A stretch of 64,000 bases of DNA from Lachnospiraceae bacterium AB2028 (GTDB lineage Bacteria > Bacillota > Clostridia > Lachnospirales > Lachnospiraceae), in NCBI GenBank assembly GCA_000621425.1, contig KK211276.1, forward strand, positions 62,001 to 126,000, written 5' to 3'. The notes beneath the pieces are model-generated. The model had not been told where the DNA came from and did no database searches. It saw nothing but the letters and a program-made list of their open reading frames with translations. The position numbers and the translations under genes are program-made. Of the stretch, positions 1 to 64,000 are shown piece after piece. Each line of letters begins with the position of its first letter. Within the stretch, counting starts at the first letter, position 1.

Positions 1-917
1 CCGTCAGCAAGAACATCCATGTAATCATCACCGATATAAAGGTCTATGGAATTATCCCTGTCTGCACGGCTTATGCCCTCTACGAACTTAAGGCCAAGTA
101 CCTTGGGTGACTGACGAAGAAGCCAGTTGTCAGCCTTGGAACCTGCAAGCCTTGTGCAGTGTATTCTGGACTGCTGGCCTGCACCTATACCGATTGCCTG
201 TCCGCCCTTTGTATAGCATACAGAATTGGACTGTGTATATTTAAGAGTGATAAGAGCTATTACAAGGTCGATCTTAGCGATCTCAGGAAACTCTTTGTTC
301 TTTGTAACGATATTCTCCAGAAGGGACTTATCGATCTTGTACTCGTTTCTTCCCTGCTCGAAAGTGATACCGAAAACATCCTTATGCTCGATAGGCTCAG
401 GCTTATAATCGGGATCGATCTGAACCACATTGTACAGACCCCTCTTTTTGGACTTAAGGATCTCAAGTGCCTCAGGCTCATATCCGGGTGCGATTATACC
501 GTCTGATACTTCCGGCTTAATAAGCTTTGCTGTAGCCACATCACATACATCGGAAAGAGCGATATAATCACCGAAGGAAGACATTCTGTCTGCGCCTCTT
601 GCCCTTGCGTAAGCACATGCCAAAGGTGACAGCTCAGCCTTTTCATCAACAAAATAGATCTGCTTTAAAGTATCATCAAGCTCAATGCCCACTGCTGCAC
701 CGGCAGGTGAAACATGCTTGAAGGATGTTGCTGCAGGCAGGTCTGTAGCAGCCTTCAGTTCCTTTACAAGCTGCCAGCCGTTAAGCGCATCCATAAAATT
801 GATATAACCGGGCTTTCCGTTCAGCACCTCAATAGGAAGGTCGCTTCCGTTATTTACAAAAATCTTTGAAGGCTTCTGATTCGGGTTACATCCATACTTA
901 AGTTCCAGTTCTTTCAT
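1..917 (-). CDS. purH: Phosphoribosylaminoimidazolecarboxamide formyltransferase (AICAR transformylase), partial
   Basis: Transfers a formyl group from 10-formyl-THF to AICAR, the penultimate step of IMP synthesis in the cytoplasm. The visible 305 residues begin [17 protein letters not shown] and contain the [11 protein letters not shown] segment with the Lys-His pair expected in the active site. This is the stand-alone transformylase form (about 390 residues in clostridia), with no fused MGS-like IMP cyclohydrolase domain at the N-terminus. The C-terminal part lies outside the window. An AGGAGG site 7 bases upstream fixes the start. The missing cyclohydrolase activity is supplied by the gene just upstream, 25 bases away and in the same direction. 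Confidence 0.9.
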
Positions 918-942
918 GAAAAGATCCTCCTAATTGTATTTT

Positions 943-1656
943 TCAAACGTTTTTATTTACTATTCTGGTTTCATATTTACCGGTTTCGATATCGATAAAC
1001 CTTACGAAAAGAGAAACCTTGTTATCCTCATTCAGTGAGTTCCATACATTATTTGTAAAGGTATCGATGTCGCCCTCGATGCCCACTAATTCAGGCTCAC
1101 CCTCGAATGAAGGCAGGGGATTTCCGTCACCCATGTAGGTATGGATAAATCTTCCGGCACCGCTTCTGGGATTGCTGTATGCAAAAGTGAAACGTTCGCA
1201 GGAATCCGCATCACCGTCATCTGTCTTAAGGATGGACATTGCGAAATTGTATTCGCCGTTCTCTATATGCATGATTCCGGATATCCTGGGGGTATAGTTA
1301 GGTGCATCATCCTCGAATTCCCTGGTACGAAGCGCCTGCTCGAAGGTCTGCTGCTGATCCATAAGCTCATATATGGTATCTGTCTGGTCACCGTTCGTAA
1401 CGATGGTCTTATTTCCCAGTACCCTTACCGGAGAATAGATTATAAGATGGGGATCTTCCATCTTGGAAGGATCAAAAGCCTGGGTGCGTATTCCTTCGCC
1501 ATCCTCCACAAATACCCTGTTGCGGCTGTTAGTGCTCCTGCCCATGATAAAATATGCAGTCACCGCATACTTTCCGTCAGTGCTCCTTCCTATAACGATA
1601 CCCCGTCCGGGATATGCATTCTCGGAAAGCAGTTTTGAGAGATCGTTCTTTTTCAT
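943..1656 (-). CDS. IMP cyclohydrolase, PurO-like family
   Basis: Predicted to close FAICAR to IMP, the last step of purine synthesis. The 237-residue protein carries the family's N-terminal block (AYPGRGIVIGRSTDGKYAV, then FIMGRSTNSRNRVF) and the TNGDQTD and APNYTPRISG blocks of the single-domain IMP cyclohydrolase family first known from archaea (PurO). It is unrelated to the PurH N-terminal domain. An AAGGAGGCC site precedes the ATG. It reads straight into the AICAR transformylase gene, so the two last steps form one small operon of separate enzymes. Family assignment is from recognised motifs; activity is inferred. Confidence 0.85.
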   Translation of the reverse strand: MKKNDLSKLLSENAYPGRGIVIGRSTDGKYAVTAYFIMGRSTNSRNRVFVEDGEGIRTQAFDPSKMEDPHLIIYSPVRVLGNKTIVTNGDQTDTIYELMDQQQTFEQALRTREFEDDAPNYTPRISGIMHIENGEYNFAMSILKTDDGDADSCERFTFAYSNPRSGAGRFIHTYMGDGNPLPSFEGEPELVGIEGDIDTFTNNVWNSLNEDNKVSLFVRFIDIETGKYETRIVNKNV

Positions 1657-1683
1657 TCAGGCCTCCTTAATATATATGTTAAT

Positions 1684-3096
1684 TTATACTGTAGCTATCT
1701 TAATCAGATTAGTATTGCCGGATGTACCGTTGATCATACCACCGGTTATTACCACATTGTCGCCGGTTTTAAGTCCCATGACTTCTTCAGCAGTCTTCTG
1801 TGCAAAATAGAAAAGCACATCCGTTGAATCGAATTTCTCACAAAGCACCGGCGTAACGCCCCAGGAAAGAGCTAAGCGCCTGTAGCTCCGCTCACTGGTT
1901 GTGATACCGACTATATCTACGGGACATCTGAACCTGGAAACCATCATTACGGTGATACCTGAGATGGAACAAACCGCTATGGCCTTGGCATCGACATCTA
2001 TGGCCATTCCGCATACCGCATGGGAAATGCAGTCCACATCATTCTTCATTTCAAACGAGTAATTATAGAATCTCTTGCCGTAGTGGATCTCGTTCTCCGT
2101 AGCCTCTGCTACTGAAGCCATCATCCTTACAGCCTGTTCGGGATATTTACCTGCAGCAGTCTCACCTGAAAGCATTACAGCCGATGTTCCGTCGTATACG
2201 GCATTAGCCACATCGGATACCTCTGCCCTGGTAGGCCTGGGTGAAGATATCATTGACTCAAGCATCTCTGTCGCAGTTATGACACGCTTACCTAAAAGCC
2301 TGCACTTTGTGATAAGGCTCTTCTGCACTGCAGGAAGCCTTTCAGGGGCGATCTCTACGCCCATGTCACCACGGCCTATCATTATACCGGAGCACTGCTC
2401 ACAGATTTCTTCTATATTATCAATACCGGGCTGGTTCTCAATCTTAGCGATAAGCTCAATGTCAGGTGAACCATGCTCATCAAGGAATGCATGCACATCC
2501 TTAAGGTCCTGAGCCCTTGATACAAATGAACATGCTATGAAATCAACTTCCTGTTCGATTCCGAATAAGATATCAGCCTTGTCCTGCTCGCTTAAGAACT
2601 CCGTGCTCATGATCTTTCCGGGGAAATTCATGCTCTTCCTGTCAGAAAGATTTCCGTCATTCTGGGCGATACATACCACATCCTCACCCACGATCTCATC
2701 AACCACAAAGTCCATAAGGCCGTTAGCAACCAGGATATGATCTCCGGGTGTTACATCATGTGCCAGACCTTCAAAACTTACAGACACACCTGTCTGGTCG
2801 CCTATGCTGTCACTACCCCTGAATGTGAATTTATCGCCGGCTTTCAGGCTTATCTTGCCCTCAGCGAATGTCTTGATCCTGAATTCAGGTCCCTTTGTAT
2901 CTAAAAGTATTGCAATAGGAAGCTTTAACCTGCTGCTTACTTCCCTTATATTCTTAATACGTTCTTTGTGTTCCTCATGTGAACCGTGCGAAAAATTAAG
3001 TCTTGCCACATTCATGCCTGCAAGGCAGAGCTTTTCCAGCATTTCAGGACTCTCACTTGCCGGTCCTATGGTACATATGATCTTTGTCTTTCTCAT
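1684..3096 (-). CDS. pyk: Pyruvate kinase
   Basis: Converts phosphoenolpyruvate and ADP to pyruvate and ATP, the last step of glycolysis. The 470-residue length matches the short form (like E. coli PykF), without the extra C-terminal PEP-utiliser domain seen in Bacillus. Visible motifs are TKIICTIGPAS at the N-terminus, LLDTKGPEFR, AKIENQPGID with the catalytic Lys (about residue 218), GRGDMGVEI and the MLESMISSPRPTRAEVSD block. It has its own predicted promoter and a structured leader of about 95 bases, described separately. The IMP cyclohydrolase gene follows 27 bases downstream, so read-through is possible. Confidence 0.97.
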   Translation of the reverse strand: MRKTKIICTIGPASESPEMLEKLCLAGMNVARLNFSHGSHEEHKERIKNIREVSSRLKLPIAILLDTKGPEFRIKTFAEGKISLKAGDKFTFRGSDSIGDQTGVSVSFEGLAHDVTPGDHILVANGLMDFVVDEIVGEDVVCIAQNDGNLSDRKSMNFPGKIMSTEFLSEQDKADILFGIEQEVDFIACSFVSRAQDLKDVHAFLDEHGSPDIELIAKIENQPGIDNIEEICEQCSGIMIGRGDMGVEIAPERLPAVQKSLITKCRLLGKRVITATEMLESMISSPRPTRAEVSDVANAVYDGTSAVMLSGETAAGKYPEQAVRMMASVAEATENEIHYGKRFYNYSFEMKNDVDCISHAVCGMAIDVDAKAIAVCSISGITVMMVSRFRCPVDIVGITTSERSYRRLALSWGVTPVLCEKFDSTDVLFYFAQKTAEEVMGLKTGDNVVITGGMINGTSGNTNLIKIATV

Positions 3097-3112
3097 TCTT
3101 CCTCCTCCTTCT

Positions 3113-3129
3113 GCAGCATTCCTTGCCGC
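3113..3129 (-). promoter_or_regulatory. Leader hairpin with GGA loop upstream of pyk
   Basis: On the minus strand GCGGCA and TGCTGC pair (one G-U) around the loop AGGAA, 16 bases before the pyk ATG and next to its Shine-Dalgarno run. A near-identical hairpin precedes cysS (56995-57011). A loop carrying A-N-GGA beside a ribosome binding site resembles CsrA binding sites; that function is inferred only. Confidence 0.45.
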
Positions 3130-3196
3130 TTAGCGAAGGGAACTCCCTTCCCTTCTCCGAGTTCTTCTTTTCTTTATTATTAATTTACAGCTTGTA

Positions 3197-3225
3197 ATGA
3201 TACCATAGGGAACCCAAATTCACAA
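3197..3225 (-). promoter_or_regulatory. Predicted sigma-A promoter of pyk
   Basis: Minus-strand TTGTGA (3225-3220), 17-base spacer, TATCAT (3202-3197). It lies between the stop of the DUF218 gene and pyk and gives a leader of roughly 95 bases that contains a GAAGGGA/TCCCTTC hairpin and the GGA-loop hairpin. Confidence 0.5.
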
Positions 3226-3237
3226 GATTACTGCATG

Positions 3238-4311
3238 TCATTCCTTGATAGGCGGAAGATCATTCACGCCATAACCGCTATAGTAAATGGCATATGCGGT
3301 TTCACTGTCGCCCGAAATTTCTACCAGGGAGCCTGCCTTAAACCAGTCTGCAAGATACCCGCTGGGGGCACTCCAGGCAGCATTGGATACGACTTCTATC
3401 TTTTCCTTACCGTCTTCACCGGCACCCAGTATTGTCTCCGCACCGAATAGAAGCACGCCTGTAGCAATGTGGTAATCACTGGATACTATGGCGATCTGAT
3501 TTACCTGGGGATAATCCCTGCGAAGTATCTCATATGAAAAAATAGCATTCTCCGGGGTAGTCCTGGACCGGTTTTCCACTATGACACGATCGCTGCTTAT
3601 ACCGTTCTCGATAAGCCATTTAGCCATCTCGCCGGCCTCCGTCGCAGAAGCATTGCCTGCCGCGGTACCGCCGCCTGTACACAGTATGTATGAATTAGGG
3701 TATTTTTCCGCACTGGCAAGAGCCACTTTTAACCGCTGGATCAGCTCGTCCTTCATAGTGCCGTCTGCCTTTAACTGGAATCCCAGCACTACAAGGCAGA
3801 GTTCATCCGTATCCTTAAGGCCATCCGGAAGCACATCATAGTTCAGCTCCAGGTCATTATCGGTAGTCCTCCACAATTCCATGATCCTTCCCCACCTGTC
3901 AGCAGCAACAGGATCCTTCTGCTCCATCTTTGTGAGCAGGTCATTAACCGTATCGTCTGACTTGGCACCATATGCCCCGTAATTCATGACCATATGGTTG
4001 ATCATATTCTGAACATCCTTATCTGCTACCACATAGGTCTGGCCGTCATCCGGTACATAAGGTGCCTCCATGGAACCCATGCCATTATCGGATACAGGCT
4101 CATCCCCGGTTCCGTCCGAGCTTTCATCCGCATTTCCGTCACCAGACGTGCAACCGTCATCCGTAACTCCCCCCAGGTTCAGCTCTACAACTTCTACAGG
4201 AGCATCCTGCACGGAATCATCAGCATCTTTTGAACAAGCAGCAAACATTACCGTACCGCATAGAACCACAGCCGCCAATATACCTTTATTTAAAAGAAAA
4301 AACTTTTTCAT
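3238..4311 (-). CDS. DUF218 (YdcF/ElyC-like) lipoprotein
   Basis: The 357-residue protein starts with a lipoprotein signal (hydrophobic run, then FAAC with Cys about 26), followed by an acidic, Gly/Ser-rich linker (residues 27-95) and a C-terminal DUF218 domain (about 168-330: LVVLGFQLKADG, CTGGGTAAGNASATEAGEM, VENRSRTTPENA, IVSSDYH). DUF218 proteins such as SanA/ElyC act at the envelope, but their chemistry is not settled. It is predicted to sit on the outer face of the membrane. It lies 33 bases after the TIR-propeller gene on the same strand, so the two may be co-transcribed; a functional link is only suggested by position. Confidence 0.8.
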   Translation of the reverse strand: MKKFFLLNKGILAAVVLCGTVMFAACSKDADDSVQDAPVEVVELNLGGVTDDGCTSGDGNADESSDGTGDEPVSDNGMGSMEAPYVPDDGQTYVVADKDVQNMINHMVMNYGAYGAKSDDTVNDLLTKMEQKDPVAADRWGRIMELWRTTDNDLELNYDVLPDGLKDTDELCLVVLGFQLKADGTMKDELIQRLKVALASAEKYPNSYILCTGGGTAAGNASATEAGEMAKWLIENGISSDRVIVENRSRTTPENAIFSYEILRRDYPQVNQIAIVSSDYHIATGVLLFGAETILGAGEDGKEKIEVVSNAAWSAPSGYLADWFKAGSLVEISGDSETAYAIYYSGYGVNDLPPIKE

Positions 4312-4344
4312 TATCTGTCACTACATACCACCCAGGATATGATT

Positions 4345-6783
4345 TCAGAAATCCCTTTCCGATGACCTGGTCATAAGGCCATATTTTGCTTTTAGGTCAT
4401 CATCCGGTTCATATCCATCAAGCATCTCATCCGCGATCTTAATTACTTCATCATAGGAAACATAGGGCATACTGAAATAATCCAATGCCGCACCTTGAAC
4501 AATGAATCTGCCGTCCTGTTCACCTGCTATATGCGGCATTGTTGCATAAACCTGAAAATCATCATTAAGCAGATATGAATTGAGATATGTATCAAGATAA
4601 TAACCGCCTGAAATCTCACTGTAATATAATCCGGAATAGTACTGTGCGTTCGACGGCCAGGCAGCGATCAAACTATTACTTTCAACATCTATTAGCTGCA
4701 CAGTTCTGTTTGAATTGCAGACAAAAATATACTTTCCGTCATCCGAATAAAATGAATCATAGACTAATTCAGCTGTTATCCCATCCACATCCAAGTCATC
4801 CACAGAAACCGGAACTATATTCCGCTCTTCATCAGTATACTCCGGTAACAAAACAGCATTCTCATTTTCTTCAACTCTAAACGCCACGACATAGTTAGCA
4901 AACATTGAATGGTAGTATAGTCCCCCATTGCTCCAGACCACATTGCTGTTTAGTTCTGATTCATTGTACATCGCATAGTAATAATCCGAGACATCATAAC
5001 AGTCATTGTCAGAAATATAGGAATAAACAGTTCCATCCACTGTTATGAAAAAGAATGAATCGTTTTCATACCACCCCTGTGCTATAAAGTCATTTGCCGA
5101 GCAGTGTCCAATAGGCTCACCGTTACTTTTATCGATATTGTATATCGTATTAAATTCAATAAGGTATATATTATCCCCGCCTGCCACAAAGCTTTCCGCA
5201 CAGAAATCCGTCATTTTTTTGTTCCATAACTCATTACCGCTTTCAATATCTAATGCCCGGATAACAGTTTCTTCATAGTAATCTTCCTCGTAATACTCTG
5301 CAGCTGAAATATACAGGGTATTTCCATCCGGAAAAGCATATACATATTTGTCCCCCTCTTCCTCATATGTCCAGCAGATTTCTCCGGTATATTCATCCGC
5401 CACGATAATATAATAAGCAGAGTCATCTGAAAAATTTAAACATAATCTTCCCGAATCAGCGCACAGATCGTACCTTGTGATCAATCCGTAATCAAACACG
5501 TCTTCTAAGCTGATTCGATACGCTATATTCCCTTCACCGTCAATTCCTACCAGCTCCTTATCGCACAAAACAAATGCCATATCCGCATCTGTCGACTGGA
5601 AACATTCTTCAATACGTTGAACACCTTCTAAAAGCTTACCCTCTTCTTCATAAAGGGTATAATAGTACGCATCCATTTCATCAAGAACCAGTATTCCTTT
5701 TTCACCGCAAAATGCAGCGCTAAAAAATCCGTTTCCGCTCCTACTGATTTCCTTTATCATTTCACCGCTTTGAACATCAAACACATATAGCCCCAGCGTG
5801 TCAATAACCCAAAGATAGCTTCCATCAGCAGAAAGACCATAGTCTAAAACTATCGATCTTGTATCATATGTCTTCACCGGAAAATGACGTTCACCTGTTC
5901 CGTAAACACCAAGAATTGTTGTAAGACAGTTTAAGACATCCGCGTTATATCCATTGCTCTCATCATCAGGAAGAACGCTTCTCAATGCGTATATGGCATC
6001 CATACGCCTGCCTTCTCCCATCAGTTCTTCAGCCACAGATACCATGTTACCGGCATAAAGCTGCTCAAGTTCATCGTACTGTTCTTCGATAAGGACATTT
6101 TTCCGGCCTATCATCACAAGCGTAACGGTTGCAAAAACGGCAAAAACCAGAATAGCAAGGCTTATACCCCCTACAGTGAAGGTCATCTTCCTGACCCTTG
6201 CCTCATGATGCCGTTGCTTTAAGTCATCATAATTTAGTCCCAGTATTGCCGCGCATAGCTTTATTACCGCAGTATCAATCGCCTTTGCTATCTCTTTTTT
6301 ATCTGCGCCACGTGTGTCCGCCGCTAAGGGCTCCTTCTCCCTGCGCTCCGTAATGATACTTCCCGTTTCATCCGTCAGTTTAACATCTTCAAACCTTAAT
6401 ATTTCAGGAAAGGACTCGTCAGGCTCCCCATCCGCAAGAACAAGCAGTACATGGTCCCTGTCGTGATTCTGAAGAAACACTTCCAGCTCCTTCATGCACC
6501 ATTTTGATTCAATATACCTGGGCGTACAGACCGCAATAAAAAAGTCAGAATTGTTCAGGGCCTTCGTAATGGACTCGGAGAGATCATCCGACAGCGGAAG
6601 TTCTTCCACATCACGAAAAACCCTTGCAATTCCTTTTTTTCCGTTATTAAATTTATTTTTTATCGTTTTGGGGATTTTGAAACTTTCAAGTTTTTTATGC
6701 AGCTTTCCTGCCACAAAATCATCCAGTTCCGAGTGCCTATAACTGATAAATGCATCATAATGCACATTTTTCAATGTTTCCAT
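4345..6783 (-). CDS. TIR domain - transmembrane - beta-propeller protein
   Basis: The 812-residue protein has an N-terminal TIR domain (about 1-185; YDAFISYRHSE at 9-19, SKWCMKELE at 93-101 with Glu99 at the place of the NADase glutamate), a basic stretch, one membrane segment (about 201-226), a short helical linker, then about 500 residues of PQQ/WD-like repeats rich in Tyr, Asp and Gly (for example SADGSYLWVIDTLGLYVFDV, VQLIDVESNSLIAAWP). Positive charges before the membrane segment place the TIR inside and the propeller outside. TIR domains in bacteria often cleave NAD or make cyclic ADP-ribose signals; whether this one does is inference. It could be a surface sensor rather than a phage-defence effector. 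It has its own extended -10 promoter. Confidence 0.85.
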   Translation of the reverse strand: METLKNVHYDAFISYRHSELDDFVAGKLHKKLESFKIPKTIKNKFNNGKKGIARVFRDVEELPLSDDLSESITKALNNSDFFIAVCTPRYIESKWCMKELEVFLQNHDRDHVLLVLADGEPDESFPEILRFEDVKLTDETGSIITERREKEPLAADTRGADKKEIAKAIDTAVIKLCAAILGLNYDDLKQRHHEARVRKMTFTVGGISLAILVFAVFATVTLVMIGRKNVLIEEQYDELEQLYAGNMVSVAEELMGEGRRMDAIYALRSVLPDDESNGYNADVLNCLTTILGVYGTGERHFPVKTYDTRSIVLDYGLSADGSYLWVIDTLGLYVFDVQSGEMIKEISRSGNGFFSAAFCGEKGILVLDEMDAYYYTLYEEEGKLLEGVQRIEECFQSTDADMAFVLCDKELVGIDGEGNIAYRISLEDVFDYGLITRYDLCADSGRLCLNFSDDSAYYIIVADEYTGEICWTYEEEGDKYVYAFPDGNTLYISAAEYYEEDYYEETVIRALDIESGNELWNKKMTDFCAESFVAGGDNIYLIEFNTIYNIDKSNGEPIGHCSANDFIAQGWYENDSFFFITVDGTVYSYISDNDCYDVSDYYYAMYNESELNSNVVWSNGGLYYHSMFANYVVAFRVEENENAVLLPEYTDEERNIVPVSVDDLDVDGITAELVYDSFYSDDGKYIFVCNSNRTVQLIDVESNSLIAAWPSNAQYYSGLYYSEISGGYYLDTYLNSYLLNDDFQVYATMPHIAGEQDGRFIVQGAALDYFSMPYVSYDEVIKIADEMLDGYEPDDDLKAKYGLMTRSSERDF

Positions 6784-6839
6784 AGTTAACCTTTCATTAG
6801 GCGTCAGATAAACAGCTCACTTCAAATGATACCATTACG

Positions 6840-6848
6840 ATTATAACA
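6840..6848 (-). promoter_or_regulatory. Extended -10 promoter of the TIR gene
   Basis: Minus-strand TGTTATAAT (6848-6840) is a perfect extended -10 element, 57 bases before the TIR-gene start. No convincing -35 hexamer is visible. Confidence 0.5.
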
Positions 6849-6885
6849 CAAAATCATTCAGGCTCTTTTTTCCTTATTGCCGGAT

Positions 6886-8277
6886 TTACTGAACAGGTTT
6901 ATTGGCCAGATTTTTAAGCCAGCGCTCCTTTTTCAGCCAGAAATGAAATACTATGGTCTTTATAACATCCAATAACTTTATATATAAATACATTTCCACA
7001 GGGCCCACATTGGTAAATATCCCCAAGGCAAGAAGCATAGGCATCATTACGAATATAGTAATAGTTGCATCCGTATAGGCTCCCATGGCCGTATCACCGC
7101 CGGCCCTTGCCACCGCATGCTGGGCATTCATATAAACCCAGAGCGGCGTAAATATGGCCATAAGGATAACCATATCCCTGCATATATCTATAGCGCCGGC
7201 ACTGAGTTTTACAAAGACTATGGGAACAAGAAGTACCGTAGCGAAACCGAAGCCCATCATTACAATGCCGAATACGGCAGCACCTGACAGCAGCCAGGTC
7301 TTTTCCTGCCTTGCCTTTTCAAGCTGCCCTTCACCAAGGGTCTTCCCCAGCACAACGCCGGTGGAATTGTATATCCCGCCAAAAGCCACGAAGAAGAGAT
7401 TTGCAATGGCAAAACTTGAAGCCATGCCTGATACTACATCTGCGCCGCCCCTGCCGTTATAGATAGCAGTTGTCACAGTTTCAGACAGTACCCATACCAT
7501 CTCACATACCAGCACAAGCGCTCCCTTTTTCAATATCTCCCTGAAGAGCTTAAAATCTATCTTAAAAAATTCCCTTATCCCCACAAAAAACTGCGGTTTA
7601 GTCTTTATGAACATAACCATGAAGATAACAAACTCTAGGGTTCTTGCAATAACGGTGGCATATGCGGCACCTTTTACTCCCAGGGCAGGAAGCCCCAGAT
7701 GACCGTATATAAGTGCCCAGTTAAAAAATGTGTTAGTGGCGGTGGCTATGATTGTAACAATCAAAGGAAAACGCACCTTGCCAAGGTCTCTTAAGGAACT
7801 GGCGATACACATGGAAACCGTCATCTGCAGTCCCATGAAAAACATGATCCGTATATACTTTACACCTTCATCCAGTATAAGCGGAGCATCTGTATTATTG
7901 ATAAGCATAAGTGAAAGCACCTGTCTTGGAAAGGCGATGCACACAAGAAAATATGGGATAAACGCCAGCAGTCCGACAACAAGCTTGAAACGGAATACCT
8001 GCTTCATACCCGTCTCGTCATTTGCGCCGAAAAACTGCGTCATAAAGATACCGCCGGACATACAGATAGTATTGATAAAGATCATAAATACGAACAATAC
8101 CTGTCCGGCAACATTGACACCGGACATGGATATATCACCCAGGCCGGAAACCATGAAATTGTCGATAAGCGATACCATATTCTGTATCAGCTGCTGCAGC
8201 ATTACGGGTATCGCTATAGTGAGGACCTTTTTATAGAAAGCTGCAGGTCCGAACAGCTTTTTATTTTTCACTTCCAT
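6886..8277 (-). CDS. MATE family efflux transporter
   Basis: Predicted cation-coupled exporter in the cytoplasmic membrane. The 463-residue length and pattern of about 12 hydrophobic segments fit the family, with the N-terminal signature IAIPVMLQQLIQNMVSLIDNF and the paired halves typical of MATE proteins (AIPVMLQQL in the first half, GALVLVCEMVWVLSE in the second). The substrate cannot be told from sequence. It is transcribed in the same direction as the radical SAM and TetR genes upstream (28- and 18-base gaps), so the TetR protein may control all three. The start has only a weak ribosome binding site. Confidence 0.92.
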   Translation of the reverse strand: MEVKNKKLFGPAAFYKKVLTIAIPVMLQQLIQNMVSLIDNFMVSGLGDISMSGVNVAGQVLFVFMIFINTICMSGGIFMTQFFGANDETGMKQVFRFKLVVGLLAFIPYFLVCIAFPRQVLSLMLINNTDAPLILDEGVKYIRIMFFMGLQMTVSMCIASSLRDLGKVRFPLIVTIIATATNTFFNWALIYGHLGLPALGVKGAAYATVIARTLEFVIFMVMFIKTKPQFFVGIREFFKIDFKLFREILKKGALVLVCEMVWVLSETVTTAIYNGRGGADVVSGMASSFAIANLFFVAFGGIYNSTGVVLGKTLGEGQLEKARQEKTWLLSGAAVFGIVMMGFGFATVLLVPIVFVKLSAGAIDICRDMVILMAIFTPLWVYMNAQHAVARAGGDTAMGAYTDATITIFVMMPMLLALGIFTNVGPVEMYLYIKLLDVIKTIVFHFWLKKERWLKNLANKPVQ

Positions 8278-8305
8278 AATTCAATTATTCTATGTATTTG
8301 ATCAG

Positions 8306-9202
8306 TCACTCTTCTGTTCCATCTGCCAGGTCGAATATGCTCATCTGCGTATACTTTTCCGGAAGTTCACTCATATACGCAAAGCATTCTGACGGCCTTG
8401 AGATGATATTATTCTCTTTGCAAATATCATGGAACATTCTCATCAGTTCCTTGGAATCCGGACTCGGCAATTCATACGCATTCCCGTACCGCCTGATGTA
8501 GCGTTCCTTCATTCCGGGAAAATGCTTATCCAGAGCCTCATAAAAATATTCCCTGTCACCTTCCCGTAAAGTCAGCCCCATATCAAAACATATGATGCCT
8601 TTGACGCCGACGCGGACACATTCATTCAATATCGGCCGGATGTTTTCTTCCGTATCATTTATGAAGGGAAGGATCGGGGTAAGCCATACCATCGTAGGTA
8701 TCCCCCGCTCCTGCATGGTTTCCAACACTTCTATACGTTTCTTAGTATTGCAGACATTAGGCTCGATGATGCCGCACAGTTCATCATCATATGTCGTAAG
8801 AGTCATCTGGACCACGCATTTGGCCTTTTTATTTATCTCATCCAAAAGGTCAATATCCTGCATTATCCGGTCGGATTTTGTCTGTACCGCCACACCAAAG
8901 CCATGTCTTGATATTATCTCCAAGCACTTTCTTGTAAGCCGTAGTTTTTCCTCGCAGTGCATATAGGGATCAGACATTGCTCCGGTGCCTATCATGCACT
9001 TCTTCCTTTTAGAACTTAATGCCATTTCAAGAAGCTCCGGTGCATTCTGCTTTACCTCTATATCCTCGAAGGGATGGGTAAACTGGTAGCACTTGCTACG
9101 GCTGTCGCAGTATATACAGCCATGAGTGCAGCCGCGGTAAATATTCATACCGCAGTATCCGTTATTTGCGGTCAGTATTCCTTTTGCGTCAACAAAATGC
9201 AT
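8306..9202 (-). CDS. SPL-like radical SAM protein
   Basis: The 298-residue protein has the radical SAM cluster motif CxxxCxxC at Cys25, Cys29 and Cys32 (RGCTHGCIYCDS). It belongs to the group annotated as SPL family, after spore photoproduct lyase, but lacks evidence of a photolyase-specific region. GTGAMSDPYMHCEEKLRLT and GVAVQTKSDRIMQDIDLL are typical of this group, which is widespread in clostridia and has no firm function. It lies between the TetR regulator and the MATE exporter, probably in one transcription unit. Confidence 0.88.
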   Translation of the reverse strand: MHFVDAKGILTANNGYCGMNIYRGCTHGCIYCDSRSKCYQFTHPFEDIEVKQNAPELLEMALSSKRKKCMIGTGAMSDPYMHCEEKLRLTRKCLEIISRHGFGVAVQTKSDRIMQDIDLLDEINKKAKCVVQMTLTTYDDELCGIIEPNVCNTKKRIEVLETMQERGIPTMVWLTPILPFINDTEENIRPILNECVRVGVKGIICFDMGLTLREGDREYFYEALDKHFPGMKERYIRRYGNAYELPSPDSKELMRMFHDICKENNIISRPSECFAYMSELPEKYTQMSIFDLADGTEE

Positions 9203-9220
9203 GATTTACTAAAGCTCCTG

Positions 9221-9826
9221 TTATTCCATGTACTCATCACAAAAATGTCTGAGATGAGCCTCAATGCTTTTCATAGTTTCCTTTTCATATTTGGGCTGTC
9301 TGTCGGCCCTGGCGATATAAAGCACAACCGGTGCAGTAATCTCCATAGCAAGCAGCTGCGGGTCATCCTTTTTTACCAGTCCTTTTTCCATCATGCTTTC
9401 CAGGATTCCGGCATACATCTTCTGAATCCCGTCAAGCTGGTGCCTTGTGGTGATCTCAGCAAGCCTCTCATTTCGAAACTGCTCCTTAACAAGGAAGATC
9501 CTTATCTTGCGTATCATCGGGTCATGAATGGTAAAGGAGAGCCTTTTCATCGTCATCTTCACAAACTCTTCCTTGTTTTCAGGAGTCTTCCTGTCATGCT
9601 TGTCGGAAACAAAAAACTCATCATACCGCGCTTCCGCCGCATCGATCAGCGCATTCAGGATATCTTCCTTCCCTTTGAAATGCTTATAAAGTGACGGACC
9701 TTTTATGCCTACCCGTTCAGCTATCAGGTCTACGCCGGTTCCGTCATACCCCCTCTCGGCAAAGAGGGTAAGCGCTTCCTCCAGGATTCTTTCCTTTGTA
9801 GAAAGTTTTGAATGTACTGCTGACAT
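9221..9826 (-). CDS. TetR/AcrR family transcriptional regulator
   Basis: The 201-residue protein has a classical N-terminal TetR helix-turn-helix (residues about 11-57: KERILEEALTLFAERGYDGTGVDLIAERVGIKGPSLYKHFKGKEDIL) and a variable helical C-terminal ligand domain. A GGAGG site lies 5 bases before the ATG. Two direct copies of a 19-bp palindrome-like site sit 16-59 bases upstream of the start, so autoregulation is very likely. The downstream radical SAM and MATE genes are probably in the same transcript. The inducer is unknown. Confidence 0.93.
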   Translation of the reverse strand: MSAVHSKLSTKERILEEALTLFAERGYDGTGVDLIAERVGIKGPSLYKHFKGKEDILNALIDAAEARYDEFFVSDKHDRKTPENKEEFVKMTMKRLSFTIHDPMIRKIRIFLVKEQFRNERLAEITTRHQLDGIQKMYAGILESMMEKGLVKKDDPQLLAMEITAPVVLYIARADRQPKYEKETMKSIEAHLRHFCDEYME

Positions 9827-9841
9827 TATATCCTCCGATTT

Positions 9842-9885
9842 TTAGCTAACGATTGTAAGCCGTATTTTAGCTACTAATCGTTAGC
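9842..9885 (-). promoter_or_regulatory. Double operator of the TetR-family regulator
   Basis: Two direct copies, TTAGCTAACGATTGTAAGC (9842-9860) and TTAGCTACTAATCGTTAGC (9867-9885), start 25 bp apart. The outer halves also form a perfect inverted repeat, GCTAACGATT and AATCGTTAGC. Location immediately upstream of the tetR gene fits a repressor site covering its promoter. Confidence 0.7.
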
Positions 9886-9925
9886 CTGTCAAGTGCGCGT
9901 TCCTACAAGCGGTGCGTTTCTGCCC

Positions 9926-10190
9926 CCATAAGGCACAGTGGGAGCTTGCTCACACAGGTGCCCTTATGGGGGGCAGAAACATAGCGCGACAGCGCGACAT
10001 GAGCATGTAGCGCAGCGAAATGCGAATGGGCACCGCAATTAAAAAAAGATATTTCCATAAGGCACAGTGGGAGCTTGCTCACACAGGTGCCCTTATGGGG
10101 GCAGAAACATAGCGCGACAGCGCGACATGAGCATGTAGCGCAGCGGAATGCGAATGGGCACCGCAATTAAAAAAAGATATTTCCATAAGA
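9926..10190. repeat. Tandem 129-bp palindromic repeat, two copies and a partial third
   Basis: Copy 1 starts at 9926 and copy 2 at 10055; the first bases of a third copy start at 10183. The copies differ at very few positions. Each contains a long inverted repeat around GAGCTTGCTC: CCATAAGGCAC pairs with GTGCCCTTATGG, and in copy 1 the pairing continues outward through GTTTCTGCCCC / GGGGCAGAAAC. The second half holds the short repeated string GCGCGACA. The whole 9887-10296 gap has no credible gene. This looks like a dispersed palindromic element; its genome copy number cannot be seen here. Confidence 0.75.
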
Positions 10191-10216
10191 CATGGGGGAT
10201 ATCCCCTTATGAATAG

Positions 10217-10254
10217 AATCTGGCAGATCAAGTGTATTGATCATCCGCCAGATT
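10217..10254. repeat. Two-part hairpin downstream of the 10.3 kb gene
   Basis: AATCTGGC (10217-10224) pairs with GCCAGATT (10247-10254), and inside it GATCAA (10226-10231) pairs with TTGATC (10237-10242). It lies beyond the 3' end of the minus-strand gene at 10297 and lacks a T-run, so it is not a standard intrinsic terminator. Confidence 0.45.
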
Positions 10255-10296
10255 AGATGTGTAAACGCCGAATGACCGTAGGGCAGATCCTGCCAG

Positions 10297-11340
10297 TCAG
10301 TTTCCTTCTAAAAGATCTGTTTTTATCCCGGATATCGCTTCCATGATCGATAGATTATTTTTGAGCATACCATATATATATGGTGCCAGCCTGTCTAACA
10401 ATTCCGGACAGTATGCAGTAATATAGTCATGAGTCTCATAGCGCGCCATTTTCCAGAAATCATAATTGATCATCGTAGTAATGGAAATATCGAAGCCCTC
10501 GTCTTCCGTAAGATATATGCGGGGTGTATGAAGTATTGAAGAATCGAACATTCTGTTACCGCCATCGGAGCATTCCATAAATACACGTGCATTGATGAAA
10601 TTGAGCAGCCTTAACAGTTCGTTCCTGCACCCACTCTTTTTACAGATATCAGCACCGATGGAATTATAATACACCCTCGCCTCAGCTGCTTTGTCAAAGA
10701 ACCATATGCATCCTTCAACAAATCCGCCCGGAGCATTATCACACATGAATACAAAAGTGAATCTCTTTGCTCCCATATCAACATCTTCCTTATAAGGTAT
10801 GTTAAATGACCTAAGGTAATCCTTAAAATCCCTCGCCATGGCAGCGGCTTTCCTGCCTCTTTTCACAAACTCCCTGCGTACCGGAACCGTATAATCGTTA
10901 ACAGGGATCATCGGTCCCTGTTCATCATCACACGATTTTTCCTGTTCAAATACAACATTTTCCATATCACTTACATCGGCAATCCTTAGATTATTTCTCT
11001 TCAAAAGTTCATTAGAACTTACAGCCGGATTATGAAGTGCATTTATCTTAATCCTGCAGGAATATCTTTTAGTCTTTCCGTTCTCTATATCCTTTAAGAC
11101 AAGTTCTACCCATTCGTTCTTGCAATCAGCTATTTCGACATCATCAATGACATCATAAATCACCCCGCCTTCGCCTAATGCAACCAGATCAAGATACATC
11201 AGTTTTTCCTTTTTTTCAGCAGTCTCAAGCATGTCTATCCACATATACCGCCTTTCCAGTCCCTCAAGCAGCTTGTAAAGTTCCCATATTGCATCACTTG
11301 TTATTTCTTCCGGTCTGCAGATTGCATCATTCATCTTCAT
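10297..11340 (-). CDS. Hypothetical protein (347 aa)
   Basis: Not recognised. The protein is soluble, with no signal or membrane segment. The N-terminal half has a small beta-rich region (LMYLDLVALGEGGVIYDVIDD) and a charged linker; the C-terminal half (about 160-345) reads as alternating helices and strands (KRFTFVFMCD, VYYNSIGADICKKSG, DISITTMINYDFW). From the predicted fold alone it might be a YbjN-like chaperone fold, but this is weak. The ATG at 11340 is chosen because AGGAGG lies 8 bases upstream; an in-frame ATG two codons earlier is too close to that site. It is the last gene of the minus-strand accessory run. Confidence 0.75.
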   Translation of the reverse strand: MKMNDAICRPEEITSDAIWELYKLLEGLERRYMWIDMLETAEKKEKLMYLDLVALGEGGVIYDVIDDVEIADCKNEWVELVLKDIENGKTKRYSCRIKINALHNPAVSSNELLKRNNLRIADVSDMENVVFEQEKSCDDEQGPMIPVNDYTVPVRREFVKRGRKAAAMARDFKDYLRSFNIPYKEDVDMGAKRFTFVFMCDNAPGGFVEGCIWFFDKAAEARVYYNSIGADICKKSGCRNELLRLLNFINARVFMECSDGGNRMFDSSILHTPRIYLTEDEGFDISITTMINYDFWKMARYETHDYITAYCPELLDRLAPYIYGMLKNNLSIMEAISGIKTDLLEGN

Positions 11341-11370
11341 AAGCATTTCCTCCTTTTCTATGATCGTCGT

Positions 11371-11691
11371 TTAGTTCGTTATCTCTTCTTCTATCTCACG
11401 CAGAATAGAAAAGTATGTTTTGCCTCTCCCACGCTTTTGTAAAAAAGTATCTTTATAATCTTCTCTTACATAAGCATAAGTACACAGCGGATAACCATTT
11501 GAGTTGCAATCGAAGTCATATATACCAAATAACCGGTAAATTTCCCACTTCTTCGCTTCCGTATCAACCGGAATACGCCTTCCGTCTTCCATCAAAGCCA
11601 TTCCATTTTTTAATTCGGTGTAATAATGCATGTTATTATCAGGGTGCACCTCTTCCCTGGTTACCAGCATAATGTATGGATTCGTTTTCAT
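11371..11691 (-). CDS. Hypothetical protein (106 aa)
   Basis: Not recognised. A small soluble protein with many Tyr, Glu and Lys (MHYYTELKNGMALMEDGRRIPVDTEA) that looks like one alpha/beta domain. AGGAGG lies 9 bases before the ATG. It sits 30 bases before the next gene and 32 bases after the previous one, so it is probably co-transcribed with both. Size and company would fit an immunity-type or accessory protein, but nothing in the sequence proves it. Confidence 0.7.
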   Translation of the reverse strand: MKTNPYIMLVTREEVHPDNNMHYYTELKNGMALMEDGRRIPVDTEAKKWEIYRLFGIYDFDCNSNGYPLCTYAYVREDYKDTFLQKRGRGKTYFSILREIEEEITN

Positions 11692-11723
11692 AAGACATTA
11701 CCTCCTTTATGAATAATATTTTG

Positions 11724-12533
11724 CTACATTGATTCCGATAATATTTTTTCTACAATATCCGACAAAAAACCGTATTCAGCCCCCAGCGGATATATCTCCT
11801 TTTCAAGATATTCTTCCATTTCGTCCGGATCCACCTCATTCGACTGGTTAAGCTTATCAGCAAGCTTGTTGTAATGTTCGGCTGCCTCTTTATCATAGAT
11901 TTCATAGCCGAATCCGTTTAATGCACCATATTCCCAGTATGAAGCCGGTATTTTTGTTCTATCCTGTAAAATGAACCTAAAGAAAGCATCTGCTATTTTA
12001 TCCGCAAGATTTTCATCTAAAATATCATCTGCTGTAACCCATTTCTTATTTGCGAGTAAATCCGAATCAACATCCTCACAAAACTCCAACGGTGAAAACC
12101 ACTTATAACTGCCAAACACCAAAACCGTTGAATTCTTATCGCTGAGAAAATATGTATAAGGTGTTTCCCTATCTGTGTCACTCAGTATTACATTGGGAGA
12201 GTTTAACTGACTTTTATTTTTCACAAAGTCTTTTACAAACATCACCTTTCCAATCTGTGTGTGACAGTTTCCTGTGTACTCATCAATCTCACTGTGGAAA
12301 AAATTAATATTGTACTCCCTGTCTTTATAGCGACAGGCAATCCACATATACATTCTGCGATCGTTACATTCACTTTCTATACCCCGTCCGCCTCTGACTT
12401 TGATTTCAAGAGGCTCCAGCTCAGGTCTTCCCTCCTTTCTCTTTGTAAGTGCAGATATCATTATCCTTCTTGCATCACTTAATAACTCAACCTGCATTTC
12501 TGTGATTTCGCTAAGTGTCATGTTCTTTCTCAT
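11724..12533 (-). CDS. Hypothetical protein (269 aa)
   Basis: Not recognised. Soluble and acidic, with a Trp-containing beta region (RMYMWIACRYKDREYNINFF), a central segment (TVLVFGSYKWFSPLEF) and a helical C-terminus ending in a DPDEMEEYLEKEIYPLGAEYGF stretch. AGGAGG lies 8 bases before the ATG. The gene is preceded by the island's dyad-N9-CATAATAT element and by a terminator hairpin lying between that element and the ribosome binding site, so expression may be controlled by read-through. Confidence 0.75.
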   Translation of the reverse strand: MRKNMTLSEITEMQVELLSDARRIMISALTKRKEGRPELEPLEIKVRGGRGIESECNDRRMYMWIACRYKDREYNINFFHSEIDEYTGNCHTQIGKVMFVKDFVKNKSQLNSPNVILSDTDRETPYTYFLSDKNSTVLVFGSYKWFSPLEFCEDVDSDLLANKKWVTADDILDENLADKIADAFFRFILQDRTKIPASYWEYGALNGFGYEIYDKEAAEHYNKLADKLNQSNEVDPDEMEEYLEKEIYPLGAEYGFLSDIVEKILSESM

Positions 12534-12575
12534 TGATTTGTCCTCCTTTTTAAGACATAAATAAAATTGTTAACT

Positions 12576-12600
12576 AAAAAAGGACTGCTTATCGCAATCC
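12576..12600 (-). terminator. Intrinsic terminator or attenuator before the 269-aa gene
   Basis: On the minus strand GGATTGC, loop GATAA, GCAGTCC (7 pairs, one G-U), then TTTTTT. It lies only about 15 bases downstream of the CATAATAT element, so a transcript starting there would end after roughly 35 bases unless read through. Confidence 0.65.
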
Positions 12601-12610
12601 GGTTTCATAT

Positions 12611-12648
12611 ATATTATGCTAATACCCATCTTCAAGATTTTGAGGATA
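12611..12648 (-). promoter_or_regulatory. Island element copy A: dyad - N9 - CATAATAT
   Basis: Minus strand: dyad TATCCTCAAAATCTTGAAGA (within 12648-12628), 9 bases, CATAATAT (12618-12611). The stop codon of the upstream 289-aa gene lies inside the dyad. Copies B and C have the same 9-base spacing. It reads as an operator or activator site over the -35 region followed by a -10 hexamer CATAAT. Confidence 0.6.
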
Positions 12649-13501
12649 TGCTGTAAGAAGTTAACGACCAGTCAAAACAGTATTCATACCAAAGACCATA
12701 CCTCTCAAAAATGTCTGAAAATTCTTCTTTTATATGACCGGCAACCTCAGGAAGATAAATAGCACCACAATCTCTTATAAATTCTTTCTTTGAATCTTCT
12801 ACAATTGACTCCCATATTGGCTTTATTTCTTCAATATCCATATTTTCGAAGTTTTCATATTCTTCGATATAACGGGCATAGGTATCATATAATTCGTTAA
12901 GAGGTGTTAACTTTGCTTCATCATTTCCCTCTGCTTCCGAAAGTCCATTAATCTCTAAATATTCTTCCCATGTATCGAATACAAGCGGATCCCACCCGGA
13001 ATATATGCATTCCTCTCTATCTTTTTCGCTATATTCCATAAAACTCATATTTTTTACATTGTCGTAAAATTCCTGCAAACTGCTTGCCCCGAACTTATCA
13101 AGAAGATAATCCGTTAACAAATCAGTATGTTCAAAAATGTAATCCCAGCCATCAAGGCTTATATCTCTTTGGTTTGGCTCATAATCGCCATAACGAAGAA
13201 GAAGAGATAGGGAGCCTTCATAAACCATGTCAAAGATATGCTCAGGATTGGCAAATGACTTCCAAATTAGTTTTCCATTCTCGTCCTTTTGACTTGCAAT
13301 CCCTTTCATGGTCTCCTCCGGATCAACATCCTGTTCAAAGGACACATTAGGAATCCCCTTATATTTCTTTTCATTGTCCGATGAATATGAATACCTGTTG
13401 CCATTTGTGAAGATTGAAACATCCCTCCACAGTCCCCACTTTTGAAGGAATTTAATCATCTCAAGTGACATTTTTTCCATTTGTTCTTTTTTCTTTTTCA
13501 T
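12632..13501 (-). CDS. Hypothetical protein (289 aa)
   Basis: Not recognised. A soluble, strongly acidic protein (many Asp, Glu, Tyr, Trp) beginning with a short Lys/Glu-rich helix (MKKKKEQMEKMSLEMIKFLQKW). Conserved-looking aromatic pieces are GLWRDVSIFTNGNRYSY, ISLDGWDYIFEHTDLLTDYLL and RYGLWYEYCFDWSLTS. A GGAGG site lies 7 bases before the ATG. It follows copy B of the island element and a terminator hairpin, and its own 3' end overlaps copy A (it ends Ile-Ser-Ser-Lys-Ser). The neighbouring 267-aa gene ends in a similar way inside copy C. Confidence 0.75.
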   Translation of the reverse strand: MKKKKEQMEKMSLEMIKFLQKWGLWRDVSIFTNGNRYSYSSDNEKKYKGIPNVSFEQDVDPEETMKGIASQKDENGKLIWKSFANPEHIFDMVYEGSLSLLLRYGDYEPNQRDISLDGWDYIFEHTDLLTDYLLDKFGASSLQEFYDNVKNMSFMEYSEKDREECIYSGWDPLVFDTWEEYLEINGLSEAEGNDEAKLTPLNELYDTYARYIEEYENFENMDIEEIKPIWESIVEDSKKEFIRDCGAIYLPEVAGHIKEEFSDIFERYGLWYEYCFDWSLTSYSISSKS

Positions 13502-13534
13502 GTTGATACCTCCGTGCAGATTATTTTTGCAACT

Positions 13535-13562
13535 AAAAAAAGAACTGCCGGGGTGACAATTC
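13535..13562 (-). terminator. Intrinsic terminator or attenuator before the 289-aa gene
   Basis: On the minus strand GAATTGTC, loop ACCCC, GGCAGTTC (8 pairs with two G-U), then TTTTTTT. Like the hairpin at 12576-12600, it lies between an island element and a ribosome binding site; both end in the shared string CTTTTTTTAGTT or nearly so. Confidence 0.65.
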
Positions 13563-13604
13563 TTTTCATCACAGACTCGAAAATCATTTCATAATTTTCT
13601 CGTT

Positions 13605-13637
13605 GAATAGAAACCATCTTACCGAAGGTTTCTATTC
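13605..13637 (-). promoter_or_regulatory. Leader hairpin after island element copy B
   Basis: GAATAGAAACC (13605-13615) pairs perfectly with GGTTTCTATTC (13627-13637) across an 11-base loop. It begins directly after the CATAATAT of copy B and has no T-run, so it looks like a leader structure rather than a terminator. Confidence 0.5.
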
Positions 13638-13675
13638 ATATTATGTATTTTTTCATCTTCAGGATTTTGAGGATA
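13638..13675 (-). promoter_or_regulatory. Island element copy B: dyad - N9 - CATAATAT
   Basis: Minus strand: TATCCTCAAAATCCTGAAGA (within 13675-13655), 9 bases, CATAATAT (13645-13638). It lies 38 bases after the stop of the 88-aa gene and 137 bases before the start of the 289-aa gene. Confidence 0.6.
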
Positions 13676-13712
13676 AATAACGGTATTATGGTTCAAACAG
13701 ATTATTTTCTCG

Positions 13713-13979
13713 TTATTTGAAAACAACGATTTTAATTTTATCATCTATATTGGTATATAAACCTTCTTTTGTATCCGGTAAAATCCCTCTATTTTTAAGG
13801 AAAATAGAAATTGTATTAAAATCAAATACAAAGCCCCTGTCAGGATAGGTAAATATATCCGATATATTTTTGATATCTCTATTCGGCTGTACTTCGATAT
13901 CGACCACTTTTTTGTCATAATCGATATATAGCCCTGAGAATATATTCATTCCATTAAAAATTTCAATATACATATGCAC
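13713..13979 (-). CDS. Hypothetical protein (88 aa)
   Basis: Not recognised. A small soluble beta-rich protein (FNGMNIFSGLYIDYDKKVVDIEV, then RGFVFDFNTISIFLKNRG and IDDKIKIVVFK). Base composition is clearly more A+T-rich than in the housekeeping genes of the window. The ribosome binding site is weak (GAGAAAG), and ATG codons at 13979 and 13973 are both possible. It lies between the HAD gene and island element B. Small size and fold type would suit an immunity-like protein; this is a guess. Confidence 0.6.
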   Translation of the reverse strand: MHMYIEIFNGMNIFSGLYIDYDKKVVDIEVQPNRDIKNISDIFTYPDRGFVFDFNTISIFLKNRGILPDTKEGLYTNIDDKIKIVVFK

Positions 13980-14058
13980 ACTTTCTCAAATAATATTCCT
14001 TTGTATTTCTTTAAATTCATTAATAATCTTTTTCTTGTTTCTTTCAACTATATTTTTT

Positions 14059-14565
14059 CTACAGAATATTTTTATCCATAAGCGTGTTTCTTGTAGCATC
14101 TATACTTTTGTGGTGGATTCCTGTTCCGCCATACATTTTCCAATCTTCAATATTGGATTCCAGATCATCTATGAGAATGCAATCTGCTCCGGTGCAGAAG
14201 TTTTTCTTTTCTTCCCGGTATACTATATTAACCTTTAGATTCGGGGGCAGTATACGATGTGCCCACGCAATCTTATCTTCACCGGCAGTGTTAATCCCTC
14301 TCTTTGGTTTCGGGATTCCAGTGAGGATTTCGCACTTATCTCCGTATTTCTCATATAATTCATGGAAAAGTTCCACTGCTCCCGGCATAGGCTCAAGCTT
14401 ATCATAGAAATGACCGACCCGGCGTATTCTCTCCCACATCAGGTCATCTTCTTCCTTGGAGCGCCTTTCGCCCGGCTTAAGAAGTGGCATTCCACACAAT
14501 TTGCTGACACCACCGTCAAAATCCGCAAGCACACCATCCATGTCAAAATAAATCTTTTTAATCAT
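14059..14565 (-). CDS. HAD-superfamily 5'(3')-nucleotidase-like protein
   Basis: Predicted phosphatase on nucleotides or similar substrates. The 168-residue protein has the HAD motif I FDMDGVLADFDGG (nucleophile Asp8, Asp10), motif II in CEILTGIPKP, and the acidic motif IV ILIDDLESNIEDW, as in the NT5C-type 5'-nucleotidases. An AGGAGG site lies 8 bases before the ATG. Island element copy C lies directly upstream with a 39-base leader and no terminator. The enzyme's place among unknown accessory genes suggests a role in nucleotide handling for that system, but no substrate can be named. Confidence 0.82.
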   Translation of the reverse strand: MIKKIYFDMDGVLADFDGGVSKLCGMPLLKPGERRSKEEDDLMWERIRRVGHFYDKLEPMPGAVELFHELYEKYGDKCEILTGIPKPKRGINTAGEDKIAWAHRILPPNLKVNIVYREEKKNFCTGADCILIDDLESNIEDWKMYGGTGIHHKSIDATRNTLMDKNIL

Positions 14566-14604
14566 AGGTCTTACCTCCTGAAAATGTGTTTTTCGGTTAC
14601 ACCT

Positions 14605-14642
14605 ATATTATGCAGGGAAGTATCCTCAAAATTTTGAGGATT
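14605..14642 (-). promoter_or_regulatory. Island element copy C: perfect dyad - N9 - CATAATAT
   Basis: The dyad ATCCTCAAAATTTTGAGGAT (14641-14622) is a perfect 20-bp palindrome. It is followed on the minus strand by 9 bases and CATAATAT (14612-14605). The stop codon of the 267-aa gene upstream lies in the dyad. Transcription would enter the HAD gene. Confidence 0.65.
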
Positions 14643-15429
14643 GAATATAATTATTTTTTATTTCTTTTAATTTTTCTTCTAAATCGTTTTCTTTTAATTC
14701 ATTTTTGTTTACAATTCTAATTCCCCGTTTTAAAATCGCATCAATCAACCAATCTATATCTTCCAACTTTGGATTTTCTGTTTTATTGATTATGTTTAGA
14801 TCTCCATCAACAAAATCTTGAAGATAATTCTGTTCAACATAATCTTGCCAAGTCCTATAGTAGCGCTGTTTATAAAGCCAATACCGCATAACTATTCTAT
14901 TTCCATTAGGGAAGTTCCTGGGGCCTAAAGTATTATTATTTTTATTATTTTTACTATTTTTAACTCTCTCTTTTAAATTAATTATATTATCATCATCAAT
15001 AGGCGATATAATTTGTTTTTTGTTCTCTAACCATATCTTTATTAGATTTAGTTTATAAAAATAATTGTCGCTTTTTCCTTTGGGTGATCCATAATTTGCT
15101 CCTTCAGGAATTGGAATTATATTTCCAATAGTGTGATGTACTTTCTGATAGGTATTTAGAACATTTTTATCAACATCTTTATATTCTAAAAAACTTGATG
15201 ATGTAAGAATATCACCAACTATATCTATTCCGTTCTTGCCATTACATTTAAGGTACGCTCCCGATCCTGTCATCTGTCTTCTTCGAGATTGATATTTTAT
15301 AAATTCATAATTATTTTTCCCAAAATAATTATAGTATGAATATATCGACTCTATTGCACAATCGGTTACATCATATTCTTTTACTACTTGTTCGTTATTA
15401 CGTATTTTTTCCCAAATATCTTTACACAT
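14626..15429 (-). CDS. Hypothetical protein (267 aa), A+T-rich
   Basis: Not recognised. The protein is very rich in Asn, Lys, Ile and Tyr (a run of Asn/Lys at about residues 156-166) and its gene is markedly more A+T-rich than its neighbours, which points to recent acquisition. Notable blocks are HHTIGNIIPIPEGANYG, KLNLIKIWLEN and MRYWLYKQRYYRTWQDYVEQN. The ATG overlaps the last 8 bases of the sigma-WYL regulator gene and has no ribosome binding site of its own, so it is probably translated by coupling. Its 3' end lies inside island element C. Confidence 0.75.
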   Translation of the reverse strand: MCKDIWEKIRNNEQVVKEYDVTDCAIESIYSYYNYFGKNNYEFIKYQSRRRQMTGSGAYLKCNGKNGIDIVGDILTSSSFLEYKDVDKNVLNTYQKVHHTIGNIIPIPEGANYGSPKGKSDNYFYKLNLIKIWLENKKQIISPIDDDNIINLKERVKNSKNNKNNNTLGPRNFPNGNRIVMRYWLYKQRYYRTWQDYVEQNYLQDFVDGDLNIINKTENPKLEDIDWLIDAILKRGIRIVNKNELKENDLEEKLKEIKNNYIQSSKF

Positions 15430-17155
15430 ATTTATTTTTTAAGATCTCAATTTCCTTTGAAATCTTCTCCCTTATCTCCTCATCCATAATCTCCACCTTG
15501 GTCCCATACTGCATAGCCCAGTGAACAATCATTGTGGGAGAGGTTCTTACTTTTAGAATATGATAAGTAACTTCATTGCCATCACCGTCTTTATCGGTAA
15601 GTTCCCGTACCTTCTCATAATTATCTCCGAACCAGTCATGGATAATAGTGTAGTCGGTATTTCTAATCTTGATCTCTATATTCTTAGGATTATCGTATGC
15701 CATATAAAGATGTTCCGACATGTATTTCTGCGGGTCCCAGGCGTAATTAAATACAGGAAGAGCTTCAACCCGAGTTAATTCTATCCTCACTTCTTTTCCG
15801 TTTTCATCTCTGACAATTTCAATATCGGACATCAGGTCAACGCGGTAATGCTTTACCCTTTCATCACCATTCTTAAATCCTATACAGTAATAATTGTCAT
15901 GGTATACCACAAGCCGGTACGGACTGAGAGTATGGATATAGTCTGTCGTCGGCACCAAGTTATTCTCTTCGTCATACCTGTTAAACCTGAATCTTACCTG
16001 ACACATATTATTTAAAGCATATTGCAGAATTTTGATATTATCCGCAAACTGACTTCTATCCTGTTTTTCACGACCGGTAAAACGCCCGTAAACTGCTTTT
16101 GTATTAAACCTTAATCCTGTTTCATCCCAAAACGGGGTCTTGTAATATATACTTGCCGTTGAAACAAGTTTCTTTATTAAGTCAGACTTTTCCTCATCCG
16201 AAATCATATCTGTAAAAGAGATCAACTGGATAAGCGTATCCAAAGACGGATTATCAAAAATATGAGAATATGAAAAATCAGTTATAGGCTTTGACTTAAC
16301 ACCCTTCCCTTTGTTGATCTTCTTATAAAGGGAGTCTTCATCATATCCGGAATACTTTACAAGATATTCACTGTCGTTTTCTTCCGTATGTGTCAGAGGA
16401 TCCACTGCCATGAGAAGTTCTTCTATGTCATTGGTGTATGTATTATGATCCGGATAAAGATCTATATGCCCCTTCTTTTCCGATAAGGTGCTGTCGTTAC
16501 TGTATTTTCCAAGTCTGTAATAATGCAGTGCTTTTTGCAGATCGGTCTTATTTAATGAATGATCTTCATCTGTAAGCATGCAGAGGACTTTAAGAATCTG
16601 AAGAACCCTTCTCGGCTGACTGAATGTTTCATGATTCTGCGGTTCCTCCAGCGTAATTCCCGGATAGGCCTGTTTAAACGGAATATTTGGACAGTCATCT
16701 ATTGAGACCGGTATGACTTCCGATGCGTTTTGCTCATTCGAACTGTACTTCGGTAAGTTGGTAATCCCCAGCCTGTTAAACTGTATTAAAAGCTCATGTA
16801 ATATTGAAAAATATACAGGTTTCCATGCATATGTAGTAAACTTTGCTCGTCCGGGTTTATAATTTTTTACCGTATCAAAAAAAGCCACAAATCCCGCCTG
16901 ATGTAAATCTTCCATGTCAGCAGGATCGATAGAATCCACACCATATTCATTTAAAATAGTTTTACATACACGGGTAATATAATCTTCAAAATTGGCACAA
17001 AGCTCATTCCATGCCTCATTATCGGCATTGTTGTCCTGAATTCTCTTTATCAGGTCATTTACCTTTTCATCCGGCAAATATTTTTCTTCAATATCTTCCG
17101 TTATTTCTCCCTCCGGAATTTCCGACTCCATGGAATCTTTTAATACTTCACTCAT
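15422..17155 (-). CDS. Sigma-70 region 2-like - HTH - WYL fusion regulator
   Basis: A 577-residue cytoplasmic regulator. Residues about 48-135 match sigma-70 region 2 into early region 3: DMEDLHQAGFVAFFDTVKNY, then KFTTYAWKPVYFSILHELL and RLGITNLPKY, in the same order as sigma-A (DLIQEGNIGL, KFSTYATWWIRQA, TIRIPVH). Residues about 181-215 look like the helix-turn-helix of WYL regulators (RRVLQILKVLCMLTDEDHS). Residues about 371-449 form a WYL domain (VRFRFNRYDEENN, SPYRLVVYHDNYYCIGF, VKHYRVDLM) and the end resembles a WCX extension. No sigma region 4 is visible. It is likely the regulator of the island; the dyad-CATAATAT elements are candidate targets. Translation of the next gene is probably coupled to it. 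Confidence 0.8.
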   Translation of the reverse strand: MSEVLKDSMESEIPEGEITEDIEEKYLPDEKVNDLIKRIQDNNADNEAWNELCANFEDYITRVCKTILNEYGVDSIDPADMEDLHQAGFVAFFDTVKNYKPGRAKFTTYAWKPVYFSILHELLIQFNRLGITNLPKYSSNEQNASEVIPVSIDDCPNIPFKQAYPGITLEEPQNHETFSQPRRVLQILKVLCMLTDEDHSLNKTDLQKALHYYRLGKYSNDSTLSEKKGHIDLYPDHNTYTNDIEELLMAVDPLTHTEENDSEYLVKYSGYDEDSLYKKINKGKGVKSKPITDFSYSHIFDNPSLDTLIQLISFTDMISDEEKSDLIKKLVSTASIYYKTPFWDETGLRFNTKAVYGRFTGREKQDRSQFADNIKILQYALNNMCQVRFRFNRYDEENNLVPTTDYIHTLSPYRLVVYHDNYYCIGFKNGDERVKHYRVDLMSDIEIVRDENGKEVRIELTRVEALPVFNYAWDPQKYMSEHLYMAYDNPKNIEIKIRNTDYTIIHDWFGDNYEKVRELTDKDGDGNEVTYHILKVRTSPTMIVHWAMQYGTKVEIMDEEIREKISKEIEILKNKYV

Positions 17156-17167
17156 ATTTTCCCCCTT

Positions 17168-17485
17168 TCATTCGGTCGGAAACACTTTTTTGCACTGATC
17201 CAGCTCTGCGCAGTCCTGGTCCGATACATATATTTCTTCAGCCTTACTCAGATCATTATCTAAAATACTTTCAGAACTGATCAGCTCTATGACACTTTCC
17301 ACATTCTTTGTATAGTCTTCCGTATCAAGCCATATTGCCATCCTGTCATCCGGAAGATAATCGAATCCGTTGTCCTTTGCCTGCCCATTCGTATACTCTT
17401 CTATGCGGTCCGGAAGGTCATAGCGTATATCTAAATCAGGATTGTCCATTTTTTCCGGGTCAAGAATAATAATTATCGTCTGCAT
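17168..17485 (-). CDS. Hypothetical protein (105 aa)
   Basis: Function unknown. The small acidic protein starts with a hydrophobic strand (MQTIIIILDPEKMDNPDLDI) followed by YDLPDRIEEYTNG and a C-terminal helix; it looks like a compact alpha/beta domain with no signal sequence. The ATG at 17485 is preferred because GGGGGG lies 6 bases upstream; an in-frame ATG at 17509 overlaps the stop of the previous gene and would add eight non-hydrophobic residues. It sits 12 bases before the sigma-WYL gene, so they are likely co-transcribed. Confidence 0.7.
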   Translation of the reverse strand: MQTIIIILDPEKMDNPDLDIRYDLPDRIEEYTNGQAKDNGFDYLPDDRMAIWLDTEDYTKNVESVIELISSESILDNDLSKAEEIYVSDQDCAELDQCKKVFPTE

Positions 17486-17508
17486 AAAAGCCCCCCTTTT
17501 CGGGATCA

Positions 17509-18669
17509 TCAGTCCCTTTTTTCTTCCACTTCCGATATCAGCTCACCGTAAAGCTTCTCGAATTCCTGCTGAAGTTCCTTAAGCAATTTATAATCTTTAT
17601 CAGAATACTTTTTATACTGCCCTATGGAATGCCGCTCCATTTTTTTACCGCCGGAAGCTGACTTATCAAATATAATGCCGTAGCCCCAGGGACTGTAGTC
17701 GGTAACGAACTCATCACTTTCTTTCCTGTTTTCCAGTGCAAGGATCTTCTTATCATTTAAGAACTGTTCAAAGGCAGCCAATGCACTATCTGAAACTGCA
17801 TAGGTTTTTACTATCTCCGGCTCATCAAGGCTGTTCCGGTCCCTTTTCTCTATCTGCCATGCTCCCGACTTATCCCGCCTTAAGCTCTCGCAGTGATAGC
17901 CGCCGTTCATATCGCTGTATCCCGGGCTATGATCAAAGCCGGTCAGTTCACCTGAAACTATGGCAGTTACTACGCTTTCAGTTTCCTCATCAGAAGTCTT
18001 GCACTGAAAGTGCTTTATAAGCCGGTCTATTCCCATAAGGATAAAACCGCCGACTGCAAAAATAACTGTCAGTGCCACGCACCACATCAGCACGCCGAGC
18101 TTTCCGGATTTATCCGGATCAAGGAAGAAATAGGGATAGATAAGCGGACCTGTTCCCTTACAGTTCATTATGGTGCCGTCAAAATGATGTAGCGCCGCAT
18201 GCACAAAAACATATGCAAGATATACAAATGGAAACAGCATTGCCCAGAAAGGATATGAAACCTTTACCTGTCCCTTAGGATAGAAAAGTATCCAGTCTAT
18301 GGTAAACATCAGGGGCAGTACAACATGCAGGAAGAAGCTTGACACTTTAAAATTATCAGCCGGATCCCTGTTCGCCGCATTTGCAAGAAGCAGATTAAAT
18401 ACAAAGAAAGTCAGAAGTATGCCCAGCACTCCGGAAAACTTAAGCAGGGGGCAGGCTGTAACATAGCTGTCCTCCTTCTTTTTGACAGTCTGATAAAGCT
18501 CCGCGAACATTATACCTACACATAAATAATTACTGAGATTGGTAAAAAGTATGTAGAAATCCCAGCGGAATGTCATATCGAAAAACCCTACGCTGGCAAC
18601 TATTCCCACAATACCTAAAGTACAGTATGCTGTCTGATACATAAGCTGCGCTGTACGGTTCTTTATCAT
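17509..18669 (-). CDS. Pr6Pr-like six-helix membrane protein with soluble C-terminus
   Basis: The 386-residue protein begins with about six membrane segments (residues 12-225) matching the Pr6Pr family: WDFYILFTNLSNYLCVGIMF, FSGVLGILLTFFVFNLLLA, SSFFLHVVLPLMFTIDWILF, and FPFVYLAYVFVHAALHHFDG. A C-terminal soluble part (about 240-386) contains a beta-rich segment and ends in a Lys/Glu helix; it is not part of the usual family core. The family has no settled biochemical role. It lies 30 bases after the BMP-family gene and overlaps or abuts the 105-aa gene, so it belongs to the signalling operon. Confidence 0.75.
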   Translation of the reverse strand: MIKNRTAQLMYQTAYCTLGIVGIVASVGFFDMTFRWDFYILFTNLSNYLCVGIMFAELYQTVKKKEDSYVTACPLLKFSGVLGILLTFFVFNLLLANAANRDPADNFKVSSFFLHVVLPLMFTIDWILFYPKGQVKVSYPFWAMLFPFVYLAYVFVHAALHHFDGTIMNCKGTGPLIYPYFFLDPDKSGKLGVLMWCVALTVIFAVGGFILMGIDRLIKHFQCKTSDEETESVVTAIVSGELTGFDHSPGYSDMNGGYHCESLRRDKSGAWQIEKRDRNSLDEPEIVKTYAVSDSALAAFEQFLNDKKILALENRKESDEFVTDYSPWGYGIIFDKSASGGKKMERHSIGQYKKYSDKDYKLLKELQQEFEKLYGELISEVEEKRD

Positions 18670-18699
18670 CTGATTCCCCTTTCCCTCTTAAGCACTGAT

Positions 18700-19899
18700 T
18701 TATTCCACGATAGTTATGACATCGGAAAGGATATAATCAAATAATGGTTGTGATGTATTTTCATTCTCCACATAGCCGTTCCGCAGGTCTATAGTCTTTG
18801 ACGGGTCGTTCTGTGAGACACCTGTATAATCTCCCTTAAATACAAAATCAACATTTCCACGCTTAAACTGCTCTATCGCCGCATCCATAGCTTCCTGCGT
18901 CCCCGGTGCGGCCACCGGCTGATTAAGGTCTATCATCTCTACCCACCCCTTATCAAAACCGGCACATGCATCATTTCCATGAACATCAGCAGAAATACCT
19001 GATTCGATCTTTTTGTTTGCCATGAGTGAATCCACGGCTGAAAGCACATAGGGCTCCCAGCATATTCTTGCAGTGACAAGGGATGTGCCAGGTGCTACTT
19101 CCGACATGCTCTGTCCCCAGCCAACAAAATATACCTTCGTATTTTTTTCAGACGCTTCCTCACAGGCAATTGCCGGTCCAATGGTATCCGTATGCTGGGA
19201 AATGACCACACAGCCCTCGTCTTCTATCAGTGTTTCGGCCGCTGCTTTCTCCTTTGCATAACTGCTCCATGTTGATGTGTAACATACCCGCATAACTGCC
19301 TGGGGCACTACGGAACGGACTCCCATCAGGAAAGCCGTATAACCTGAAATAACTTCCGAATTGGGGAATGCGGCAACAAATCCCACAACAGCCTGGTCTC
19401 CGGTAATGACACCCTCCGTGATCATCTGCTTGATCTTCATGCCTGCTGCTATACCGCTTACATACCTTCCCTGGTACGCCTCCCCCTTAAAAGTATGGTA
19501 ATTCTCAGGCACAGTCACATCGCTCATATCCATATAAGATGCCTGACAGAACTCTGTTCCCGGGTATTCCGGCGCAAGCTCCATTACCTTTTCACTGTAT
19601 CCGTTGAAAAATATGATATCGCAGCCTTCGTCAGCAAGCTCGCGTAAAGGCTCTTCCATCTCATCATCCAGCACATTACTGCAGGTAAGTATCTCTACCT
19701 TTTCGCCGTATTTCTTCTCTATCGCATCCTTTGCCAGGGAAAAATTATAAGTATAAGGCGTGCTTTCGTCATTGTCGTAGATAAAGCCTATCTTAAGATG
19801 GTCTTTTCCGCCTGACATATTTAAGAGCCTGAAACATCCGATAAAAGCAGCCATCACTACTATGCATGTCAGCGCTGTCACTATATATGCTCGTTTCAT
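18700..19899 (-). CDS. BMP-family (basic membrane protein) substrate-binding protein
   Basis: Predicted extracytoplasmic ligand-binding protein of the BMP/Med family, whose known members bind nucleosides or similar small molecules. The 399-residue protein has an N-terminal hydrophobic anchor with a possible lipobox (FIGC, Cys22), then the two-lobe fold: LKIGFIYDNDESTPYTYNFS, GCDIIFFNGYSEKVMELAPEYP, HTFKGEAYQGRYVSGIAAGMK, VGFVAAFPNSEVISGYTAFLMG and DEGCVVISQHTDTIGPAIAC. No ABC ATPase or permease is next to it. Instead the start codon overlaps the stop of the large S-component/propeller/HD-GYP gene (ATGA), which suggests it supplies ligand to that sensor. Confidence 0.88.
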   Translation of the reverse strand: MKRAYIVTALTCIVVMAAFIGCFRLLNMSGGKDHLKIGFIYDNDESTPYTYNFSLAKDAIEKKYGEKVEILTCSNVLDDEMEEPLRELADEGCDIIFFNGYSEKVMELAPEYPGTEFCQASYMDMSDVTVPENYHTFKGEAYQGRYVSGIAAGMKIKQMITEGVITGDQAVVGFVAAFPNSEVISGYTAFLMGVRSVVPQAVMRVCYTSTWSSYAKEKAAAETLIEDEGCVVISQHTDTIGPAIACEEASEKNTKVYFVGWGQSMSEVAPGTSLVTARICWEPYVLSAVDSLMANKKIESGISADVHGNDACAGFDKGWVEMIDLNQPVAAPGTQEAMDAAIEQFKRGNVDFVFKGDYTGVSQNDPSKTIDLRNGYVENENTSQPLFDYILSDVITIVE

Positions 19900-22800
19900 G
19901 ATTTATCACCATCCCCATCTTCTGAAGTTTTCTTGGCGTCGTTTTTATTTTCAGCTTCCTTGCTATCGCCCTTCATCTCTGTTTCCTTGACATCCGTCTT
20001 TGTCGCAGTTTCCTGGGCATCGCCTTTTACTTCATCTTTCTTAGCGTCACTCTTCATCTCAGCTTCCTGGATCTTTTTGTCCTCTTCTACGCGGCGTGCC
20101 AGTTCTTCCTGTGCCTTCGGATCAGCCTGCTGAATCTCTGCACGCTTCTGTGCATAGATCGCATCCAGATTGATTACGCCTCTATCCACCAGACGAAGGA
20201 ATGCATCCAGTGCCTCAGGATCGAACTGCGTCCCCCGTCCACGCTTCATTTCGTTCATTACATAATCCGTATCCATGTGATTGCGGTATACGCGGTTCGA
20301 TGTCATTGCATCGAAAGTATCTGCCACACTGATTATCCGGCCGAAAAGCGGAATGTCCGTTCCTTTCAGTCCGTCCGGATAGCCCTTTCCGTCATATCTT
20401 TCATGGTGGAACCTGGTACCGTCCTCAACATGCTCTACCAGTGTAAAATCCTTAAGAATCTCCGCACCCCTGACAACATGCGATTTCATCTGTGCATATT
20501 CTTCATCCGTAAGCCTTCCCACTTTGTTGAGCACGCTGTCCGGAACTGCTATCTTACCTATGTCATGCATCTGCGCCGCCTTCTGCAGGTTAGACAGATC
20601 TTTGTTTCTCCGCCACCACTTAAAGCAGTGCATCTCTTCTGCGATAAGCACCGCATACTCTGCCACACGCACAGAATGCTGATGTGTACGCACATCCTTG
20701 GCATCGACTGCGTTTGCGATAGCCATGACTGTTTCGTTAGCCATATTCAGCTTAATCTGCTGGGCATTAAGCTGCCTTTGTACCATGAACCAGGTAAACC
20801 ATATGCTTAACAGTGAAAGGAGCACAAGCATATAGACTGTGAATCCCGGCTGTTCATAAAGCTCTCCTTCCTTTACAAGCTCAAATTTCCTCTCCTCCAG
20901 TATATGATCACCGGAGCTGTCAAATATCGCTAAATGGAAGGTGTACTCACCTGCCGGAAGATTGACATATATGATATTACCCAGGCTGTTCTGTGGCTCT
21001 ATGGTCCACTGGGAGTCATATCCGTCAAGAAAATAACCCACATTTGGCTCCTGTATGGTGTAATTCAGAATTTCCGGTGAAAGCTCCACACGGTTCACAC
21101 CCTGCCCCACAGTAATGGCACCCATACGGACAGGCGGCTGAACCACGCCGTCAAGCTTGACAGATGCTAACTGCATCCTGTAAGACCTGACATCACTGTT
21201 GTATTTTTCAACTTCTATACTGTATACGCCTGTATCACAGGGAAGAAGGAGCTCACCTTTTCCATTGTTGTAATAATTCCAGGAATTAGCAGTCAACGAA
21301 GTACCTAAGCCTCTCCTTGCATCAAGAAGCTCCCATGCAATATCGCTGCCTGCTACCAGCTCATCCCTTTCCACAACATAGATTCCCGCACTGGACATTA
21401 CGAAAAGGGTGTCCTCATCTTTTACCCATATGTCGTAGTTATTGAAATACGGGAACTTGTCCAATACACGGATTGCTCCTTCAGGGTCAAGATAGCACAG
21501 GCTGTTACTGGTAACTATGAACACGCCCTCGGATTTCGGATCCTTGACAGTTCGCAGGATGACATCACTGCTGAGGCCGTCTTCTGTAGTCATCATCTTC
21601 ACTACTTCTCCGTCCTTGAGCACCGCTATGCCGTCACCGTCAGTACCTGCCAGGATAGTTCCATCGCCTCTCTCCGTAAGTGTAAGGATCATGGAATTGA
21701 TCATTCCGTCCTCATTTTTGATCGTCTGGACTATCTTATGGTCCTTGATATAGCTGATACCGGAATCCCCTGCTGCCATGATGGTACCATCTGAAAGTCC
21801 CGTCACGATCCTTGCACGGTTTCCAAAGCTTCCGTTATCAGCATTGTATTCCCATTTTCTTCCATTCGTATCGATCTCCAGCAGGCCGCTGCCATATGTA
21901 CATACCCAAAGATGCTCATTTCCGTCCACAAACATGCATCGGATACGCTTCCCTTCAAGATCGGCAGTAAGATCATTGTTGATCTCTTTCTGGCAGGCTC
22001 CGTCCACTATATCTAAACCTTCATCAGTACCGATATAATATTTTCCGTTCCATGAAACAATGGCATTGACTACCTGACGCTCCATGCCTATAGAACCGTA
22101 AATATCCTTAAAAGGAGATTTTGCCATTCTTAAAAGTCCGAGACGTGAAGATGTGAACCAGAGATTTCCCTGATAATCATGCAGCATGTTATCTATAGAG
22201 TTATTGAAATCATTGGTGTTGATACGATGATATCCGTCATCGTCAATGTATGATACACCGCTGTCGGTCGATACAAACAGAGTACCGTCATTTAAAAAAT
22301 TCAGATTATTGATGCAGTTAACATCTTCGCACTTTATTGAATCTATACGTTCAAAAACATTTCTGGCAATATTATACCTGTATATGTGATTTGTAGATGT
22401 TCCCACCATCAGCGTTCCGTCCGGTGCGAATGAGCAGCAGTTGAACAGTTCCTCACCTTCAGCCAGGCGGATCGAATTCTGAATCTTTCCGTTCTGCAGC
22501 AGGAACAGGCATCCGTCGGAACCGATTGCCGCCACATGTCCGTACTTGTCGGCAGTGATGCTGTCGGCATAGCTTATTTCATCAAGGGTGTTTACTACCT
22601 TCATGCCGTTGTTCATCACAACTACCTGCATGCTTTCGGTAGTTCCTATATAGTAGTAGCCGTCAGATGAACAGGTAATGCATCTCACAGAATTTGAAGG
22701 CAGTCCGCTTGACTGGTCCAGCACATTTACCACCTGCTCACGGATCACTATCGACAGGCCGCTGTCATTAGTTCCGATCCACAGGCGGCCCTCTTCATCC

Positions 22801-23675
22801 ACATAAAGGCAGTTTACATTCTTTACTGATTCATATTCGTCTACCCAGCGGAACTCACGCCCGTTGTAGCGGTACAGTCCGGCATAGGTGCCTATCCACA
22901 GAACTCCGTCATTGGTCTGGGCAATATCATTTGCCTCGCCGCAGGGCAGGCCGTTGTTGCTGCTATATACAGTCTGAACATAATCGTTGTAATCCGTTGT
23001 TTCGGATGATGTATCCGACGGAGACGCCGCATCCGCCTTGGCAGGCATGCCGAATGCCAAGCCTATAGTTGCAAGAAGCATAACAGCCTTGCCGGCAGTA
23101 TTTCCCTGCATCTTTTTTTCATCCTTGATCCTGTCCGCATTGATCCGGCGGACGGTTATCAGGACATATACCAGAGCGATAGTAAGTACCTTATCCGCAA
23201 ACTCTATGGCTAACTGTCCCAGTATGCAGCATAAAGCCGGTTCCCACTCTTTTGCCAGAAAATAATCAATAACGCCATCGCCCCATTTATTGCCGGTATA
23301 GCCGCCGCCTAATAGCAGGTTTACCGGTACCGATACGATAAGAGCAGTGATCATCGCTAAGGATGCTGCCTTCATAAAACCATAAAAACGGTCAAACCAG
23401 TGATGTTTTGCAGCAAGGCCCACGATGATACCCAGTGCAATACTTGTAATGGAATAGGCTACAGAAAGGTGGTTAACAACACCATATGCAAGATTTCCCG
23501 CTAAACCAACCATTGCTCCGCATATAGGTCCCGCCACATAAGCACACAGAGCAGTGCCGAAAGAATCCGCCCACAAAGGCAGTTCGAAATGTCCAGACAA
23601 AAGCTTTCCGCCCACATTTAGGCATACACACATCGCAACAAACAGGGCCATCTGCCATGTTTTCCAGTTTTTCAT
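19896..23675 (-). CDS. S-component-like membrane domain - propeller - Y_Y_Y - HD-GYP sensor
   Basis: A 1259-residue membrane sensor predicted to degrade c-di-GMP. In order: about 6 membrane segments resembling an ECF transporter S component (1-185; LWADSFGTALCAYVAGPICGAMVG); an internal signal-like stretch ending AKADAAS (about 206-226); two-component-regulator propeller repeats (about 232-830; GVLWIGTYAGLYRYNG, EGRLWIGTNDSGL); a Y_Y_Y domain (about 850-935); one membrane segment (about 942-965); an HD-GYP domain (about 985-1160; MHDIGKIAVPDSVL, HHERYDGKGYP); and a Lys/Glu/Asp-rich tail with KGD/TKTD-like repeats. All HD-GYP signature residues are visible. The fusion order is unusual. It is translationally coupled to the BMP binding protein. 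Confidence 0.85.
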   Translation of the reverse strand: MKNWKTWQMALFVAMCVCLNVGGKLLSGHFELPLWADSFGTALCAYVAGPICGAMVGLAGNLAYGVVNHLSVAYSITSIALGIIVGLAAKHHWFDRFYGFMKAASLAMITALIVSVPVNLLLGGGYTGNKWGDGVIDYFLAKEWEPALCCILGQLAIEFADKVLTIALVYVLITVRRINADRIKDEKKMQGNTAGKAVMLLATIGLAFGMPAKADAASPSDTSSETTDYNDYVQTVYSSNNGLPCGEANDIAQTNDGVLWIGTYAGLYRYNGREFRWVDEYESVKNVNCLYVDEEGRLWIGTNDSGLSIVIREQVVNVLDQSSGLPSNSVRCITCSSDGYYYIGTTESMQVVVMNNGMKVVNTLDEISYADSITADKYGHVAAIGSDGCLFLLQNGKIQNSIRLAEGEELFNCCSFAPDGTLMVGTSTNHIYRYNIARNVFERIDSIKCEDVNCINNLNFLNDGTLFVSTDSGVSYIDDDGYHRINTNDFNNSIDNMLHDYQGNLWFTSSRLGLLRMAKSPFKDIYGSIGMERQVVNAIVSWNGKYYIGTDEGLDIVDGACQKEINNDLTADLEGKRIRCMFVDGNEHLWVCTYGSGLLEIDTNGRKWEYNADNGSFGNRARIVTGLSDGTIMAAGDSGISYIKDHKIVQTIKNEDGMINSMILTLTERGDGTILAGTDGDGIAVLKDGEVVKMMTTEDGLSSDVILRTVKDPKSEGVFIVTSNSLCYLDPEGAIRVLDKFPYFNNYDIWVKDEDTLFVMSSAGIYVVERDELVAGSDIAWELLDARRGLGTSLTANSWNYYNNGKGELLLPCDTGVYSIEVEKYNSDVRSYRMQLASVKLDGVVQPPVRMGAITVGQGVNRVELSPEILNYTIQEPNVGYFLDGYDSQWTIEPQNSLGNIIYVNLPAGEYTFHLAIFDSSGDHILEERKFELVKEGELYEQPGFTVYMLVLLSLLSIWFTWFMVQRQLNAQQIKLNMANETVMAIANAVDAKDVRTHQHSVRVAEYAVLIAEEMHCFKWWRRNKDLSNLQKAAQMHDIGKIAVPDSVLNKVGRLTDEEYAQMKSHVVRGAEILKDFTLVEHVEDGTRFHHERYDGKGYPDGLKGTDIPLFGRIISVADTFDAMTSNRVYRNHMDTDYVMNEMKRGRGTQFDPEALDAFLRLVDRGVINLDAIYAQKRAEIQQADPKAQEELARRVEEDKKIQEAEMKSDAKKDEVKGDAQETATKTDVKETEMKGDSKEAENKNDAKKTSEDGDGDKS

Positions 23676-23720
23676 AATTCTTCGCTCCCTAGACGATCAA
23701 TATGTTAAATTATATTTTAA

Positions 23721-25421
23721 TTAAATTTCTATGGCATATTTATGCATATCAAGCCTTTTTTCAAATTCTTCCACCGGCAGCGGCTTGTCAAAAAGGAAGC
23801 CCTGGGCAAGATCGCATTTATTATCTCTTAAAAGCTGCAGCTGTTCTGTCGTCTCTACGCCTTCCACTATGGTCTCCAGTCCCATTTCTCTTGCCATTGC
23901 TATAACATTTTTAAACATTATGTTATTTACGCTGGATTCATTTTCTTCACCAAGCGGCAGGAAACAGCGGTCAACCTTAAGGACATTCCATGGAATGACA
24001 CGGATCAGGTTCAGTGATGAATATCCCATTCCGAAATCATCTACAGAAGTGCAAATGCCTTCTTTCTGCAGAGCACCTACTATCCTCTGAAGTGCCCTGA
24101 ACTCCACATCCGTTGTGGTCTCGGTAAGCTCTACCTCTATCAGCTCATGGGGAATCCTGTGCCTGTTGACTATCCCGAGTATATCCTCATGTAGCTGTTC
24201 ATTAACTATATGCTTTCTTGAAAAATTGACAGAAACACGCACCACATTCCGTCCGTCATCCAGCCACCTGCGGATGTAGCTGCACACCATATCAAGAACA
24301 TAAAAATCAAGCATGCAGATATCACTGCTGCGCTCAAGAACAGGAATAAATTCCATCGGTGGAACTATATTGCCAGCCTTAAACCAGCGGCAAAGCGCCT
24401 CCGCACCGCAGATTTCTCCTGTCATAGTATTGACTTTCGGCTGGAAAAATACCTTGAATTCCTTTTTCTTGAGCGAGAACGGGAACTGCTGCTGTATACG
24501 CATAGCCTGGTCCTTGCCTTCCATAAGACCGTCATCATAAAAGACTATGTGATCATTAACACCGGACTGCGCCACCCTATATGCAAGCATAACCTTGCCC
24601 AGTATCGCATTGGGATCAGTTACTGTATATCCTTCCGGAATCACAAATACACCCACATATGTACCAACAGTTAAGGTATGGCCTTCATCGTCATAAGCCA
24701 CATCCGCCCGTCTGAGATATTCCAGAATGATCTCCATTTTCTCCCTGGGAAAAATACAGATAAAATTGTCACCGCCCAGCCGGCACAGAGTTCCGTTTTG
24801 GCCTATGAGTTTTTGGATGTTATCATAATGATTCCTGAGTACATGGTCACCTGCTTCACGCCCATATTTATCATTGACTAATGAGAAATGCCTGAAATTA
24901 TAGTTTGCGGCAACCATGCCGTCAAATGCACCCGGTTTCCCGTTCCACGCTAAATACTTAAGGAAACTCCGTATGCTCCTGTATCCATGATCGTCATAAA
25001 ATGCAAACTGATATGCAATGTCCTGAAGCCTGTTGCGGCTGATAAAGACAAGGGCAGTACGCATAACGAGATCAACCTTTGCAAGCTCATCCTCGGTCAT
25101 GTCAGGTTCATCATCAGCCATATAGACCGTCATAGTAGCTATAGACATAAGACTGGTCTCAATACGAACCGTATGGACCGGCCTGCCGCCTTTGCCGTTA
25201 TCATAGCTGATAATGGTTTCGCCCCGCCCTATTTTTTCATCAGCGGGACTTGAATAAACATGGGTAACCCCTTTTGAAAGCCGGAGTAAAGCAGCCAGTC
25301 TGTTCAGCCTGTCCTGAACAACCGCTACATCTATGTGGTCAACATTGATCACGGCCATTGCAGAGACCAACTCTTCAAACAATTTTGAAAACTGTTCTGA
25401 ACCGGAATTATTATCTACCAT
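23721..25421 (-). CDS. Degenerate GGDEF - EAL c-di-GMP phosphodiesterase
   Basis: A cytoplasmic 566-residue protein. The N-terminal 130 residues are an unrecognised input domain; a GGDEF domain follows with the motif changed to GGDNF, so diguanylate cyclase activity is probably lost. The EAL domain (last 250 residues) keeps its key pieces: AEALCRW, VRVSVNFSR, ELTET, VDDFGMGYSSLN, LKVDRCF, IVEGVET and AQGFLF, so phosphodiesterase activity is expected. The start at 25421 is chosen because GGGGGT lies 8 bases upstream; an upstream in-frame ATG at 25472 has no such site. It lies 45 bases before the HD-GYP gene. Confidence 0.9.
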   Translation of the reverse strand: MVDNNSGSEQFSKLFEELVSAMAVINVDHIDVAVVQDRLNRLAALLRLSKGVTHVYSSPADEKIGRGETIISYDNGKGGRPVHTVRIETSLMSIATMTVYMADDEPDMTEDELAKVDLVMRTALVFISRNRLQDIAYQFAFYDDHGYRSIRSFLKYLAWNGKPGAFDGMVAANYNFRHFSLVNDKYGREAGDHVLRNHYDNIQKLIGQNGTLCRLGGDNFICIFPREKMEIILEYLRRADVAYDDEGHTLTVGTYVGVFVIPEGYTVTDPNAILGKVMLAYRVAQSGVNDHIVFYDDGLMEGKDQAMRIQQQFPFSLKKKEFKVFFQPKVNTMTGEICGAEALCRWFKAGNIVPPMEFIPVLERSSDICMLDFYVLDMVCSYIRRWLDDGRNVVRVSVNFSRKHIVNEQLHEDILGIVNRHRIPHELIEVELTETTTDVEFRALQRIVGALQKEGICTSVDDFGMGYSSLNLIRVIPWNVLKVDRCFLPLGEENESSVNNIMFKNVIAMAREMGLETIVEGVETTEQLQLLRDNKCDLAQGFLFDKPLPVEEFEKRLDMHKYAIEI

Positions 25422-25553
25422 ACCATTACCCCCGAATCCAAACCAATGGACTTCCTGCCAGCCATCCGGCAAGCAAACAAACCGCGATCAGCGGCCAAAA
25501 ATATTTCCTATACTATTATATAATAAATAAGTAGGTTTAGGGGTAAAAAATTA

Positions 25554-26009
25554 TCATTCTCTTCTTCTTACGAATCTCGGCCCTTCTTCACCGTTTTCTC
25601 CGGTTTCCTGAAAACCGCATTTCATCAGTACCCTGATTGAAGCTGCATTTTCCGGATCAGCCTCCGTTTCAACCGCCTCCACACCCTTGTGGCTGAAAGC
25701 CCATTTTAATGCCAGTTTTACAGCCTCTGTCGCATAGCCCAGGCCCTGGAATTCTTCCAGTATGCCATACCCGATTTCCGGATTTTTGTCTTCTTCATAA
25801 CCTTTGAAACACAGATCCCCGATATGGGTACCGTCGCTTTTTTCGATCATCCACATGGCATACCAGTCCCACTGCTCCGGATGATCAACGCACCCCTCCA
25901 GCATTTCACTGTATGCCTTCTTTAATTCCTTATCCTGCTCAGATAAAATGACGCCTTCCATCTGCTCCCGGCTTGCGGGATATATCATTATATGCTCTGT
26001 CGCCATCAT
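25554..26009 (-). CDS. GNAT family N-acetyltransferase
   Basis: Predicted acetyl-CoA-dependent acetyltransferase of the RimJ/RimL type. The 151-residue protein has the acetyl-CoA loop region IGYGILEEFQGLGYATEAVKLALKWAF and the following strand/helix VEAVETEADPENAASIRVLMKCGFQETG typical of that group. The substrate is unknown. The start at 26009 is chosen because AGGA lies 5 bases upstream and overlaps the stop of the CPBP gene; an upstream in-frame start would extend into that gene. It is the last gene of the tetR-CPBP-GNAT unit. Confidence 0.87.
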   Translation of the reverse strand: MMATEHIMIYPASREQMEGVILSEQDKELKKAYSEMLEGCVDHPEQWDWYAMWMIEKSDGTHIGDLCFKGYEEDKNPEIGYGILEEFQGLGYATEAVKLALKWAFSHKGVEAVETEADPENAASIRVLMKCGFQETGENGEEGPRFVRRRE

Positions 26010-26014
26010 TTTTC

Positions 26015-26719
26015 CTAACCTTCCTTTTTTAATCTTCCCAGATAAAAACAATACACTACTGCCACCACTATCGTCACTCCAATATAGATCCAGTCTGTCA
26101 GTTCATTTTCCCCGCCATAGAGCGAAAATACATCTATCATTGAATGGGCAACGATACATGGAATCAGGCTTCCGCTCTTATAAAACACCATAGTAAATAT
26201 GAAACCCCAGCTAACTGCAAATATGACCTGCATCACAGTTTCAAAACTTGCCTGTCCGGCAAGCAGGTTAACTATATGGCCTATCCCGAATGTCACTGCG
26301 GAAACAATGATCGCCGGAACAGTTTTACCTTTCCCCAGCATAGCTTTAAACAGAAAACCCCTGAAGATCATTTCCTCCACAAAGCCGACAAGAAGCATTG
26401 AGATTGTTGCAAATACCAGCTCCGTTCCCTTATAGGAAAGTAAAAATCCGTCCCAAATATTTCCGGTAGCCAGTACGAACACCGGTATGAAGAACAGGTA
26501 CCGTTTCATATTCTTTGGCAGTCCGCAAAGTCCGTACTTTTCCTCCAGATGATTCACCTTTACAAAAGCCAGTATTCCCGCAGCAAATACAAACATTGCA
26601 ATCATCCACCAGACACTTCCGTCACCGAGATTTCCCTTGATAGGAGTCATGACTGCGCAGTATACCACGATCCACAATACTGCAAAAAGGATTTCTTTTT
26701 TCTCATATAACTTACGCAT
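26015..26719 (-). CDS. CPBP family intramembrane protease
   Basis: Predicted membrane metalloprotease of the CAAX/CPBP (Rce1-like) family. The 234-residue protein has about seven membrane segments and the three family motifs: EEMIFRGF (about residue 116), FGIGHI, and the C-terminal AHSMIDV. Bacterial members are linked to bacteriocin immunity or peptide processing, but the substrate here is unknown. It starts 2 bases after the stop of the TetR regulator gene and ends 6 bases before the GNAT gene, so the three genes form one unit under the regulator's control. Confidence 0.9.
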   Translation of the reverse strand: MRKLYEKKEILFAVLWIVVYCAVMTPIKGNLGDGSVWWMIAMFVFAAGILAFVKVNHLEEKYGLCGLPKNMKRYLFFIPVFVLATGNIWDGFLLSYKGTELVFATISMLLVGFVEEMIFRGFLFKAMLGKGKTVPAIIVSAVTFGIGHIVNLLAGQASFETVMQVIFAVSWGFIFTMVFYKSGSLIPCIVAHSMIDVFSLYGGENELTDWIYIGVTIVVAVVYCFYLGRLKKEG

Positions 26720-26721
26720 GC

Positions 26722-27297
26722 TTATTTTCCTTTTCTTGAAACTTTTCCTGAAGCAGCCATACCGAAGAATACATTTTCAAGCATTATTCTGCTCTGCTCC
26801 TCGTCATACTTCATGGAATTATTGGCAAGCAGGCTTGCGAGTCCGTGTGCCACACAGAAAAATGTCAGAAACATTTCCCTCGCCTGTACTATGTCTGTCT
26901 TGAGACCGCCTGCCATAACTTCCATAATCCCGGATAGCTCAGGTGCATTCAGTACGGCATCCATATCTTTCCCGCCAAACTTATCCGTCTGAAACAGAAA
27001 TCGGAAAAGATTCTTCTCTTCATATCCAAACCTCACATAATTCAATCCCAGAGCAAGCATTGGATTACTGTCGTTCTCTTTCGACATGATAAATTCCGTA
27101 TGATAACTGTCGGCAATCTCATAGGCAGCCTCCCGTATCTCATCAACGGTCTTGAATGTATAAAGTACCGGCTGTGTGGAACAGCCCAGATATTCTGATA
27201 TGGATCTGGCATTCAGATTCTCATGGCCTCTCTCCCTTATCACCGCAACCGCCGCGTCCGCAACCATCTCTTTTGTAATTTTTACTTTCGGTGCCAT
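26722..27297 (-). CDS. TetR/AcrR family transcriptional regulator
   Basis: A 191-residue regulator with an N-terminal helix-turn-helix (about 8-55; TKEMVADAAVAVIRERGHEN, LNARSISEYLGCSTQPVLYTF) and a C-terminal domain like the WHG/TetR_C group. First gene of a tetR-CPBP-GNAT unit. A palindrome lies 15 bases upstream of its start and probably mediates autoregulation. The ligand is unknown. Confidence 0.9.
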   Translation of the reverse strand: MAPKVKITKEMVADAAVAVIRERGHENLNARSISEYLGCSTQPVLYTFKTVDEIREAAYEIADSYHTEFIMSKENDSNPMLALGLNYVRFGYEEKNLFRFLFQTDKFGGKDMDAVLNAPELSGIMEVMAGGLKTDIVQAREMFLTFFCVAHGLASLLANNSMKYDEEQSRIMLENVFFGMAASGKVSRKGK

Positions 27298-27311
27298 ATG
27301 CTGTCCCCATT

Positions 27312-27327
27312 TATAACATTTGTTATA
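27312..27327 (-). promoter_or_regulatory. Probable operator of the second TetR regulator
   Basis: TATAACA and TGTTATA form perfect 7-base arms around TT, 15 bases upstream of the tetR-like start, in an A+T-rich stretch that would hold its promoter. Confidence 0.55.
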
Positions 27328-27368
27328 TAACGTATATTATTATTTGATTTCTGTTTTGTCAAGCCAAT

Positions 27369-27396
27369 AAAAAAGAACCTTTTTTCCGGTTCTTTT
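27369..27396 (-). terminator. Intrinsic terminator after the transglutaminase-like gene
   Basis: Minus strand: AAAAGAACC, 8-base loop, GGTTCTTTT followed by TTATT. The A-rich left arm means it may work in both directions. It separates the transglutaminase-like gene from the TetR unit. Confidence 0.7.
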
Positions 27397-27418
27397 CGCT
27401 ATCCATGTTAAATCATTT

Positions 27419-28000
27419 TTACTCCATTCCAAAATCCGTTGTGACTTCCAAGATACTATTTGCGTTTTCCAGTATTTCAACAAGCCTTTCATCCAGATCA
27501 GGATTATTATCCCGGTAATCCACTTCGCCATACTGTTCTCTGATTGGAAATGCCAGCCCTTCCTTCTCCAGGTTAAAATCAGCATGAACAGTTTCCTTAT
27601 TTCCTCTTGCGTCAAGCCTTATCCACTTATCCTGCTCTTCTATATAAATGGTATTTAATGCATGGATAATGTACCCTTCACTGTCATCCTCATCCGCCCT
27701 GGTAAGCAGCTGATAGCTGATACCACTTGGGATTCCGTTAGCCCTGAGCAGGGCTGCCAGAAGACAGGATTTAGTCCAGCAGATCCCCGTTTTATTTTTA
27801 AGTACTTCACTTGCCTTACGGGATACTATCTCTGATCTTATGTCCCATGAATGAGGAATTTCATCCCGGACAAACTCATATGCGTTTCTTATATAGTCGA
27901 TCGTAGAATCAGATTTTTCTTTTAATTCTCTGACTTTTTCCTGAATAAGCGAGTCATTATAATCTATTACTTTTGTTTCTATAAGATATTCTTCATTCAT
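27419..28000 (-). CDS. Transglutaminase-like domain protein
   Basis: A 193-residue cytoplasmic protein of the transglutaminase-like (microbial protease or peptidase-like) fold. The catalytic triad can be placed at Cys74 (KTGICWTKSCLLAALLRANG), His113 (YIIHALNTIYI) and Asp130 (WIRLDARGN). Members act on peptide bonds or amides, with varied roles; the substrate here is unknown. It is preceded by 164 bases without a gene and followed by an intrinsic terminator, so it appears to be a single-gene unit. Confidence 0.87.
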   Translation of the reverse strand: MNEEYLIETKVIDYNDSLIQEKVRELKEKSDSTIDYIRNAYEFVRDEIPHSWDIRSEIVSRKASEVLKNKTGICWTKSCLLAALLRANGIPSGISYQLLTRADEDDSEGYIIHALNTIYIEEQDKWIRLDARGNKETVHADFNLEKEGLAFPIREQYGEVDYRDNNPDLDERLVEILENANSILEVTTDFGME

Positions 28001-28164
28001 TTTTCTACTTCACACTCACTGGATTTTTCCAACATGCTTGCTTTTCCCACTCACATGTAGTTTTTATAATAAATTTAGGCCTTAATTACAGCTGCTATTG
28101 CTATATACCTGATTTCATTTCGGTTTAAATGTCTTTCCTGTTCATGGATTCCTTATAACCAGAT

Positions 28165-28680
28165 TTATATATACTCAACCCCAATATTATGCAGCTGTTC
28201 CCTCATTTTTGTTTTTTGCTTTTCAGGAAACCTGCAGCCTATACATTCACTCTGCATGAAGACCTTTATTCCTGTTCCGGCTGCTCCCTTGGCTGTTGCC
28301 CCCACACAGCCGCATTCATCAATTCCTGCAATTACCACTTCAGTGTATCCGGCATTCTTCATATATTCTCTGAATTTCTTTGATGTATACGCATCCGCCC
28401 TGTTCTTTTCAAAACAGAGATCAGACACAATATTCAGTCCATCGTAAAGTTCTGCTCCTTCGGTTCCCCTGATCGAGAAACCTACTCCCCATAGCAGCTT
28501 TGACAAAATATGTTTGATATAAATTATGTCATAACCTTTTTCTTTATAAGTCCTGATAGCAGCATTGACATTTCCGACAAGCTTTTCTGTATCGTAGGTA
28601 AACATTGGCTTTCTCTTGTCCCACAGATAATCATTCTGAATATCCACTACAATAAAAGCCTTCTTGTCCATCTTACTCAT
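28165..28680 (-). CDS. Isochorismatase-like cysteine hydrolase
   Basis: A 171-residue hydrolase of the isochorismatase/nicotinamidase fold. Visible features are AFIVVDIQNDYL with Asp13, a Lys near residue 92 (FEKNRADAY) and the nucleophile region VVIAGIDECGCVGATAKGA with Cys125 aligned to the catalytic cysteine. The substrate is not clear; nicotinamidase or amidohydrolase activity is possible. The 28001-28164 gap beyond its 3' end holds nothing recognised. It lies 41 bases after azlD, so it may be read from the azlCD transcript. Confidence 0.87.
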   Translation of the reverse strand: MSKMDKKAFIVVDIQNDYLWDKRKPMFTYDTEKLVGNVNAAIRTYKEKGYDIIYIKHILSKLLWGVGFSIRGTEGAELYDGLNIVSDLCFEKNRADAYTSKKFREYMKNAGYTEVVIAGIDECGCVGATAKGAAGTGIKVFMQSECIGCRFPEKQKTKMREQLHNIGVEYI

Positions 28681-28721
28681 ATCTCACCTTTACTTTTTAT
28701 CCGGATAATCTCAAAAAATTG

Positions 28722-29030
28722 TCACATGATCCGGATAATGAACATATAGATAACCGTTCCGAGCAGAATGCTAATAACTGCATTCCTCTTCCACGCCTGC
28801 ATTATCACAACTGAAACTCCCGCAATCAGCTCCGGTATTCCGAAGGGATGAGACATGATCGACACATCCTTCAGACAATAAACTACCAGCAGAGCTATGA
28901 TTGCCTGGGGAAGCACCTTTCCCAGATACGAAATATATTTCGGGGTATCCTTTCCGAATACAAGAAAGGGAAGAAAGCGAAGTGCCATGGTTGTTCCTGC
29001 CATAGCAGCTATGATCATAGCCGTTGTCAT
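28722..29030 (-). CDS. azlD: Branched-chain amino acid exporter subunit AzlD
   Basis: A 102-residue protein with about four membrane segments, of the AzlD family (ALRFLPFLVFGKDTPKYISYLGKVLPQAIIALLVVY). With AzlC it exports branched-chain amino acids or related compounds. The ATG at 29030 has GGAGG 10 bases upstream and overlaps the azlC stop (ATGA). An upstream in-frame extension lies inside azlC and is not used. Confidence 0.9.
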   Translation of the reverse strand: MTTAMIIAAMAGTTMALRFLPFLVFGKDTPKYISYLGKVLPQAIIALLVVYCLKDVSIMSHPFGIPELIAGVSVVIMQAWKRNAVISILLGTVIYMFIIRIM

Positions 29031-29707
29031 GATGCCTTTTCCTCCCTTCCTCTTATCAGAGTGAGTATCAATGTGATCAACAGCATTGAAGGTATCATAA
29101 ACCTGTCCGAGCCAAATATGATAAGGCACAATAAAGTACACCCAAGTCCCGTCAGTGCAGGAATATGATTTTTAGAATTGATCCACTGCTCGGTAAAAGA
29201 AGCAATGAACAGTGCCGTCATTGAAAATTCGATTCCCTTTGTTGAAAAAGGAATCACAGTCCCCAGCAGACATCCTGCCACGCTTCCTATGACCCAATAG
29301 CACTGGTTGAATAATGAGACAAAAAAACGATATCGGTTGATCGTTTCTTCGGAATGATCTTCATCATCACATAAAAGCGAATATGTTTCATCCGTCAGGG
29401 CAAATATCAGATACGGCTTATATTTTCCGGATCTTTTATACTTATCTATCATTGAAATGCTGTAAAACAGGTGTCTGGCATTAACCATTATCGTTGTTAT
29501 TACAGTTGTAATTATGGAAGCGCCGCCGGTCAAAAGCCCTATGCCCACATATTGCATTGAGCCGGCATAAATAAAGACACTCATTGCTGCAGCCCATATC
29601 ACGCCATATCCCGCATTGTGAAGCAGAATCCCGAAACCGATCCCTAAAACAATATATCCGGCCATAACCGGTATTGATCTATAAAAAGCCTTTTTTATTA
29701 CTTCCAT
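29027..29707 (-). CDS. azlC: Branched-chain amino acid exporter subunit AzlC
   Basis: The 226-residue large subunit of the AzlCD exporter, with about six membrane segments and the family blocks SIPVMAGYIVLGIGFGILLHNAG, IYAGSMQYVGIGLL and NARHLFYSIS. It is translated just before azlD with a 4-base overlap, the usual arrangement. The GNAT gene upstream ends 17 bases before it, so all may be one transcript. Confidence 0.93.
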   Translation of the reverse strand: MEVIKKAFYRSIPVMAGYIVLGIGFGILLHNAGYGVIWAAAMSVFIYAGSMQYVGIGLLTGGASIITTVITTIMVNARHLFYSISMIDKYKRSGKYKPYLIFALTDETYSLLCDDEDHSEETINRYRFFVSLFNQCYWVIGSVAGCLLGTVIPFSTKGIEFSMTALFIASFTEQWINSKNHIPALTGLGCTLLCLIIFGSDRFMIPSMLLITLILTLIRGREEKAS

Positions 29708-29724
29708 AATTCACTATCCATAAA

Positions 29725-30240
29725 TCAAAGAACGAGTTCAAGCATCCAAAAATCCCTTGTTCCTACCACTTCATAAAACATTTTTATACAATCAATTTCT
29801 TTATACCCATTCCTTGTATATAGCTTGTATGCAGGAATATTTGTATCAATCACATCAAGATGTATCGCAGTATCACCATTTTTTCTGCAGTAATCTGCTA
29901 TAGCACTAAGCATATCGTAACTGACACGCTGCCCTTGTTTATCCGGAGCAACGGCCAATGCGTGAATTGTAGCCACCCTTTCTTTTGGTCCGGGTATTTC
30001 CCAGCTGATCTCGTCATATTCCGGATTAACGTCGTGATTTACAGCTGCCGCAGCTACTATTCTCCCCGATTCCCTTATGATGCACATTTCACCGTTTGAA
30101 ACAGCATTATTTACAAACGAAGCATTCGGGTATATTTCTAAATCCCAGCCTAATCGGATCGGGGTCGTATTGACTTTTTCGATAACGGCTCCGTACAGAC
30201 TCAATATCTCATTTACATCTGCCCGCGTTGCGAATTCCAT
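29725..30240 (-). CDS. GNAT family N-acetyltransferase
   Basis: A 171-residue predicted acetyltransferase. The core is visible as MCIIRESGRIVAAAAVNHD, IHALAVAPDKQGQRVSYDMLSAIADYCRKNG (acetyl-CoA loop, with Q-G-Q-R in place of the common Q/R-x-x-G-x-G) and IHLDVIDTNIPAYKLYTRNGYKEID. It resembles small-molecule or peptide acetyltransferases; the acceptor is unknown. The gene is 17 bases before azlC and 14 bases after the MBL-fold gene. Confidence 0.86.
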   Translation of the reverse strand: MEFATRADVNEILSLYGAVIEKVNTTPIRLGWDLEIYPNASFVNNAVSNGEMCIIRESGRIVAAAAVNHDVNPEYDEISWEIPGPKERVATIHALAVAPDKQGQRVSYDMLSAIADYCRKNGDTAIHLDVIDTNIPAYKLYTRNGYKEIDCIKMFYEVVGTRDFWMLELVL

Positions 30241-30254
30241 ATTTTTCTCCCTTA

Positions 30255-31091
30255 TCAGCCCAGGATCACTTCTTCACCCGAATGCACATATTCAAGCCTA
30301 TCCCCCATTATATCCTTCATCAGGTCATAAGCTACAGTCCCGGTGCAATGGCAGGTAACAAACTTTGTGGGATAATTTTTTAGTTCACTCGCCATAGACT
30401 TAATTTCCCGGATTTCACTATCGCGGTAATCAGTCTTTTTCATCAAATGAAATCCGCTGACCATCAGATTGGGTAAGTTTCCATACTTTTCTTTATATGC
30501 ATCAAGAATGCTTAGTATCCCATTATGTGCACAACCGGACATTAGAACGGACTTTCCTTCCTGATGGATCACCAGAAAATGTTCATGCTTAAATTCATCC
30601 CGATGAAAATCTTCCCCGGTTCTGACAAGCAGCCTTTTATTTGTGAACGGGAGTTCATGGTTTCTGCTGTGTATTGCAAAAACCTCCAGCTCATCATCAA
30701 TTACAGTATCACTGCTCAGGAATCTCACCTGCGGAAGAACAGAAATATCCTTATCGATTCCTATGTACCTGTATCTTTCCGGAGAATCAACGCCATCATC
30801 CGCAAAATAATCATCTGTCGCCGACTCCTGCATATAAATGAGTGCCTTATCATTAATCTTAGTAAACGGAATTATTCCGCCGGAATGATCGTAGTGTCCG
30901 TGACTTAAAATAACAGTATCTACCGCCGATAAATCAATGCCTAATACTTCCGCATTTTTTATAGTTTCTTCAGAAGGTCCGAGGTCCAGCAGCAGCTTAT
31001 GTTTCCCGGTCTCTACATAGAATGAAAGGCCATGTGCACATAAGCAGTCACTGCGTCCCTGCGTGTTTTCGATAAGATTTATTATTCTCAT
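30255..31091 (-). CDS. MBL-fold metallohydrolase
   Basis: A 278-residue metallo-beta-lactamase-fold protein with the metal motif HGHYDHSGG (about residues 64-72), a CAHNG motif and a late GFHLMKK and CHCTG pair. This pattern is that of the family annotated as dihydropterin-ribofuranosylaminobenzene phosphate synthase-like (MJ0301 group) rather than glyoxalase II or beta-lactamase. The bacterial substrate is unknown. Its ATG overlaps the stop of the DUF3795 gene, so the pair is translationally coupled. Confidence 0.87.
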   Translation of the reverse strand: MRIINLIENTQGRSDCLCAHGLSFYVETGKHKLLLDLGPSEETIKNAEVLGIDLSAVDTVILSHGHYDHSGGIIPFTKINDKALIYMQESATDDYFADDGVDSPERYRYIGIDKDISVLPQVRFLSSDTVIDDELEVFAIHSRNHELPFTNKRLLVRTGEDFHRDEFKHEHFLVIHQEGKSVLMSGCAHNGILSILDAYKEKYGNLPNLMVSGFHLMKKTDYRDSEIREIKSMASELKNYPTKFVTCHCTGTVAYDLMKDIMGDRLEYVHSGEEVILG

Positions 31092-31489
31092 TTTTTTCTC
31101 TCGGCATTTAGATTTTCTTCCTTCTCAAAGAAGGCTTTTTTCAGCATGATATATTCCTCCGCTGTGCAGATTTCCTTACACTTCGGTTCAAAGGACTTTG
31201 TTATTTCAAAGCATTCCTTCATGTTTGCGCAGGGATAGTCCTCACATTCGGAACAGTTGCTGATTCCTTTATCCTCACAACACTTTATAACCCGATACCT
31301 GCACCAGTTCTCCGACTTGCACCCGGTACAGGAGATTTCTTCATTTGTTACGAGGTGATCCCTGTAACCGATCTTCAGCCACAGCTCTGCAGTATGCCTG
31401 AGCTCTTCATCAGTCTTTTCATACGGATGAGAAATATACCTCGGACATACCGAACAGTCATTTCCACAAGCAGCTAATATTTTTTCCAT
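31088..31489 (-). CDS. DUF3795 cysteine-rich protein
   Basis: A 133-residue protein with the DUF3795 pattern: ACGNDCSVCPRY at the N-terminus, CTGCKSENWCRYRVIKCCEDKG in the middle and NCSECEDYPCANM. The many paired Cys residues suggest a metal or iron-sulfur site. Function unknown. It is coupled to the MBL-fold hydrolase by a 4-base overlap, a link that may be worth keeping in mind when assigning either protein. Confidence 0.87.
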   Translation of the reverse strand: MEKILAACGNDCSVCPRYISHPYEKTDEELRHTAELWLKIGYRDHLVTNEEISCTGCKSENWCRYRVIKCCEDKGISNCSECEDYPCANMKECFEITKSFEPKCKEICTAEEYIMLKKAFFEKEENLNAERKK

Positions 31490-31604
31490 TTCAATTCACT
31501 CCACTTTTTTGTTATTAAATGTATCTTTCACGCTATCGCCATTTTTGAAGATCTAATAACACATCTTAATTATGCAGCAAAATAAACGCTTTACATTAAC
31601 GTCT

Positions 31605-32156
31605 TCAATTGCTTCCGACATTAATTATAACCACTCTGCCTGTATCCGGATTCGTTACAATAGCATTTATATGAGAACCAGCTCCATGATATGAATCATA
31701 GTATAATACCGTATAATCCTTAATGTCATCATCAATAACATAATCACATTTTTTCTTTGGGAAACCAATATATGTACCATAGTTATCATATGAATCCATT
31801 GTTTCATAAACTTTCTTTCCGGTAAAATCCAAACCATCAAGATTTGACGGTTTACCCAAGCTTGAAACCATGGATAAAAAATCTTCATAGTCCTCTCCAT
31901 TGAGAGTAAACGCAGCATATGAATATGCTGCTATGCCATACCTTTGACACTGAAACCTGAAATCCTGTGCGCCACTTGGCAGTTCAGTAAGTGAATACGA
32001 TCCGCCTTTATACGCTCTTGCCCGGTAATTCTCAAAGGATTTGCCGTGCCATGAGCCAATTCCCAAGACAAAGTGGATAAAGCATCCCAGTGCCAGAATA
32101 ACGATCAGGACAATAACCAAAGCCTTTGCTATTTTCTTTCCGGTCTTTACATCCAC
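31605..32156 (-). CDS. Hypothetical membrane-anchored protein (183 aa)
   Basis: Not recognised. One N-terminal membrane segment (about residues 8-32) and an extracytoplasmic domain with many Tyr, Gly and Ser residues (KGGSYSLTELPSGAQDFRF, RYGIAAYSYAAFTLNGEDYEDF, IVTNPDTGRVVIINVGSN). It starts with GTG, with AGGAG 11 bases upstream. It lies 15 bases after the PNPOx-like gene in the same direction. The intergenic stretch downstream (31490-31604) holds nothing clear. Confidence 0.7.
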   Translation of the reverse strand: MDVKTGKKIAKALVIVLIVILALGCFIHFVLGIGSWHGKSFENYRARAYKGGSYSLTELPSGAQDFRFQCQRYGIAAYSYAAFTLNGEDYEDFLSMVSSLGKPSNLDGLDFTGKKVYETMDSYDNYGTYIGFPKKKCDYVIDDDIKDYTVLYYDSYHGAGSHINAIVTNPDTGRVVIINVGSN

Positions 32157-32171
32157 TATTTTATTATCTCC

Positions 32172-32648
32172 TTACGCTTCATTCACAAGCTTTCCGGCCA
32201 TATGCTCAATCTTTAGTTCCAGGCAGCACACTCTCGGAAATGCACTTTGCAATTCTTTTTGAAGGTATTCTTCATCGTCGGTGAATTTGCGGCAGATATT
32301 CGTACAGATCTCCCGCTTCTTTTCATCATCAGTAACTATGCTCATCCGGCCAAAAACAATCACGCTATTTACGTTCAGTGCCCACTCACCTTCTTTTCGA
32401 AAGCCCGCATCCATCACACAATAACTAACCTTGTCACAGGCCTTGATGGCATCAAGCTTATGGCCTTCTTTTGCACAGTGAAAAAACAGTTTATTCTCTG
32501 CTTCGGAAAACCAATGATCAAGGGGCATTCCATAGGGATAACCATCATCTCCAAGTACCGAAAGAACGCCTCTTGGCTGTTCCCTCAGCACCTTGCGACA
32601 TGTTTCCTCACTGACCTGTTGTTTAAATCTTCTCATCTGTCTGAACAT
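32172..32648 (-). CDS. Pyridoxamine 5'-phosphate oxidase-like flavoprotein
   Basis: A 158-residue protein of the split-barrel FMN-binding family, like the nitroimidazole-resistance NimA group. Family pieces: VLREQPRGVLSVLGDDGYPYGMPLDHWF at the N-terminus, LFFHCAKEGHKLDAIKACDKVSYCV in the middle, and WALNVNSVIVFGRMSIV. Its reaction is unknown; nitro-reduction or heme/flavin handling are options for such proteins. GGAG lies 7 bases before the ATG. The 32649-32827 gap upstream shows no gene. Confidence 0.88.
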   Translation of the reverse strand: MFRQMRRFKQQVSEETCRKVLREQPRGVLSVLGDDGYPYGMPLDHWFSEAENKLFFHCAKEGHKLDAIKACDKVSYCVMDAGFRKEGEWALNVNSVIVFGRMSIVTDDEKKREICTNICRKFTDDEEYLQKELQSAFPRVCCLELKIEHMAGKLVNEA

Positions 32649-32827
32649 TTCTCTTCTCCACTTCCGTCTTATACTCCGTTACCGACACTCAAACATTCCA
32701 TAATCTCTCATTAAATCAACTGTTCGGAGATCCATATATTTCACCAATATATTTTGTCTCACATTAGCAGTCTTTTAAATTACCCACGAATGAAACATAC
32801 ATAACTTGCCTCTATACACTGCCGGTC

Positions 32828-33364
32828 CTATATGCTGGCTATAACATATTCACCGTTCTTAAACTTTGCATGGGTTTTATCTGTCTTGAAACCTTTCTTT
32901 CTAAGTTCCGACAGCAGGGTGTTCATATAAAATCCATGCGTGACAGCCACACAATCCACATCTTCCTCAACAATCATTTCTGTAAACAGTCTTGCTCTCT
33001 GCTGTGTTTTGCATATTCCCTCAGCCTGTCTCGGACTATTAAAAAGCCACTGAAGTCTTCCGGACACATTCCATATCCATAATGGCAATTTCCTTCCCAT
33101 ATCAAAACTCGATCTTAGCGGAACCTCATTTATTAGTCCGGTCACCGTTAATTCTTCCTTTGGGAAAAGTCTTTCAGCTGTAGCAAGGGTTCTGGACAGC
33201 TCGCTGATATATATCCTTCTATGTTCAATCCTCTGGATTTCATATTCTTTTTCTTTTATGGGAGCAACATCATACATTCTGCATTCTGCATCAAATTCCT
33301 CTGATGTGCAGCACCTGCTCCAGCAATGATCAACCTCTGCATGCCTGATTAAAACTACTCTCAC
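32828..33364 (-). CDS. Histidine phosphatase-like protein
   Basis: A 178-residue protein of the phosphoglycerate mutase-like superfamily. The phospho-histidine motif appears as LIRHAE (His8, RHAE rather than the usual RHG) and a second His in VAVTHGFYMNTL; an Arg in YISELSRTLATAERLF matches the third site. The unusual RHAE motif with an adjacent Cys-rich stretch (CWSRCC) places it in a divergent subgroup. The substrate is unknown. It appears to be a single-gene unit. Confidence 0.82.
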   Translation of the reverse strand: MRVVLIRHAEVDHCWSRCCTSEEFDAECRMYDVAPIKEKEYEIQRIEHRRIYISELSRTLATAERLFPKEELTVTGLINEVPLRSSFDMGRKLPLWIWNVSGRLQWLFNSPRQAEGICKTQQRARLFTEMIVEEDVDCVAVTHGFYMNTLLSELRKKGFKTDKTHAKFKNGEYVIASI

Positions 33365-33441
33365 CCTATATCCCCTTAAACTTATCTAAACAGCACATCT
33401 ATGCAATCGTCATCCAGGTTACCATTTGTTTGAAATAATAA

Positions 33442-33990
33442 TCACGACAATTTCGGCTCAGCATTCAAAATCACATTTTGGATAGCTTCATCAAGCTGTT
33501 CCCTATCGGCTGACTGAATCGAAATATCATCACCGAATAATTCCTTCAGCTCACGCCTTACGCCCTCCCTGAATTCATCCTCCGTCATTTTCCGTTCTGC
33601 GATCGCATAAGCATCCTGGGTCCTAAAAATATGGAATGCCCTGATATCTTCTGCTTCTTTTTCGTCTCCATCCAAAAAACTGCGGTATGAATCAATAATA
33701 CGCTCAACAGACACATTATTTCCTGTTATAAAATTGTAATAGCTTACCCGCACATAAAGACCGTTTTCATCCTGAATTTCAAAGTTCTTAATTTTATCTT
33801 CATCATATTCAAGATCATTTACATCACAGTCAATAAAAAGATCATTGCAGTAACCTATTCGGGTATACATTAATTCTTCTCTCTTTTGTGTTTCTTCTGC
33901 TTTTATTCTGAAAAAAATAATGCCTGTAGCCGCTACGCAAATAGCTGCCACAATACAGACTAATGCAATAATAACAGCTTTCTTCTTCAA
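33442..33990 (-). CDS. Hypothetical membrane-anchored protein (182 aa)
   Basis: Not recognised. An N-terminal membrane segment (about residues 5-28), then a charged extracytoplasmic domain (EETQKREELMYTRIGYC, RVSYYNFITGNNVSVERIIDSYR, EFREGVRRELKELFGDD). It starts with TTG, with AGGAG 9 bases upstream; no later ATG is a good alternative. A large palindromic element lies just upstream and may overlap its leader. Confidence 0.7.
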   Translation of the reverse strand: MKKKAVIIALVCIVAAICVAATGIIFFRIKAEETQKREELMYTRIGYCNDLFIDCDVNDLEYDEDKIKNFEIQDENGLYVRVSYYNFITGNNVSVERIIDSYRSFLDGDEKEAEDIRAFHIFRTQDAYAIAERKMTEDEFREGVRRELKELFGDDISIQSADREQLDEAIQNVILNAEPKLS

Positions 33991-34014
33991 GACTATCGTC
34001 TCCTTCTGTCACGC

Positions 34015-34159
34015 AATTAATAATTAAAACTTCCCACTTGTTGTATACCACTAACTTCCTCACACCGGTAGCTTGCCTGACGGTGGTGCCAGTTCGCAGA
34101 GTCTCACTAAAACACCGTCAGGCAAGACTACACGGTGTGGGAAGTTTTAGTTAATAATT
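34015..34159. repeat. Nested palindromic element
   Basis: The outer left arm AATTAAAACTTCCCAC (34022-34037) matches the reverse of the right arm GTGGGAAGTTTTAGTT (34137-34152). An inner left arm, CTAACTTCCTCACACCG (34051-34067), can pair with the same right arm, and TTGCCTGACGGTG (34073-34085) pairs perfectly with CACCGTCAGGCAA (34112-34124). One right arm with two competing left arms is unusual. It could be a miniature transposable element or a switching RNA leader for the 182-aa gene; no target-site duplication is clear. Confidence 0.65.
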
Positions 34160-34200
34160 TGTTCTCCCGACAATATGCACAAATATCCGTCCTTGCCATA

Positions 34201-34509
34201 TCAGTCACCGTTCTTCTTCATACACTCATTCATAGCTTCATTTGCCTCTTCATCCCAGACCGTTCTTTCAGGTCCCAGAGTACCGTACATTGTATTCTCA
34301 AATGAATAGGTACTCTTACCGGTCTTGATAAGCCTTTCGTTTTCCACATCATCACTAAAGGTTCCAAGCCTGTCATATATATCCTGCGTTATCTCGTAGT
34401 CATACTGCTCCCGCCCCTCTCTGCTGGTGTACATTATTTCAGCAAAGTAGCGTTTCGTATCCGGATCATAGTATGCCGTCCAATTATTTCCCTGCTTTTT
34501 AGTTTTCAT
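34201..34509 (-). CDS. Hypothetical protein (102 aa)
   Basis: Not recognised. A small soluble protein rich in Tyr, Glu and Asn. It begins MKTKKQGNNWTAYYDPDTKR and has a conserved-looking centre (EIMYTSREGREQYDYEITQDIYDRLG) and an acidic helical end. It lies 45 bases after the frameshifted SUKH gene on the same strand. Its position beside an immunity-type gene could mean a shared toxin/immunity origin; the sequence itself does not show this. Confidence 0.65.
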   Translation of the reverse strand: MKTKKQGNNWTAYYDPDTKRYFAEIMYTSREGREQYDYEITQDIYDRLGTFSDDVENERLIKTGKSTYSFENTMYGTLGPERTVWDEEANEAMNECMKKNGD

Positions 34510-34554
34510 TTTTCAATCCCCCTTTATGCATTCCGTCTGTTTTACTCCATACAC

Positions 34555-35165
34555 TTATTTACTCCAAATATTAACATCCTTCAAAGCACCGCTTTCATAC
34601 TCTTCTGCCAGTTCTTCAGCTGTCCTGCCGTCAATTTTATTTCTGTATTCTTCATTCAGGAACTGATAATGGGATTTCCAATAATCATTATCTATATCCT
34701 CCTGCCAGGAAGCAGATTCAAGTAGAACAAAATACAGAAAACCATCAAAAGAATCTGCAACTAATACGGGACCGCTGTAATCGTCGTGATAGTACAAAAC
34801 AACCCGGGGCTCATCCATATTCTTCTCATACAAAAAGCAAAACAGATCGCCGCCTCCGTTTTGTGCAAACGGAATCAGCCGCACATCCGAATTCATCATA
34901 ACGCCTTCATCTTCTTCTCTCCAGGAGATCCATTCCTTTAATTCCTCTATCCTTTTAGGTATGTCATCAAAAAAAGCGGTTCACAGTCACATTCCACCAT
35001 CATAAATGAACTAGGATCATTTATATATTTATCCCTGTTTTCCCTAAACTCCTGAACGCTCAATTCCATCCACTCCATAATACCTTTGGAATGGAGTTCT
35101 CGCCATTTCTTAGGAAACTTAATATTCAGAATTTCTTCAATCTGATCTAATTTCATCTCATTCAT
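34555..35165 (-). pseudogene. Frameshifted SUKH (SMI1/KNR4) protein
   Basis: Two reading frames form one SMI1/KNR4-type protein. The first frame (35165-34947) gives LDQIEEILNIKFPKKWRELHSKG, the typical SUKH start; after Glu-Pro-Leu-Phe it runs into a stop. The second frame takes over as FDDIPKRIEELKEWISWREED and continues through FAQNGGGDLFCFLY and VVLYYHDDYSG to 34555. The break is at a run of seven T on the minus strand (34969-34975); eight T would restore one 200-residue protein. SUKH proteins are commonly immunity proteins of polymorphic toxins or nuclease inhibitors. A sequencing error in the run or true phase variation is possible. Confidence 0.75.
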
Positions 35166-35170
35166 CCCCC

Positions 35171-35698
35171 TTATTTCTTAAGATGCTCACCTATAATCTT
35201 TTCCATCCATATCATGTCATACCAGCGTCCGAACTTATAACCGCACTTATGGAATTCTCCAACTTTCGTATATCCAAGATGCTCATGAAACTCTGCACTG
35301 TTCTTTGTAAGATACTCATCCTCAACTTCAGGATATCCGATACAGGCATACAGGTTCAGTATGCCCTGAACTTTCAGCTTTTCTTCCAAAGCCTCATAAA
35401 GCATACGACCCATACCATTTTTTCGTTCATTGTGATCAATATAGATTGTGGTTTCACAGGACCAGTCATAAGCAGCCCTTGCCTTAAAAACACCGGCATA
35501 GGCATATCCCTTGATCAAGCCTTTGTCTTCAATTACCAGATATGGATAGCGTTTCATAATACTTTCCATCCTTGTTGAGAATTCATCCAGGGACGGAGTA
35601 TCATATTCAAAAGTAATCGCCGTGTTTTGGACATAATAAGCATATATTTCCAAAAGGCGTTTTACATCTGATATCTTTGCATCACGAATTTCAGTCAT
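35171..35698 (-). CDS. Phosphinothricin acetyltransferase-like GNAT protein
   Basis: A 175-residue acetyltransferase of the Pat/Bar-like GNAT group: EIRDAKISDVKRLLEIYAYY at the N-terminus, AITFEYDTPSLDEF, KGYAYAGVFKARAAYDWSCETTIYID and HLGYTKVGEFHKCGYKFGRWYDMIWMEK near the end. Members acetylate methionine sulfoximine or phosphinothricin-like amines; the true acceptor here is unknown. The ATG at 35698 has GGAG 9 bases upstream. A longer in-frame start at 35845 would overlap the racemase fragment and lacks such a site. Confidence 0.85.
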   Translation of the reverse strand: MTEIRDAKISDVKRLLEIYAYYVQNTAITFEYDTPSLDEFSTRMESIMKRYPYLVIEDKGLIKGYAYAGVFKARAAYDWSCETTIYIDHNERKNGMGRMLYEALEEKLKVQGILNLYACIGYPEVEDEYLTKNSAEFHEHLGYTKVGEFHKCGYKFGRWYDMIWMEKIIGEHLKK

Positions 35699-35789
35699 AC
35701 CGATTTTCTCCATTATATAAGCACGCACTCTTTTGCTCATTCCCACAGGCATCACTATACCAGTAGACACATGGTACGACAGCTCCCTG

Positions 35790-36047
35790 TCATTCGGATA
35801 GTGCAAATCTAGCAGCGCTCTCCGCATGGATAATTGTTGTATCAAACACAGGAAGGACAGAATCCTCCTGGCTTATAAGAAGCCCTATTTCAGTACAGCC
35901 CAGGATTACGGCCTCAGCTCCCCTGTCCTTCAGCTTTCTTATTATTTCAGAATATGCAGCTCTTGAATCATCCTTGATCACTCCGCAGCAGAGTTCATCA
36001 AAGATCACATTATTCACAACTGCTATGTCATCGCCTTCCGGAATCAA
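35790..36047 (-). pseudogene. Aspartate/glutamate racemase, C-terminal fragment
   Basis: Only the last third of an aspartate racemase-family protein is left. Just before the first possible start (TTG) the frame reads Glu-Arg-Gly-Phe-Glu-Val-Leu, then IPEGDDIAVVNNVIFDELC and AVILGCTEIGLLI with the second catalytic Cys. A stop codon lies 11 codons upstream of the TTG, and the region carrying the first catalytic Cys is absent. It looks like a deletion relic next to the unrelated 75-aa gene. Confidence 0.75.
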
Positions 36048-36271
36048 TACCTCAAAACCCCTTTCTGAACCCTGTCATTCAGCAAATACAGGAAGTCATT
36101 CCAGATAACTTTCCTTCGTTCCGGTGGCAATGCATTTATTTCATTATCTATATTCTCAAACAACTTATCCATATCATTGCAGAGTGCTCTTTGCATTCTT
36201 ACGGTAAGATCACCTTTTACACCACCGGATATATACAAATTAACGGTTTCATTAAGTATCATGATTTCCAT
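36044..36271 (-). CDS. Hypothetical protein (75 aa)
   Basis: Not recognised. A small protein with a short beta start (MEIMILNETVNLYISGGVKG) and a helical remainder (LFENIDNEINALPPERRKVIWNDFLYLL). AGGAG lies close upstream; ATG at 36271 or 36262 are both possible. Its 3' end meets the racemase fragment with a 4-base overlap at what looks like a deletion junction, so its last residues may be from the fusion rather than original. Confidence 0.5.
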   Translation of the reverse strand: MEIMILNETVNLYISGGVKGDLTVRMQRALCNDMDKLFENIDNEINALPPERRKVIWNDFLYLLNDRVQKGVLRY

Positions 36272-36280
36272 ATCTCCTTG

Positions 36281-37690
36281 TTAACGCGATAACAATACGA
36301 CAGTCTCCACATGCACCGTCTGCGGAAACATGTCGCAGGTTCGGTACTTCCTTATCTTATATCCCCTATCACATAGATATCTTAAATCTCTTGCTAATGT
36401 TGCGCTGTCGCAGCTTACATAGACGATCCTTTCGGGAACAGTATTTACCACCACTTCAAGAGCCTTTTCATCCATGCCCTTTCTCGGAGGATCCATCACT
36501 ATCACATCTGCCTTTATTTCATTCTTATGCTCCTGCAGATAATCCTCTGCCGGTGCGCAGATGAATTCAGCGTTTGTGATGCCGTTGTTCACCATGTTTT
36601 CTTTTGCATCATCTATTGCCTGAGGCACTATCTCTATGCCGTGAACCATTTTTGCCTTTGATGCCATAGACAGTGTTATAGTACCTATACCACAGCAGAG
36701 ATCCCACACTTCTTCATTTCCTGTAAGTCCCGCATAGGACACCGCTATTCCATAAAGCTTTTCTACCTGAATAGGATTGACCTGATAGAATGATAGTGGA
36801 GAGATATTGAATGCAAGGCTATTAGCATTGAAGGTATTTTCGAAATCTCCCTCCGGATTCCTGACACTCATTCTGTCACAGATAACATCTTTTCCGTATA
36901 TGGTGTGATAATTATCCCCCATTATCACATTTGTATTCTTTTTATTTACGCTGTAAGAAATACTGTCAACGCCCAGATCACTAAGACCAGCAATTAACTC
37001 ATCCTTATGTGGTATATCATCCCCATTTATCACAAGACATACCATCTTCTCGCCGGTACTAAATCCTTTACGTAAAAGTGCGTGTCTGACCAGTCCCTTT
37101 CCGGTCTTTTCATCATAGGGTTCAACATGATTCTTTTTCATGAATGAAAGTATGCATTTTAATATCTCACTATTTGACTCATCGCCCAGCATACATTCCG
37201 TGGTAGATATTATTGAATGTGTACGGCCTGCATAGAATCCGCATACTATATCGCCGTCTTTATTTTTTCCGAAAGGGTACTGGGCTTTATTTCTGTACCT
37301 AAGAGCATCCCCGTCCATTCCGACTATCGGTTCTGAAATACTTTCTATGAGTTCTGCATCAAAGCCCCCAAGCCTTATGAGATTATTCCTTACCTTTTCT
37401 TCTTTAAATTTAAGCTGGGCTGCATAATCCATTTCCATCAGCTGGCAGCCGCCACACCTCTTTGCATTTTCGCAGGCAGGTTTGACACGAAAAGGAGAAG
37501 GCTTTACAACCTTCTCCACTCTCGCATATGCATAATTCTTTTTTGCCTTGGTTATACCGGCAGTGACAGTATCCCCCGGTATTGCATCCTTTACAAAAAG
37601 GGTATATCCGTCTATATGGCCTATACCTTCACCGCCTGTGCCTATATCACTTATGCTGACATCCACCAGCTCATTTTTCTCATATTTCAT
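36281..37690 (-). CDS. RlmD/RumA-like 23S rRNA (uracil-C5)-methyltransferase
   Basis: Predicted SAM-dependent methylation of a uridine C5 in RNA. The 469-residue protein has an N-terminal TRAM domain (VDVSISDIGTGGEGIGHIDGYTLFVKDAIPGD), an iron-sulfur motif (CENAKRCGGCQ, with a further Cys later), and a C-terminal Rossmann methyltransferase (DLCCGIGTIT, VMDPPRKGMDEK, and the nucleophile in VYVSCDSATLARDL). Whether it modifies the RlmCD position in 23S rRNA or a tRNA cannot be told. The ATG at 37690 is used; a TTG three codons earlier is also in frame. It follows yhaM by 17 bases. Confidence 0.93.
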   Translation of the reverse strand: MKYEKNELVDVSISDIGTGGEGIGHIDGYTLFVKDAIPGDTVTAGITKAKKNYAYARVEKVVKPSPFRVKPACENAKRCGGCQLMEMDYAAQLKFKEEKVRNNLIRLGGFDAELIESISEPIVGMDGDALRYRNKAQYPFGKNKDGDIVCGFYAGRTHSIISTTECMLGDESNSEILKCILSFMKKNHVEPYDEKTGKGLVRHALLRKGFSTGEKMVCLVINGDDIPHKDELIAGLSDLGVDSISYSVNKKNTNVIMGDNYHTIYGKDVICDRMSVRNPEGDFENTFNANSLAFNISPLSFYQVNPIQVEKLYGIAVSYAGLTGNEEVWDLCCGIGTITLSMASKAKMVHGIEIVPQAIDDAKENMVNNGITNAEFICAPAEDYLQEHKNEIKADVIVMDPPRKGMDEKALEVVVNTVPERIVYVSCDSATLARDLRYLCDRGYKIRKYRTCDMFPQTVHVETVVLLSR

Positions 37691-37707
37691 TATTCTCAAT
37701 TTACCGA

Positions 37708-38640
37708 TCAGGTTTTTCTTATATTGCTGTCAAGAAATTTGTTGAAACCCATCCATTCCGTCTGGTCGCTTGCGTTAATGCTTTCCTTGAAGGTCTCGAT
37801 CTTTGCATCCATATTGTCTGCCATGGAAAGCGCAAGAGCCTCAATAAGCGCCGGTTTCTTGGGCGACCCGAATTCCAGCTGGCCGTGATGAGCAAGTATA
37901 CAGTGCTGGACTTCATTTTTAAGCAGTTCCGGAAATCCGCTTATCTTATCCATATGCTCCTTTGCCATCTGGGCACCGATTATGATATGACCCACCAGCT
38001 GTCCCGCATCCGTATAATCATTATCCGGAAAAAGTGACAGTTCCTTGGTTTTGCCTATATCATGCAACAGCGCACATGTAACCAGAAGGTCCCTGTTCAG
38101 AACAGGATAATTTCCGCACATAAAATCACAGAGTTTTGTAACGCTCAGCGTGTGCTCTAAAAGACCGCCTATGAATGCATGGTGAACGGTCTTGGCCGCT
38201 GATGACTTTCTAAATACTGCAGAAGTTTCCTCGTCACTAAAGAACGACTCAAGCAAAAGTTTCAGGTACGGGTTTTCAACAGACTCAACCAGTCCCGTCA
38301 GTTCCTTATACATTTCATCAATATTCTTGGTTGTGACAGGCATGTAATCACCGGGATCGTATTCATCTTCACTGCACTTCCTGATGCTGTTTGCCCTGAA
38401 CTGCTTGGCATTATTAAAGATGATCACATCGCCTTTTACCTCTATGAAATCTCCTGCCTCGTACTCACGGATACCGGGATCGTAGGGTGACCAGACCTTA
38501 GTATCTATTGTGCCGGTTTTGTCCTGCAAGACTAAGCTGTCATAAGGTTTACCGTTCTTGGTTTCCGTAGAAATCTTGGATTTACAGTAGTAAATCCCAT
38601 CGATCCTGTTGCCGTCTTCAAAATCCTTTATGTATTTCAT
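37708..38640 (-). CDS. yhaM: 3'-5' exoribonuclease YhaM-like
   Basis: Predicted 3'-5' exonuclease for RNA turnover. The 310-residue protein has an N-terminal OB fold (about 1-100; DSLVLQDKTGTIDTKVW) and an HD domain (about 155-290) with VHHAFIGGLLEHTLSV, CALLHDIGKTKEL, GHIIIGAQM and HCILAHHGQLEFGSP, the arrangement known for Bacillus YhaM. The length matches that family. It precedes the methyltransferase gene and follows the HtrA-like gene in one direction, probably in one operon. Confidence 0.93.
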   Translation of the reverse strand: MKYIKDFEDGNRIDGIYYCKSKISTETKNGKPYDSLVLQDKTGTIDTKVWSPYDPGIREYEAGDFIEVKGDVIIFNNAKQFRANSIRKCSEDEYDPGDYMPVTTKNIDEMYKELTGLVESVENPYLKLLLESFFSDEETSAVFRKSSAAKTVHHAFIGGLLEHTLSVTKLCDFMCGNYPVLNRDLLVTCALLHDIGKTKELSLFPDNDYTDAGQLVGHIIIGAQMAKEHMDKISGFPELLKNEVQHCILAHHGQLEFGSPKKPALIEALALSMADNMDAKIETFKESINASDQTEWMGFNKFLDSNIRKT

Positions 38641-38685
38641 AGAGTCTCCTTTTTCTATTTATCTTTACTTTTCAAAATATTTATA

Positions 38686-40230
38686 TTAGCCCACTGTGTC
38701 ATCAAACACATCCGGCTCTACTTCAACCGACATCTGTACATACTGTGTGCCGTTTGTCCGGGCATATTCCACGGTGATGTTTTCGCCTGGATCACAGCTA
38801 TGCAGCGCCGCCATATATTCATCCACGGTTTTAACTGACATATCCCCGATCCTTACTATCACATCGCCTCTGTTCAATCCTGCTTTCATTGCCGGTGAAT
38901 CCATATCCACATCAGTTATATATACGCCCTCCGGCACGTCATATGCCTGCATGACATCAGCCGGCACCTCAGCAAGGTGGTTGCCAAGATAAATACGTTC
39001 TTGGGAATTTGAAAGATCCTCTATCAGCTGCTTTATGGAACTTATGCCATAGGCATATATAAGATTTTCCATCCCGCTTTCGTGATGGTCGCTGCAGATG
39101 ATACCTACCACCTGCCCTCTCACATTCGTAAGGATTCCGCTTGCATCTACACTTGCATAAATATCTGTTGTAAGCAAATGGTATGCTGCATCAGTTTCGT
39201 TGATTTTGGTCTGTGCGGAAGTAACCGAACCATAGCATACGGAACTGTTTCCCAAAGGCATTCCCGCAGCAATCACCGCGTTTCCGGTAATGCTCCTTGC
39301 CGATGAATTTCCAATGGTTGCTATCGTATAAGAATCCTTTGCGCCCTCCGGAATAGCATTTAACTTTATTGCATAGATTGCAAGACCTGTCTCATGATCC
39401 ATACGCCTCATATAAACAGACCGGGTACTGTCCCCGCTGGGGAATTTCATTGTCAGTCCGTCAGGCGATGAAATCTTTATTCTGTTGCTATCCGCAAGTA
39501 TCAGCAGCTCATATCCGTTTTCACCGATTATGACTCCTGTTGTACGCCTCTCCCGAAGCTCATCCTCGTTGAACCAGTCATCAATTCCCTGGTCTGCAGT
39601 CAGTACCACCAGGCTCTTTGATACCTCACCGGACATGGAATACATCTTCCGGTAAAGCTGCATGTAGTCCTCAAGCTCCACCTCACGGTCATCAGACGCC
39701 GATGCCTGCGAAGATTCCGTAGCCGGTGTTGTACCGGAAGTAGCGCCATTTTCACCGTTGCTATTTTCCACATCATCATCGCTCAAGCTCATTTCTTCTA
39801 TGGGCTTTTCAACCTCTATCTGGGCAGGTCCGGATGATGCGTCCGAATCTACAGGCTCGGTTCCGGGAGAGACCTCCGGATCATCCAAAGGCCTTACTGC
39901 CTCTACCGGATACTCCTCTTCCGCAACATTTTCATTCAGTTCCACCGGCATCAGTTTTATGTCCTGATCCGATGTGATCCATTTGCTCAGAAGGGGCTCC
40001 ATCAAAAGAAAGGTAAGGCAGGCGATGACACCAAAAAGAACAGCCATTCCCGAAGTAAACAGGGAACGCTTTATAAGTTTTTTCTTATTGACCGGGCGTT
40101 CTCTTATCTTTTCCCGGATAAAGTCATAATCGCTTTTTTCCTCCGGGGTGTTTTTTTCGACAGATTCAGAACCTGCACTTTTTTTTTCGTCTTCTATCTT
40201 ATTTTTTTCGTTTTCTTCTTTAGTACTCAT
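38686..40230 (-). CDS. HtrA-like membrane protein with PDZ domain, catalytic triad apparently lost
   Basis: A 514-residue protein: acidic cytoplasmic N-terminus, one membrane segment (about 60-85), a Ser/Glu-rich linker, a trypsin-like double barrel (about 195-410) and a PDZ domain (about 415-505; ITDVDMDSPAMKAGLNRGDVIVRIGD). Active HtrA proteins have TNNHV, D-L-A-V and GNSGGP; here the matching places read YELLILADSN, TGLAIYA and DASGIL. All three catalytic residues appear changed, so a binding or adaptor role is more likely than proteolysis. The ATG at 40230 is used; an upstream TTG is also in frame. It follows the metallopeptidase-like gene by 14 bases. Confidence 0.83.
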   Translation of the reverse strand: MSTKEENEKNKIEDEKKSAGSESVEKNTPEEKSDYDFIREKIRERPVNKKKLIKRSLFTSGMAVLFGVIACLTFLLMEPLLSKWITSDQDIKLMPVELNENVAEEEYPVEAVRPLDDPEVSPGTEPVDSDASSGPAQIEVEKPIEEMSLSDDDVENSNGENGATSGTTPATESSQASASDDREVELEDYMQLYRKMYSMSGEVSKSLVVLTADQGIDDWFNEDELRERRTTGVIIGENGYELLILADSNRIKISSPDGLTMKFPSGDSTRSVYMRRMDHETGLAIYAIKLNAIPEGAKDSYTIATIGNSSARSITGNAVIAAGMPLGNSSVCYGSVTSAQTKINETDAAYHLLTTDIYASVDASGILTNVRGQVVGIICSDHHESGMENLIYAYGISSIKQLIEDLSNSQERIYLGNHLAEVPADVMQAYDVPEGVYITDVDMDSPAMKAGLNRGDVIVRIGDMSVKTVDEYMAALHSCDPGENITVEYARTNGTQYVQMSVEVEPDVFDDTVG

Positions 40231-40244
40231 TTCCACAAATCTCT

Positions 40245-41798
40245 TCAATAACAGTAGTCATAGTAGTCATCATAGTAATCGTAATAGTCATCACCATAAT
40301 AATCATAGTAATCATCATAATAGTAGTCATCATCGTAATAATAGTCATCATCATAGTAGTAGTCATCATCATAATAATAATCATCATCACCATAACCAGC
40401 CGTATAGTCGGAATAGTTGCCGCTATTTGGAGCGGTTTCAGAAAACGCCGCGGGGTATTCCTCCGCTATGGTAGGATAATCATCAAGCTCCGGTATATCC
40501 GTAAGCCATCCGATAAAATATGCCGTTATATCAGTTATCTCGTTCGTAATCCTGTCCTGATACATCGTATAACCGTCTGTACCATAGGTTGTAAGCATTA
40601 TTTCATTAGGGTAATTGCTTTCGATATACTTCACGAAATCCACGGTTATTCCGTCATATTCATTTGATGAATAAAGATCCCTTGCACCAAAAAGATGGAG
40701 TATCTCATGAGCATAAACTGCAGGACATTCCTCTTCTCCGTCATAGTTATAATACATGAAACATATCTCATTGAAATAGTCAGAACCGCCATCCTCATAA
40801 TAAGGGAAGGTGCAGGATGTGCCTTCGGCATTCAGGCAGCATAAAAATGCTATACCTTCTGCATCATATTCGTCCATCAGCGCCTGTGTATCGATATTGT
40901 CATCAATGTACATTTCCACATCGTACAAGATATCATCCCATGTTTCTTCATCATCTATATCACGTGGAATAGCTGCTCTTATATCAATATCATAGTTTAA
41001 GTCGCTGCTGCCGCTTGCGTCATAAATAAGTTCCACATCCGCGCCATACTGCCTGCCGGACTTTTCTAAGAAATCTGTTGCAATATCCATCTTGTTCTGT
41101 ATGTTGTCCTTCATACTGCCGGACCAGTCATCTTCACCGTCATAGTAAAGGACCACCAGAACATTTTTCCCATTAATGAATCCTGCACTGCCTTTTGGAT
41201 CGAGCCCATATGAATCCTTTGCGTCTCCATCATATGTCACGCCTTCAAATTCATGTTCGCCTTCAAAATAGGAAGCATATTCCGAATAACCGTTTTCCTC
41301 CAGCCATTCTTCACCATATTCAGAGATTTCCCCTGACTCCACGACATCAGAAAAATTACCCGCTACTCCAGCCCCTGCTACCATGCATAAACCTATGATT
41401 GTGAAGATAAAAAGCGACACTGCCACAAATAATACTAAAAACAGCACGATCGGAACGACAGAAATCATTAAAAGTATCAGGATCACCAGCAGCACTGTGT
41501 TGTCATCCTTTTTGGGCGGCACATTATAACCCTGGCCATTGTTTGCACCGTACTGTGCACTGCTACCATACTGAGCTCCGTTATTCATCCCCTGGCCATT
41601 AAACCCGCTATACTGAGCCCCGTTATTCATCCCCTGGCCATTAAACCTGCTATACTGAGCCCCGTTATTCATACCCTGTGGATTACTATAGGAAGCCTGC
41701 TGGCCGGCATTGTTTTCCGTCTGCTCCACCTTAGTCCCACAGTTCGGGCAATATTTTGTTTCATCCGAAACTGTTGTTCCGCAACTCCTGCAAACCAT
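40245..41798 (-). CDS. Zinc-ribbon, membrane-anchored HExxH metallopeptidase-like protein with Asp/Tyr tail
   Basis: A 517-residue protein. In order: zinc ribbon (Cys3, Cys6, Cys17, Cys20), three 14-residue QGMNNGAQYS repeats (41-77), a long hydrophobic region (102-142) with one or two membrane segments, then a domain with the zinc motif HEILHLFGARD (364-374), which fits the HExxHxxGxxD pattern of metzincin-like proteases. The C-terminal 49 residues are almost only Asp and Tyr. The peptidase domain does not match a family I can name. Placement of the domain outside the cell is likely. It lies 14 bases before the HtrA-like gene, so the pair may work together at the envelope. Confidence 0.75.
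   Translation of the reverse strand: MVCRSCGTTVSDETKYCPNCGTKVEQTENNAGQQASYSNPQGMNNGAQYSRFNGQGMNNGAQYSGFNGQGMNNGAQYGSSAQYGANNGQGYNVPPKKDDNTVLLVILILLMISVVPIVLFLVLFVAVSLFIFTIIGLCMVAGAGVAGNFSDVVESGEISEYGEEWLEENGYSEYASYFEGEHEFEGVTYDGDAKDSYGLDPKGSAGFINGKNVLVVLYYDGEDDWSGSMKDNIQNKMDIATDFLEKSGRQYGADVELIYDASGSSDLNYDIDIRAAIPRDIDDEETWDDILYDVEMYIDDNIDTQALMDEYDAEGIAFLCCLNAEGTSCTFPYYEDGGSDYFNEICFMYYNYDGEEECPAVYAHEILHLFGARDLYSSNEYDGITVDFVKYIESNYPNEIMLTTYGTDGYTMYQDRITNEITDITAYFIGWLTDIPELDDYPTIAEEYPAAFSETAPNSGNYSDYTAGYGDDDYYYDDDYYYDDDYYYDDDYYYDDYYDYYGDDYYDYYDDYYDYCY
40248..40394. repeat. Trinucleotide-biased repeat coding the Asp/Tyr tail
   Basis: About 147 bases of imperfect TCATCATAATAG-like units on the plus strand, coding Asp and Tyr runs in the minus-strand gene (residues 469-517). 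Such DNA is prone to length change. Confidence 0.8.
41568..41678. repeat. 42-bp tandem repeat in the metallopeptidase-like gene
   Basis: Two full and one partial copies of a 42-bp unit coding QGMNNGAQYSxFNG. The copies are nearly identical at the DNA level, suggesting recent duplication. Confidence 0.8.
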
Positions 41799-41946
41799 AT
41801 TTCTATCCCCCTGCCTTCAGAGTTATTCTTGCATAACAATATGTCCAATTATCATAAAAAACTTCCGTTCAAAACCATGCTGAAAGTTTTAATTATTATA
41901 TCAAAAAAAGCAGCCATTAGCACTTTTATGTGTTAATATATCCTTT

Positions 41947-44388
41947 ATGAACGAGAAAGCTTTACGAATTTTGGAATTCAATAAAATAACCGATACATTA
42001 TCCGGATTTGCAGGCAGCGAGCCCGCGAAAAAGATGTGCCTTTCCCTGCGCCCGTCATCCAACAGGGACTGGGTGATCCACGCCCAGGACGAGACAGAGT
42101 CCGCACTTAAACGTATACTTAAGAATGACAGAATATCCTTCGGCTACAATATTGATGTACGGCCATTGCTGAAAGCCGCATCCATAGGCAGGATGCTGTC
42201 CGCTGCAGAACTTTTATGCATATCCAGACTGCTCACTAATGTGGCATCCGTAATTGCTTACAATAGCGAATCCGATAGTACAAAAGGCAACTCCGCAGAA
42301 GAACAGGGATATGCAGACTGCCTGGAAGAGTACTTTAAGGTACTCGACCCCTTGGGATTTCTTTCAGACGAAATCACCCGGTGCATCTTAAACGACGATG
42401 AACTAAATGATGATGCCAGCAGCAAGCTCCGGGACATAAGGAATGAAAAAAAGATCACATCCGGCAGGATACAGTCCCACCTGACCAAGATGGTAAGCGA
42501 TACTTACCGCTCATACCTGCAGGACAATATCATCACCCTGCGTAACGGCCGGTACTGCATCCCTGTCAGGGCTGAGTACAAGTCCCAGGTTCCCGGAATG
42601 GTCCATGACAGGTCTGCCAGCGGTTCTACCCTTTTCATCGAACCTGCTACTATTGTTGAATTAAATAATAAGCTCAAGGAGCTTGAAATAGCAGAAGACG
42701 ATGAGATAAGGCGTATTCTTTCCGAGCTGTCGGCAAAATGCTCTGTCTACAGCGAAACCATAAACGAAGACCAGAAGACCATAACCCTTTTAGACTTCAT
42801 CTTCGCAAAAGCTAAATATGCCCTGAGCCTTGACGCTACCAGACCTTTATATGCTGATAACGGTGCCACTGTAATAGCACTCAGGAAGGCAAGGCATCCG
42901 CTCTTAGATAAGAAAACAGTCGTCCCCATAGATATTGCCCTGGGCAAAGACTATAACTTACTGATAATAACCGGCCCCAATACCGGCGGAAAGACAGTTT
43001 CTTTAAAAACAGTGGGCCTGCTTACGCTTATGGGACAGGCCGGACTTCATATCCCGGCTCTCGACCGCTCCGAACTTGCTTTCTTTAATGAAGTGTATGC
43101 AGATATCGGCGATGAGCAGAGCATCGAGCAGAGCCTCTCCACCTTTTCATCACATATGACCTCAATAGTGGACATCCTGAAAAAGGCTGACAGTAAATCC
43201 CTCTGCCTTTTTGATGAGCTTGGTGCCGGAACCGATCCTGAAGAAGGCGCCGCACTTGCTGTATCCATCCTGGACCACCTGCACAAAAAAGGCATCTGCT
43301 GCATGGCTACTACCCACTACAGCGAGCTGAAAATTTACGCCCTCACAAGCGACGGCGTAGAAAATGCATGCTGCGAATTCGATGTGGAATCCTTAAAGCC
43401 GACCTACAGGCTGTTAACCGGAATCCCCGGCAAAAGTAATGCTTTTGCCATCTCCGCAAAGCTCGGCCTTCCGGAAGAAATAATTAAAGGCGCCGAAAAA
43501 TACATAAGCAGCGAGGAAGAGAGCTTTGAAAACATAGTATCCGACCTGGAAGACAGAAGAGTCCAGATGGAAAATGACCGAAAGCTCCTGGATGAGGCGA
43601 TCACCGATATGCGCCGCCGTGAAAAAATACTTGCGGACAAGGAAGAGAAGATATACGAAAAACGGGAAAAGATAATTGCTGACGCAAGGACCGAGGCCAA
43701 GGATATCCTTCAGGATGCAAAAGATATCGCAGACGAATCGATCCGAGCCTTTACAAAACAGGGCACTCAGATGAAACCTTCCACAATGGAAAGAAAACGT
43801 TCTGCCCTGCGTGAATGGATTTCAAAAGAAGAAGAGGCTATCTACGAAGAGGCCATGAAAAATTCCCGCAGGAAGAAAACGTCCGAAGAGACATCCGCAC
43901 CTGTAAAGCGCCTTGATCCGTCACAAATAAAAACAGGCATGAAGGTACATGTGGAATCCCTTGGTATTGATGCCACAATCACAAGCCTGCCGGATAAAAA
44001 AGGCAATGTAACGATACGGAATGGTGTGATATCATCTAAGGTGAAATTATCAGACCTGACAGCTGCCCGTGAATCACAGCCGTCTGAAAAGACAAAAACC
44101 GGCGGCAGCAAACGGGTAGCTACCGGATTTGCAAAATCATCAGGCATCCACATGGAAATAAATGTCATTGGTGATACCGTTGATGATGCAGTAATAAAAG
44201 TAGATAAATACCTTGACGACGCATGCATAGCCGGTCTACAGTCCGTCAGGATAATACACGGCAAAGGCACCGGTGCGCTTAAAAATGCTATACACGACCT
44301 GCTGAGAAGATCCGCTGTGGTAGAAAGCTTTTCCATAGCTCCCCACGGCGAAGGCGATGCAGGAGTAACGGTAGTCAAATTAAAATAA
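41947..44388 (+). CDS. mutS2: MutS2 (endonuclease/ribosome-rescue ATPase)
   Basis: An 813-residue MutS-family ATPase without the mismatch-recognition domain of MutS1. Visible: core and clamp regions, Walker A (ITGPNTGGKTVSLKT, about residue 345), Walker B (LCLFDELGAGTDPEEG), a long coiled region (about 515-620), and a C-terminal Smr domain (INVIGDTVDDA, IIHGKGTGALK). MutS2 suppresses recombination and, in Bacillus, splits collided ribosomes. It is divergent from the zinc-ribbon gene, with a 148-base shared upstream region, and is followed 12 bases later by the response regulator. Confidence 0.96.
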   Translation: MNEKALRILEFNKITDTLSGFAGSEPAKKMCLSLRPSSNRDWVIHAQDETESALKRILKNDRISFGYNIDVRPLLKAASIGRMLSAAELLCISRLLTNVASVIAYNSESDSTKGNSAEEQGYADCLEEYFKVLDPLGFLSDEITRCILNDDELNDDASSKLRDIRNEKKITSGRIQSHLTKMVSDTYRSYLQDNIITLRNGRYCIPVRAEYKSQVPGMVHDRSASGSTLFIEPATIVELNNKLKELEIAEDDEIRRILSELSAKCSVYSETINEDQKTITLLDFIFAKAKYALSLDATRPLYADNGATVIALRKARHPLLDKKTVVPIDIALGKDYNLLIITGPNTGGKTVSLKTVGLLTLMGQAGLHIPALDRSELAFFNEVYADIGDEQSIEQSLSTFSSHMTSIVDILKKADSKSLCLFDELGAGTDPEEGAALAVSILDHLHKKGICCMATTHYSELKIYALTSDGVENACCEFDVESLKPTYRLLTGIPGKSNAFAISAKLGLPEEIIKGAEKYISSEEESFENIVSDLEDRRVQMENDRKLLDEAITDMRRREKILADKEEKIYEKREKIIADARTEAKDILQDAKDIADESIRAFTKQGTQMKPSTMERKRSALREWISKEEEAIYEEAMKNSRRKKTSEETSAPVKRLDPSQIKTGMKVHVESLGIDATITSLPDKKGNVTIRNGVISSKVKLSDLTAARESQPSEKTKTGGSKRVATGFAKSSGIHMEINVIGDTVDDAVIKVDKYLDDACIAGLQSVRIIHGKGTGALKNAIHDLLRRSAVVESFSIAPHGEGDAGVTVVKLK

Positions 44389-44400
44389 CGGAGGGGAAAA

Positions 44401-45111
44401 ATGGCAGCAAGCAAACAACGCATACTAATTGTAGACGATGACGAAAATATCGCAGAGCTCATCAGTCTGTATCTTACGAAAGAATGTTATGATACACGCA
44501 TCGTAGGTGACGGTGAATCAGCACTGGAGGCAGTTTCCGGCTTTGCCCCCAATCTCATCCTCCTTGACCTCATGCTTCCCGGTATCGATGGATACCAGGT
44601 CTGCAGGGAAATCCGAAAAGATTCCTCAATACCTATCATAATGCTTTCCGCAAAGGGAGAAGTATTTGATAAGGTATTAGGTCTTGAGCTGGGTGCCGAT
44701 GACTACATGGAAAAACCCTTCGACTCAAAGGAACTGGTAGCCAGGGTAAAAGCCGTACTCCGCCGCTACCAGACTGAGCCTGCTACTCCTGTAGCAGAAT
44801 CCTCAGAAAACGAAGTAAGGTATCCTGACCTCATAGTCAATAAGACTAATTACAGCGTACTGTACATGGGCCGCAAGATAGATATGCCGCCCAAGGAACT
44901 GGAGCTGCTTTTCTTCTTAGCTTCCACCCCCAACCATGTATACACCAGGGACCAGCTCCTTGACCAGATCTGGGGATATGAATATATCGGTGACACCAGA
45001 ACCGTTGATGTTCATATCAAACGCATACGTGAAAAGATACGTGACAATGCAAACTGGAGAATCGCTACTATTTGGGGCGTAGGATACAAATTCGATACCA
45101 CCCCACAATAA
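44401..45111 (+). CDS. OmpR/PhoB-family response regulator
   Basis: A 236-residue two-component regulator: receiver domain (residues 6-122; acidic pair in VDDDEN, phospho-Asp in LLDLMLPGIDGY, Lys in MEKPFDSKEL) and a winged-helix DNA-binding domain (about 138-232; PPKELELLFFLAS, RTVDVHIKRIREKI). GGAGGGG lies 5 bases before the ATG. It is paired with the histidine kinase 15 bases downstream. The target genes are not visible here. Confidence 0.95.
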   Translation: MAASKQRILIVDDDENIAELISLYLTKECYDTRIVGDGESALEAVSGFAPNLILLDLMLPGIDGYQVCREIRKDSSIPIIMLSAKGEVFDKVLGLELGADDYMEKPFDSKELVARVKAVLRRYQTEPATPVAESSENEVRYPDLIVNKTNYSVLYMGRKIDMPPKELELLFFLASTPNHVYTRDQLLDQIWGYEYIGDTRTVDVHIKRIREKIRDNANWRIATIWGVGYKFDTTPQ

Positions 45112-45126
45112 AAGCCTTTATAAAAG

Positions 45127-46560
45127 ATGAGAAAAACCCTTTATTTAAAAATGCTCATAGCCTATCTTATCTTTGCGGTTTTCGGCTTTATAATCGTCTC
45201 CACATTCATGCAGCAGATGACAATAAGGCAGCTGGAGCAGGATAAGGCCAGGGAACTGTACAAAAACGCCTCCCTTCTGGCGCAAAATGAGGCTCTGGCA
45301 GTCTATAAAAATGAGATGTCGCTTATCTCTTTAAAAGATATCATCGACAGAAATGCCGCTATTTCCGATGCCGTAGTCCGCATAGTTAACCCTTCAGGCC
45401 TGATAATCGTTTCTTCCGATTACGAGCTGGATGTGGATAATCCCGAGGTCATAGAAAACTTTGATGCCACATCCCTCTCAGGCTCCTTTTACAGTGTCGG
45501 AACCTTTTATGACTCCCTTGACGGCACATATCTCACTGTAGCCTCCCCTATTACTTCGGGTCCGGTAGTACACGGATATGTTGTCGCCTCCTATGATGTA
45601 GATATGCTGGAAGACGCTTCAAACCATCTGCTGAACCTTGACTACATACTCCTGCTTATCATGTTCCTGCTGTCCCTGATAATCCTCATTTTCTTCACAG
45701 AACTGGTATACATCCCCCTTCGAAAGATAATAACCGGTACCGAGCAGTACGCTTCAGGCAATCTCCATTATGAGATTTCCATAGAAAGCGACGATGAAAT
45801 AGGCTACCTTGCCGCATCCCTTGCGTACATGGCCCAGGAACTTGCAAAGGGCGAAGACAACCAGAAGAAGATCGTCGCCAATGTCTCACACGACTTCAGG
45901 TCTCCCCTTACATCCATAAAGGGCTATCTGGAGGCTATGAATGACGGAACTATCCCCCCTGAGCTTTATCCAAAGTACACAGGCATCGTAATAAATGAAA
46001 CTGACCGGCTGATCAAGCTCACAAACAACCTGCTGACACTAAACAATCTCAATACCAGCGGAATGATCCTGGAGCGCACGGATTTCGATATCAACAATGT
46101 AATCCGACAGACTGCATCTACCTTCGAGGGGAGCTGTCGCGGAAAGATGATCACCATAGAGCTGTCCCTTACAGGTGATATGCTCTACGTAAATGCGGAT
46201 CTTGGAAAAATACAGCAGGTTCTTTATAACCTGATAGACAATGCAATTAAATTCAGCCACAAGGACTCAATAATACGCATCGAGACCACCGAAAAGCACA
46301 ATAAGGTATTTGTTTCTGTTAAGGACAGCGGTATAGGAATACCAAAGGAAAGCGTTCCTTTAGTATTCGACCGTTTTTATAAAAGTGATCTATCCCGTGG
46401 AAAAGATAAAAAAGGCACGGGACTGGGGCTTTCCATCACCCGCGAGATCATCCGTGCTCATAAAGAAAATATTAATGTTATCTCTACTGAAGGCGTAGGT
46501 TCAGAATTCATCTTCTCCCTTCCCCTTTCAGATGATGATATCTCCGAAGAGGATGAGTAA
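45127..46560 (+). CDS. Sensor histidine kinase
   Basis: A 477-residue membrane kinase: membrane segment (about 7-28), extracytoplasmic sensor (about 30-170; includes a PAS-like VNPSGLIIVSSDYELD), second membrane segment (about 175-200), HAMP, HisKA with the phospho-His in VANVSHDFRSPLTSIKGYLE, and an ATPase domain (NLIDNAIKFS, VKDSGIGIPKES, KGTGLGLSI). It partners the response regulator directly upstream. The signal is unknown. Confidence 0.95.
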   Translation: MRKTLYLKMLIAYLIFAVFGFIIVSTFMQQMTIRQLEQDKARELYKNASLLAQNEALAVYKNEMSLISLKDIIDRNAAISDAVVRIVNPSGLIIVSSDYELDVDNPEVIENFDATSLSGSFYSVGTFYDSLDGTYLTVASPITSGPVVHGYVVASYDVDMLEDASNHLLNLDYILLLIMFLLSLIILIFFTELVYIPLRKIITGTEQYASGNLHYEISIESDDEIGYLAASLAYMAQELAKGEDNQKKIVANVSHDFRSPLTSIKGYLEAMNDGTIPPELYPKYTGIVINETDRLIKLTNNLLTLNNLNTSGMILERTDFDINNVIRQTASTFEGSCRGKMITIELSLTGDMLYVNADLGKIQQVLYNLIDNAIKFSHKDSIIRIETTEKHNKVFVSVKDSGIGIPKESVPLVFDRFYKSDLSRGKDKKGTGLGLSITREIIRAHKENINVISTEGVGSEFIFSLPLSDDDISEEDE

Positions 46561-46576
46561 GACCTGACCCCTTCAT

Positions 46577-47602
46577 CTATAGCAGCGCCACAATTCCCTT
46601 GAAGTCCATCTTAAGCCAGAGTTCTTTTAGCTTATCATACTTTTCCTTCTCAGCCGCAGGAACGTCATATGCTTCCAGATCGCTCATGATGGATTCCATA
46701 TTGTCATAATCCATACGCATCGCATAACCCCCCAGCATCTCGTATGCCTCTGCCAGCATGTCCGGGGAAATAAGTGGCTTTTTCTCTTTTTCGCCGGCAG
46801 ACTGTCCAAAAGCTCCGCCCAATCCCCTGCTGCACTCCTCATACATATCTAAAAGCGATTCAGTCTTTTCATTTATCCGGCTGATATTGCCGGCCTTTCC
46901 AGCATCTTCCATCTCTTCAGCAAGCAGGGAAAGGCTCATAACACCTATTATGCCTGCCGTGCTTTTAAGTGCGTGAACCTTGATGGTATAGTCATCCCAG
47001 TCTTCGTTTTCGTAAAAATCGCGGATTTCTTTTATCTTTAGTTCTGATGTGGAAAAGAATATCTCCAGGGCTTCCTTGTATTCGTCAAGACCACCGCAGT
47101 TATCAATGCCCTTATCAAAGCTTATCCATTTTATGGACTTTATCCTTTTTGCCCAGTCCGGCAATGACTGTGGCACAGCTCCTGAAACAGGTTCTGCCGT
47201 ATTACTTTCGCCAGCGGCCGACATATACTCCATTACCTTGTCGCCCAGCATCTTGCCGTTTACCGGTTTCTGGATATAGTCACAGAATCCCATATCCCGG
47301 TACGCCTGACCGCCATCATCGACAGAGTTTGCTGTAAGGACTATGCAGGGCGTACTGCCGTTAAGCCCATTTGCATCACTCCTGATTTCCTTAAACGCCG
47401 TCACGCCGTCCATATCCGGCATCAGGTGGTCCATAAGGATCAGGGCATATTTTTCTTTTTCAGCTTTTTCTATTGCATCCGGGCCAGAAGTCGAAGTATC
47501 AACTTCAATCCCGCGCTTGGAAAGCAGCTTCCTGATAAGGATATTATTCATATCCGTATCGTCAACAACCAGAACTTTTCCTAATGAATTGATATCTGTC
47601 AT
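46577..47602 (-). CDS. Receiver - Hpt protein
   Basis: A 341-residue signalling protein with a receiver domain (about 1-125; VVDDTDMNN, phospho-Asp in ILMDHLMPDMDG, Lys in IQKPVNG), a histidine phosphotransfer domain (about 165-265; VHALKSTAGIIG with the phospho-His), and a short helical end. It would pass phosphate between partners in a phosphorelay; no hybrid kinase is next to it, and the nearby kinase pair is on the other strand. The ATG at 47602 is chosen because GGGGGG lies 7 bases upstream; an earlier in-frame ATG at 47620 lacks that spacing. It is convergent with the kinase gene, 16 bases apart and without a clear terminator. Confidence 0.9.
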   Translation of the reverse strand: MTDINSLGKVLVVDDTDMNNILIRKLLSKRGIEVDTSTSGPDAIEKAEKEKYALILMDHLMPDMDGVTAFKEIRSDANGLNGSTPCIVLTANSVDDGGQAYRDMGFCDYIQKPVNGKMLGDKVMEYMSAAGESNTAEPVSGAVPQSLPDWAKRIKSIKWISFDKGIDNCGGLDEYKEALEIFFSTSELKIKEIRDFYENEDWDDYTIKVHALKSTAGIIGVMSLSLLAEEMEDAGKAGNISRINEKTESLLDMYEECSRGLGGAFGQSAGEKEKKPLISPDMLAEAYEMLGGYAMRMDYDNMESIMSDLEAYDVPAAEKEKYDKLKELWLKMDFKGIVALL

Positions 47603-47634
47603 TTCTGTCCCCCCTGACATTTTTCAGACAACGA

Positions 47635-49014
47635 TCATCTTAAGAATAATCTTAACAGTTTTTCGTTCAATTTGGTATATGGCTGATACCTCATAGGCAT
47701 ATCTATCCAGTTCTTTTTATCCAGTATACTCTTTTCATGGGTAAATGTATAGAAACCACGCTTTCCATGGTATGCACCCATTCCGCTCTCCCCCACGCCT
47801 CCAAAAGGCATTTCGCTGGTTGCAAGATGTACTACCGCATCATTTATGCAGCCCCCGCCGTAACGGCAATTTTCCGTAACCTTTTTGATATTCCCCTTAT
47901 CCGTTGAGAATATATACAAGGCCAAAGGCTTCGCATGGTCCTCCACCATATCTATGGTTTCCTGAATATTCTTATATGTAAGCACCGGCATTATAGGTCC
48001 GAATATTTCCTGTCCCATCACGGGATCATCCCAGCTTACATTATCCATAACGGTAGGCACAATGCGAAGAGCCTCTGCGTCACGCTTTCCGCCATGTACC
48101 ACCTTATCATCGTCTATCAATGAGCATATCCTGTCATAATGCTTTTTATTGATTATCTTACCATAATCCCTGTTTTCCAAAGGATTGCGCCCAAACTGCC
48201 TTATTATTTCTTTTTTCACATATACTAAGAACTCATCCTTTACCGATTCATCACAAAGGATATAGTCAGGTGAAACGCAGGTCTGCCCGCAGTTCATGAA
48301 TTTAGCGAATACAATACGCCTTGCTGCCAATTTGAGCTTTGCAGTACTGTCAACTATGCAGGGGCACTTTCCGCCCAGCTCAAGCGTCACCGGCGTAAGA
48401 TGCTCAGCCGCATGTTTCAGCACTTCCTTGCCCACGGCCTGTGATCCTGTAAAAAAGATATAATCAAATTTCTGTTTGAGCAAAAACTGATTTTCTTCCC
48501 TTCCACCGGTAAAGACCGCCACATACTCACTCTTAAAAGTCTCCCTTATCATCTTGGCCATAACTGCCGATGTTGCCTGGGAATAGGCTGAAGGCTTCAG
48601 CACTATGGTATTGCCTGCTGCAAGGGCATTTATAAGCGGAGCCATTGAAAGAAGGAAAGGATAGTTCCAGGGGCTCATGATAAGCACGCTGCCGTATGGA
48701 CAGGGCATTATCATGCTCACAGAATGAAAATTCGTGACTGGCGTAGGCACCTTTCTTACAGCCGCATACCTGCCTATATGACGCAGCATATAACTGATCT
48801 CGCTAAGTGCCAGTCCTACCTCGCAGATATAGGCTTCCATCCCGGACTTTCCCAAGTCCATGCGCAGCGCCGCCTGTATTTCCGGCTCATACGTCCTTAT
48901 GGCACGGGCCAGTTTCTTTAATGCCCGTATACGATAGCCTACGGGAAGTGTAGTGCCCGTCCTAAAGAAAGCACGCTGTTTCTTTATTATCCGTTCTTTT
49001 TCTGCATCCGTCAT
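47635..49014 (-). CDS. Class 3-like aldehyde dehydrogenase
   Basis: Oxidises an aldehyde to the acid with NAD(P). The 459-residue length and sequence fit the class 3/coniferyl type (short, with a hydrophobic C-terminus). Catalytic residues are visible in LELGGKCP (Glu) and MNCGQTCVSPDY (Cys). The substrate is unknown. It lies 21 bases after potD in the same direction; aldehydes arise in polyamine breakdown, so a link with the Pot transporter is possible but not shown. Confidence 0.92.
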   Translation of the reverse strand: MTDAEKERIIKKQRAFFRTGTTLPVGYRIRALKKLARAIRTYEPEIQAALRMDLGKSGMEAYICEVGLALSEISYMLRHIGRYAAVRKVPTPVTNFHSVSMIMPCPYGSVLIMSPWNYPFLLSMAPLINALAAGNTIVLKPSAYSQATSAVMAKMIRETFKSEYVAVFTGGREENQFLLKQKFDYIFFTGSQAVGKEVLKHAAEHLTPVTLELGGKCPCIVDSTAKLKLAARRIVFAKFMNCGQTCVSPDYILCDESVKDEFLVYVKKEIIRQFGRNPLENRDYGKIINKKHYDRICSLIDDDKVVHGGKRDAEALRIVPTVMDNVSWDDPVMGQEIFGPIMPVLTYKNIQETIDMVEDHAKPLALYIFSTDKGNIKKVTENCRYGGGCINDAVVHLATSEMPFGGVGESGMGAYHGKRGFYTFTHEKSILDKKNWIDMPMRYQPYTKLNEKLLRLFLR

Positions 49015-49035
49015 AACAATGCTCCTAACAATATG

Positions 49036-50088
49036 TTACTCAGACTTTATGTCCTTCCAGTAGTCATTCATAAGCGTTACCGTATCGTCATCAAGGCGCT
49101 GGTAAACCTCACAGCCACTCATGTCATCAAGATCCGGGAAAAGAGTCTTATTATTCCTTACTTCCTCATCAAGGTTAGCAATGGTTGCCTGGTTCGATGT
49201 TGCATAATATACATATTCGAAATTCTTTTCCGCAACATCCTCACGGCATACTAAATAGTCTAAGAACTCATAGACTGCATCCTGGTTCTCGCATTCCTTG
49301 GTCATAGCCCAGCAGTCGATCCACAGGTTTGTCCCTTCCTTTGGTATAACATACTTAAGCTTGTCATTCTCAAGCTCAGCCAGCACGCCGTCGCCGGAAT
49401 AAACAACACCTACTGCTGCATTCTCTGCGATCATTTCATCCCTGACCTCGTCCACCAGATACTGGTAAACATCCGGTTTCTGCGCTATCAGAAGGTCTTT
49501 TGCAGCTTCCAGCTCTGCCCTGTCTGTCGTATTGCAGGAATGCCCCTGGTACTTTTCTGCTATCATGAACGCGTCACGCATGCTGTTCTGCATATATATG
49601 GAACCGGCATACTTGCCGTTAAAGAGAGAATCCCAGCTGTCGATTTCCTCATCCACCATTTCCGTGTTATAGAGAATACCGACTGTGCCCCAGAAATACG
49701 GAAGCACATACTTGTTTCCCTCATCAAAGGTACTGCAGAATCCCCATGTCTCCTGGCTTATATTATCTATATGCTCCATCTTTGAAAAATCCATTTCCTG
49801 AAGGGAACCTTCAGCCATCATCTTCATGAGCACATATTCCGATGTGCAGAGACAGTCATACTTAACCGCACCTGCCGAATACTTTGCATAGAGTTCCTCA
49901 GGCGTTGACGCTTCCTCATAGAGCACTTCTATGCCGGTCTCAGCCGTAAAATCATCCAGGATTTCCGGATCTATATACATACCGTAATTAAATACGGTAA
50001 TGGATTCCTTTGTTCCGCCGTTGCATCCGGAAAACACACATACCGAACCTATGGCAAGCGCCATCAGCAAAGCAATTCTTTTTTTCAT
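49036..50088 (-). CDS. potD: Spermidine/putrescine ABC transporter, binding protein PotD
   Basis: A 350-residue lipoprotein (lipobox FSGC, Cys22) that captures polyamines outside the membrane. Family pieces: ITVFNYGMYIDPEILDDFTAETGI, YDCLCTSEYVLMKMM, PYFWGTVGILYNTEMVD, and WIDCWAMTKECENQDAVYEFLDYL. Last gene of potABCD. Confidence 0.93.
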   Translation of the reverse strand: MKKRIALLMALAIGSVCVFSGCNGGTKESITVFNYGMYIDPEILDDFTAETGIEVLYEEASTPEELYAKYSAGAVKYDCLCTSEYVLMKMMAEGSLQEMDFSKMEHIDNISQETWGFCSTFDEGNKYVLPYFWGTVGILYNTEMVDEEIDSWDSLFNGKYAGSIYMQNSMRDAFMIAEKYQGHSCNTTDRAELEAAKDLLIAQKPDVYQYLVDEVRDEMIAENAAVGVVYSGDGVLAELENDKLKYVIPKEGTNLWIDCWAMTKECENQDAVYEFLDYLVCREDVAEKNFEYVYYATSNQATIANLDEEVRNNKTLFPDLDDMSGCEVYQRLDDDTVTLMNDYWKDIKSE

Positions 50089-50092
50089 AGTC

Positions 50093-50884
50093 TTAAACCT
50101 CTCTCTTATTCTTTTTCGGTGCCGTCAGTACATTGACAGACACAAGCAGCAATACCGTTATGATAAATATTACTGTTGAAAGCGCATACATGCTGGGCTC
50201 AATGCCCCTTCTCTTTTCCGCATATACCATGGTGGAAAGATTATCAAATCCTGCACCTTTAGTAAAAAACGTTATCACGAAATCATCCATGGACATGGTA
50301 ACTGCCATAAAGAATCCGGCAAGCATCCCCGGAATGATCTCCGGAAGTATTACTTTGAAAAATGAATATACAGGCCCGCCGCCTAAGTCCCTGGCCGCCT
50401 CATATGTACTCACATCGATCTGATTAAAGCGTGGCATAATATTCAGTATCACATAGGGAATATTAAAGGTAATATGCGCAAGCAGTACACTGGTAAAGTT
50501 AAGTTTCATGAAACTCATGAAGAAAAGCATCATTGCGATACCGGTAACTATATCCGCATTCAGCATGGGAATATTTGTTACTGTCATAACCAGGGAATAC
50601 TGCCTTTTATTCATAGCATCAATGCCTATGCAGGCCACAAGACCGATCAGCGTGGCAACCACCGCACTTATAAGCGCTAGCGCTATGGTATTGCCAAATG
50701 CATTCATTATCCTTGTGGAACGGAACATATCCGCATACCACTTTAATGAAAATCCGCCCCAGGAAGCATAAGTCTTCTTGGAATTAAATGACAGCACAAT
50801 AAGCACCAGGATAGGTGCATACATAAAGATCATAACTATTGCAACATAAAATTTGCAGAAAAAACGCTTAAGTCCGTCTACCAT
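50093..50884 (-). CDS. potC: Spermidine/putrescine ABC transporter, permease PotC
   Basis: A 263-residue permease with about six membrane segments. The EAA-type loop that contacts the ATPase reads YEAARDLGGGPVYSFFKVILPEIIPG. Its start overlaps the end of potB and it ends 4 bases before potD. Confidence 0.94.
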   Translation of the reverse strand: MVDGLKRFFCKFYVAIVMIFMYAPILVLIVLSFNSKKTYASWGGFSLKWYADMFRSTRIMNAFGNTIALALISAVVATLIGLVACIGIDAMNKRQYSLVMTVTNIPMLNADIVTGIAMMLFFMSFMKLNFTSVLLAHITFNIPYVILNIMPRFNQIDVSTYEAARDLGGGPVYSFFKVILPEIIPGMLAGFFMAVTMSMDDFVITFFTKGAGFDNLSTMVYAEKRRGIEPSMYALSTVIFIITVLLLVSVNVLTAPKKNKREV

Positions 50885-51696
50885 ACATTAGACTCCCTGT
50901 CTTTTCCTTCATGCTTTTCTGTGAAAAGCAGACCTATTATAACAAATATTAATAATGCGAATGAAAGTCCCGATCCAAGATTATAATCAGCCGTCGTCAG
51001 GAATTCCTGCTCTATAATATTTCCCAAAAGCTGTATCTTACCGCCGCCTAACAGCTCCGGTATAACGAAGGATGTAAGCGAAGGAATGAATACCATTGTA
51101 ATTCCGCTGATAATGCCTGCTTTTGACAAGGGTATCATTATCTTGAATATCTTCTCAAATTTGGATGCCCCCAGGTCTGCTGCCGCATCAATGATGTCAT
51201 CCTCTATATCCATCACCGCATTGTATATCGGCAGTATCATATAGGGCAGGAAATCATAGACTATGCCGAAAACTATGGCCCCTTTTGTATTGAGCATAGT
51301 AAAAGGTCCCAGGCCCACAAGCCCGATGATCGTATTGATTATTCCGTTCTTATTGAGAATTATCTGAAGTGCCATGATACGAAGCACTGAATTCATCCAC
51401 ATAGGAAGTATAAGTACCATGAGCATGGTACTCTTATTCTTAAGGTCTAAGCTTCTCATCACCAGAGCCAGCGGATATGCGATCAAAAGGCATATTACCG
51501 TACAGATAAGCGAAAGCTCCAATGAAAGCAATGTAGCCTTGATGTGATTTGAATCAAGGATGGCAAAAACATTGGAAAGGGTTATGCTTCCGTCCTTTGT
51601 CGTAAAGGCATAGTAGGCCACAAAAACAAGCGGAACCACTATAAATGCCACCATCCATATGATATATGGCAATGCTACGAATTTACGCTTCATCAC
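50878..51696 (-). CDS. potB: Spermidine/putrescine ABC transporter, permease PotB
   Basis: A 272-residue permease with about six membrane segments and the loop IDAAADLGASKFEKIFKIMIPLSKAG. The start overlaps the potA stop and the end overlaps potC, so the subunits are translationally coupled. Confidence 0.94.
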   Translation of the reverse strand: MMKRKFVALPYIIWMVAFIVVPLVFVAYYAFTTKDGSITLSNVFAILDSNHIKATLLSLELSLICTVICLLIAYPLALVMRSLDLKNKSTMLMVLILPMWMNSVLRIMALQIILNKNGIINTIIGLVGLGPFTMLNTKGAIVFGIVYDFLPYMILPIYNAVMDIEDDIIDAAADLGASKFEKIFKIMIPLSKAGIISGITMVFIPSLTSFVIPELLGGGKIQLLGNIIEQEFLTTADYNLGSGLSFALLIFVIIGLLFTEKHEGKDRESNVW

Positions 51697-52766
51697 TACT
51701 CCTTATGATTAACCTCTTCGTCTTCAGATTCAGGCTTATTCATTATCTGAATATTAAAAGGTTTCACATACAGATCAATATCCATTCCCGGCTCATGATA
51801 CTCAGTCGTGTGTATCATCCAGTTTATTCCTATGCCTTCGGCAAATATCTCATAATGCACGCCCTTGAACAGAATGGAGGATACCTTAGCAGGGAATATT
51901 CCTTCTCCCCTCTTCCTTATCTCCATATCCTCAGGACGGATGACCACATCCACAGGTTTGTTCTCACCAAAGCCCTTGTCGACACATGCAAACTTCGTGC
52001 CGTTTATCTCAACCAGCTCATCACGGATCATCGTTGCCCCTAAAAGATTCGCATCACCGATAAAGTCAGCCACGAATGCATTCTGGGGCTCATTGTATAT
52101 GTCCTCAGGAGTTCCAATCTGCTGTATGTAGCCCTGGTTCATTACCACGATCTTGTCGGACATGGTAAGTGCTTCCTCCTGGTCGTGAGTAACAAAGATA
52201 AAGGTTATGCCCAGCTCTTTCTTTAAGCGGATCAACTCCTTCTGCATGTCCTGTCTGAGTTTAAGATCCAAAGCTCCCAAAGGCTCATCCAAAAGCAGAA
52301 CCTTAGGCTCGTTAACTATGGCCCTTGCAATAGCAATACGCTGCTGCTGGCCGCCGCTTAATGAACGGGGCTTTCTCTTTTCATACCCCTGAAGGTTTAC
52401 TAACTCCAGCGCGTAATTTATCTTGTCACGGATGTATTTTTCATCCTTCTTTTTAACCCTTAAGCCGAAGGCTATATTGTCTTCCACTGTCATATGGGGA
52501 AAGAGCGCATATTTTTGGAATACGGTATTAAGGGGCCGCTTTTCTGTAGGCATGGATGTAATATCCTCACCGTCCATAAGAACCTTGCCCGAATCCGGAG
52601 TTACAAAGCCGCCTATAATCCTTAAGGTAGTAGTCTTTCCGCAGCCGGAAGGACCCAAGAGCGTAACAAATTCATTCCGCTTTATATCTAGCGAAAGATC
52701 CTCAAGGACCATAGTCCCGTCAAATGATTTGTTTATTCCTACTAGGTTTAAAATATCCGTATCCAT
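51696..52766 (-). CDS. potA: Spermidine/putrescine ABC transporter, ATPase PotA
   Basis: The 356-residue ATPase of the polyamine importer: Walker [13 protein letters not shown], signature [14 protein letters not shown], Walker [13 protein letters not shown], switch His in [10 protein letters not shown], and a C-terminal TOBE-like regulatory part (about 250-345). First gene of potABCD; the 100 bases upstream separate it from the CorC/HlyC gene. Confidence 0.95.
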
Positions 52767-52867
52767 TTCAATTCCTCACCAGTTCATTCTGCCGGTAAAG
52801 CGCATAAAACAAGCCAACTTACATTATATCAGATTTCAGTCATTCCTTCCATGAGTAACTATGTCCA

Positions 52868-54241
52868 TCAGCTTTCCGATTCCTCATCATTTTCCTTGGC
52901 GGGAAGATATGCCAGAACCGAAAGTATCCTGTTATTTTCTGCCTTTTCAACCTTCAGAAGTGTGCCGTCCTCAAGGGTTACTTCTTCCCCTTCCTCCGGC
53001 AGCCTGTCATCAAGGTATTCTATGATAATGCCGCCTATGGAATCATAATCCTCACTTTCAAACTCCGTTCCTATGGCATCGTTTATGTCGTCCAGCTTCA
53101 TGGTACCTTCTATGCGGTACACACCATCTTCTAACTTGCAGATCATTTCTTCTTCATCATAGTCATACTCATCACGGATTTCGCCGAATATCTCTTCCAC
53201 CATGTCTTCCAGCGTGATCATTCCCTCTGCAGCACCGTATTCGTTAAGCACAATAGTCAGGGGAACGCTTTTTTCACGCATCTCGCTCATCAGCTCAGAC
53301 ACCTTTTTGTACTCATAGGTATAATAAACATCACGCATAAGATCCCTTAAATGGAACTTATCCGGATTCTCAACGAACAGCATGTCCTTTACATTAAGGA
53401 CACCGATGATATTGTCAGGCGAATCTTCATAAATAGGGATTCTTGTATACATGTTTTCCCTGAATATATCCATCAGTTCCTCGTAGGGCGTGTGGAAATC
53501 AGCAGTGACCATATTTACCCTCGGAACCATAATGTCCTTGGCCACTGCATCTGAAAAGTCAAACATATTATGGATCATCTCTCGCTCGCCGGATTCTATG
53601 ACACCCTGGGAATGGCTTGTATCCACATAGGAAAGCAGTTCGCTTTCAGATATGCTGACGATTTTTTTCTCGGGATCAATACGCATAAGCCTGAGCAGGC
53701 CGTTGGAAAGCTTATCTATAATAAATACGATAGGAAAAAGCACGAACATCAGTAGCCTGATTATGGGTGCATAGGCAAAGGCCATCTTTTCATTCTTGAG
53801 CATGGCCGTAGTCTTAGGAACGATTTCCCCGAAAAGAAGAACCACCACAGTCAAAAGGCCGGTCGCAATACCCACAGCCCATGAGCCGAAGATATCCGTG
53901 GCCAAGACAGTAGCCAGGGCAGATGCTGAAATATTCACAATATTATTGCCTACAAGTATGGTTGTAAGCATCCTGCTGTAGCTGGAAAGAATATCGGAAA
54001 CCATAGCCGCCCTTGCGGAACCGGACTCCACCTGAGTCTTAAGCCTGGTTCTGTTTAAAGTAGAAAATGCAGTCTCCGCTGATGAAAAAAAAGAAGAACA
54101 CATTACAAGAAGAATGAGCACGAAAAGGCCTATAGCATTTTTCTCCGTGAAAGCTATATCTATGCCGGATACACCATCAACTATGCTGCCTGTCGTATCT
54201 GAAAAAACCATTGCCATTTCCCGCATCTGTTTTATGATCAC
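52868..54241 (-). CDS. CNNM/CorC (HlyC)-family membrane protein
   Basis: A 457-residue protein with an N-terminal CNNM (DUF21) membrane domain (about 35-210, four membrane segments; SSFFSSAETAFSTLNRTRLK), a pair of CBS domains (about 225-350; MVPRVNMVTADFHTPYEELMDIF) and a C-terminal CorC/HlyC domain (about 365-450). Members are linked to magnesium and other divalent-cation efflux or tolerance. The GTG at 54241 overlaps the rlmB stop (GTGA); ATG codons slightly downstream are alternatives because the ribosome binding site is weak. Confidence 0.92.
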   Translation of the reverse strand: MIIKQMREMAMVFSDTTGSIVDGVSGIDIAFTEKNAIGLFVLILLVMCSSFFSSAETAFSTLNRTRLKTQVESGSARAAMVSDILSSYSRMLTTILVGNNIVNISASALATVLATDIFGSWAVGIATGLLTVVVLLFGEIVPKTTAMLKNEKMAFAYAPIIRLLMFVLFPIVFIIDKLSNGLLRLMRIDPEKKIVSISESELLSYVDTSHSQGVIESGEREMIHNMFDFSDAVAKDIMVPRVNMVTADFHTPYEELMDIFRENMYTRIPIYEDSPDNIIGVLNVKDMLFVENPDKFHLRDLMRDVYYTYEYKKVSELMSEMREKSVPLTIVLNEYGAAEGMITLEDMVEEIFGEIRDEYDYDEEEMICKLEDGVYRIEGTMKLDDINDAIGTEFESEDYDSIGGIIIEYLDDRLPEEGEEVTLEDGTLLKVEKAENNRILSVLAYLPAKENDEESES

Positions 54242-55137
54242 TTCTTCTTAAGCCGCTGTCTGACAACTTCATAGGAAAGTACTGCAGCAGCTACTGAAAC
54301 ATTAAGGGAATCCAGCGCACCTTTCATGGGAATGCTGACATGTATATCGCACTTTTCACTGACTAAACGGCTTACGCCTGCGCCTTCCGAGCCAACCACT
54401 ATGCCTATAGGCCCTGTAAGATTGCAGTCATACATCACATCGCCGTCCATCTCAGCGCTTGCAAACCACATACCTTTTTCTTTTAGTTCTTCAATAGTCC
54501 TCGAAAGATTAGTAACCTTTGCAACCGGCACATAGTTTATTGCCCCGGCGGAAGCCCTTGCAACAGTGGATGTGAGCCCCACAGCCCTGTTTTTGGGAAT
54601 GATCACGCCGTGTGCACCTACCTGGCATGCCGTCCTTATTATTGCGCCTAAATTATGGGGATCTTCTACGCCGTCAAGCAAAAACACAAAAGGCTCTTCG
54701 CCCCTTTTTTCAGCAAGTGCAAATATGTCCTCCACTTCAGCATATTCATAAGCTGCAGATGTGGCAATAACACCCTGATGCATGCCTGTCTCGCTCATAT
54801 GATCCAGGAAACTCTTGTCCACGAAGCGGACAATGGTATCACTTTTATGCGCAAGACGCTTTATGGTCTGAATAGGACCGTCCTGGCAGCCGTCAAGTAT
54901 ATAGATCTTGTCAATGGTCTTGCCTGAACGGTATGCTTCTATAACAGCATTCCTGCCTTCTATACGGTTCTCGTTAACAGTTGCTGATTCTTCCGCTGCA
55001 TCATACAGCTCAGTCTTTCTCGCTGTCGAAGCGTGTTCTACAGCATCAGCAGTCTTTTCCGACCTTCTTATATCATTTATTTTTTTGCGCGGATCCGGAT
55101 GTGCCGGAGGCCTTTTTCCATTCTTGAAATTCTTCAT
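54238..55137 (-). CDS. rlmB: 23S rRNA (guanosine-2'-O)-methyltransferase RlmB
   Basis: A 299-residue SPOUT methyltransferase for the 2'-O of a 23S rRNA guanosine. The first 60 residues are a charged extension; then a substrate-binding domain (about 58-135; EGRNAVIEAYRSGKTIDKIYILDG) and the SpoU fold with LDGVEDPHNLGAIIRTA, VGLTSTVARASAGA, GIVVGSEGAGVS and IPMKGALDSLNVSVAA. Part of the cysS-mrnC-rlmB order seen across Firmicutes. Confidence 0.95.
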   Translation of the reverse strand: MKNFKNGKRPPAHPDPRKKINDIRRSEKTADAVEHASTARKTELYDAAEESATVNENRIEGRNAVIEAYRSGKTIDKIYILDGCQDGPIQTIKRLAHKSDTIVRFVDKSFLDHMSETGMHQGVIATSAAYEYAEVEDIFALAEKRGEEPFVFLLDGVEDPHNLGAIIRTACQVGAHGVIIPKNRAVGLTSTVARASAGAINYVPVAKVTNLSRTIEELKEKGMWFASAEMDGDVMYDCNLTGPIGIVVGSEGAGVSRLVSEKCDIHVSIPMKGALDSLNVSVAAAVLSYEVVRQRLKKK

Positions 55138-55149
55138 TTTTAATATTCC

Positions 55150-55575
55150 TTATTCAGCCAGATACTCTATTCCCTTTAAAATAAGTTCCTCTGCCCTCTT
55201 GGCCTGACCGTCCAGATAAAGAAAGCCTATTACAGCCTCCAGTCCGGTAGCCCTGCGGTAATCAGCAGGCTCAGCATTCTTAGGCATAGTGTGGGATTTG
55301 GAATTTCTCCCCCTTTTGAATACTGCCAGCTCGTCTTCAGTGAATTCTTCCGTATCTACGTAGTGCCTTGCTATTGCAGCCTGGGATGATGCCCGTACCA
55401 AGCCGGTCACCTTTTTATGCAGCTTTTCAACCTGCATGTTTCCTGCTGACACTACATATGTGCGGACTACCATTTCATAATATGCATCACCTATGTAGGC
55501 AAGCACCAGCGGCGACAGCTGACGGGCATCGCCCTGACCATTCAAAGCTATAGTCTCATTTATGCCTTGTGCCAC
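55150..55575 (-). CDS. mrnC: Mini-ribonuclease III
   Basis: A 141-residue RNase III without the double-stranded RNA-binding domain, acting on 23S rRNA ends in relatives. Catalytic acidic motifs are visible in AYIGDAYYEMVVR and GLEAVIGFLYLDG. Its start overlaps the end of cysS by 16 bases. The gene order matches the family's usual context. Confidence 0.94.
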   Translation of the reverse strand: MAQGINETIALNGQGDARQLSPLVLAYIGDAYYEMVVRTYVVSAGNMQVEKLHKKVTGLVRASSQAAIARHYVDTEEFTEDELAVFKRGRNSKSHTMPKNAEPADYRRATGLEAVIGFLYLDGQAKRAEELILKGIEYLAE

Positions 55576-56981
55576 TTTACACCCTCTCTTGTATCTTCAA
55601 GGATTATTCCCTTTGCCGCAAGTTCATCCCTTATTGCATCAGCCTTAGCAAAATCCTTTGCCTTCTTTGCAGCCTTTCTCTCCTCGATCTTCTTTGCCAC
55701 ATATTTCTCGGTTTCTTCATCAACGCTTTCACCGGCATCTTCTGACAGTGCATCAGCACGCTTTATCAGATCAAGGGAAAGAACTTCATCAAAGCTGTCT
55801 GCCAATGCACGCTTAGTAGCATCACTGATATCAGCCTTTAATACATCATACAGAACCGTGAAAGCCATGGAAGTATTTACATCATCAGTCAGGGTTTCCG
55901 TGAACTTCTGTCTGTATTCATCAAACTTATCCTGCTGTATCTCGCCATCTTTAGAAAGCTGGGCGATACGCTTAATAAGCTTTTCATATGCGCCTGTCAT
56001 GCTCTCAAGCACGTCGTATGAAAATTCTAAAGGTTTCCTGTAATGTGACTGCAGACAGAAAAATCTGTAAGCTAAAGGATCATAGCCCTTTTCCTGAAGT
56101 ACGCTTACAGTCAGGAATTCTCCGGATGACTTACTCATCTTGCCGTTCTTATCTACGAGATGATGAACATGGAACCAGTATTTGCACCAGGGATGTCCTA
56201 AAAATGCCTCGCTCTGCGCGATCTCATTTGTATGATGTGGGAAGATATTGTCAACACCGCCACAATGGATATCCATGTGCTCGCCAAGGTGCTTAATACC
56301 TATGCATGAGCACTCTATATGCCAGCCGGGATAGCCATAGCCCCAGGGACTGTGCCACTTAAGCTCCTGGTCATCAAATTTGGACTTGGTAAACCAGAGA
56401 ACAAAGTCGCTGCGGTTGCGCTTATTTGTATCCTCGTCAACGTCGTCCCTTACACCAACCATAAGGTCGTTCTCATTGACATTGCTGTTGGAAAGCACAT
56501 AATAGTTCTCAAGTTTTGATGTATCAAAATATACATTCTCTCCTGCCTGGTATGCATAGCCTTTTTCCAGCAGTACCTCTATCATATTTATGAATTCAGG
56601 TATGCAGTGGGTTGCAGGCTCTATTACATCAGGCATGCCAATATTGAGCTTTGCAAAATCCTTAAAAAATGCTTCTGTATAATAATCCGCGATTTCCAGT
56701 ACAGTCTTATGCTCACGCTTTGCGCCCTTGAGCATCTTGTCCTCGCCGGTATCTGCGTCACTGGTAAGATGTCCCACATCCGTAATATTCATTACGCGCT
56801 TTACATCATATCCCGCATATCTCATAGTCTTAACTAACACATCTTCGCAGATGTAACTTCTAAGATTTCCGATATGCGCAAAATGATATACCGTGGGTCC
56901 ACAGGTATACATCTTTACTTTTCCTTCTTCAAAAGGCACAAATTCCTCAACCAGTCTGCTTTTTGTATTATAGAGTCTCAT
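55560..56981 (-). CDS. cysS: Cysteinyl-tRNA synthetase
   Basis: Charges tRNA-Cys. The 473-residue protein has the class I motifs HFAHIGNLRSY (HIGH) and GKMSKSSGEF (KMSKS), and zinc ligands in MYTCGPTVY and ECSCIGIKHLGEHMDIHCGG. Length is normal. First gene of cysS-mrnC-rlmB, with its own extended -10 promoter and the same GGA-loop leader hairpin as pyk. Confidence 0.97.
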   Translation of the reverse strand: MRLYNTKSRLVEEFVPFEEGKVKMYTCGPTVYHFAHIGNLRSYICEDVLVKTMRYAGYDVKRVMNITDVGHLTSDADTGEDKMLKGAKREHKTVLEIADYYTEAFFKDFAKLNIGMPDVIEPATHCIPEFINMIEVLLEKGYAYQAGENVYFDTSKLENYYVLSNSNVNENDLMVGVRDDVDEDTNKRNRSDFVLWFTKSKFDDQELKWHSPWGYGYPGWHIECSCIGIKHLGEHMDIHCGGVDNIFPHHTNEIAQSEAFLGHPWCKYWFHVHHLVDKNGKMSKSSGEFLTVSVLQEKGYDPLAYRFFCLQSHYRKPLEFSYDVLESMTGAYEKLIKRIAQLSKDGEIQQDKFDEYRQKFTETLTDDVNTSMAFTVLYDVLKADISDATKRALADSFDEVLSLDLIKRADALSEDAGESVDEETEKYVAKKIEERKAAKKAKDFAKADAIRDELAAKGIILEDTREGVKWHKA

Positions 56982-56994
56982 TTCTTCCCTTTCC

Positions 56995-57011
56995 GCAGCA
57001 TTCCCTGCCGC
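56995..57011 (-). promoter_or_regulatory. Leader hairpin with GGA loop upstream of cysS
   Basis: Minus-strand GCGGCA / TGCTGC around GGGAA, 13 bases before the cysS ATG. It differs from the pyk hairpin (3113-3129) by one loop base, while the surrounding sequence differs freely. Confidence 0.45.
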
Positions 57012-57030
57012 TTCATAACACTAAGTGCTA

Positions 57031-57039
57031 ATTATATCA
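57031..57039 (-). promoter_or_regulatory. Extended -10 promoter of cysS
   Basis: Minus-strand TGATATAAT (57039-57031). Just upstream, GCTGTAT (57048-57054) and ATACAGC (57066-57072) form an inverted repeat over the -35 area, which may be a regulator site. Confidence 0.5.
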
Positions 57040-57083
57040 GATTTTATGCTGTATTGCTAAATTTCATACAGCGTGAATTTCTT

Positions 57084-57803
57084 TCAGACTTCTATCTTTT
57101 TATACTTCTTCTTTTCTTTTTTCTCTTTATCTTTCTTTTGCTGTTTCTTCTTCTGGGCTTTATCTGATTTATCCTTTTTGCTTTTCTTAGGTTCCTTCCC
57201 TGTATCTTTGGAATCCCTGAGAGCCTTTATGGCAGGACAACCGCCATTTGCACCGGCGCACCCCTGTCCGCTTGCGCACCCCTGAGCTCCTGTCATTCCC
57301 TTATCAGTAACATCAACTGAAACCGCATCATCATAACTGCTGAGCAGACATACAGCCTGGGCCGATATGCCTTCTTCACGTCCGGTAAAACCAAGATGCT
57401 CCTCTGTAGTAGCCTTTATGCTTACCCTGGATATATCAATTCCCAGATCCTCTGCAACATTTGCACGCATGCTATCAATATAAGGTCTCATCTTCGGTGC
57501 CTGAGCGATTACCGTTGCATCCACGTTTTCTATAATAAAACCCTTCTCACTTATCATATCCGCAACGCGCCTTAAAAGCCCCCTGCTATCCGCGCCTTTA
57601 TACTCATCCGATGTATCTGGAAAATGCAGGCCGATATCCCCCAATGCAGCTGCGCCAAGCAGTGCATCAGATATGGCATGGAGAAGAACATCCGCATCAG
57701 AATGTCCTGCCAGACCTTTCTTATATGGTATATCCACACCGCCTATTATCAGTTTCCTGCCTTCCACAAGCCTGTGTACATCATATCCGCTTCCTATTCT
57801 CAT
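57084..57803 (-). CDS. ispF: 2-C-methyl-D-erythritol 2,4-cyclodiphosphate synthase with C-terminal extension
   Basis: Forms the cyclodiphosphate intermediate of the MEP isoprenoid pathway. Residues 1-158 are a complete IspF: metal ligands Asp8 and His10 (GYDVHR), His42 region [22 protein letters not shown] and [17 protein letters not shown]. Beyond the usual end there are 80 more residues: a Gly/Ala/Cys segment (about 175-193, three Cys) and a Lys-rich tail of about 45 residues. The tail is not known in the family and may bind nucleic acid or another protein, or be unstructured. Confidence 0.93.
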
Positions 57804-57837
57804 AACTCCTCCATACTTATATCTATTACAATTCTAC

Positions 57838-58527
57838 TTACATATATTTTCTGTACTTACCGTACTCTCCTGCATCAATTTCACGATCCAGAGGCTCATT
57901 GAAAAGGATCCGTCTTGTATCCAGATCATCCTGCTTAACTATGCGCCCACGCCTGTCATAATATGTGATTATTGATGTATTGCGGGCAGGGGTACCTTCA
58001 AGTTCCGGGATTTCGAACGAAGATCCTTTGTTTATCCTATTTGTTCCTGTTTTCTTTATTTCTGCAGACTCTTTTTCTACGGATACTTTCTCGTCTTCAG
58101 CAGGCACATCATGACTTGATGCCTCAGAATTTAGACCAGCCGCGTCAGTACTTTCTTCGCTCCCCTCTGCTTTTTTTTCATCATTCCCATACCAGACAAA
58201 ATCAAGTATCTTTTTAAACAGGTTCTTTATAACCCGCGAGATATTCTCAAAAAGTGCATCTGTATAGGGAGACTCCGTCTTCTCTTTTTCTTCCGGCTTT
58301 GATATGGTACTTTCGTATGTATCCTTTTTCTCACCGGATAATTTATTGTTAAGGGCCAGTCCACCTTCGTTTCTTTTTTCCTCAGGTTCCCTGTCCCATA
58401 CCACACCACGCTCATCATGGTCAAGTAAAAAAGCCGGCACACTGGCAGCATCTACCTTTTTCCGCTGCCCCGTAGCCTGGGTATAGGAATTAGTGTAAAT
58501 ATTGCTGTTGTCGACTCTGTTTACCAT
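57838..58527 (-). CDS. Hypothetical, mostly disordered protein (229 aa)
   Basis: Not recognised. The 229-residue protein is rich in Glu, Lys and Ser with little predicted order, apart from an amphipathic helix around LFENISRVIKNLFKKILDFVW (about 93-115) and a conserved-looking end (SIITYYDRRGRIVKQDDLDTRRILF). No signal or membrane segment is clear. It lies between the repeat protein and ispF on the same strand. Confidence 0.65.
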   Translation of the reverse strand: MVNRVDNSNIYTNSYTQATGQRKKVDAASVPAFLLDHDERGVVWDREPEEKRNEGGLALNNKLSGEKKDTYESTISKPEEKEKTESPYTDALFENISRVIKNLFKKILDFVWYGNDEKKAEGSEESTDAAGLNSEASSHDVPAEDEKVSVEKESAEIKKTGTNRINKGSSFEIPELEGTPARNTSIITYYDRRGRIVKQDDLDTRRILFNEPLDREIDAGEYGKYRKYM

Positions 58528-58575
58528 TTATTAATGACTTATTAATCTGCTACAGATAATCAATCTGTACCGTTT

Positions 58576-60567
58576 TTACTGTCCACCTCCAAGAAACGGA
58601 TTAGCGCCTCCTGCAGGTGTCTGTCCCGGCATTCCGTATGCAGGATTGAAATTTACAACGCTACTACCGGCTCCCTGATTATTCTGTGCAGGCTGACCGT
58701 ACAACGGATTGCCCGAAGGTGCAGCAGGCTGTCCATACAACGGATTTCCAGCTGGTGCTGCTGGCTGTGCAGGCGCAGTCCCATACATAGGACTTCCTCC
58801 CGGTGCCGCAGGTGCAGTTCCATACATAGAGCTGCCCGCCGGCATAGAAGGCTGCGGCGAAACAACGCCAGGCTGCGGAAGAATCCTTCCCTGCTCCATT
58901 CTCTGAGCCTCTTTCAGAGCCTCCTGAAGTGCCTTATCCATTGCCTGCTGCTGTCTCTGCTCATCGCCACCGGCTCCGATCTTGTACTTCTGTGTCTTAA
59001 ATATATTATCCTCTTCAGGATTACCAAAATCAAAGGACATATCACCCATATTTGAAAGTGCTCCACCAGCCGCTCCGGCACCGGACTGAATGTTCTTTTC
59101 AGCCTTCCTAAGGTTTGGTGATTCAAATACCGAATTAAGAGCCTCTTCTCTTGCCATCTCTTCCTGACGGATTTTCTCCATGATCGACATCTTGGATGTG
59201 CCTGTAAGGGCTCCGCCACCACTCTTAACAACCGTCTGGTTGAGAAGCGGAGATTCAAATACCGGTCCATTATTCTGGGTAGGATCCACCAGAATCAGAT
59301 TTGATTCTTTCTTTTCCTCCATACCGCCTAACTTTTCGATAACGGTTCGGCTGCTGCTTCCACCTATTCCAGCATGTACACCAACCTCCGTATGCTGTTC
59401 CGTTTTATCCAAAGTATATAAATTTGCCTTAATACCTGAATCATTCTTTGACGGAGCAGTTCCATACAGTGAAGCGGGTGCTCCCGGATCGGTCTGGGGT
59501 GCTGCAGGCTGCGCAGGCGCTGCAGGTGCCGTTCCGTACAACGAAGCAGGTGCTCCCGGATCGATTTGAGGTGCTGCAGACTGTGCAGGTGCCGTTCCGT
59601 ACAACGAAGCAGGTGCTCCCGGATCGGTTTGAGGTGCTGCAGACTGTGCCGGTGCTGTTCCGTATAACGAAGCAGGTGCTCCCGGATCGGTCTGGGGCGC
59701 TGCAGGAGCCGCATACAGTGAAGGCTGCGCTGCAGGTTGTGCCGGTGCCGCATACAGCGAAGGTTGTGCTGCGGACTGTGCAGGCGCTGCATACAGCGAA
59801 GGTTGTGCTGCGGACTGTGCAGGCGCTGCATACAGCGAAGGCTGTGCTGCAGGTTGTGCAGGCGCTGCGGGTGCTGCATACAATGAAGGCTGCTCTGTAG
59901 GCTGTGTTGCAGGCGCCGCATAAGCTTCCTGAACCGGTTCCATAACCGGTGTTTCTGCAACAACAGGCTGCTCTGCCTCTGCGGCTGCAAGCTCTGCCTG
60001 CTTTGCCTTATAATTTGGATCATACTCAGGTGCCGCTGCTGCAGTTCTTGGTTTATAAGCAAAACGCGAACTTGAAAGAGACGACTGTCCCGATACGGTA
60101 GTAGCCGCCTGAGGTATAGCATGACTCTGAGTCGGCTGTGCATTTCCCGGGGTAATGGTATATTCCTGTGTTGATGTTGAAACAGGAGCCTGAACAGGTG
60201 CAGTTCCATAGGTCTGAGCCGGCTGAACATTCCCCTGCATTATTGTATATTCCTGCGGAGCTTCCTGAACAGGAGCCTCTGCCACTACAGGTGCTGCTGC
60301 CGGTATCTCTGCCTGCACGGGCTGTGGTGCCGGTTCCGGCGCTGGTGCCGGTTCACTTACCGGTGGATTCTTTAAGAAATCCAATTCCGGAAGAGAACTG
60401 TCATCATTATGATTATATACACTTCCTAAAGAAATGGTGGAATTAAAACTTCCGCCATTTTTCTTCATATCCTTTACGTACTTCTTGATATTAAATTTGC
60501 AACCCGGACATGATCTTGTCCCTTCATCAACGATTCTGTGGCATTGAGGACAAACTATATTTGCCAT
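58576..60567 (-). CDS. Zinc-ribbon protein with Ala/Pro/Gln repeats (663 aa)
   Basis: Function unknown. A zinc ribbon starts the protein (Cys6, Cys9, Cys20, Cys23; CPQCHRIVDEGTRSCPGC). Most of the rest is low complexity: QPSLYAAPAQ repeats (about 228-290), PGAPASLYGTAPA repeats of 20-24 residues (about 291-372) and a Gly/Pro/Tyr-rich end with PLYGQPA units. A charged region (about 400-560; VIEKLGGMEEKKESNL, SIMEKIRQEEMAREEAL) is the only other ordered-looking part. No membrane segment is seen. It may be an assembly or scaffold protein. Confidence 0.75.
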   Translation of the reverse strand: MANIVCPQCHRIVDEGTRSCPGCKFNIKKYVKDMKKNGGSFNSTISLGSVYNHNDDSSLPELDFLKNPPVSEPAPAPEPAPQPVQAEIPAAAPVVAEAPVQEAPQEYTIMQGNVQPAQTYGTAPVQAPVSTSTQEYTITPGNAQPTQSHAIPQAATTVSGQSSLSSSRFAYKPRTAAAAPEYDPNYKAKQAELAAAEAEQPVVAETPVMEPVQEAYAAPATQPTEQPSLYAAPAAPAQPAAQPSLYAAPAQSAAQPSLYAAPAQSAAQPSLYAAPAQPAAQPSLYAAPAAPQTDPGAPASLYGTAPAQSAAPQTDPGAPASLYGTAPAQSAAPQIDPGAPASLYGTAPAAPAQPAAPQTDPGAPASLYGTAPSKNDSGIKANLYTLDKTEQHTEVGVHAGIGGSSSRTVIEKLGGMEEKKESNLILVDPTQNNGPVFESPLLNQTVVKSGGGALTGTSKMSIMEKIRQEEMAREEALNSVFESPNLRKAEKNIQSGAGAAGGALSNMGDMSFDFGNPEEDNIFKTQKYKIGAGGDEQRQQQAMDKALQEALKEAQRMEQGRILPQPGVVSPQPSMPAGSSMYGTAPAAPGGSPMYGTAPAQPAAPAGNPLYGQPAAPSGNPLYGQPAQNNQGAGSSVVNFNPAYGMPGQTPAGGANPFLGGGQ
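59452..59886. repeat. Two families of tandem coding repeats
   Basis: About 435 bases of tandem units in the 663-aa gene: a 39-54 bp unit coding SLYAAPA and a 60-72 bp unit coding PGAPASLYGTAPA. Units are close to identical, and frames on both strands stay open as a side effect. Confidence 0.8.
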
Positions 60568-60705
60568 TTTTTTGCCTCCTCATAAGAAAATATTAAAAAA
60601 CCTGCGACTTATAGTATATCCGACAACCATCAAATAATCAATATCGCGTTTCAAAAATCACTCATTTTCTACGGCCAAATTATAGTCGGCAAATAAAAAT
60701 TCATG

Positions 60706-60734
60706 TTGACAACCACCATTCGGTTGAGTATAAT
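60706..60734 (+). promoter_or_regulatory. Consensus sigma-A promoter of tRNA-Met
   Basis: TTGACA (60706-60711), 17-base spacer, TATAAT (60729-60734): a perfect match to consensus, 26 bases before the tRNA. Confidence 0.92.
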
Positions 60735-60760
60735 CTAAACGTTCGGTCAATTCCGATCGT

Positions 60761-60834
60761 GGCGAGATAGCTCAGTTGGCTAGAGCACGCGGTTCATACC
60801 CGCGGTGTCGAGGGTTCAAATCCCCCTCTCGCTA
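60761..60834 (+). tRNA. tRNA-Met (CAT)
   Basis: A 74-base cloverleaf with anticodon CAT at 60795-60797. The D stem (GCTC/GAGC) and anticodon stem (CGCGG/CCGCG) pair fully. The acceptor stem has a G-U at 1:72, and the T stem has an A-C mismatch at 50:64. The lack of the three G-C pairs and of a 1:72 mismatch of the initiator type makes this the elongator. CCA is not encoded. Confidence 0.95.
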
Positions 60835-60837
60835 TTA

Positions 60838-60870
60838 AAAAACTTGAAACATAATGTTTCAAGTTTTTTT
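60838..60870 (+). terminator. Intrinsic terminator after tRNA-Met
   Basis: AACTTGAAACA (60841-60851), loop TAA, TGTTTCAAGTT (60855-60865), then a T-run to 60870. The A-run on the left side would let it also end minus-strand transcripts coming from the DUF6465 gene. Confidence 0.9.
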
Positions 60871-60906
60871 GTTGCACTCTATTATCTAAAATTCTTCAGC
60901 TCCACA

Positions 60907-61110
60907 TCAAAGATCTATATCACCATGTGCCTTATCTGAGTTAGCGGTATAGTATACTTTTCCATCCTCCGGCTTTATATACAACTCTATGTCCTTAAGC
61001 TCTGTCTTATTGCCCTTCTTGAAATCCTTCTTAGCCTGGTCTGCAAGCTTATCGAAATCATACTGCTTTCCGCCATACTCAAGAAAAACCCTTGTCTTTA
61101 CTTCTGCCAT
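60907..61110 (-). CDS. DUF6465-like small protein
   Basis: A 67-residue soluble protein (MAEVKTRVFLEYGGKQYDFD, KKDFKKGNKTELKDIELYIKPEDGKVYYTAN) typical of a small clostridial family with no known function. GGGAGG lies 8 bases before the ATG. A longer reading in the same frame would run into argS and is not used. It lies between argS and the tRNA terminator. Confidence 0.85.
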   Translation of the reverse strand: MAEVKTRVFLEYGGKQYDFDKLADQAKKDFKKGNKTELKDIELYIKPEDGKVYYTANSDKAHGDIDL

Positions 61111-61204
61111 TGTTTTTTCCTCCCTATAATATTGTTTTAAACAAATCCTATACTTTGTAGCCTTTAATGTCAATATATCTAAAAAACTTTCAAGCCATAT
61201 AACC

Positions 61205-62992
61205 TTACATTCTCTCCGGTGCGTCAAAGCCAAGAAGGCTGATACAGCATTCAAACATCTCAAGTACCGCATTAAGCAGATTGATGTATGCTGCCTTCTT
61301 GTTCTCATCCGGCTCTGCAAGAATCTTAGTCTCATGATAGAAGGAATTGAAGTCATTTGCCAATCTGTAGGCAAAAGCACAAACCTTGTGCGGTGCACGT
61401 TCAGTAAAAGCTTCTTCTATCATCTGTGAAAAGCCTGCCATATCCCTGAAAACATTCTTTCCAGGTGCGCCGCATAAGAGCGCAGGATGCACCTCTCCAA
61501 AGCCTCTCATATCCCTGCTTACACTGCCGCCCTGTTCCTTATATCTGGTAAGAATAGATTTAATACGTACCATAGTATAAAGAAGATAGGGACCTGTATC
61601 ACCTTCAAACGCAGTGAACCTGTCTACATCAAAGACATAATCCTTAGATGCCTGATTGGAAAGATCACCGTATTTTATTGCCGCAAGTGCCGTGATATCA
61701 GCTGTCTTCTTAGCCTCATCCTCAGGTATGTCCTTATTTTCACTTATCTTTTCGTACATCTGGTCTTCTATCTGACCTAAAAGGTACTCAAGTCTGAGTA
61801 CTCCGCCATCACGAGTCTTAAATGGAGTTCCGTCAGATCCGTTCATTGTACCGAAACCTATGAATTCAAGGCTGGTCTCCGGCTTTGCCAGTCCGCATTT
61901 CTTAGCGGTCCTGAACACCTGTATGAAATGAAGCTCCTGGCGCTTATCAACCACATAAAGTATTGCATCCGGTTTAAACTCCTTCTCACGGTATTTAATG
62001 GTAGCTAAATCCGTAGTTTCGTAATTGCTTGCCCCGTCTGACTTAAGCACTATGCAGGGAGGATACTCCTTTTTATCGCTTTCTTCAGCGATATCCACCA
62101 CCAGTGCTCCCTCTGAAAGATATGCAAATCCGTCTGCTTTCATCTTATCAACCATTTCAGGGATCATATCGTCAACATCAGATTCGCCCATCCACAAGTC
62201 AAAAGAAACATCCAGTTTCTCATAATTCTTTTTAAGGTCAGTAACAGAAACTTTCAGGATCTGTTTCCACAGTTCCCTGTAGCCGCGTCGGCCTTCCTGC
62301 AGCTCTTTGGTATTCTGTAATGCACGTTTCTTGTATTCTTCGTCTTTTTTACATTTTCCGCTGGCAATAGGATAGATTTCCTCAAGCTCCGATATGGTAA
62401 ATGGCGGCTCCTCAGGATATTCGCCGGTAAATTTTTCATCAAAATATACCAGCTCCGGTTTCCTCTCCTTCAGTTCAGTAATAATCTGTCCCATAGGCAT
62501 TCCCCAGTCACCAAGATGAACATCACCTATGACCTTATGCCCCGCATAACGGGATATGCGTTTAATGCTCTCACCGATTATCGCAGGCCGCAGATGTCCA
62601 ACATGAAGGGGTTTTGCCACATTCGGTCCGCCGTAATCAATAACTATGGTCTGCTGTTTTTCAGGCGCCTCAAGGCCGAACTTATCACTTGCAAACATCT
62701 CCCCTGCATATTCAGTAAGAAACGCTTCAGATACTTTAAGGTTGATAAAGCCAGGTGCCACCGCCTCAACCGAAGAAAAGACTTTTGATTCTTCAAGCTG
62801 CTTTACCACATCTTCCGCAATCATGATAGGTGCTTTATGGAAAAGCTTTGCTCCCGCCATAGCACCATTACACTGGTACTCGCAAAGGTCCGGCCTGTTG
62901 CTTACCGTCACCCTTCCCAGGCTGCCGTCATACCCTGCGGCCTCAAAAGCCTTTTTCATTTCATTTTCAAGTTTTACGATGAATTTTTCCAT
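61205..62992 (-). CDS. argS: Arginyl-tRNA synthetase
   Basis: Charges tRNA-Arg. The 595-residue protein has the N-terminal additional domain (about 1-105), the HIGH-type motif in PNVAKPLHVGHLRPAII, a catalytic core with FGTMNGSDGTPFKTRDGG in place of a KMSKS loop, and a C-terminal anticodon-binding DALR domain. The ATG at 62992 is chosen for AAAGGAAAA just upstream and for the family's usual start; a longer in-frame ATG at 63082 overlaps queH. Length is normal. Confidence 0.96.
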   Translation of the reverse strand: MEKFIVKLENEMKKAFEAAGYDGSLGRVTVSNRPDLCEYQCNGAMAGAKLFHKAPIMIAEDVVKQLEESKVFSSVEAVAPGFINLKVSEAFLTEYAGEMFASDKFGLEAPEKQQTIVIDYGGPNVAKPLHVGHLRPAIIGESIKRISRYAGHKVIGDVHLGDWGMPMGQIITELKERKPELVYFDEKFTGEYPEEPPFTISELEEIYPIASGKCKKDEEYKKRALQNTKELQEGRRGYRELWKQILKVSVTDLKKNYEKLDVSFDLWMGESDVDDMIPEMVDKMKADGFAYLSEGALVVDIAEESDKKEYPPCIVLKSDGASNYETTDLATIKYREKEFKPDAILYVVDKRQELHFIQVFRTAKKCGLAKPETSLEFIGFGTMNGSDGTPFKTRDGGVLRLEYLLGQIEDQMYEKISENKDIPEDEAKKTADITALAAIKYGDLSNQASKDYVFDVDRFTAFEGDTGPYLLYTMVRIKSILTRYKEQGGSVSRDMRGFGEVHPALLCGAPGKNVFRDMAGFSQMIEEAFTERAPHKVCAFAYRLANDFNSFYHETKILAEPDENKKAAYINLLNAVLEMFECCISLLGFDAPERM

Positions 62993-63027
62993 ATTTTCCT
63001 TTCCGCCGTATTTGTCCGGCTCCCTCC

Positions 63028-63711
63028 TTAATAAGACTGCCTTCTTCTCTCTGATTCCTTTTTTGAAAAGACACAGCCGCAATAATCCTGTCTGTACAAT
63101 CCGTATTCCTTTGAGAGTTCTATCGATCTCTGATACCCGCCCCTTTTTTTAAAATCCGAGGGCAAAAAATATGTCCCAAACTTCTCCGCCGCTTCCCGGC
63201 CTAAATAGTTTAACACAGATGCGTTTTTTAATGGAGAGATTGTTAATGTGGTGGTAAAACAGTCAAAACCGTTTTCTGCTGCATATTTAGCGGTTTCATA
63301 TAACCTAAGCCTGAAACACTTCACACACCTAAGTCCGCCTTCAGGTTCATTTTCAAATCCTTTCACGGCTTTCATAAACTCTTCCGTCGAATAACTGCCG
63401 GCAGCATACTTGATTATACCACCTTCTGTTTTGTTATATTCAGATATAAGTCTTTCAAGTTCGTTTGCCCTTTTTTCATATTCATCCGCATTTGTTATAT
63501 TTGGATTAAAGAAAAAGTCCGTAATATCAAAATACTGCCTGAGATATTCCAGACAGTAACTGGAACAAGGGGCACAACAACTATGGAGCAGGAGCCGTCC
63601 GCGCTCCCCCCTTTCCTTCATACTCCTTATGTATTCATCTGTTTTCTTCTGGAAATTATCTTTCGGAAGTGCCAGTATCTCTTCATCCGTCAGCAAGCAC
63701 ATATCATTCAC
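63028..63711 (-). CDS. queH: Epoxyqueuosine reductase QueH
   Basis: Last step of queuosine synthesis for tRNA wobble positions. The 227-residue protein has the QueH (DUF208) Cys signature HSCCAPCSSYCLE near the start, CVKCFRLRL in the middle, and YRQDYCGCVFS near the end, matching the iron-sulfur and redox sites. The GTG at 63711 overlaps the end of the EAL gene; an ATG at 63702 is also possible. It precedes argS on the same strand. Confidence 0.93.
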   Translation of the reverse strand: MNDMCLLTDEEILALPKDNFQKKTDEYIRSMKERGERGRLLLHSCCAPCSSYCLEYLRQYFDITDFFFNPNITNADEYEKRANELERLISEYNKTEGGIIKYAAGSYSTEEFMKAVKGFENEPEGGLRCVKCFRLRLYETAKYAAENGFDCFTTTLTISPLKNASVLNYLGREAAEKFGTYFLPSDFKKRGGYQRSIELSKEYGLYRQDYCGCVFSKKESERRRQSY

Positions 63712-64000
63712 AATAATTGTTTATAAACTCCTCAGCAGGAATCGGCCTCGCATAATAGAATCCCTGTACCTTCCTCACACCGATGCTACGCAGGAACTCC
63801 ACATGTTCTTGATTTTCCACGCCTTCGCAGACTACATCCATGCCGATATCGTTAATCATCTCGACAATCTTGCGAAGCACTTTTCTACTCTTTTCATTAT
63901 CCACGGATGCAGAGAAGAAAATCCTGTCAATCTTTATTACATCAAAAGGAACATCCTTCAGCATATTCAGTGATGAATAGCCGGAACCGAAATCATCCAT
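63704..64000 (-). CDS. EAL-domain c-di-GMP phosphodiesterase, C-terminal part
   Basis: The last 98 residues of an EAL domain; the rest lies beyond the window. Visible are DDFGSGYSSLN (acidic metal site), VIKIDRIFF (Lys), VCEGVEN (Glu) and VQGFYYARPI, all consistent with an active phosphodiesterase. The first Met seen here is internal to the domain. It overlaps queH by 8 bases. Confidence 0.93.
   Translation of the reverse strand: MDDFGSGYSSLNMLKDVPFDVIKIDRIFFSASVDNEKSRKVLRKIVEMINDIGMDVVCEGVENQEHVEFLRSIGVRKVQGFYYARPIPAEEFINNYCE

Follow-up and report, generated by a model that had tools for sequence, protein, structure and literature searches.

Sigma-70-type factors usually select promoters through region 2 and region 4 jointly. 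The functions of a sigma factor can be split over two genes, as in the two-subunit SigO-RsoA of Bacillus subtilis, and ECF41 sigma factors retain sigma2-sigma4. CapW, a member of the WYL family, is a repressor, and to our knowledge neither CapW nor BrxR carries a sigma domain. For DriD, a WYL activator of Caulobacter, the available part of a preprint describes a 20-bp pseudo-palindrome that overlaps the -35 position at a fixed distance from the -10 element and with a poor -35 match (PMC12340889). The word WYL does not occur in the accessible part of a review of ECF sigma factors (PMC8999054), and we found no literature description of a sigma-WYL protein with its promoter.

Here we analyzed a window of 64,000 nucleotides from Lachnospiraceae bacterium AB2028, which holds an accessory island with a gene for a sigma-WYL fusion protein. 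Judging from the sequences of this island and its relatives, three copies of a 37-base element probably serve as the promoters of a single local regulon, which the sigma-WYL protein encoded in the island itself would read.

Three elements in the window

The elements lie on the minus strand at 12611-12647 (A), 13638-13674 (B) and 14605-14641 (C). A sequence-only reading had noticed all three at these places; the upper ends that it gave were one base too long, because the full element has 37 bases in every copy. Each starts with a dyad (A, 12628-12647, ATCCTCAAAATCTTGAAGAT; B, 13655-13674, ATCCTCAAAATCCTGAAGAT; C, 14622-14641, ATCCTCAAAATTTTGAGGAT), followed after exactly 9 bases by CATAATAT, which in C occupies 14605-14612. 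The words AAACC, AAACC and TAACC stand 5, 6 and 5 bases past CATAATAT in A, B and C, respectively. These features, as well as the perfect palindrome of copy C, agree with the earlier description, and the three-copy observation is confirmed. The predicted transcription starts are near 12606, 13633 and 14600, which would make the elements promoters of a 269-aa gene (A), a 289-aa gene (B) and a HAD gene (C); their leave-one-locus-out scores are 49.7, 35.2 and 51.1 bits.

With up to 3 mismatches allowed, the pattern CCTCAAAATNNTGANGAT-N9-CATAATAT matches the window at 3 places and finds nothing in 100 dinucleotide shuffles. The whole-genome search that had been proposed as a check against random occurrence gave 3 matches in 3.48 Mb at the same tolerance, all beside the sigma-WYL gene, and the reversed control of the pattern gave 0 matches in this genome. 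Orphan members of the regulon elsewhere in the genome were thus not detected with up to 3 mismatches. The dyad alone is unremarkable: at up to 3 mismatches it has 16 matches, the shuffles average 8.87, and a count of 16 was reached in 5 of 100. A standard sigma-70 promoter scan listed nothing at any of the three places, and none has a -35 hexamer.

Occurrence and geometry in relatives

The pair of sigma-WYL gene and element was found again in dozens of related bacteria. The relatives include Eubacterium ruminantium FB3002 and Lachnospiraceae NC2008 and AD3010; to judge by the strain names, these are perhaps cultured. The sequence set comprised 37 related loci and the window, i.e. 38 sigma-WYL sequences, 31 of which carry the element at more than 20 bits in a leave-one-locus-out scan; at the sequence level this strongly supports the suspected link between the element and the island's sigma-WYL gene. 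Among the other seven, L015 and L020 stop at the gene, L016 and L037 retain part of the element, and no match was found in L030, L039 and L044. The 56 matches above 20 bits, one of which lies inside the 267-aa coding frame at 23.3 bits, are all on the strand of the sigma-WYL gene, with 0 on the opposite strand and 3 upstream of the gene.

The first weight matrix was trained on its own test data, and the leave-one-locus-out, clade-out and separate scans are therefore more trustworthy. Leaving out one locus keeps its close relatives in the training set; the clade-out run is stricter and its scores are lower. A matrix built only from 42 main-clade sites was applied to 10 divergent or two-gene loci kept out of the training; it recovered elements of at least 21.5 bits in 9 of them and nothing above 10 bits on the minus strands of those 10 loci. 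An early scan had given seven minus-strand matches in relatives (12.8-33.0 bits; shuffle control with single bases in 100-base blocks, not dinucleotides), of which six mirror real dyads and one (L012 4499, 14.2 bits) does not.

Because an ungapped matrix assumes the spacing, the dyad and the -10 were also scanned separately. This gave 43 plus-strand pairs within 60 bases, every one at the same gap; the single pair on the minus strand overlaps. At the sequence level there is strong support for the earlier proposal that the dyad takes the place of a -35 and is served by an activator or an alternative sigma factor. The dyad could instead be an operator for WYL repression with a housekeeping promoter beneath it. 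There is precedent in BrxR, a WYL repressor that binds inverted repeats near promoters of a defence island (PMC9122601). Repression does not require the one gap found in 43 of 43 pairs, the three sites offer no -35 hexamer to a housekeeping promoter, and the protein carries a fused sigma domain. An operator is therefore very improbable.

Further features of the promoter reading were derived from 55 elements, the plus-strand matches above 28 bits; weaker matches, those on the minus strand and one that falls within the reading frame of the 267-aa gene (32.4 bits, window about 14823) were dropped. The base at -12 is C at 54 of the 55 sites, positions -1/+1 are conserved, and the dyad is centered near -31.5 relative to the predicted start, over the -35 position. 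The distance from predicted start to start codon is 30-251 nt with a median of 52 (n = 50 of 55). After removal of near-identical sites, mirror positions of the dyad in the remaining 45 are more complementary than column shuffles (p < 0.05) at 5 of 10 pairs, and mirror changes are modest, with compensation in 21 of 86 left-side deviations. Dyad variants track protein clades: L031 and L032 have one element each with TGCAAAATTTTGCA, and ATCTTAAACATGTTAAAGAT occurs in L033. The Mantel correlation with protein distance is 0.59 for the dyad, 0.54 for the spacer and 0.37 for the -10; since spacer and -10 correlate as well, shared descent explains part of the dyad correlation.

A looser pattern was searched in 299 genomes of the family. 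Exact matches number 4, all in the 2 genomes with a full-length fusion. With up to 2 mismatches there are 66 among the matches listed, in 54 of the 299 genomes, against 17 for the reversed control. Matrix scores, obtained for 20 of these 66 with a returned locus and for regions of G252, G041 and G135, were mostly weak. Good elements where no sigma-WYL gene was detected occur in G252 and G041, in each case at the edge of a contig or on a contig of 3 kb.

The sigma-WYL protein and its two-gene form

The fusion protein of the window has 577 aa (15422-17155, minus strand) and consists of sigma-70 region 2 (residues 71-112), a winged helix (about 180-255), a WYL domain (374-447) and a WCX-like C-terminus. 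Pfam matches are Sigma70_r2 (2.1e-6, above cut-off) and WYL (1.2e-8). In other fusions Sigma70_r2 is below cut-off (L008, L028, L031) or not listed (L038), and region 2 is conserved throughout the fusion alignment. A search for Sigma70_r4 gave no match to the window protein at E up to 1 and none to four further fusions at E up to 0.1. Among solved structures, profile A1 matched FliA and SigA chains (best 1.3e-7) and one unrelated protein, and profile A2 gave nothing; a WYL chain was not among the matches. The fusions align with ordinary WYL regulators over residues 193-577 (hhalign, E 2.2e-19). As in WYL transcription regulators, winged helix, WYL and WCX follow each other in this order, with WCX below the Pfam cut-off in two relatives. 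Searched against defence-system families, the window chain matches WYL models only.

In four basal relatives (L033, L035, L037, L040) sigma and WYL are separate adjacent genes. Their sigma proteins all have region 2, accompanied in three by a weak, below cut-off region 4. In a profile comparison with the fusions only residues 55-136 of the fusion protein, covering region 2, align. In the corresponding comparison the separate WYL proteins align only from their residue 127 on, without the winged helix. The two-gene loci carry the same promoter, degenerate in L037. It starts 26 nt (L033) and 35 nt (L035) behind the WYL gene, and in L040 it is found ahead of the sigma gene as well as farther downstream. 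In the tree, all 30 fusions tested fall into one clade (100/99). Locus L034 has a WYL gene and the element, and its sigma gene is a region-4-like remnant only, which the sigma-WYL model leaves unexplained.

This remnant locus speaks for another reading, in which the housekeeping holoenzyme reads the promoters and sigma-WYL acts at the dyad as an activator similar to DriD or PafBC, with region 2 as a vestigial or docking piece. DriD, as described in the accessible part of the preprint, works in this way with a 20-bp pseudo-palindrome over -35, a fixed distance to -10 and the housekeeping sigma (PMC12340889), and the motif CATAAT agrees with the sigma-A -10 at 5 of 6 positions. The one mismatch argues the other way. 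Sigma-A prefers T at -12, whereas C is found there in 54 of 55 sites. Moreover, a mere activator needs no region 2, which is kept in the fusions and present in the two-gene sigma proteins together with a weak region 4 in three of the four. We consider such an activator unlikely, at a probability that still deserves attention, and prefer promoters read by sigma-WYL itself.

Genes and leaders behind the elements

Directly behind element C is a HAD/NT5C-like phosphatase gene (168 aa, family F4, 14059-14565, minus strand; Pfam NT5C 6e-9), whose family stands directly behind 7 of 55 elements. The gene behind B encodes 289 aa (12632-13501, minus strand) of no known family and forms, by clustering, family F5, also directly behind 7 of 55 elements. 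Homologues occur in 3 of the 299 genomes of the family, and two of these genomes have sigma-WYL. G086 carries a homologue among similar genes, where neither an element nor a full-length fusion accompanies it. Behind A lies the 269-aa gene (11724-12533, minus strand), which has no family and occupies the place of family F2 in relatives. Its possible operon tail (10297-11691, minus strand) consists of a 106-aa gene (11371-11691) and a 349-aa gene of family F6 (10297-11346), and by inference element A would be the promoter of these two genes as well. The sequence-only reading rightly called the three downstream genes unrelated, as they share no family by Pfam or clustering.

Several unrelated gene families stand behind elements across the relatives, and the kinds of gene include phosphatases, nucleotidase-like enzymes, acetyltransferases and AAA proteins. 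The Pfam tally covered 138 of 138 downstream and 99 of 102 upstream proteins (at most 5 downstream and 4 upstream for each locus, at least 100 aa, our own ORF calls); the three omitted are from L028 and lie behind elements. Of the 63 downstream families, the 25 shown include none named as a recombinase. Seven other proteins of island or regulon type (five from the window, two from relatives) match no defence-system family.

The leaders of A and B contain terminator-like hairpins on the minus strand, at 12582-12600 followed by T6 (about +7 to +25) and at 13541-13563 followed by T7 (about +71 to +93). Relatives have near-identical words after the elements that precede F2 genes (A) and F5 genes (B). 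The stretch 10200-17600 of the window has no match to known RNA families at E up to 0.1. As the promoter and leader of F2 type precede an unrelated 269-aa gene here, the gene behind a conserved promoter-leader varies by strain.

This varying gene and the unrelated genes behind the element speak for a recombination or cassette-exchange site, an idea that the sequence-only reading had drawn from the gene boundaries marked by the element. The anatomy of the element is that of a promoter, with fixed -10 spacing, conserved -1/+1, constant orientation (56 against 0), a short leader and a nearby ATG, and it occurs beside sigma-WYL genes. A mobile origin on a phage or plasmid was rejected on the searches made. 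In viral contigs the element pattern has 0 matches, and of 11 stretches matched by two peptide patterns of sigma-WYL none is a relative by tblastn. Plasmid and phage records gave partial WYL matches only (5 and 1 records), none covering 80% of sigma-WYL. Cassette exchange is thus not supported and we give it hardly any credence; the idea survives in a weak form, because the gene that follows a conserved promoter-leader varies from strain to strain.

The stop codons that had been noted inside dyads were found there, that of the 289-aa gene (12632-12634) in dyad A and that of the 267-aa gene (14626-14628) in dyad C. The latter gene (14626-15429, minus strand) overlaps the 3' end of the sigma-WYL gene. 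Across relatives the upstream ORF ends inside the dyad in 9 of 55 cases and within 12 bp before it in 25 of 55. Such ends could mean that the dyad acts as an RNA hairpin that terminates or stabilizes the upstream transcript, as they lie in or shortly before it in 34 of 55 cases. Yet no T run follows the window dyads, the -10 keeps a constant distance from the dyad, and conservation of the start region persists where the end of the upstream gene is 74 bp (L028 5868) or 137 bp (L017 9936) away. An RNA hairpin is exceedingly improbable, and the overlap of stop codons with a promoter dyad is explained by the tight packing of the genes.

Discussion

A mechanism has to accommodate what the sequences display: the element with its fixed geometry, its co-occurrence with sigma-WYL, the domain make-up of the protein, and a two-gene form that shares its promoter. 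We suggest that sigma-70 region 2 would bind core RNA polymerase and read the CATAAT -10 with its C at -12. A winged-helix dimer on the 20-bp palindrome near -31.5, whose center keeps a constant distance of 19.5 bp to the first -10 base, could replace sigma region 4 on a -35 hexamer. The WYL/WCX part is likely to be what switches the protein on, with a nucleic acid or a nucleotide as the probable ligand, by analogy with PafBC and DriD. Here we infer binding, dimerization, transcription start, ligand and activation.

In view of the above, we lean towards the proposal that sigma-WYL is a one-component sigma factor that has lost region 4, in which a ligand-gated WYL dimer on a palindrome replaces the reading of the -35, so that sensing and promoter choice reside in one chain. 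It may have arisen once, by fusion of a neighboring two-region sigma gene with its WYL partner, and may drive a small, strain-variable and phosphatase-rich gene set with its own promoter copy for each unit. If this is true, the -35 half of promoter recognition would be an exchangeable module, with a sensor-type DNA-binding dimer in place of region 4, and the protein would provide a compact orthogonal switch with a defined promoter. Since the two-gene and fused forms share a promoter, the evolutionary step and the division of labour are directly testable.

Comparison with known systems, each considered from the accessible part of the literature, shows both likenesses and differences. BrxR and CapW are also WYL proteins of accessory or defence islands, and BrxR binds inverted repeats (PMC9122601, PMC9122588); BrxR differs in that it represses (PMC9122601). 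ECF41, ECF56 and other extended ECF sigma factors likewise carry a sensory or regulatory domain on the sigma chain (PMC8999054), but the ECF56 factor SigG1 retains sigma2-sigma4 (PMC7730460). The two-gene form resembles SigO-RsoA in distributing sigma functions over two genes, whereas the partner here is a WYL regulator that is fused in most members. In PafBC a WYL regulator substitutes for ordinary -35 recognition as well (PMC11804915), but there a -26 motif is read by the PafB HTH and PafC touches SigA domain 4, while the element described here has a symmetric dyad at about -31.5. DriD is likewise a protein of wHTH-WYL type, and a palindrome of about 20 bp over -35 at a fixed -10 distance is found here too, relative to a predicted start. 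It is a separate activator that works with the housekeeping sigma-73 and sandwiches domain 4 of that factor, whereas in sigma-WYL region 2 is part of the chain and no region 4 was detected. Overall, the scheme that we propose would be like DriD with its own sigma domain.

The proposed promoter element and its distribution

The three copies of a dyad followed by nine bases and a -10 box that the sequence-only reading described are all borne out on the minus strand as full-form elements (12611-12647, 13638-13674 and 14605-14641), each with a 20-bp dyad, 9 bases, CATAATAT, 5-6 bases and (A/T)AACC. At up to 3 mismatches they are the sole matches of the full pattern in the whole 3.48-Mb genome, so the random occurrence that could have emptied the claim was not found; shuffles of the window gave 0 matches. 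The dyad on its own matches the window 16 times at up to 3 mismatches, where shuffles average 8.87; three of these matches are the element dyads themselves seen from the opposite strand. The rarity resides in the combination of dyad and -10 box; taken by itself, the dyad is unremarkable in the window. A plain sigma-70 promoter scan listed nothing at any of the three element sites. We explain the element by the neighbouring gene at 15422-17155 (minus), which encodes sigma-WYL, a 577-residue protein combining a WYL domain with sigma-70 region 2. The finding holds up and is of more interest than as first stated: it is best read as a sigma-WYL regulon with its promoter. How the protein would act on the element, beyond their co-occurrence, we infer from sequence.

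Recurrence was examined in 37 relatives from a search of species genomes, with record titles nearly all from Lachnospiraceae and other Clostridia, together with the window. With an ungapped weight matrix rebuilt for each test without the locus under test, the element is present in 31 of these 38 sequences. All 56 matches above 20 bits share the strand of the sigma-WYL gene; the opposite strand has none. Of the seven sequences without a match, those of L015 and L020 stop no more than 2 bases from the gene. In L016 and L037 the dyad is degenerate and the -10 and start region is retained, and no trace of the element was seen in L030, L039 and L044. A stricter matrix, trained on the 42 main-clade sites only, found elements of at least 21.5 bits in nine of ten left-out divergent or two-gene loci, L037 scoring 11.0 bits. 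Scanning the dyad and the -10 box separately gave 43 plus-strand pairs within 60 bases, with an identical gap in all 43. Elements also lie upstream of the sigma-WYL gene in L028 (5868 and 6454, with regulon-type genes between) and of the sigma gene in L040 (3732), an arrangement that would give positive autoregulation.

The full-length fusion is present in two of 299 genomes from the same family; in two further genomes the relatives found cover just the WYL part, and the full-length fusion was not found there. A looser pattern has four exact matches in the 299 genomes, all in the two fusion genomes (three in G000, one in G135). At up to 2 mismatches 66 matches were listed, in 54 of the 299 genomes, against 17 for the reversed control, and none of the 20 returned loci with up to 2 mismatches scored above 17.3 bits with the matrix. 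Genome G252 has an element of 59 bits within 100 bases of the start of a contig, and the genes after it resemble, by eye, the TetR and radical-SAM-like neighbours in the window; one of 49 bits lies on a 3-kb contig of G041, with a metallophosphoesterase-like frame behind it. These two are exceptions or assembly gaps, because a search for sigma-WYL in both assemblies did not find it.

Predicted promoter anatomy and leaders

With CATAAT set as -12 to -7 and the start as predicted from it, the midpoint of the dyad falls at -31.5; a -35 hexamer spaced by 17 bp would have its midpoint about one base away. C occupies -12 in 54 of 55 sites; in the same numbering T is found at -1 in 54 and G at +1 in 47 of the 55. 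In sigma-70 it is Gln437 and Thr440 that recognise the -12 base; changes at these residues favour C. The residues aligned with sigma-A region 2.4 (FSTYATWWIRQAIT) are LLTYATWYIDGEIS in the typical fusion L009, with others similar, and FTTYAWKPVYFSIL in the window protein.

Five of the ten mirror pairs in the dyad are complementary more often than in column shuffles (p<0.05), most strongly pair 2/13 (43/45 observed, 36.7 expected). The symmetry is real, with the related sites being non-independent, but not strict, because compensation was seen for just 21 of the 86 left-side deviations. Dyad variants follow the protein clades; spacer and -10 do likewise, and descent therefore accounts for part of this match.

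The distance from predicted start to start codon is 30-251 nt (median 52) for the 50 of 55 sites with a near gene. Of the 55 leaders, 15 have a terminator-like hairpin with a T run no further than 110 nt from the start; ten mononucleotide shuffles gave 0-2 each, and among 371 stretches upstream of other genes the number was 31. Two such hairpins are found in the window, at 12582-12600 and 13541-13563 (minus), downstream of predicted starts. Ahead of genes of family F5 (that of the 289-aa protein), and likewise ahead of F2 genes, the hairpin words are near-identical between loci, namely the window, L008, L009, L010, L011, L013, L017, L027 and L029; the leader hairpins of L018, L038, L042 and L043 have different words. 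In the window the F2-type leader precedes an unrelated 269-aa gene. The hairpins are possibly attenuators, or insulators against upstream read-through.

Content of the proposed regulon

Leaving the sigma gene itself aside, the genes that come next after the sites of the 55-site set belong to a dozen families, with 7 unclustered, F2 (13), F4 (HAD/NT5C-like, 7) and F5 (7) being the commonest. Metallophos (24), Acetyltransf_1 (8), NT5C (7), DUF6994 (7) and AAA (4) were matched in the 138 proteins behind sigma-WYL genes; Metallophos was absent from the best 25 families among 99 upstream proteins, where the smallest count was 2. These gene types are not exclusive to element control, because similar sets occur in two genomes at loci with neither element nor full-length fusion: on a 9.4-kb contig of G086 (L092) phosphatase-like genes neighbour a homologue of the 289-aa gene, and in G008 (L070) a WYL-only relative lies among genes that by eye resemble metallophosphoesterases. 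The phosphatase-rich gene set may be under several kinds of control.

Other features were observed by eye around the WYL-only relative of G123 (L071), which lies shortly downstream of cas9-, cas1- and cas2-like genes and has a metallophosphoesterase-like gene behind it. In the window, 2.1 copies of a 128-base unit at 98% identity (9926-10189) lie between the end of the island and the TetR-like gene, and an 812-aa protein (4345-6783, minus) has weak TIR-like matches, including ThsB models.

Domain structure and probable origin of the fusion

In a profile built from 27 fusions, the first part gives matches to solved sigma factors, best FliA (positions 18-132, 1.3e-7), and the rest aligns to ordinary WYL regulators from the winged helix through the C-terminus (E 2.2e-19). 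Searches for region 4 found none in the window protein and none in four further fusions, and profiles of the fusions or of separate WYL proteins gave no match to solved WYL chains.

In four loci (L033, 3275-4982; L035, 7914-9675; L037, 12-1909; L040, 4022-5855) WYL is encoded separately, by a gene of 403-420 residues, with an overlapping or adjoining small sigma gene before it. Region 2 is matched in all four small sigma proteins, above the curated cut-off in three, and region 4 in three, below the cut-off; in a profile of these proteins, the second part shows a weak alignment to SigA region 4. L034 groups with these loci by its WYL gene, and the sigma gene before it (about 6109-6409) is a region-4-like remnant in which region 2 was not seen. 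The element is present in L033, L034 (downstream of the remnant), L035 and L040, and its -10 and start half in L037. In a tree of the WYL part all 30 fusions form one clade (100/99) and the separate forms are basal, the outgroup being two WYL-only proteins on long branches. This topology suggests a single fusion event with loss of region 4, the root being uncertain.

Comparison with known systems

No description of a sigma-WYL fusion was found among the open-licence papers listed, covered largely as titles and abstract openings, nor was WYL found in open-licence papers together with Sigma70_r2, sigma-70 region 2 or a sigma-70 factor domain; novelty is not proven by this. The figure surveying WYL architectures in the PafBC paper omits classes of fewer than 100 sequences (PMC6789036). 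PafBC adapts SigA via a -26 motif (PMC11804915). The DriD site is a 20-bp pseudo-palindrome over the -35 position at a fixed distance from the -10 (PMC12340889). The promoter geometry of our element is DriD-like, but here sigma region 2 lies within the sigma-WYL chain itself.
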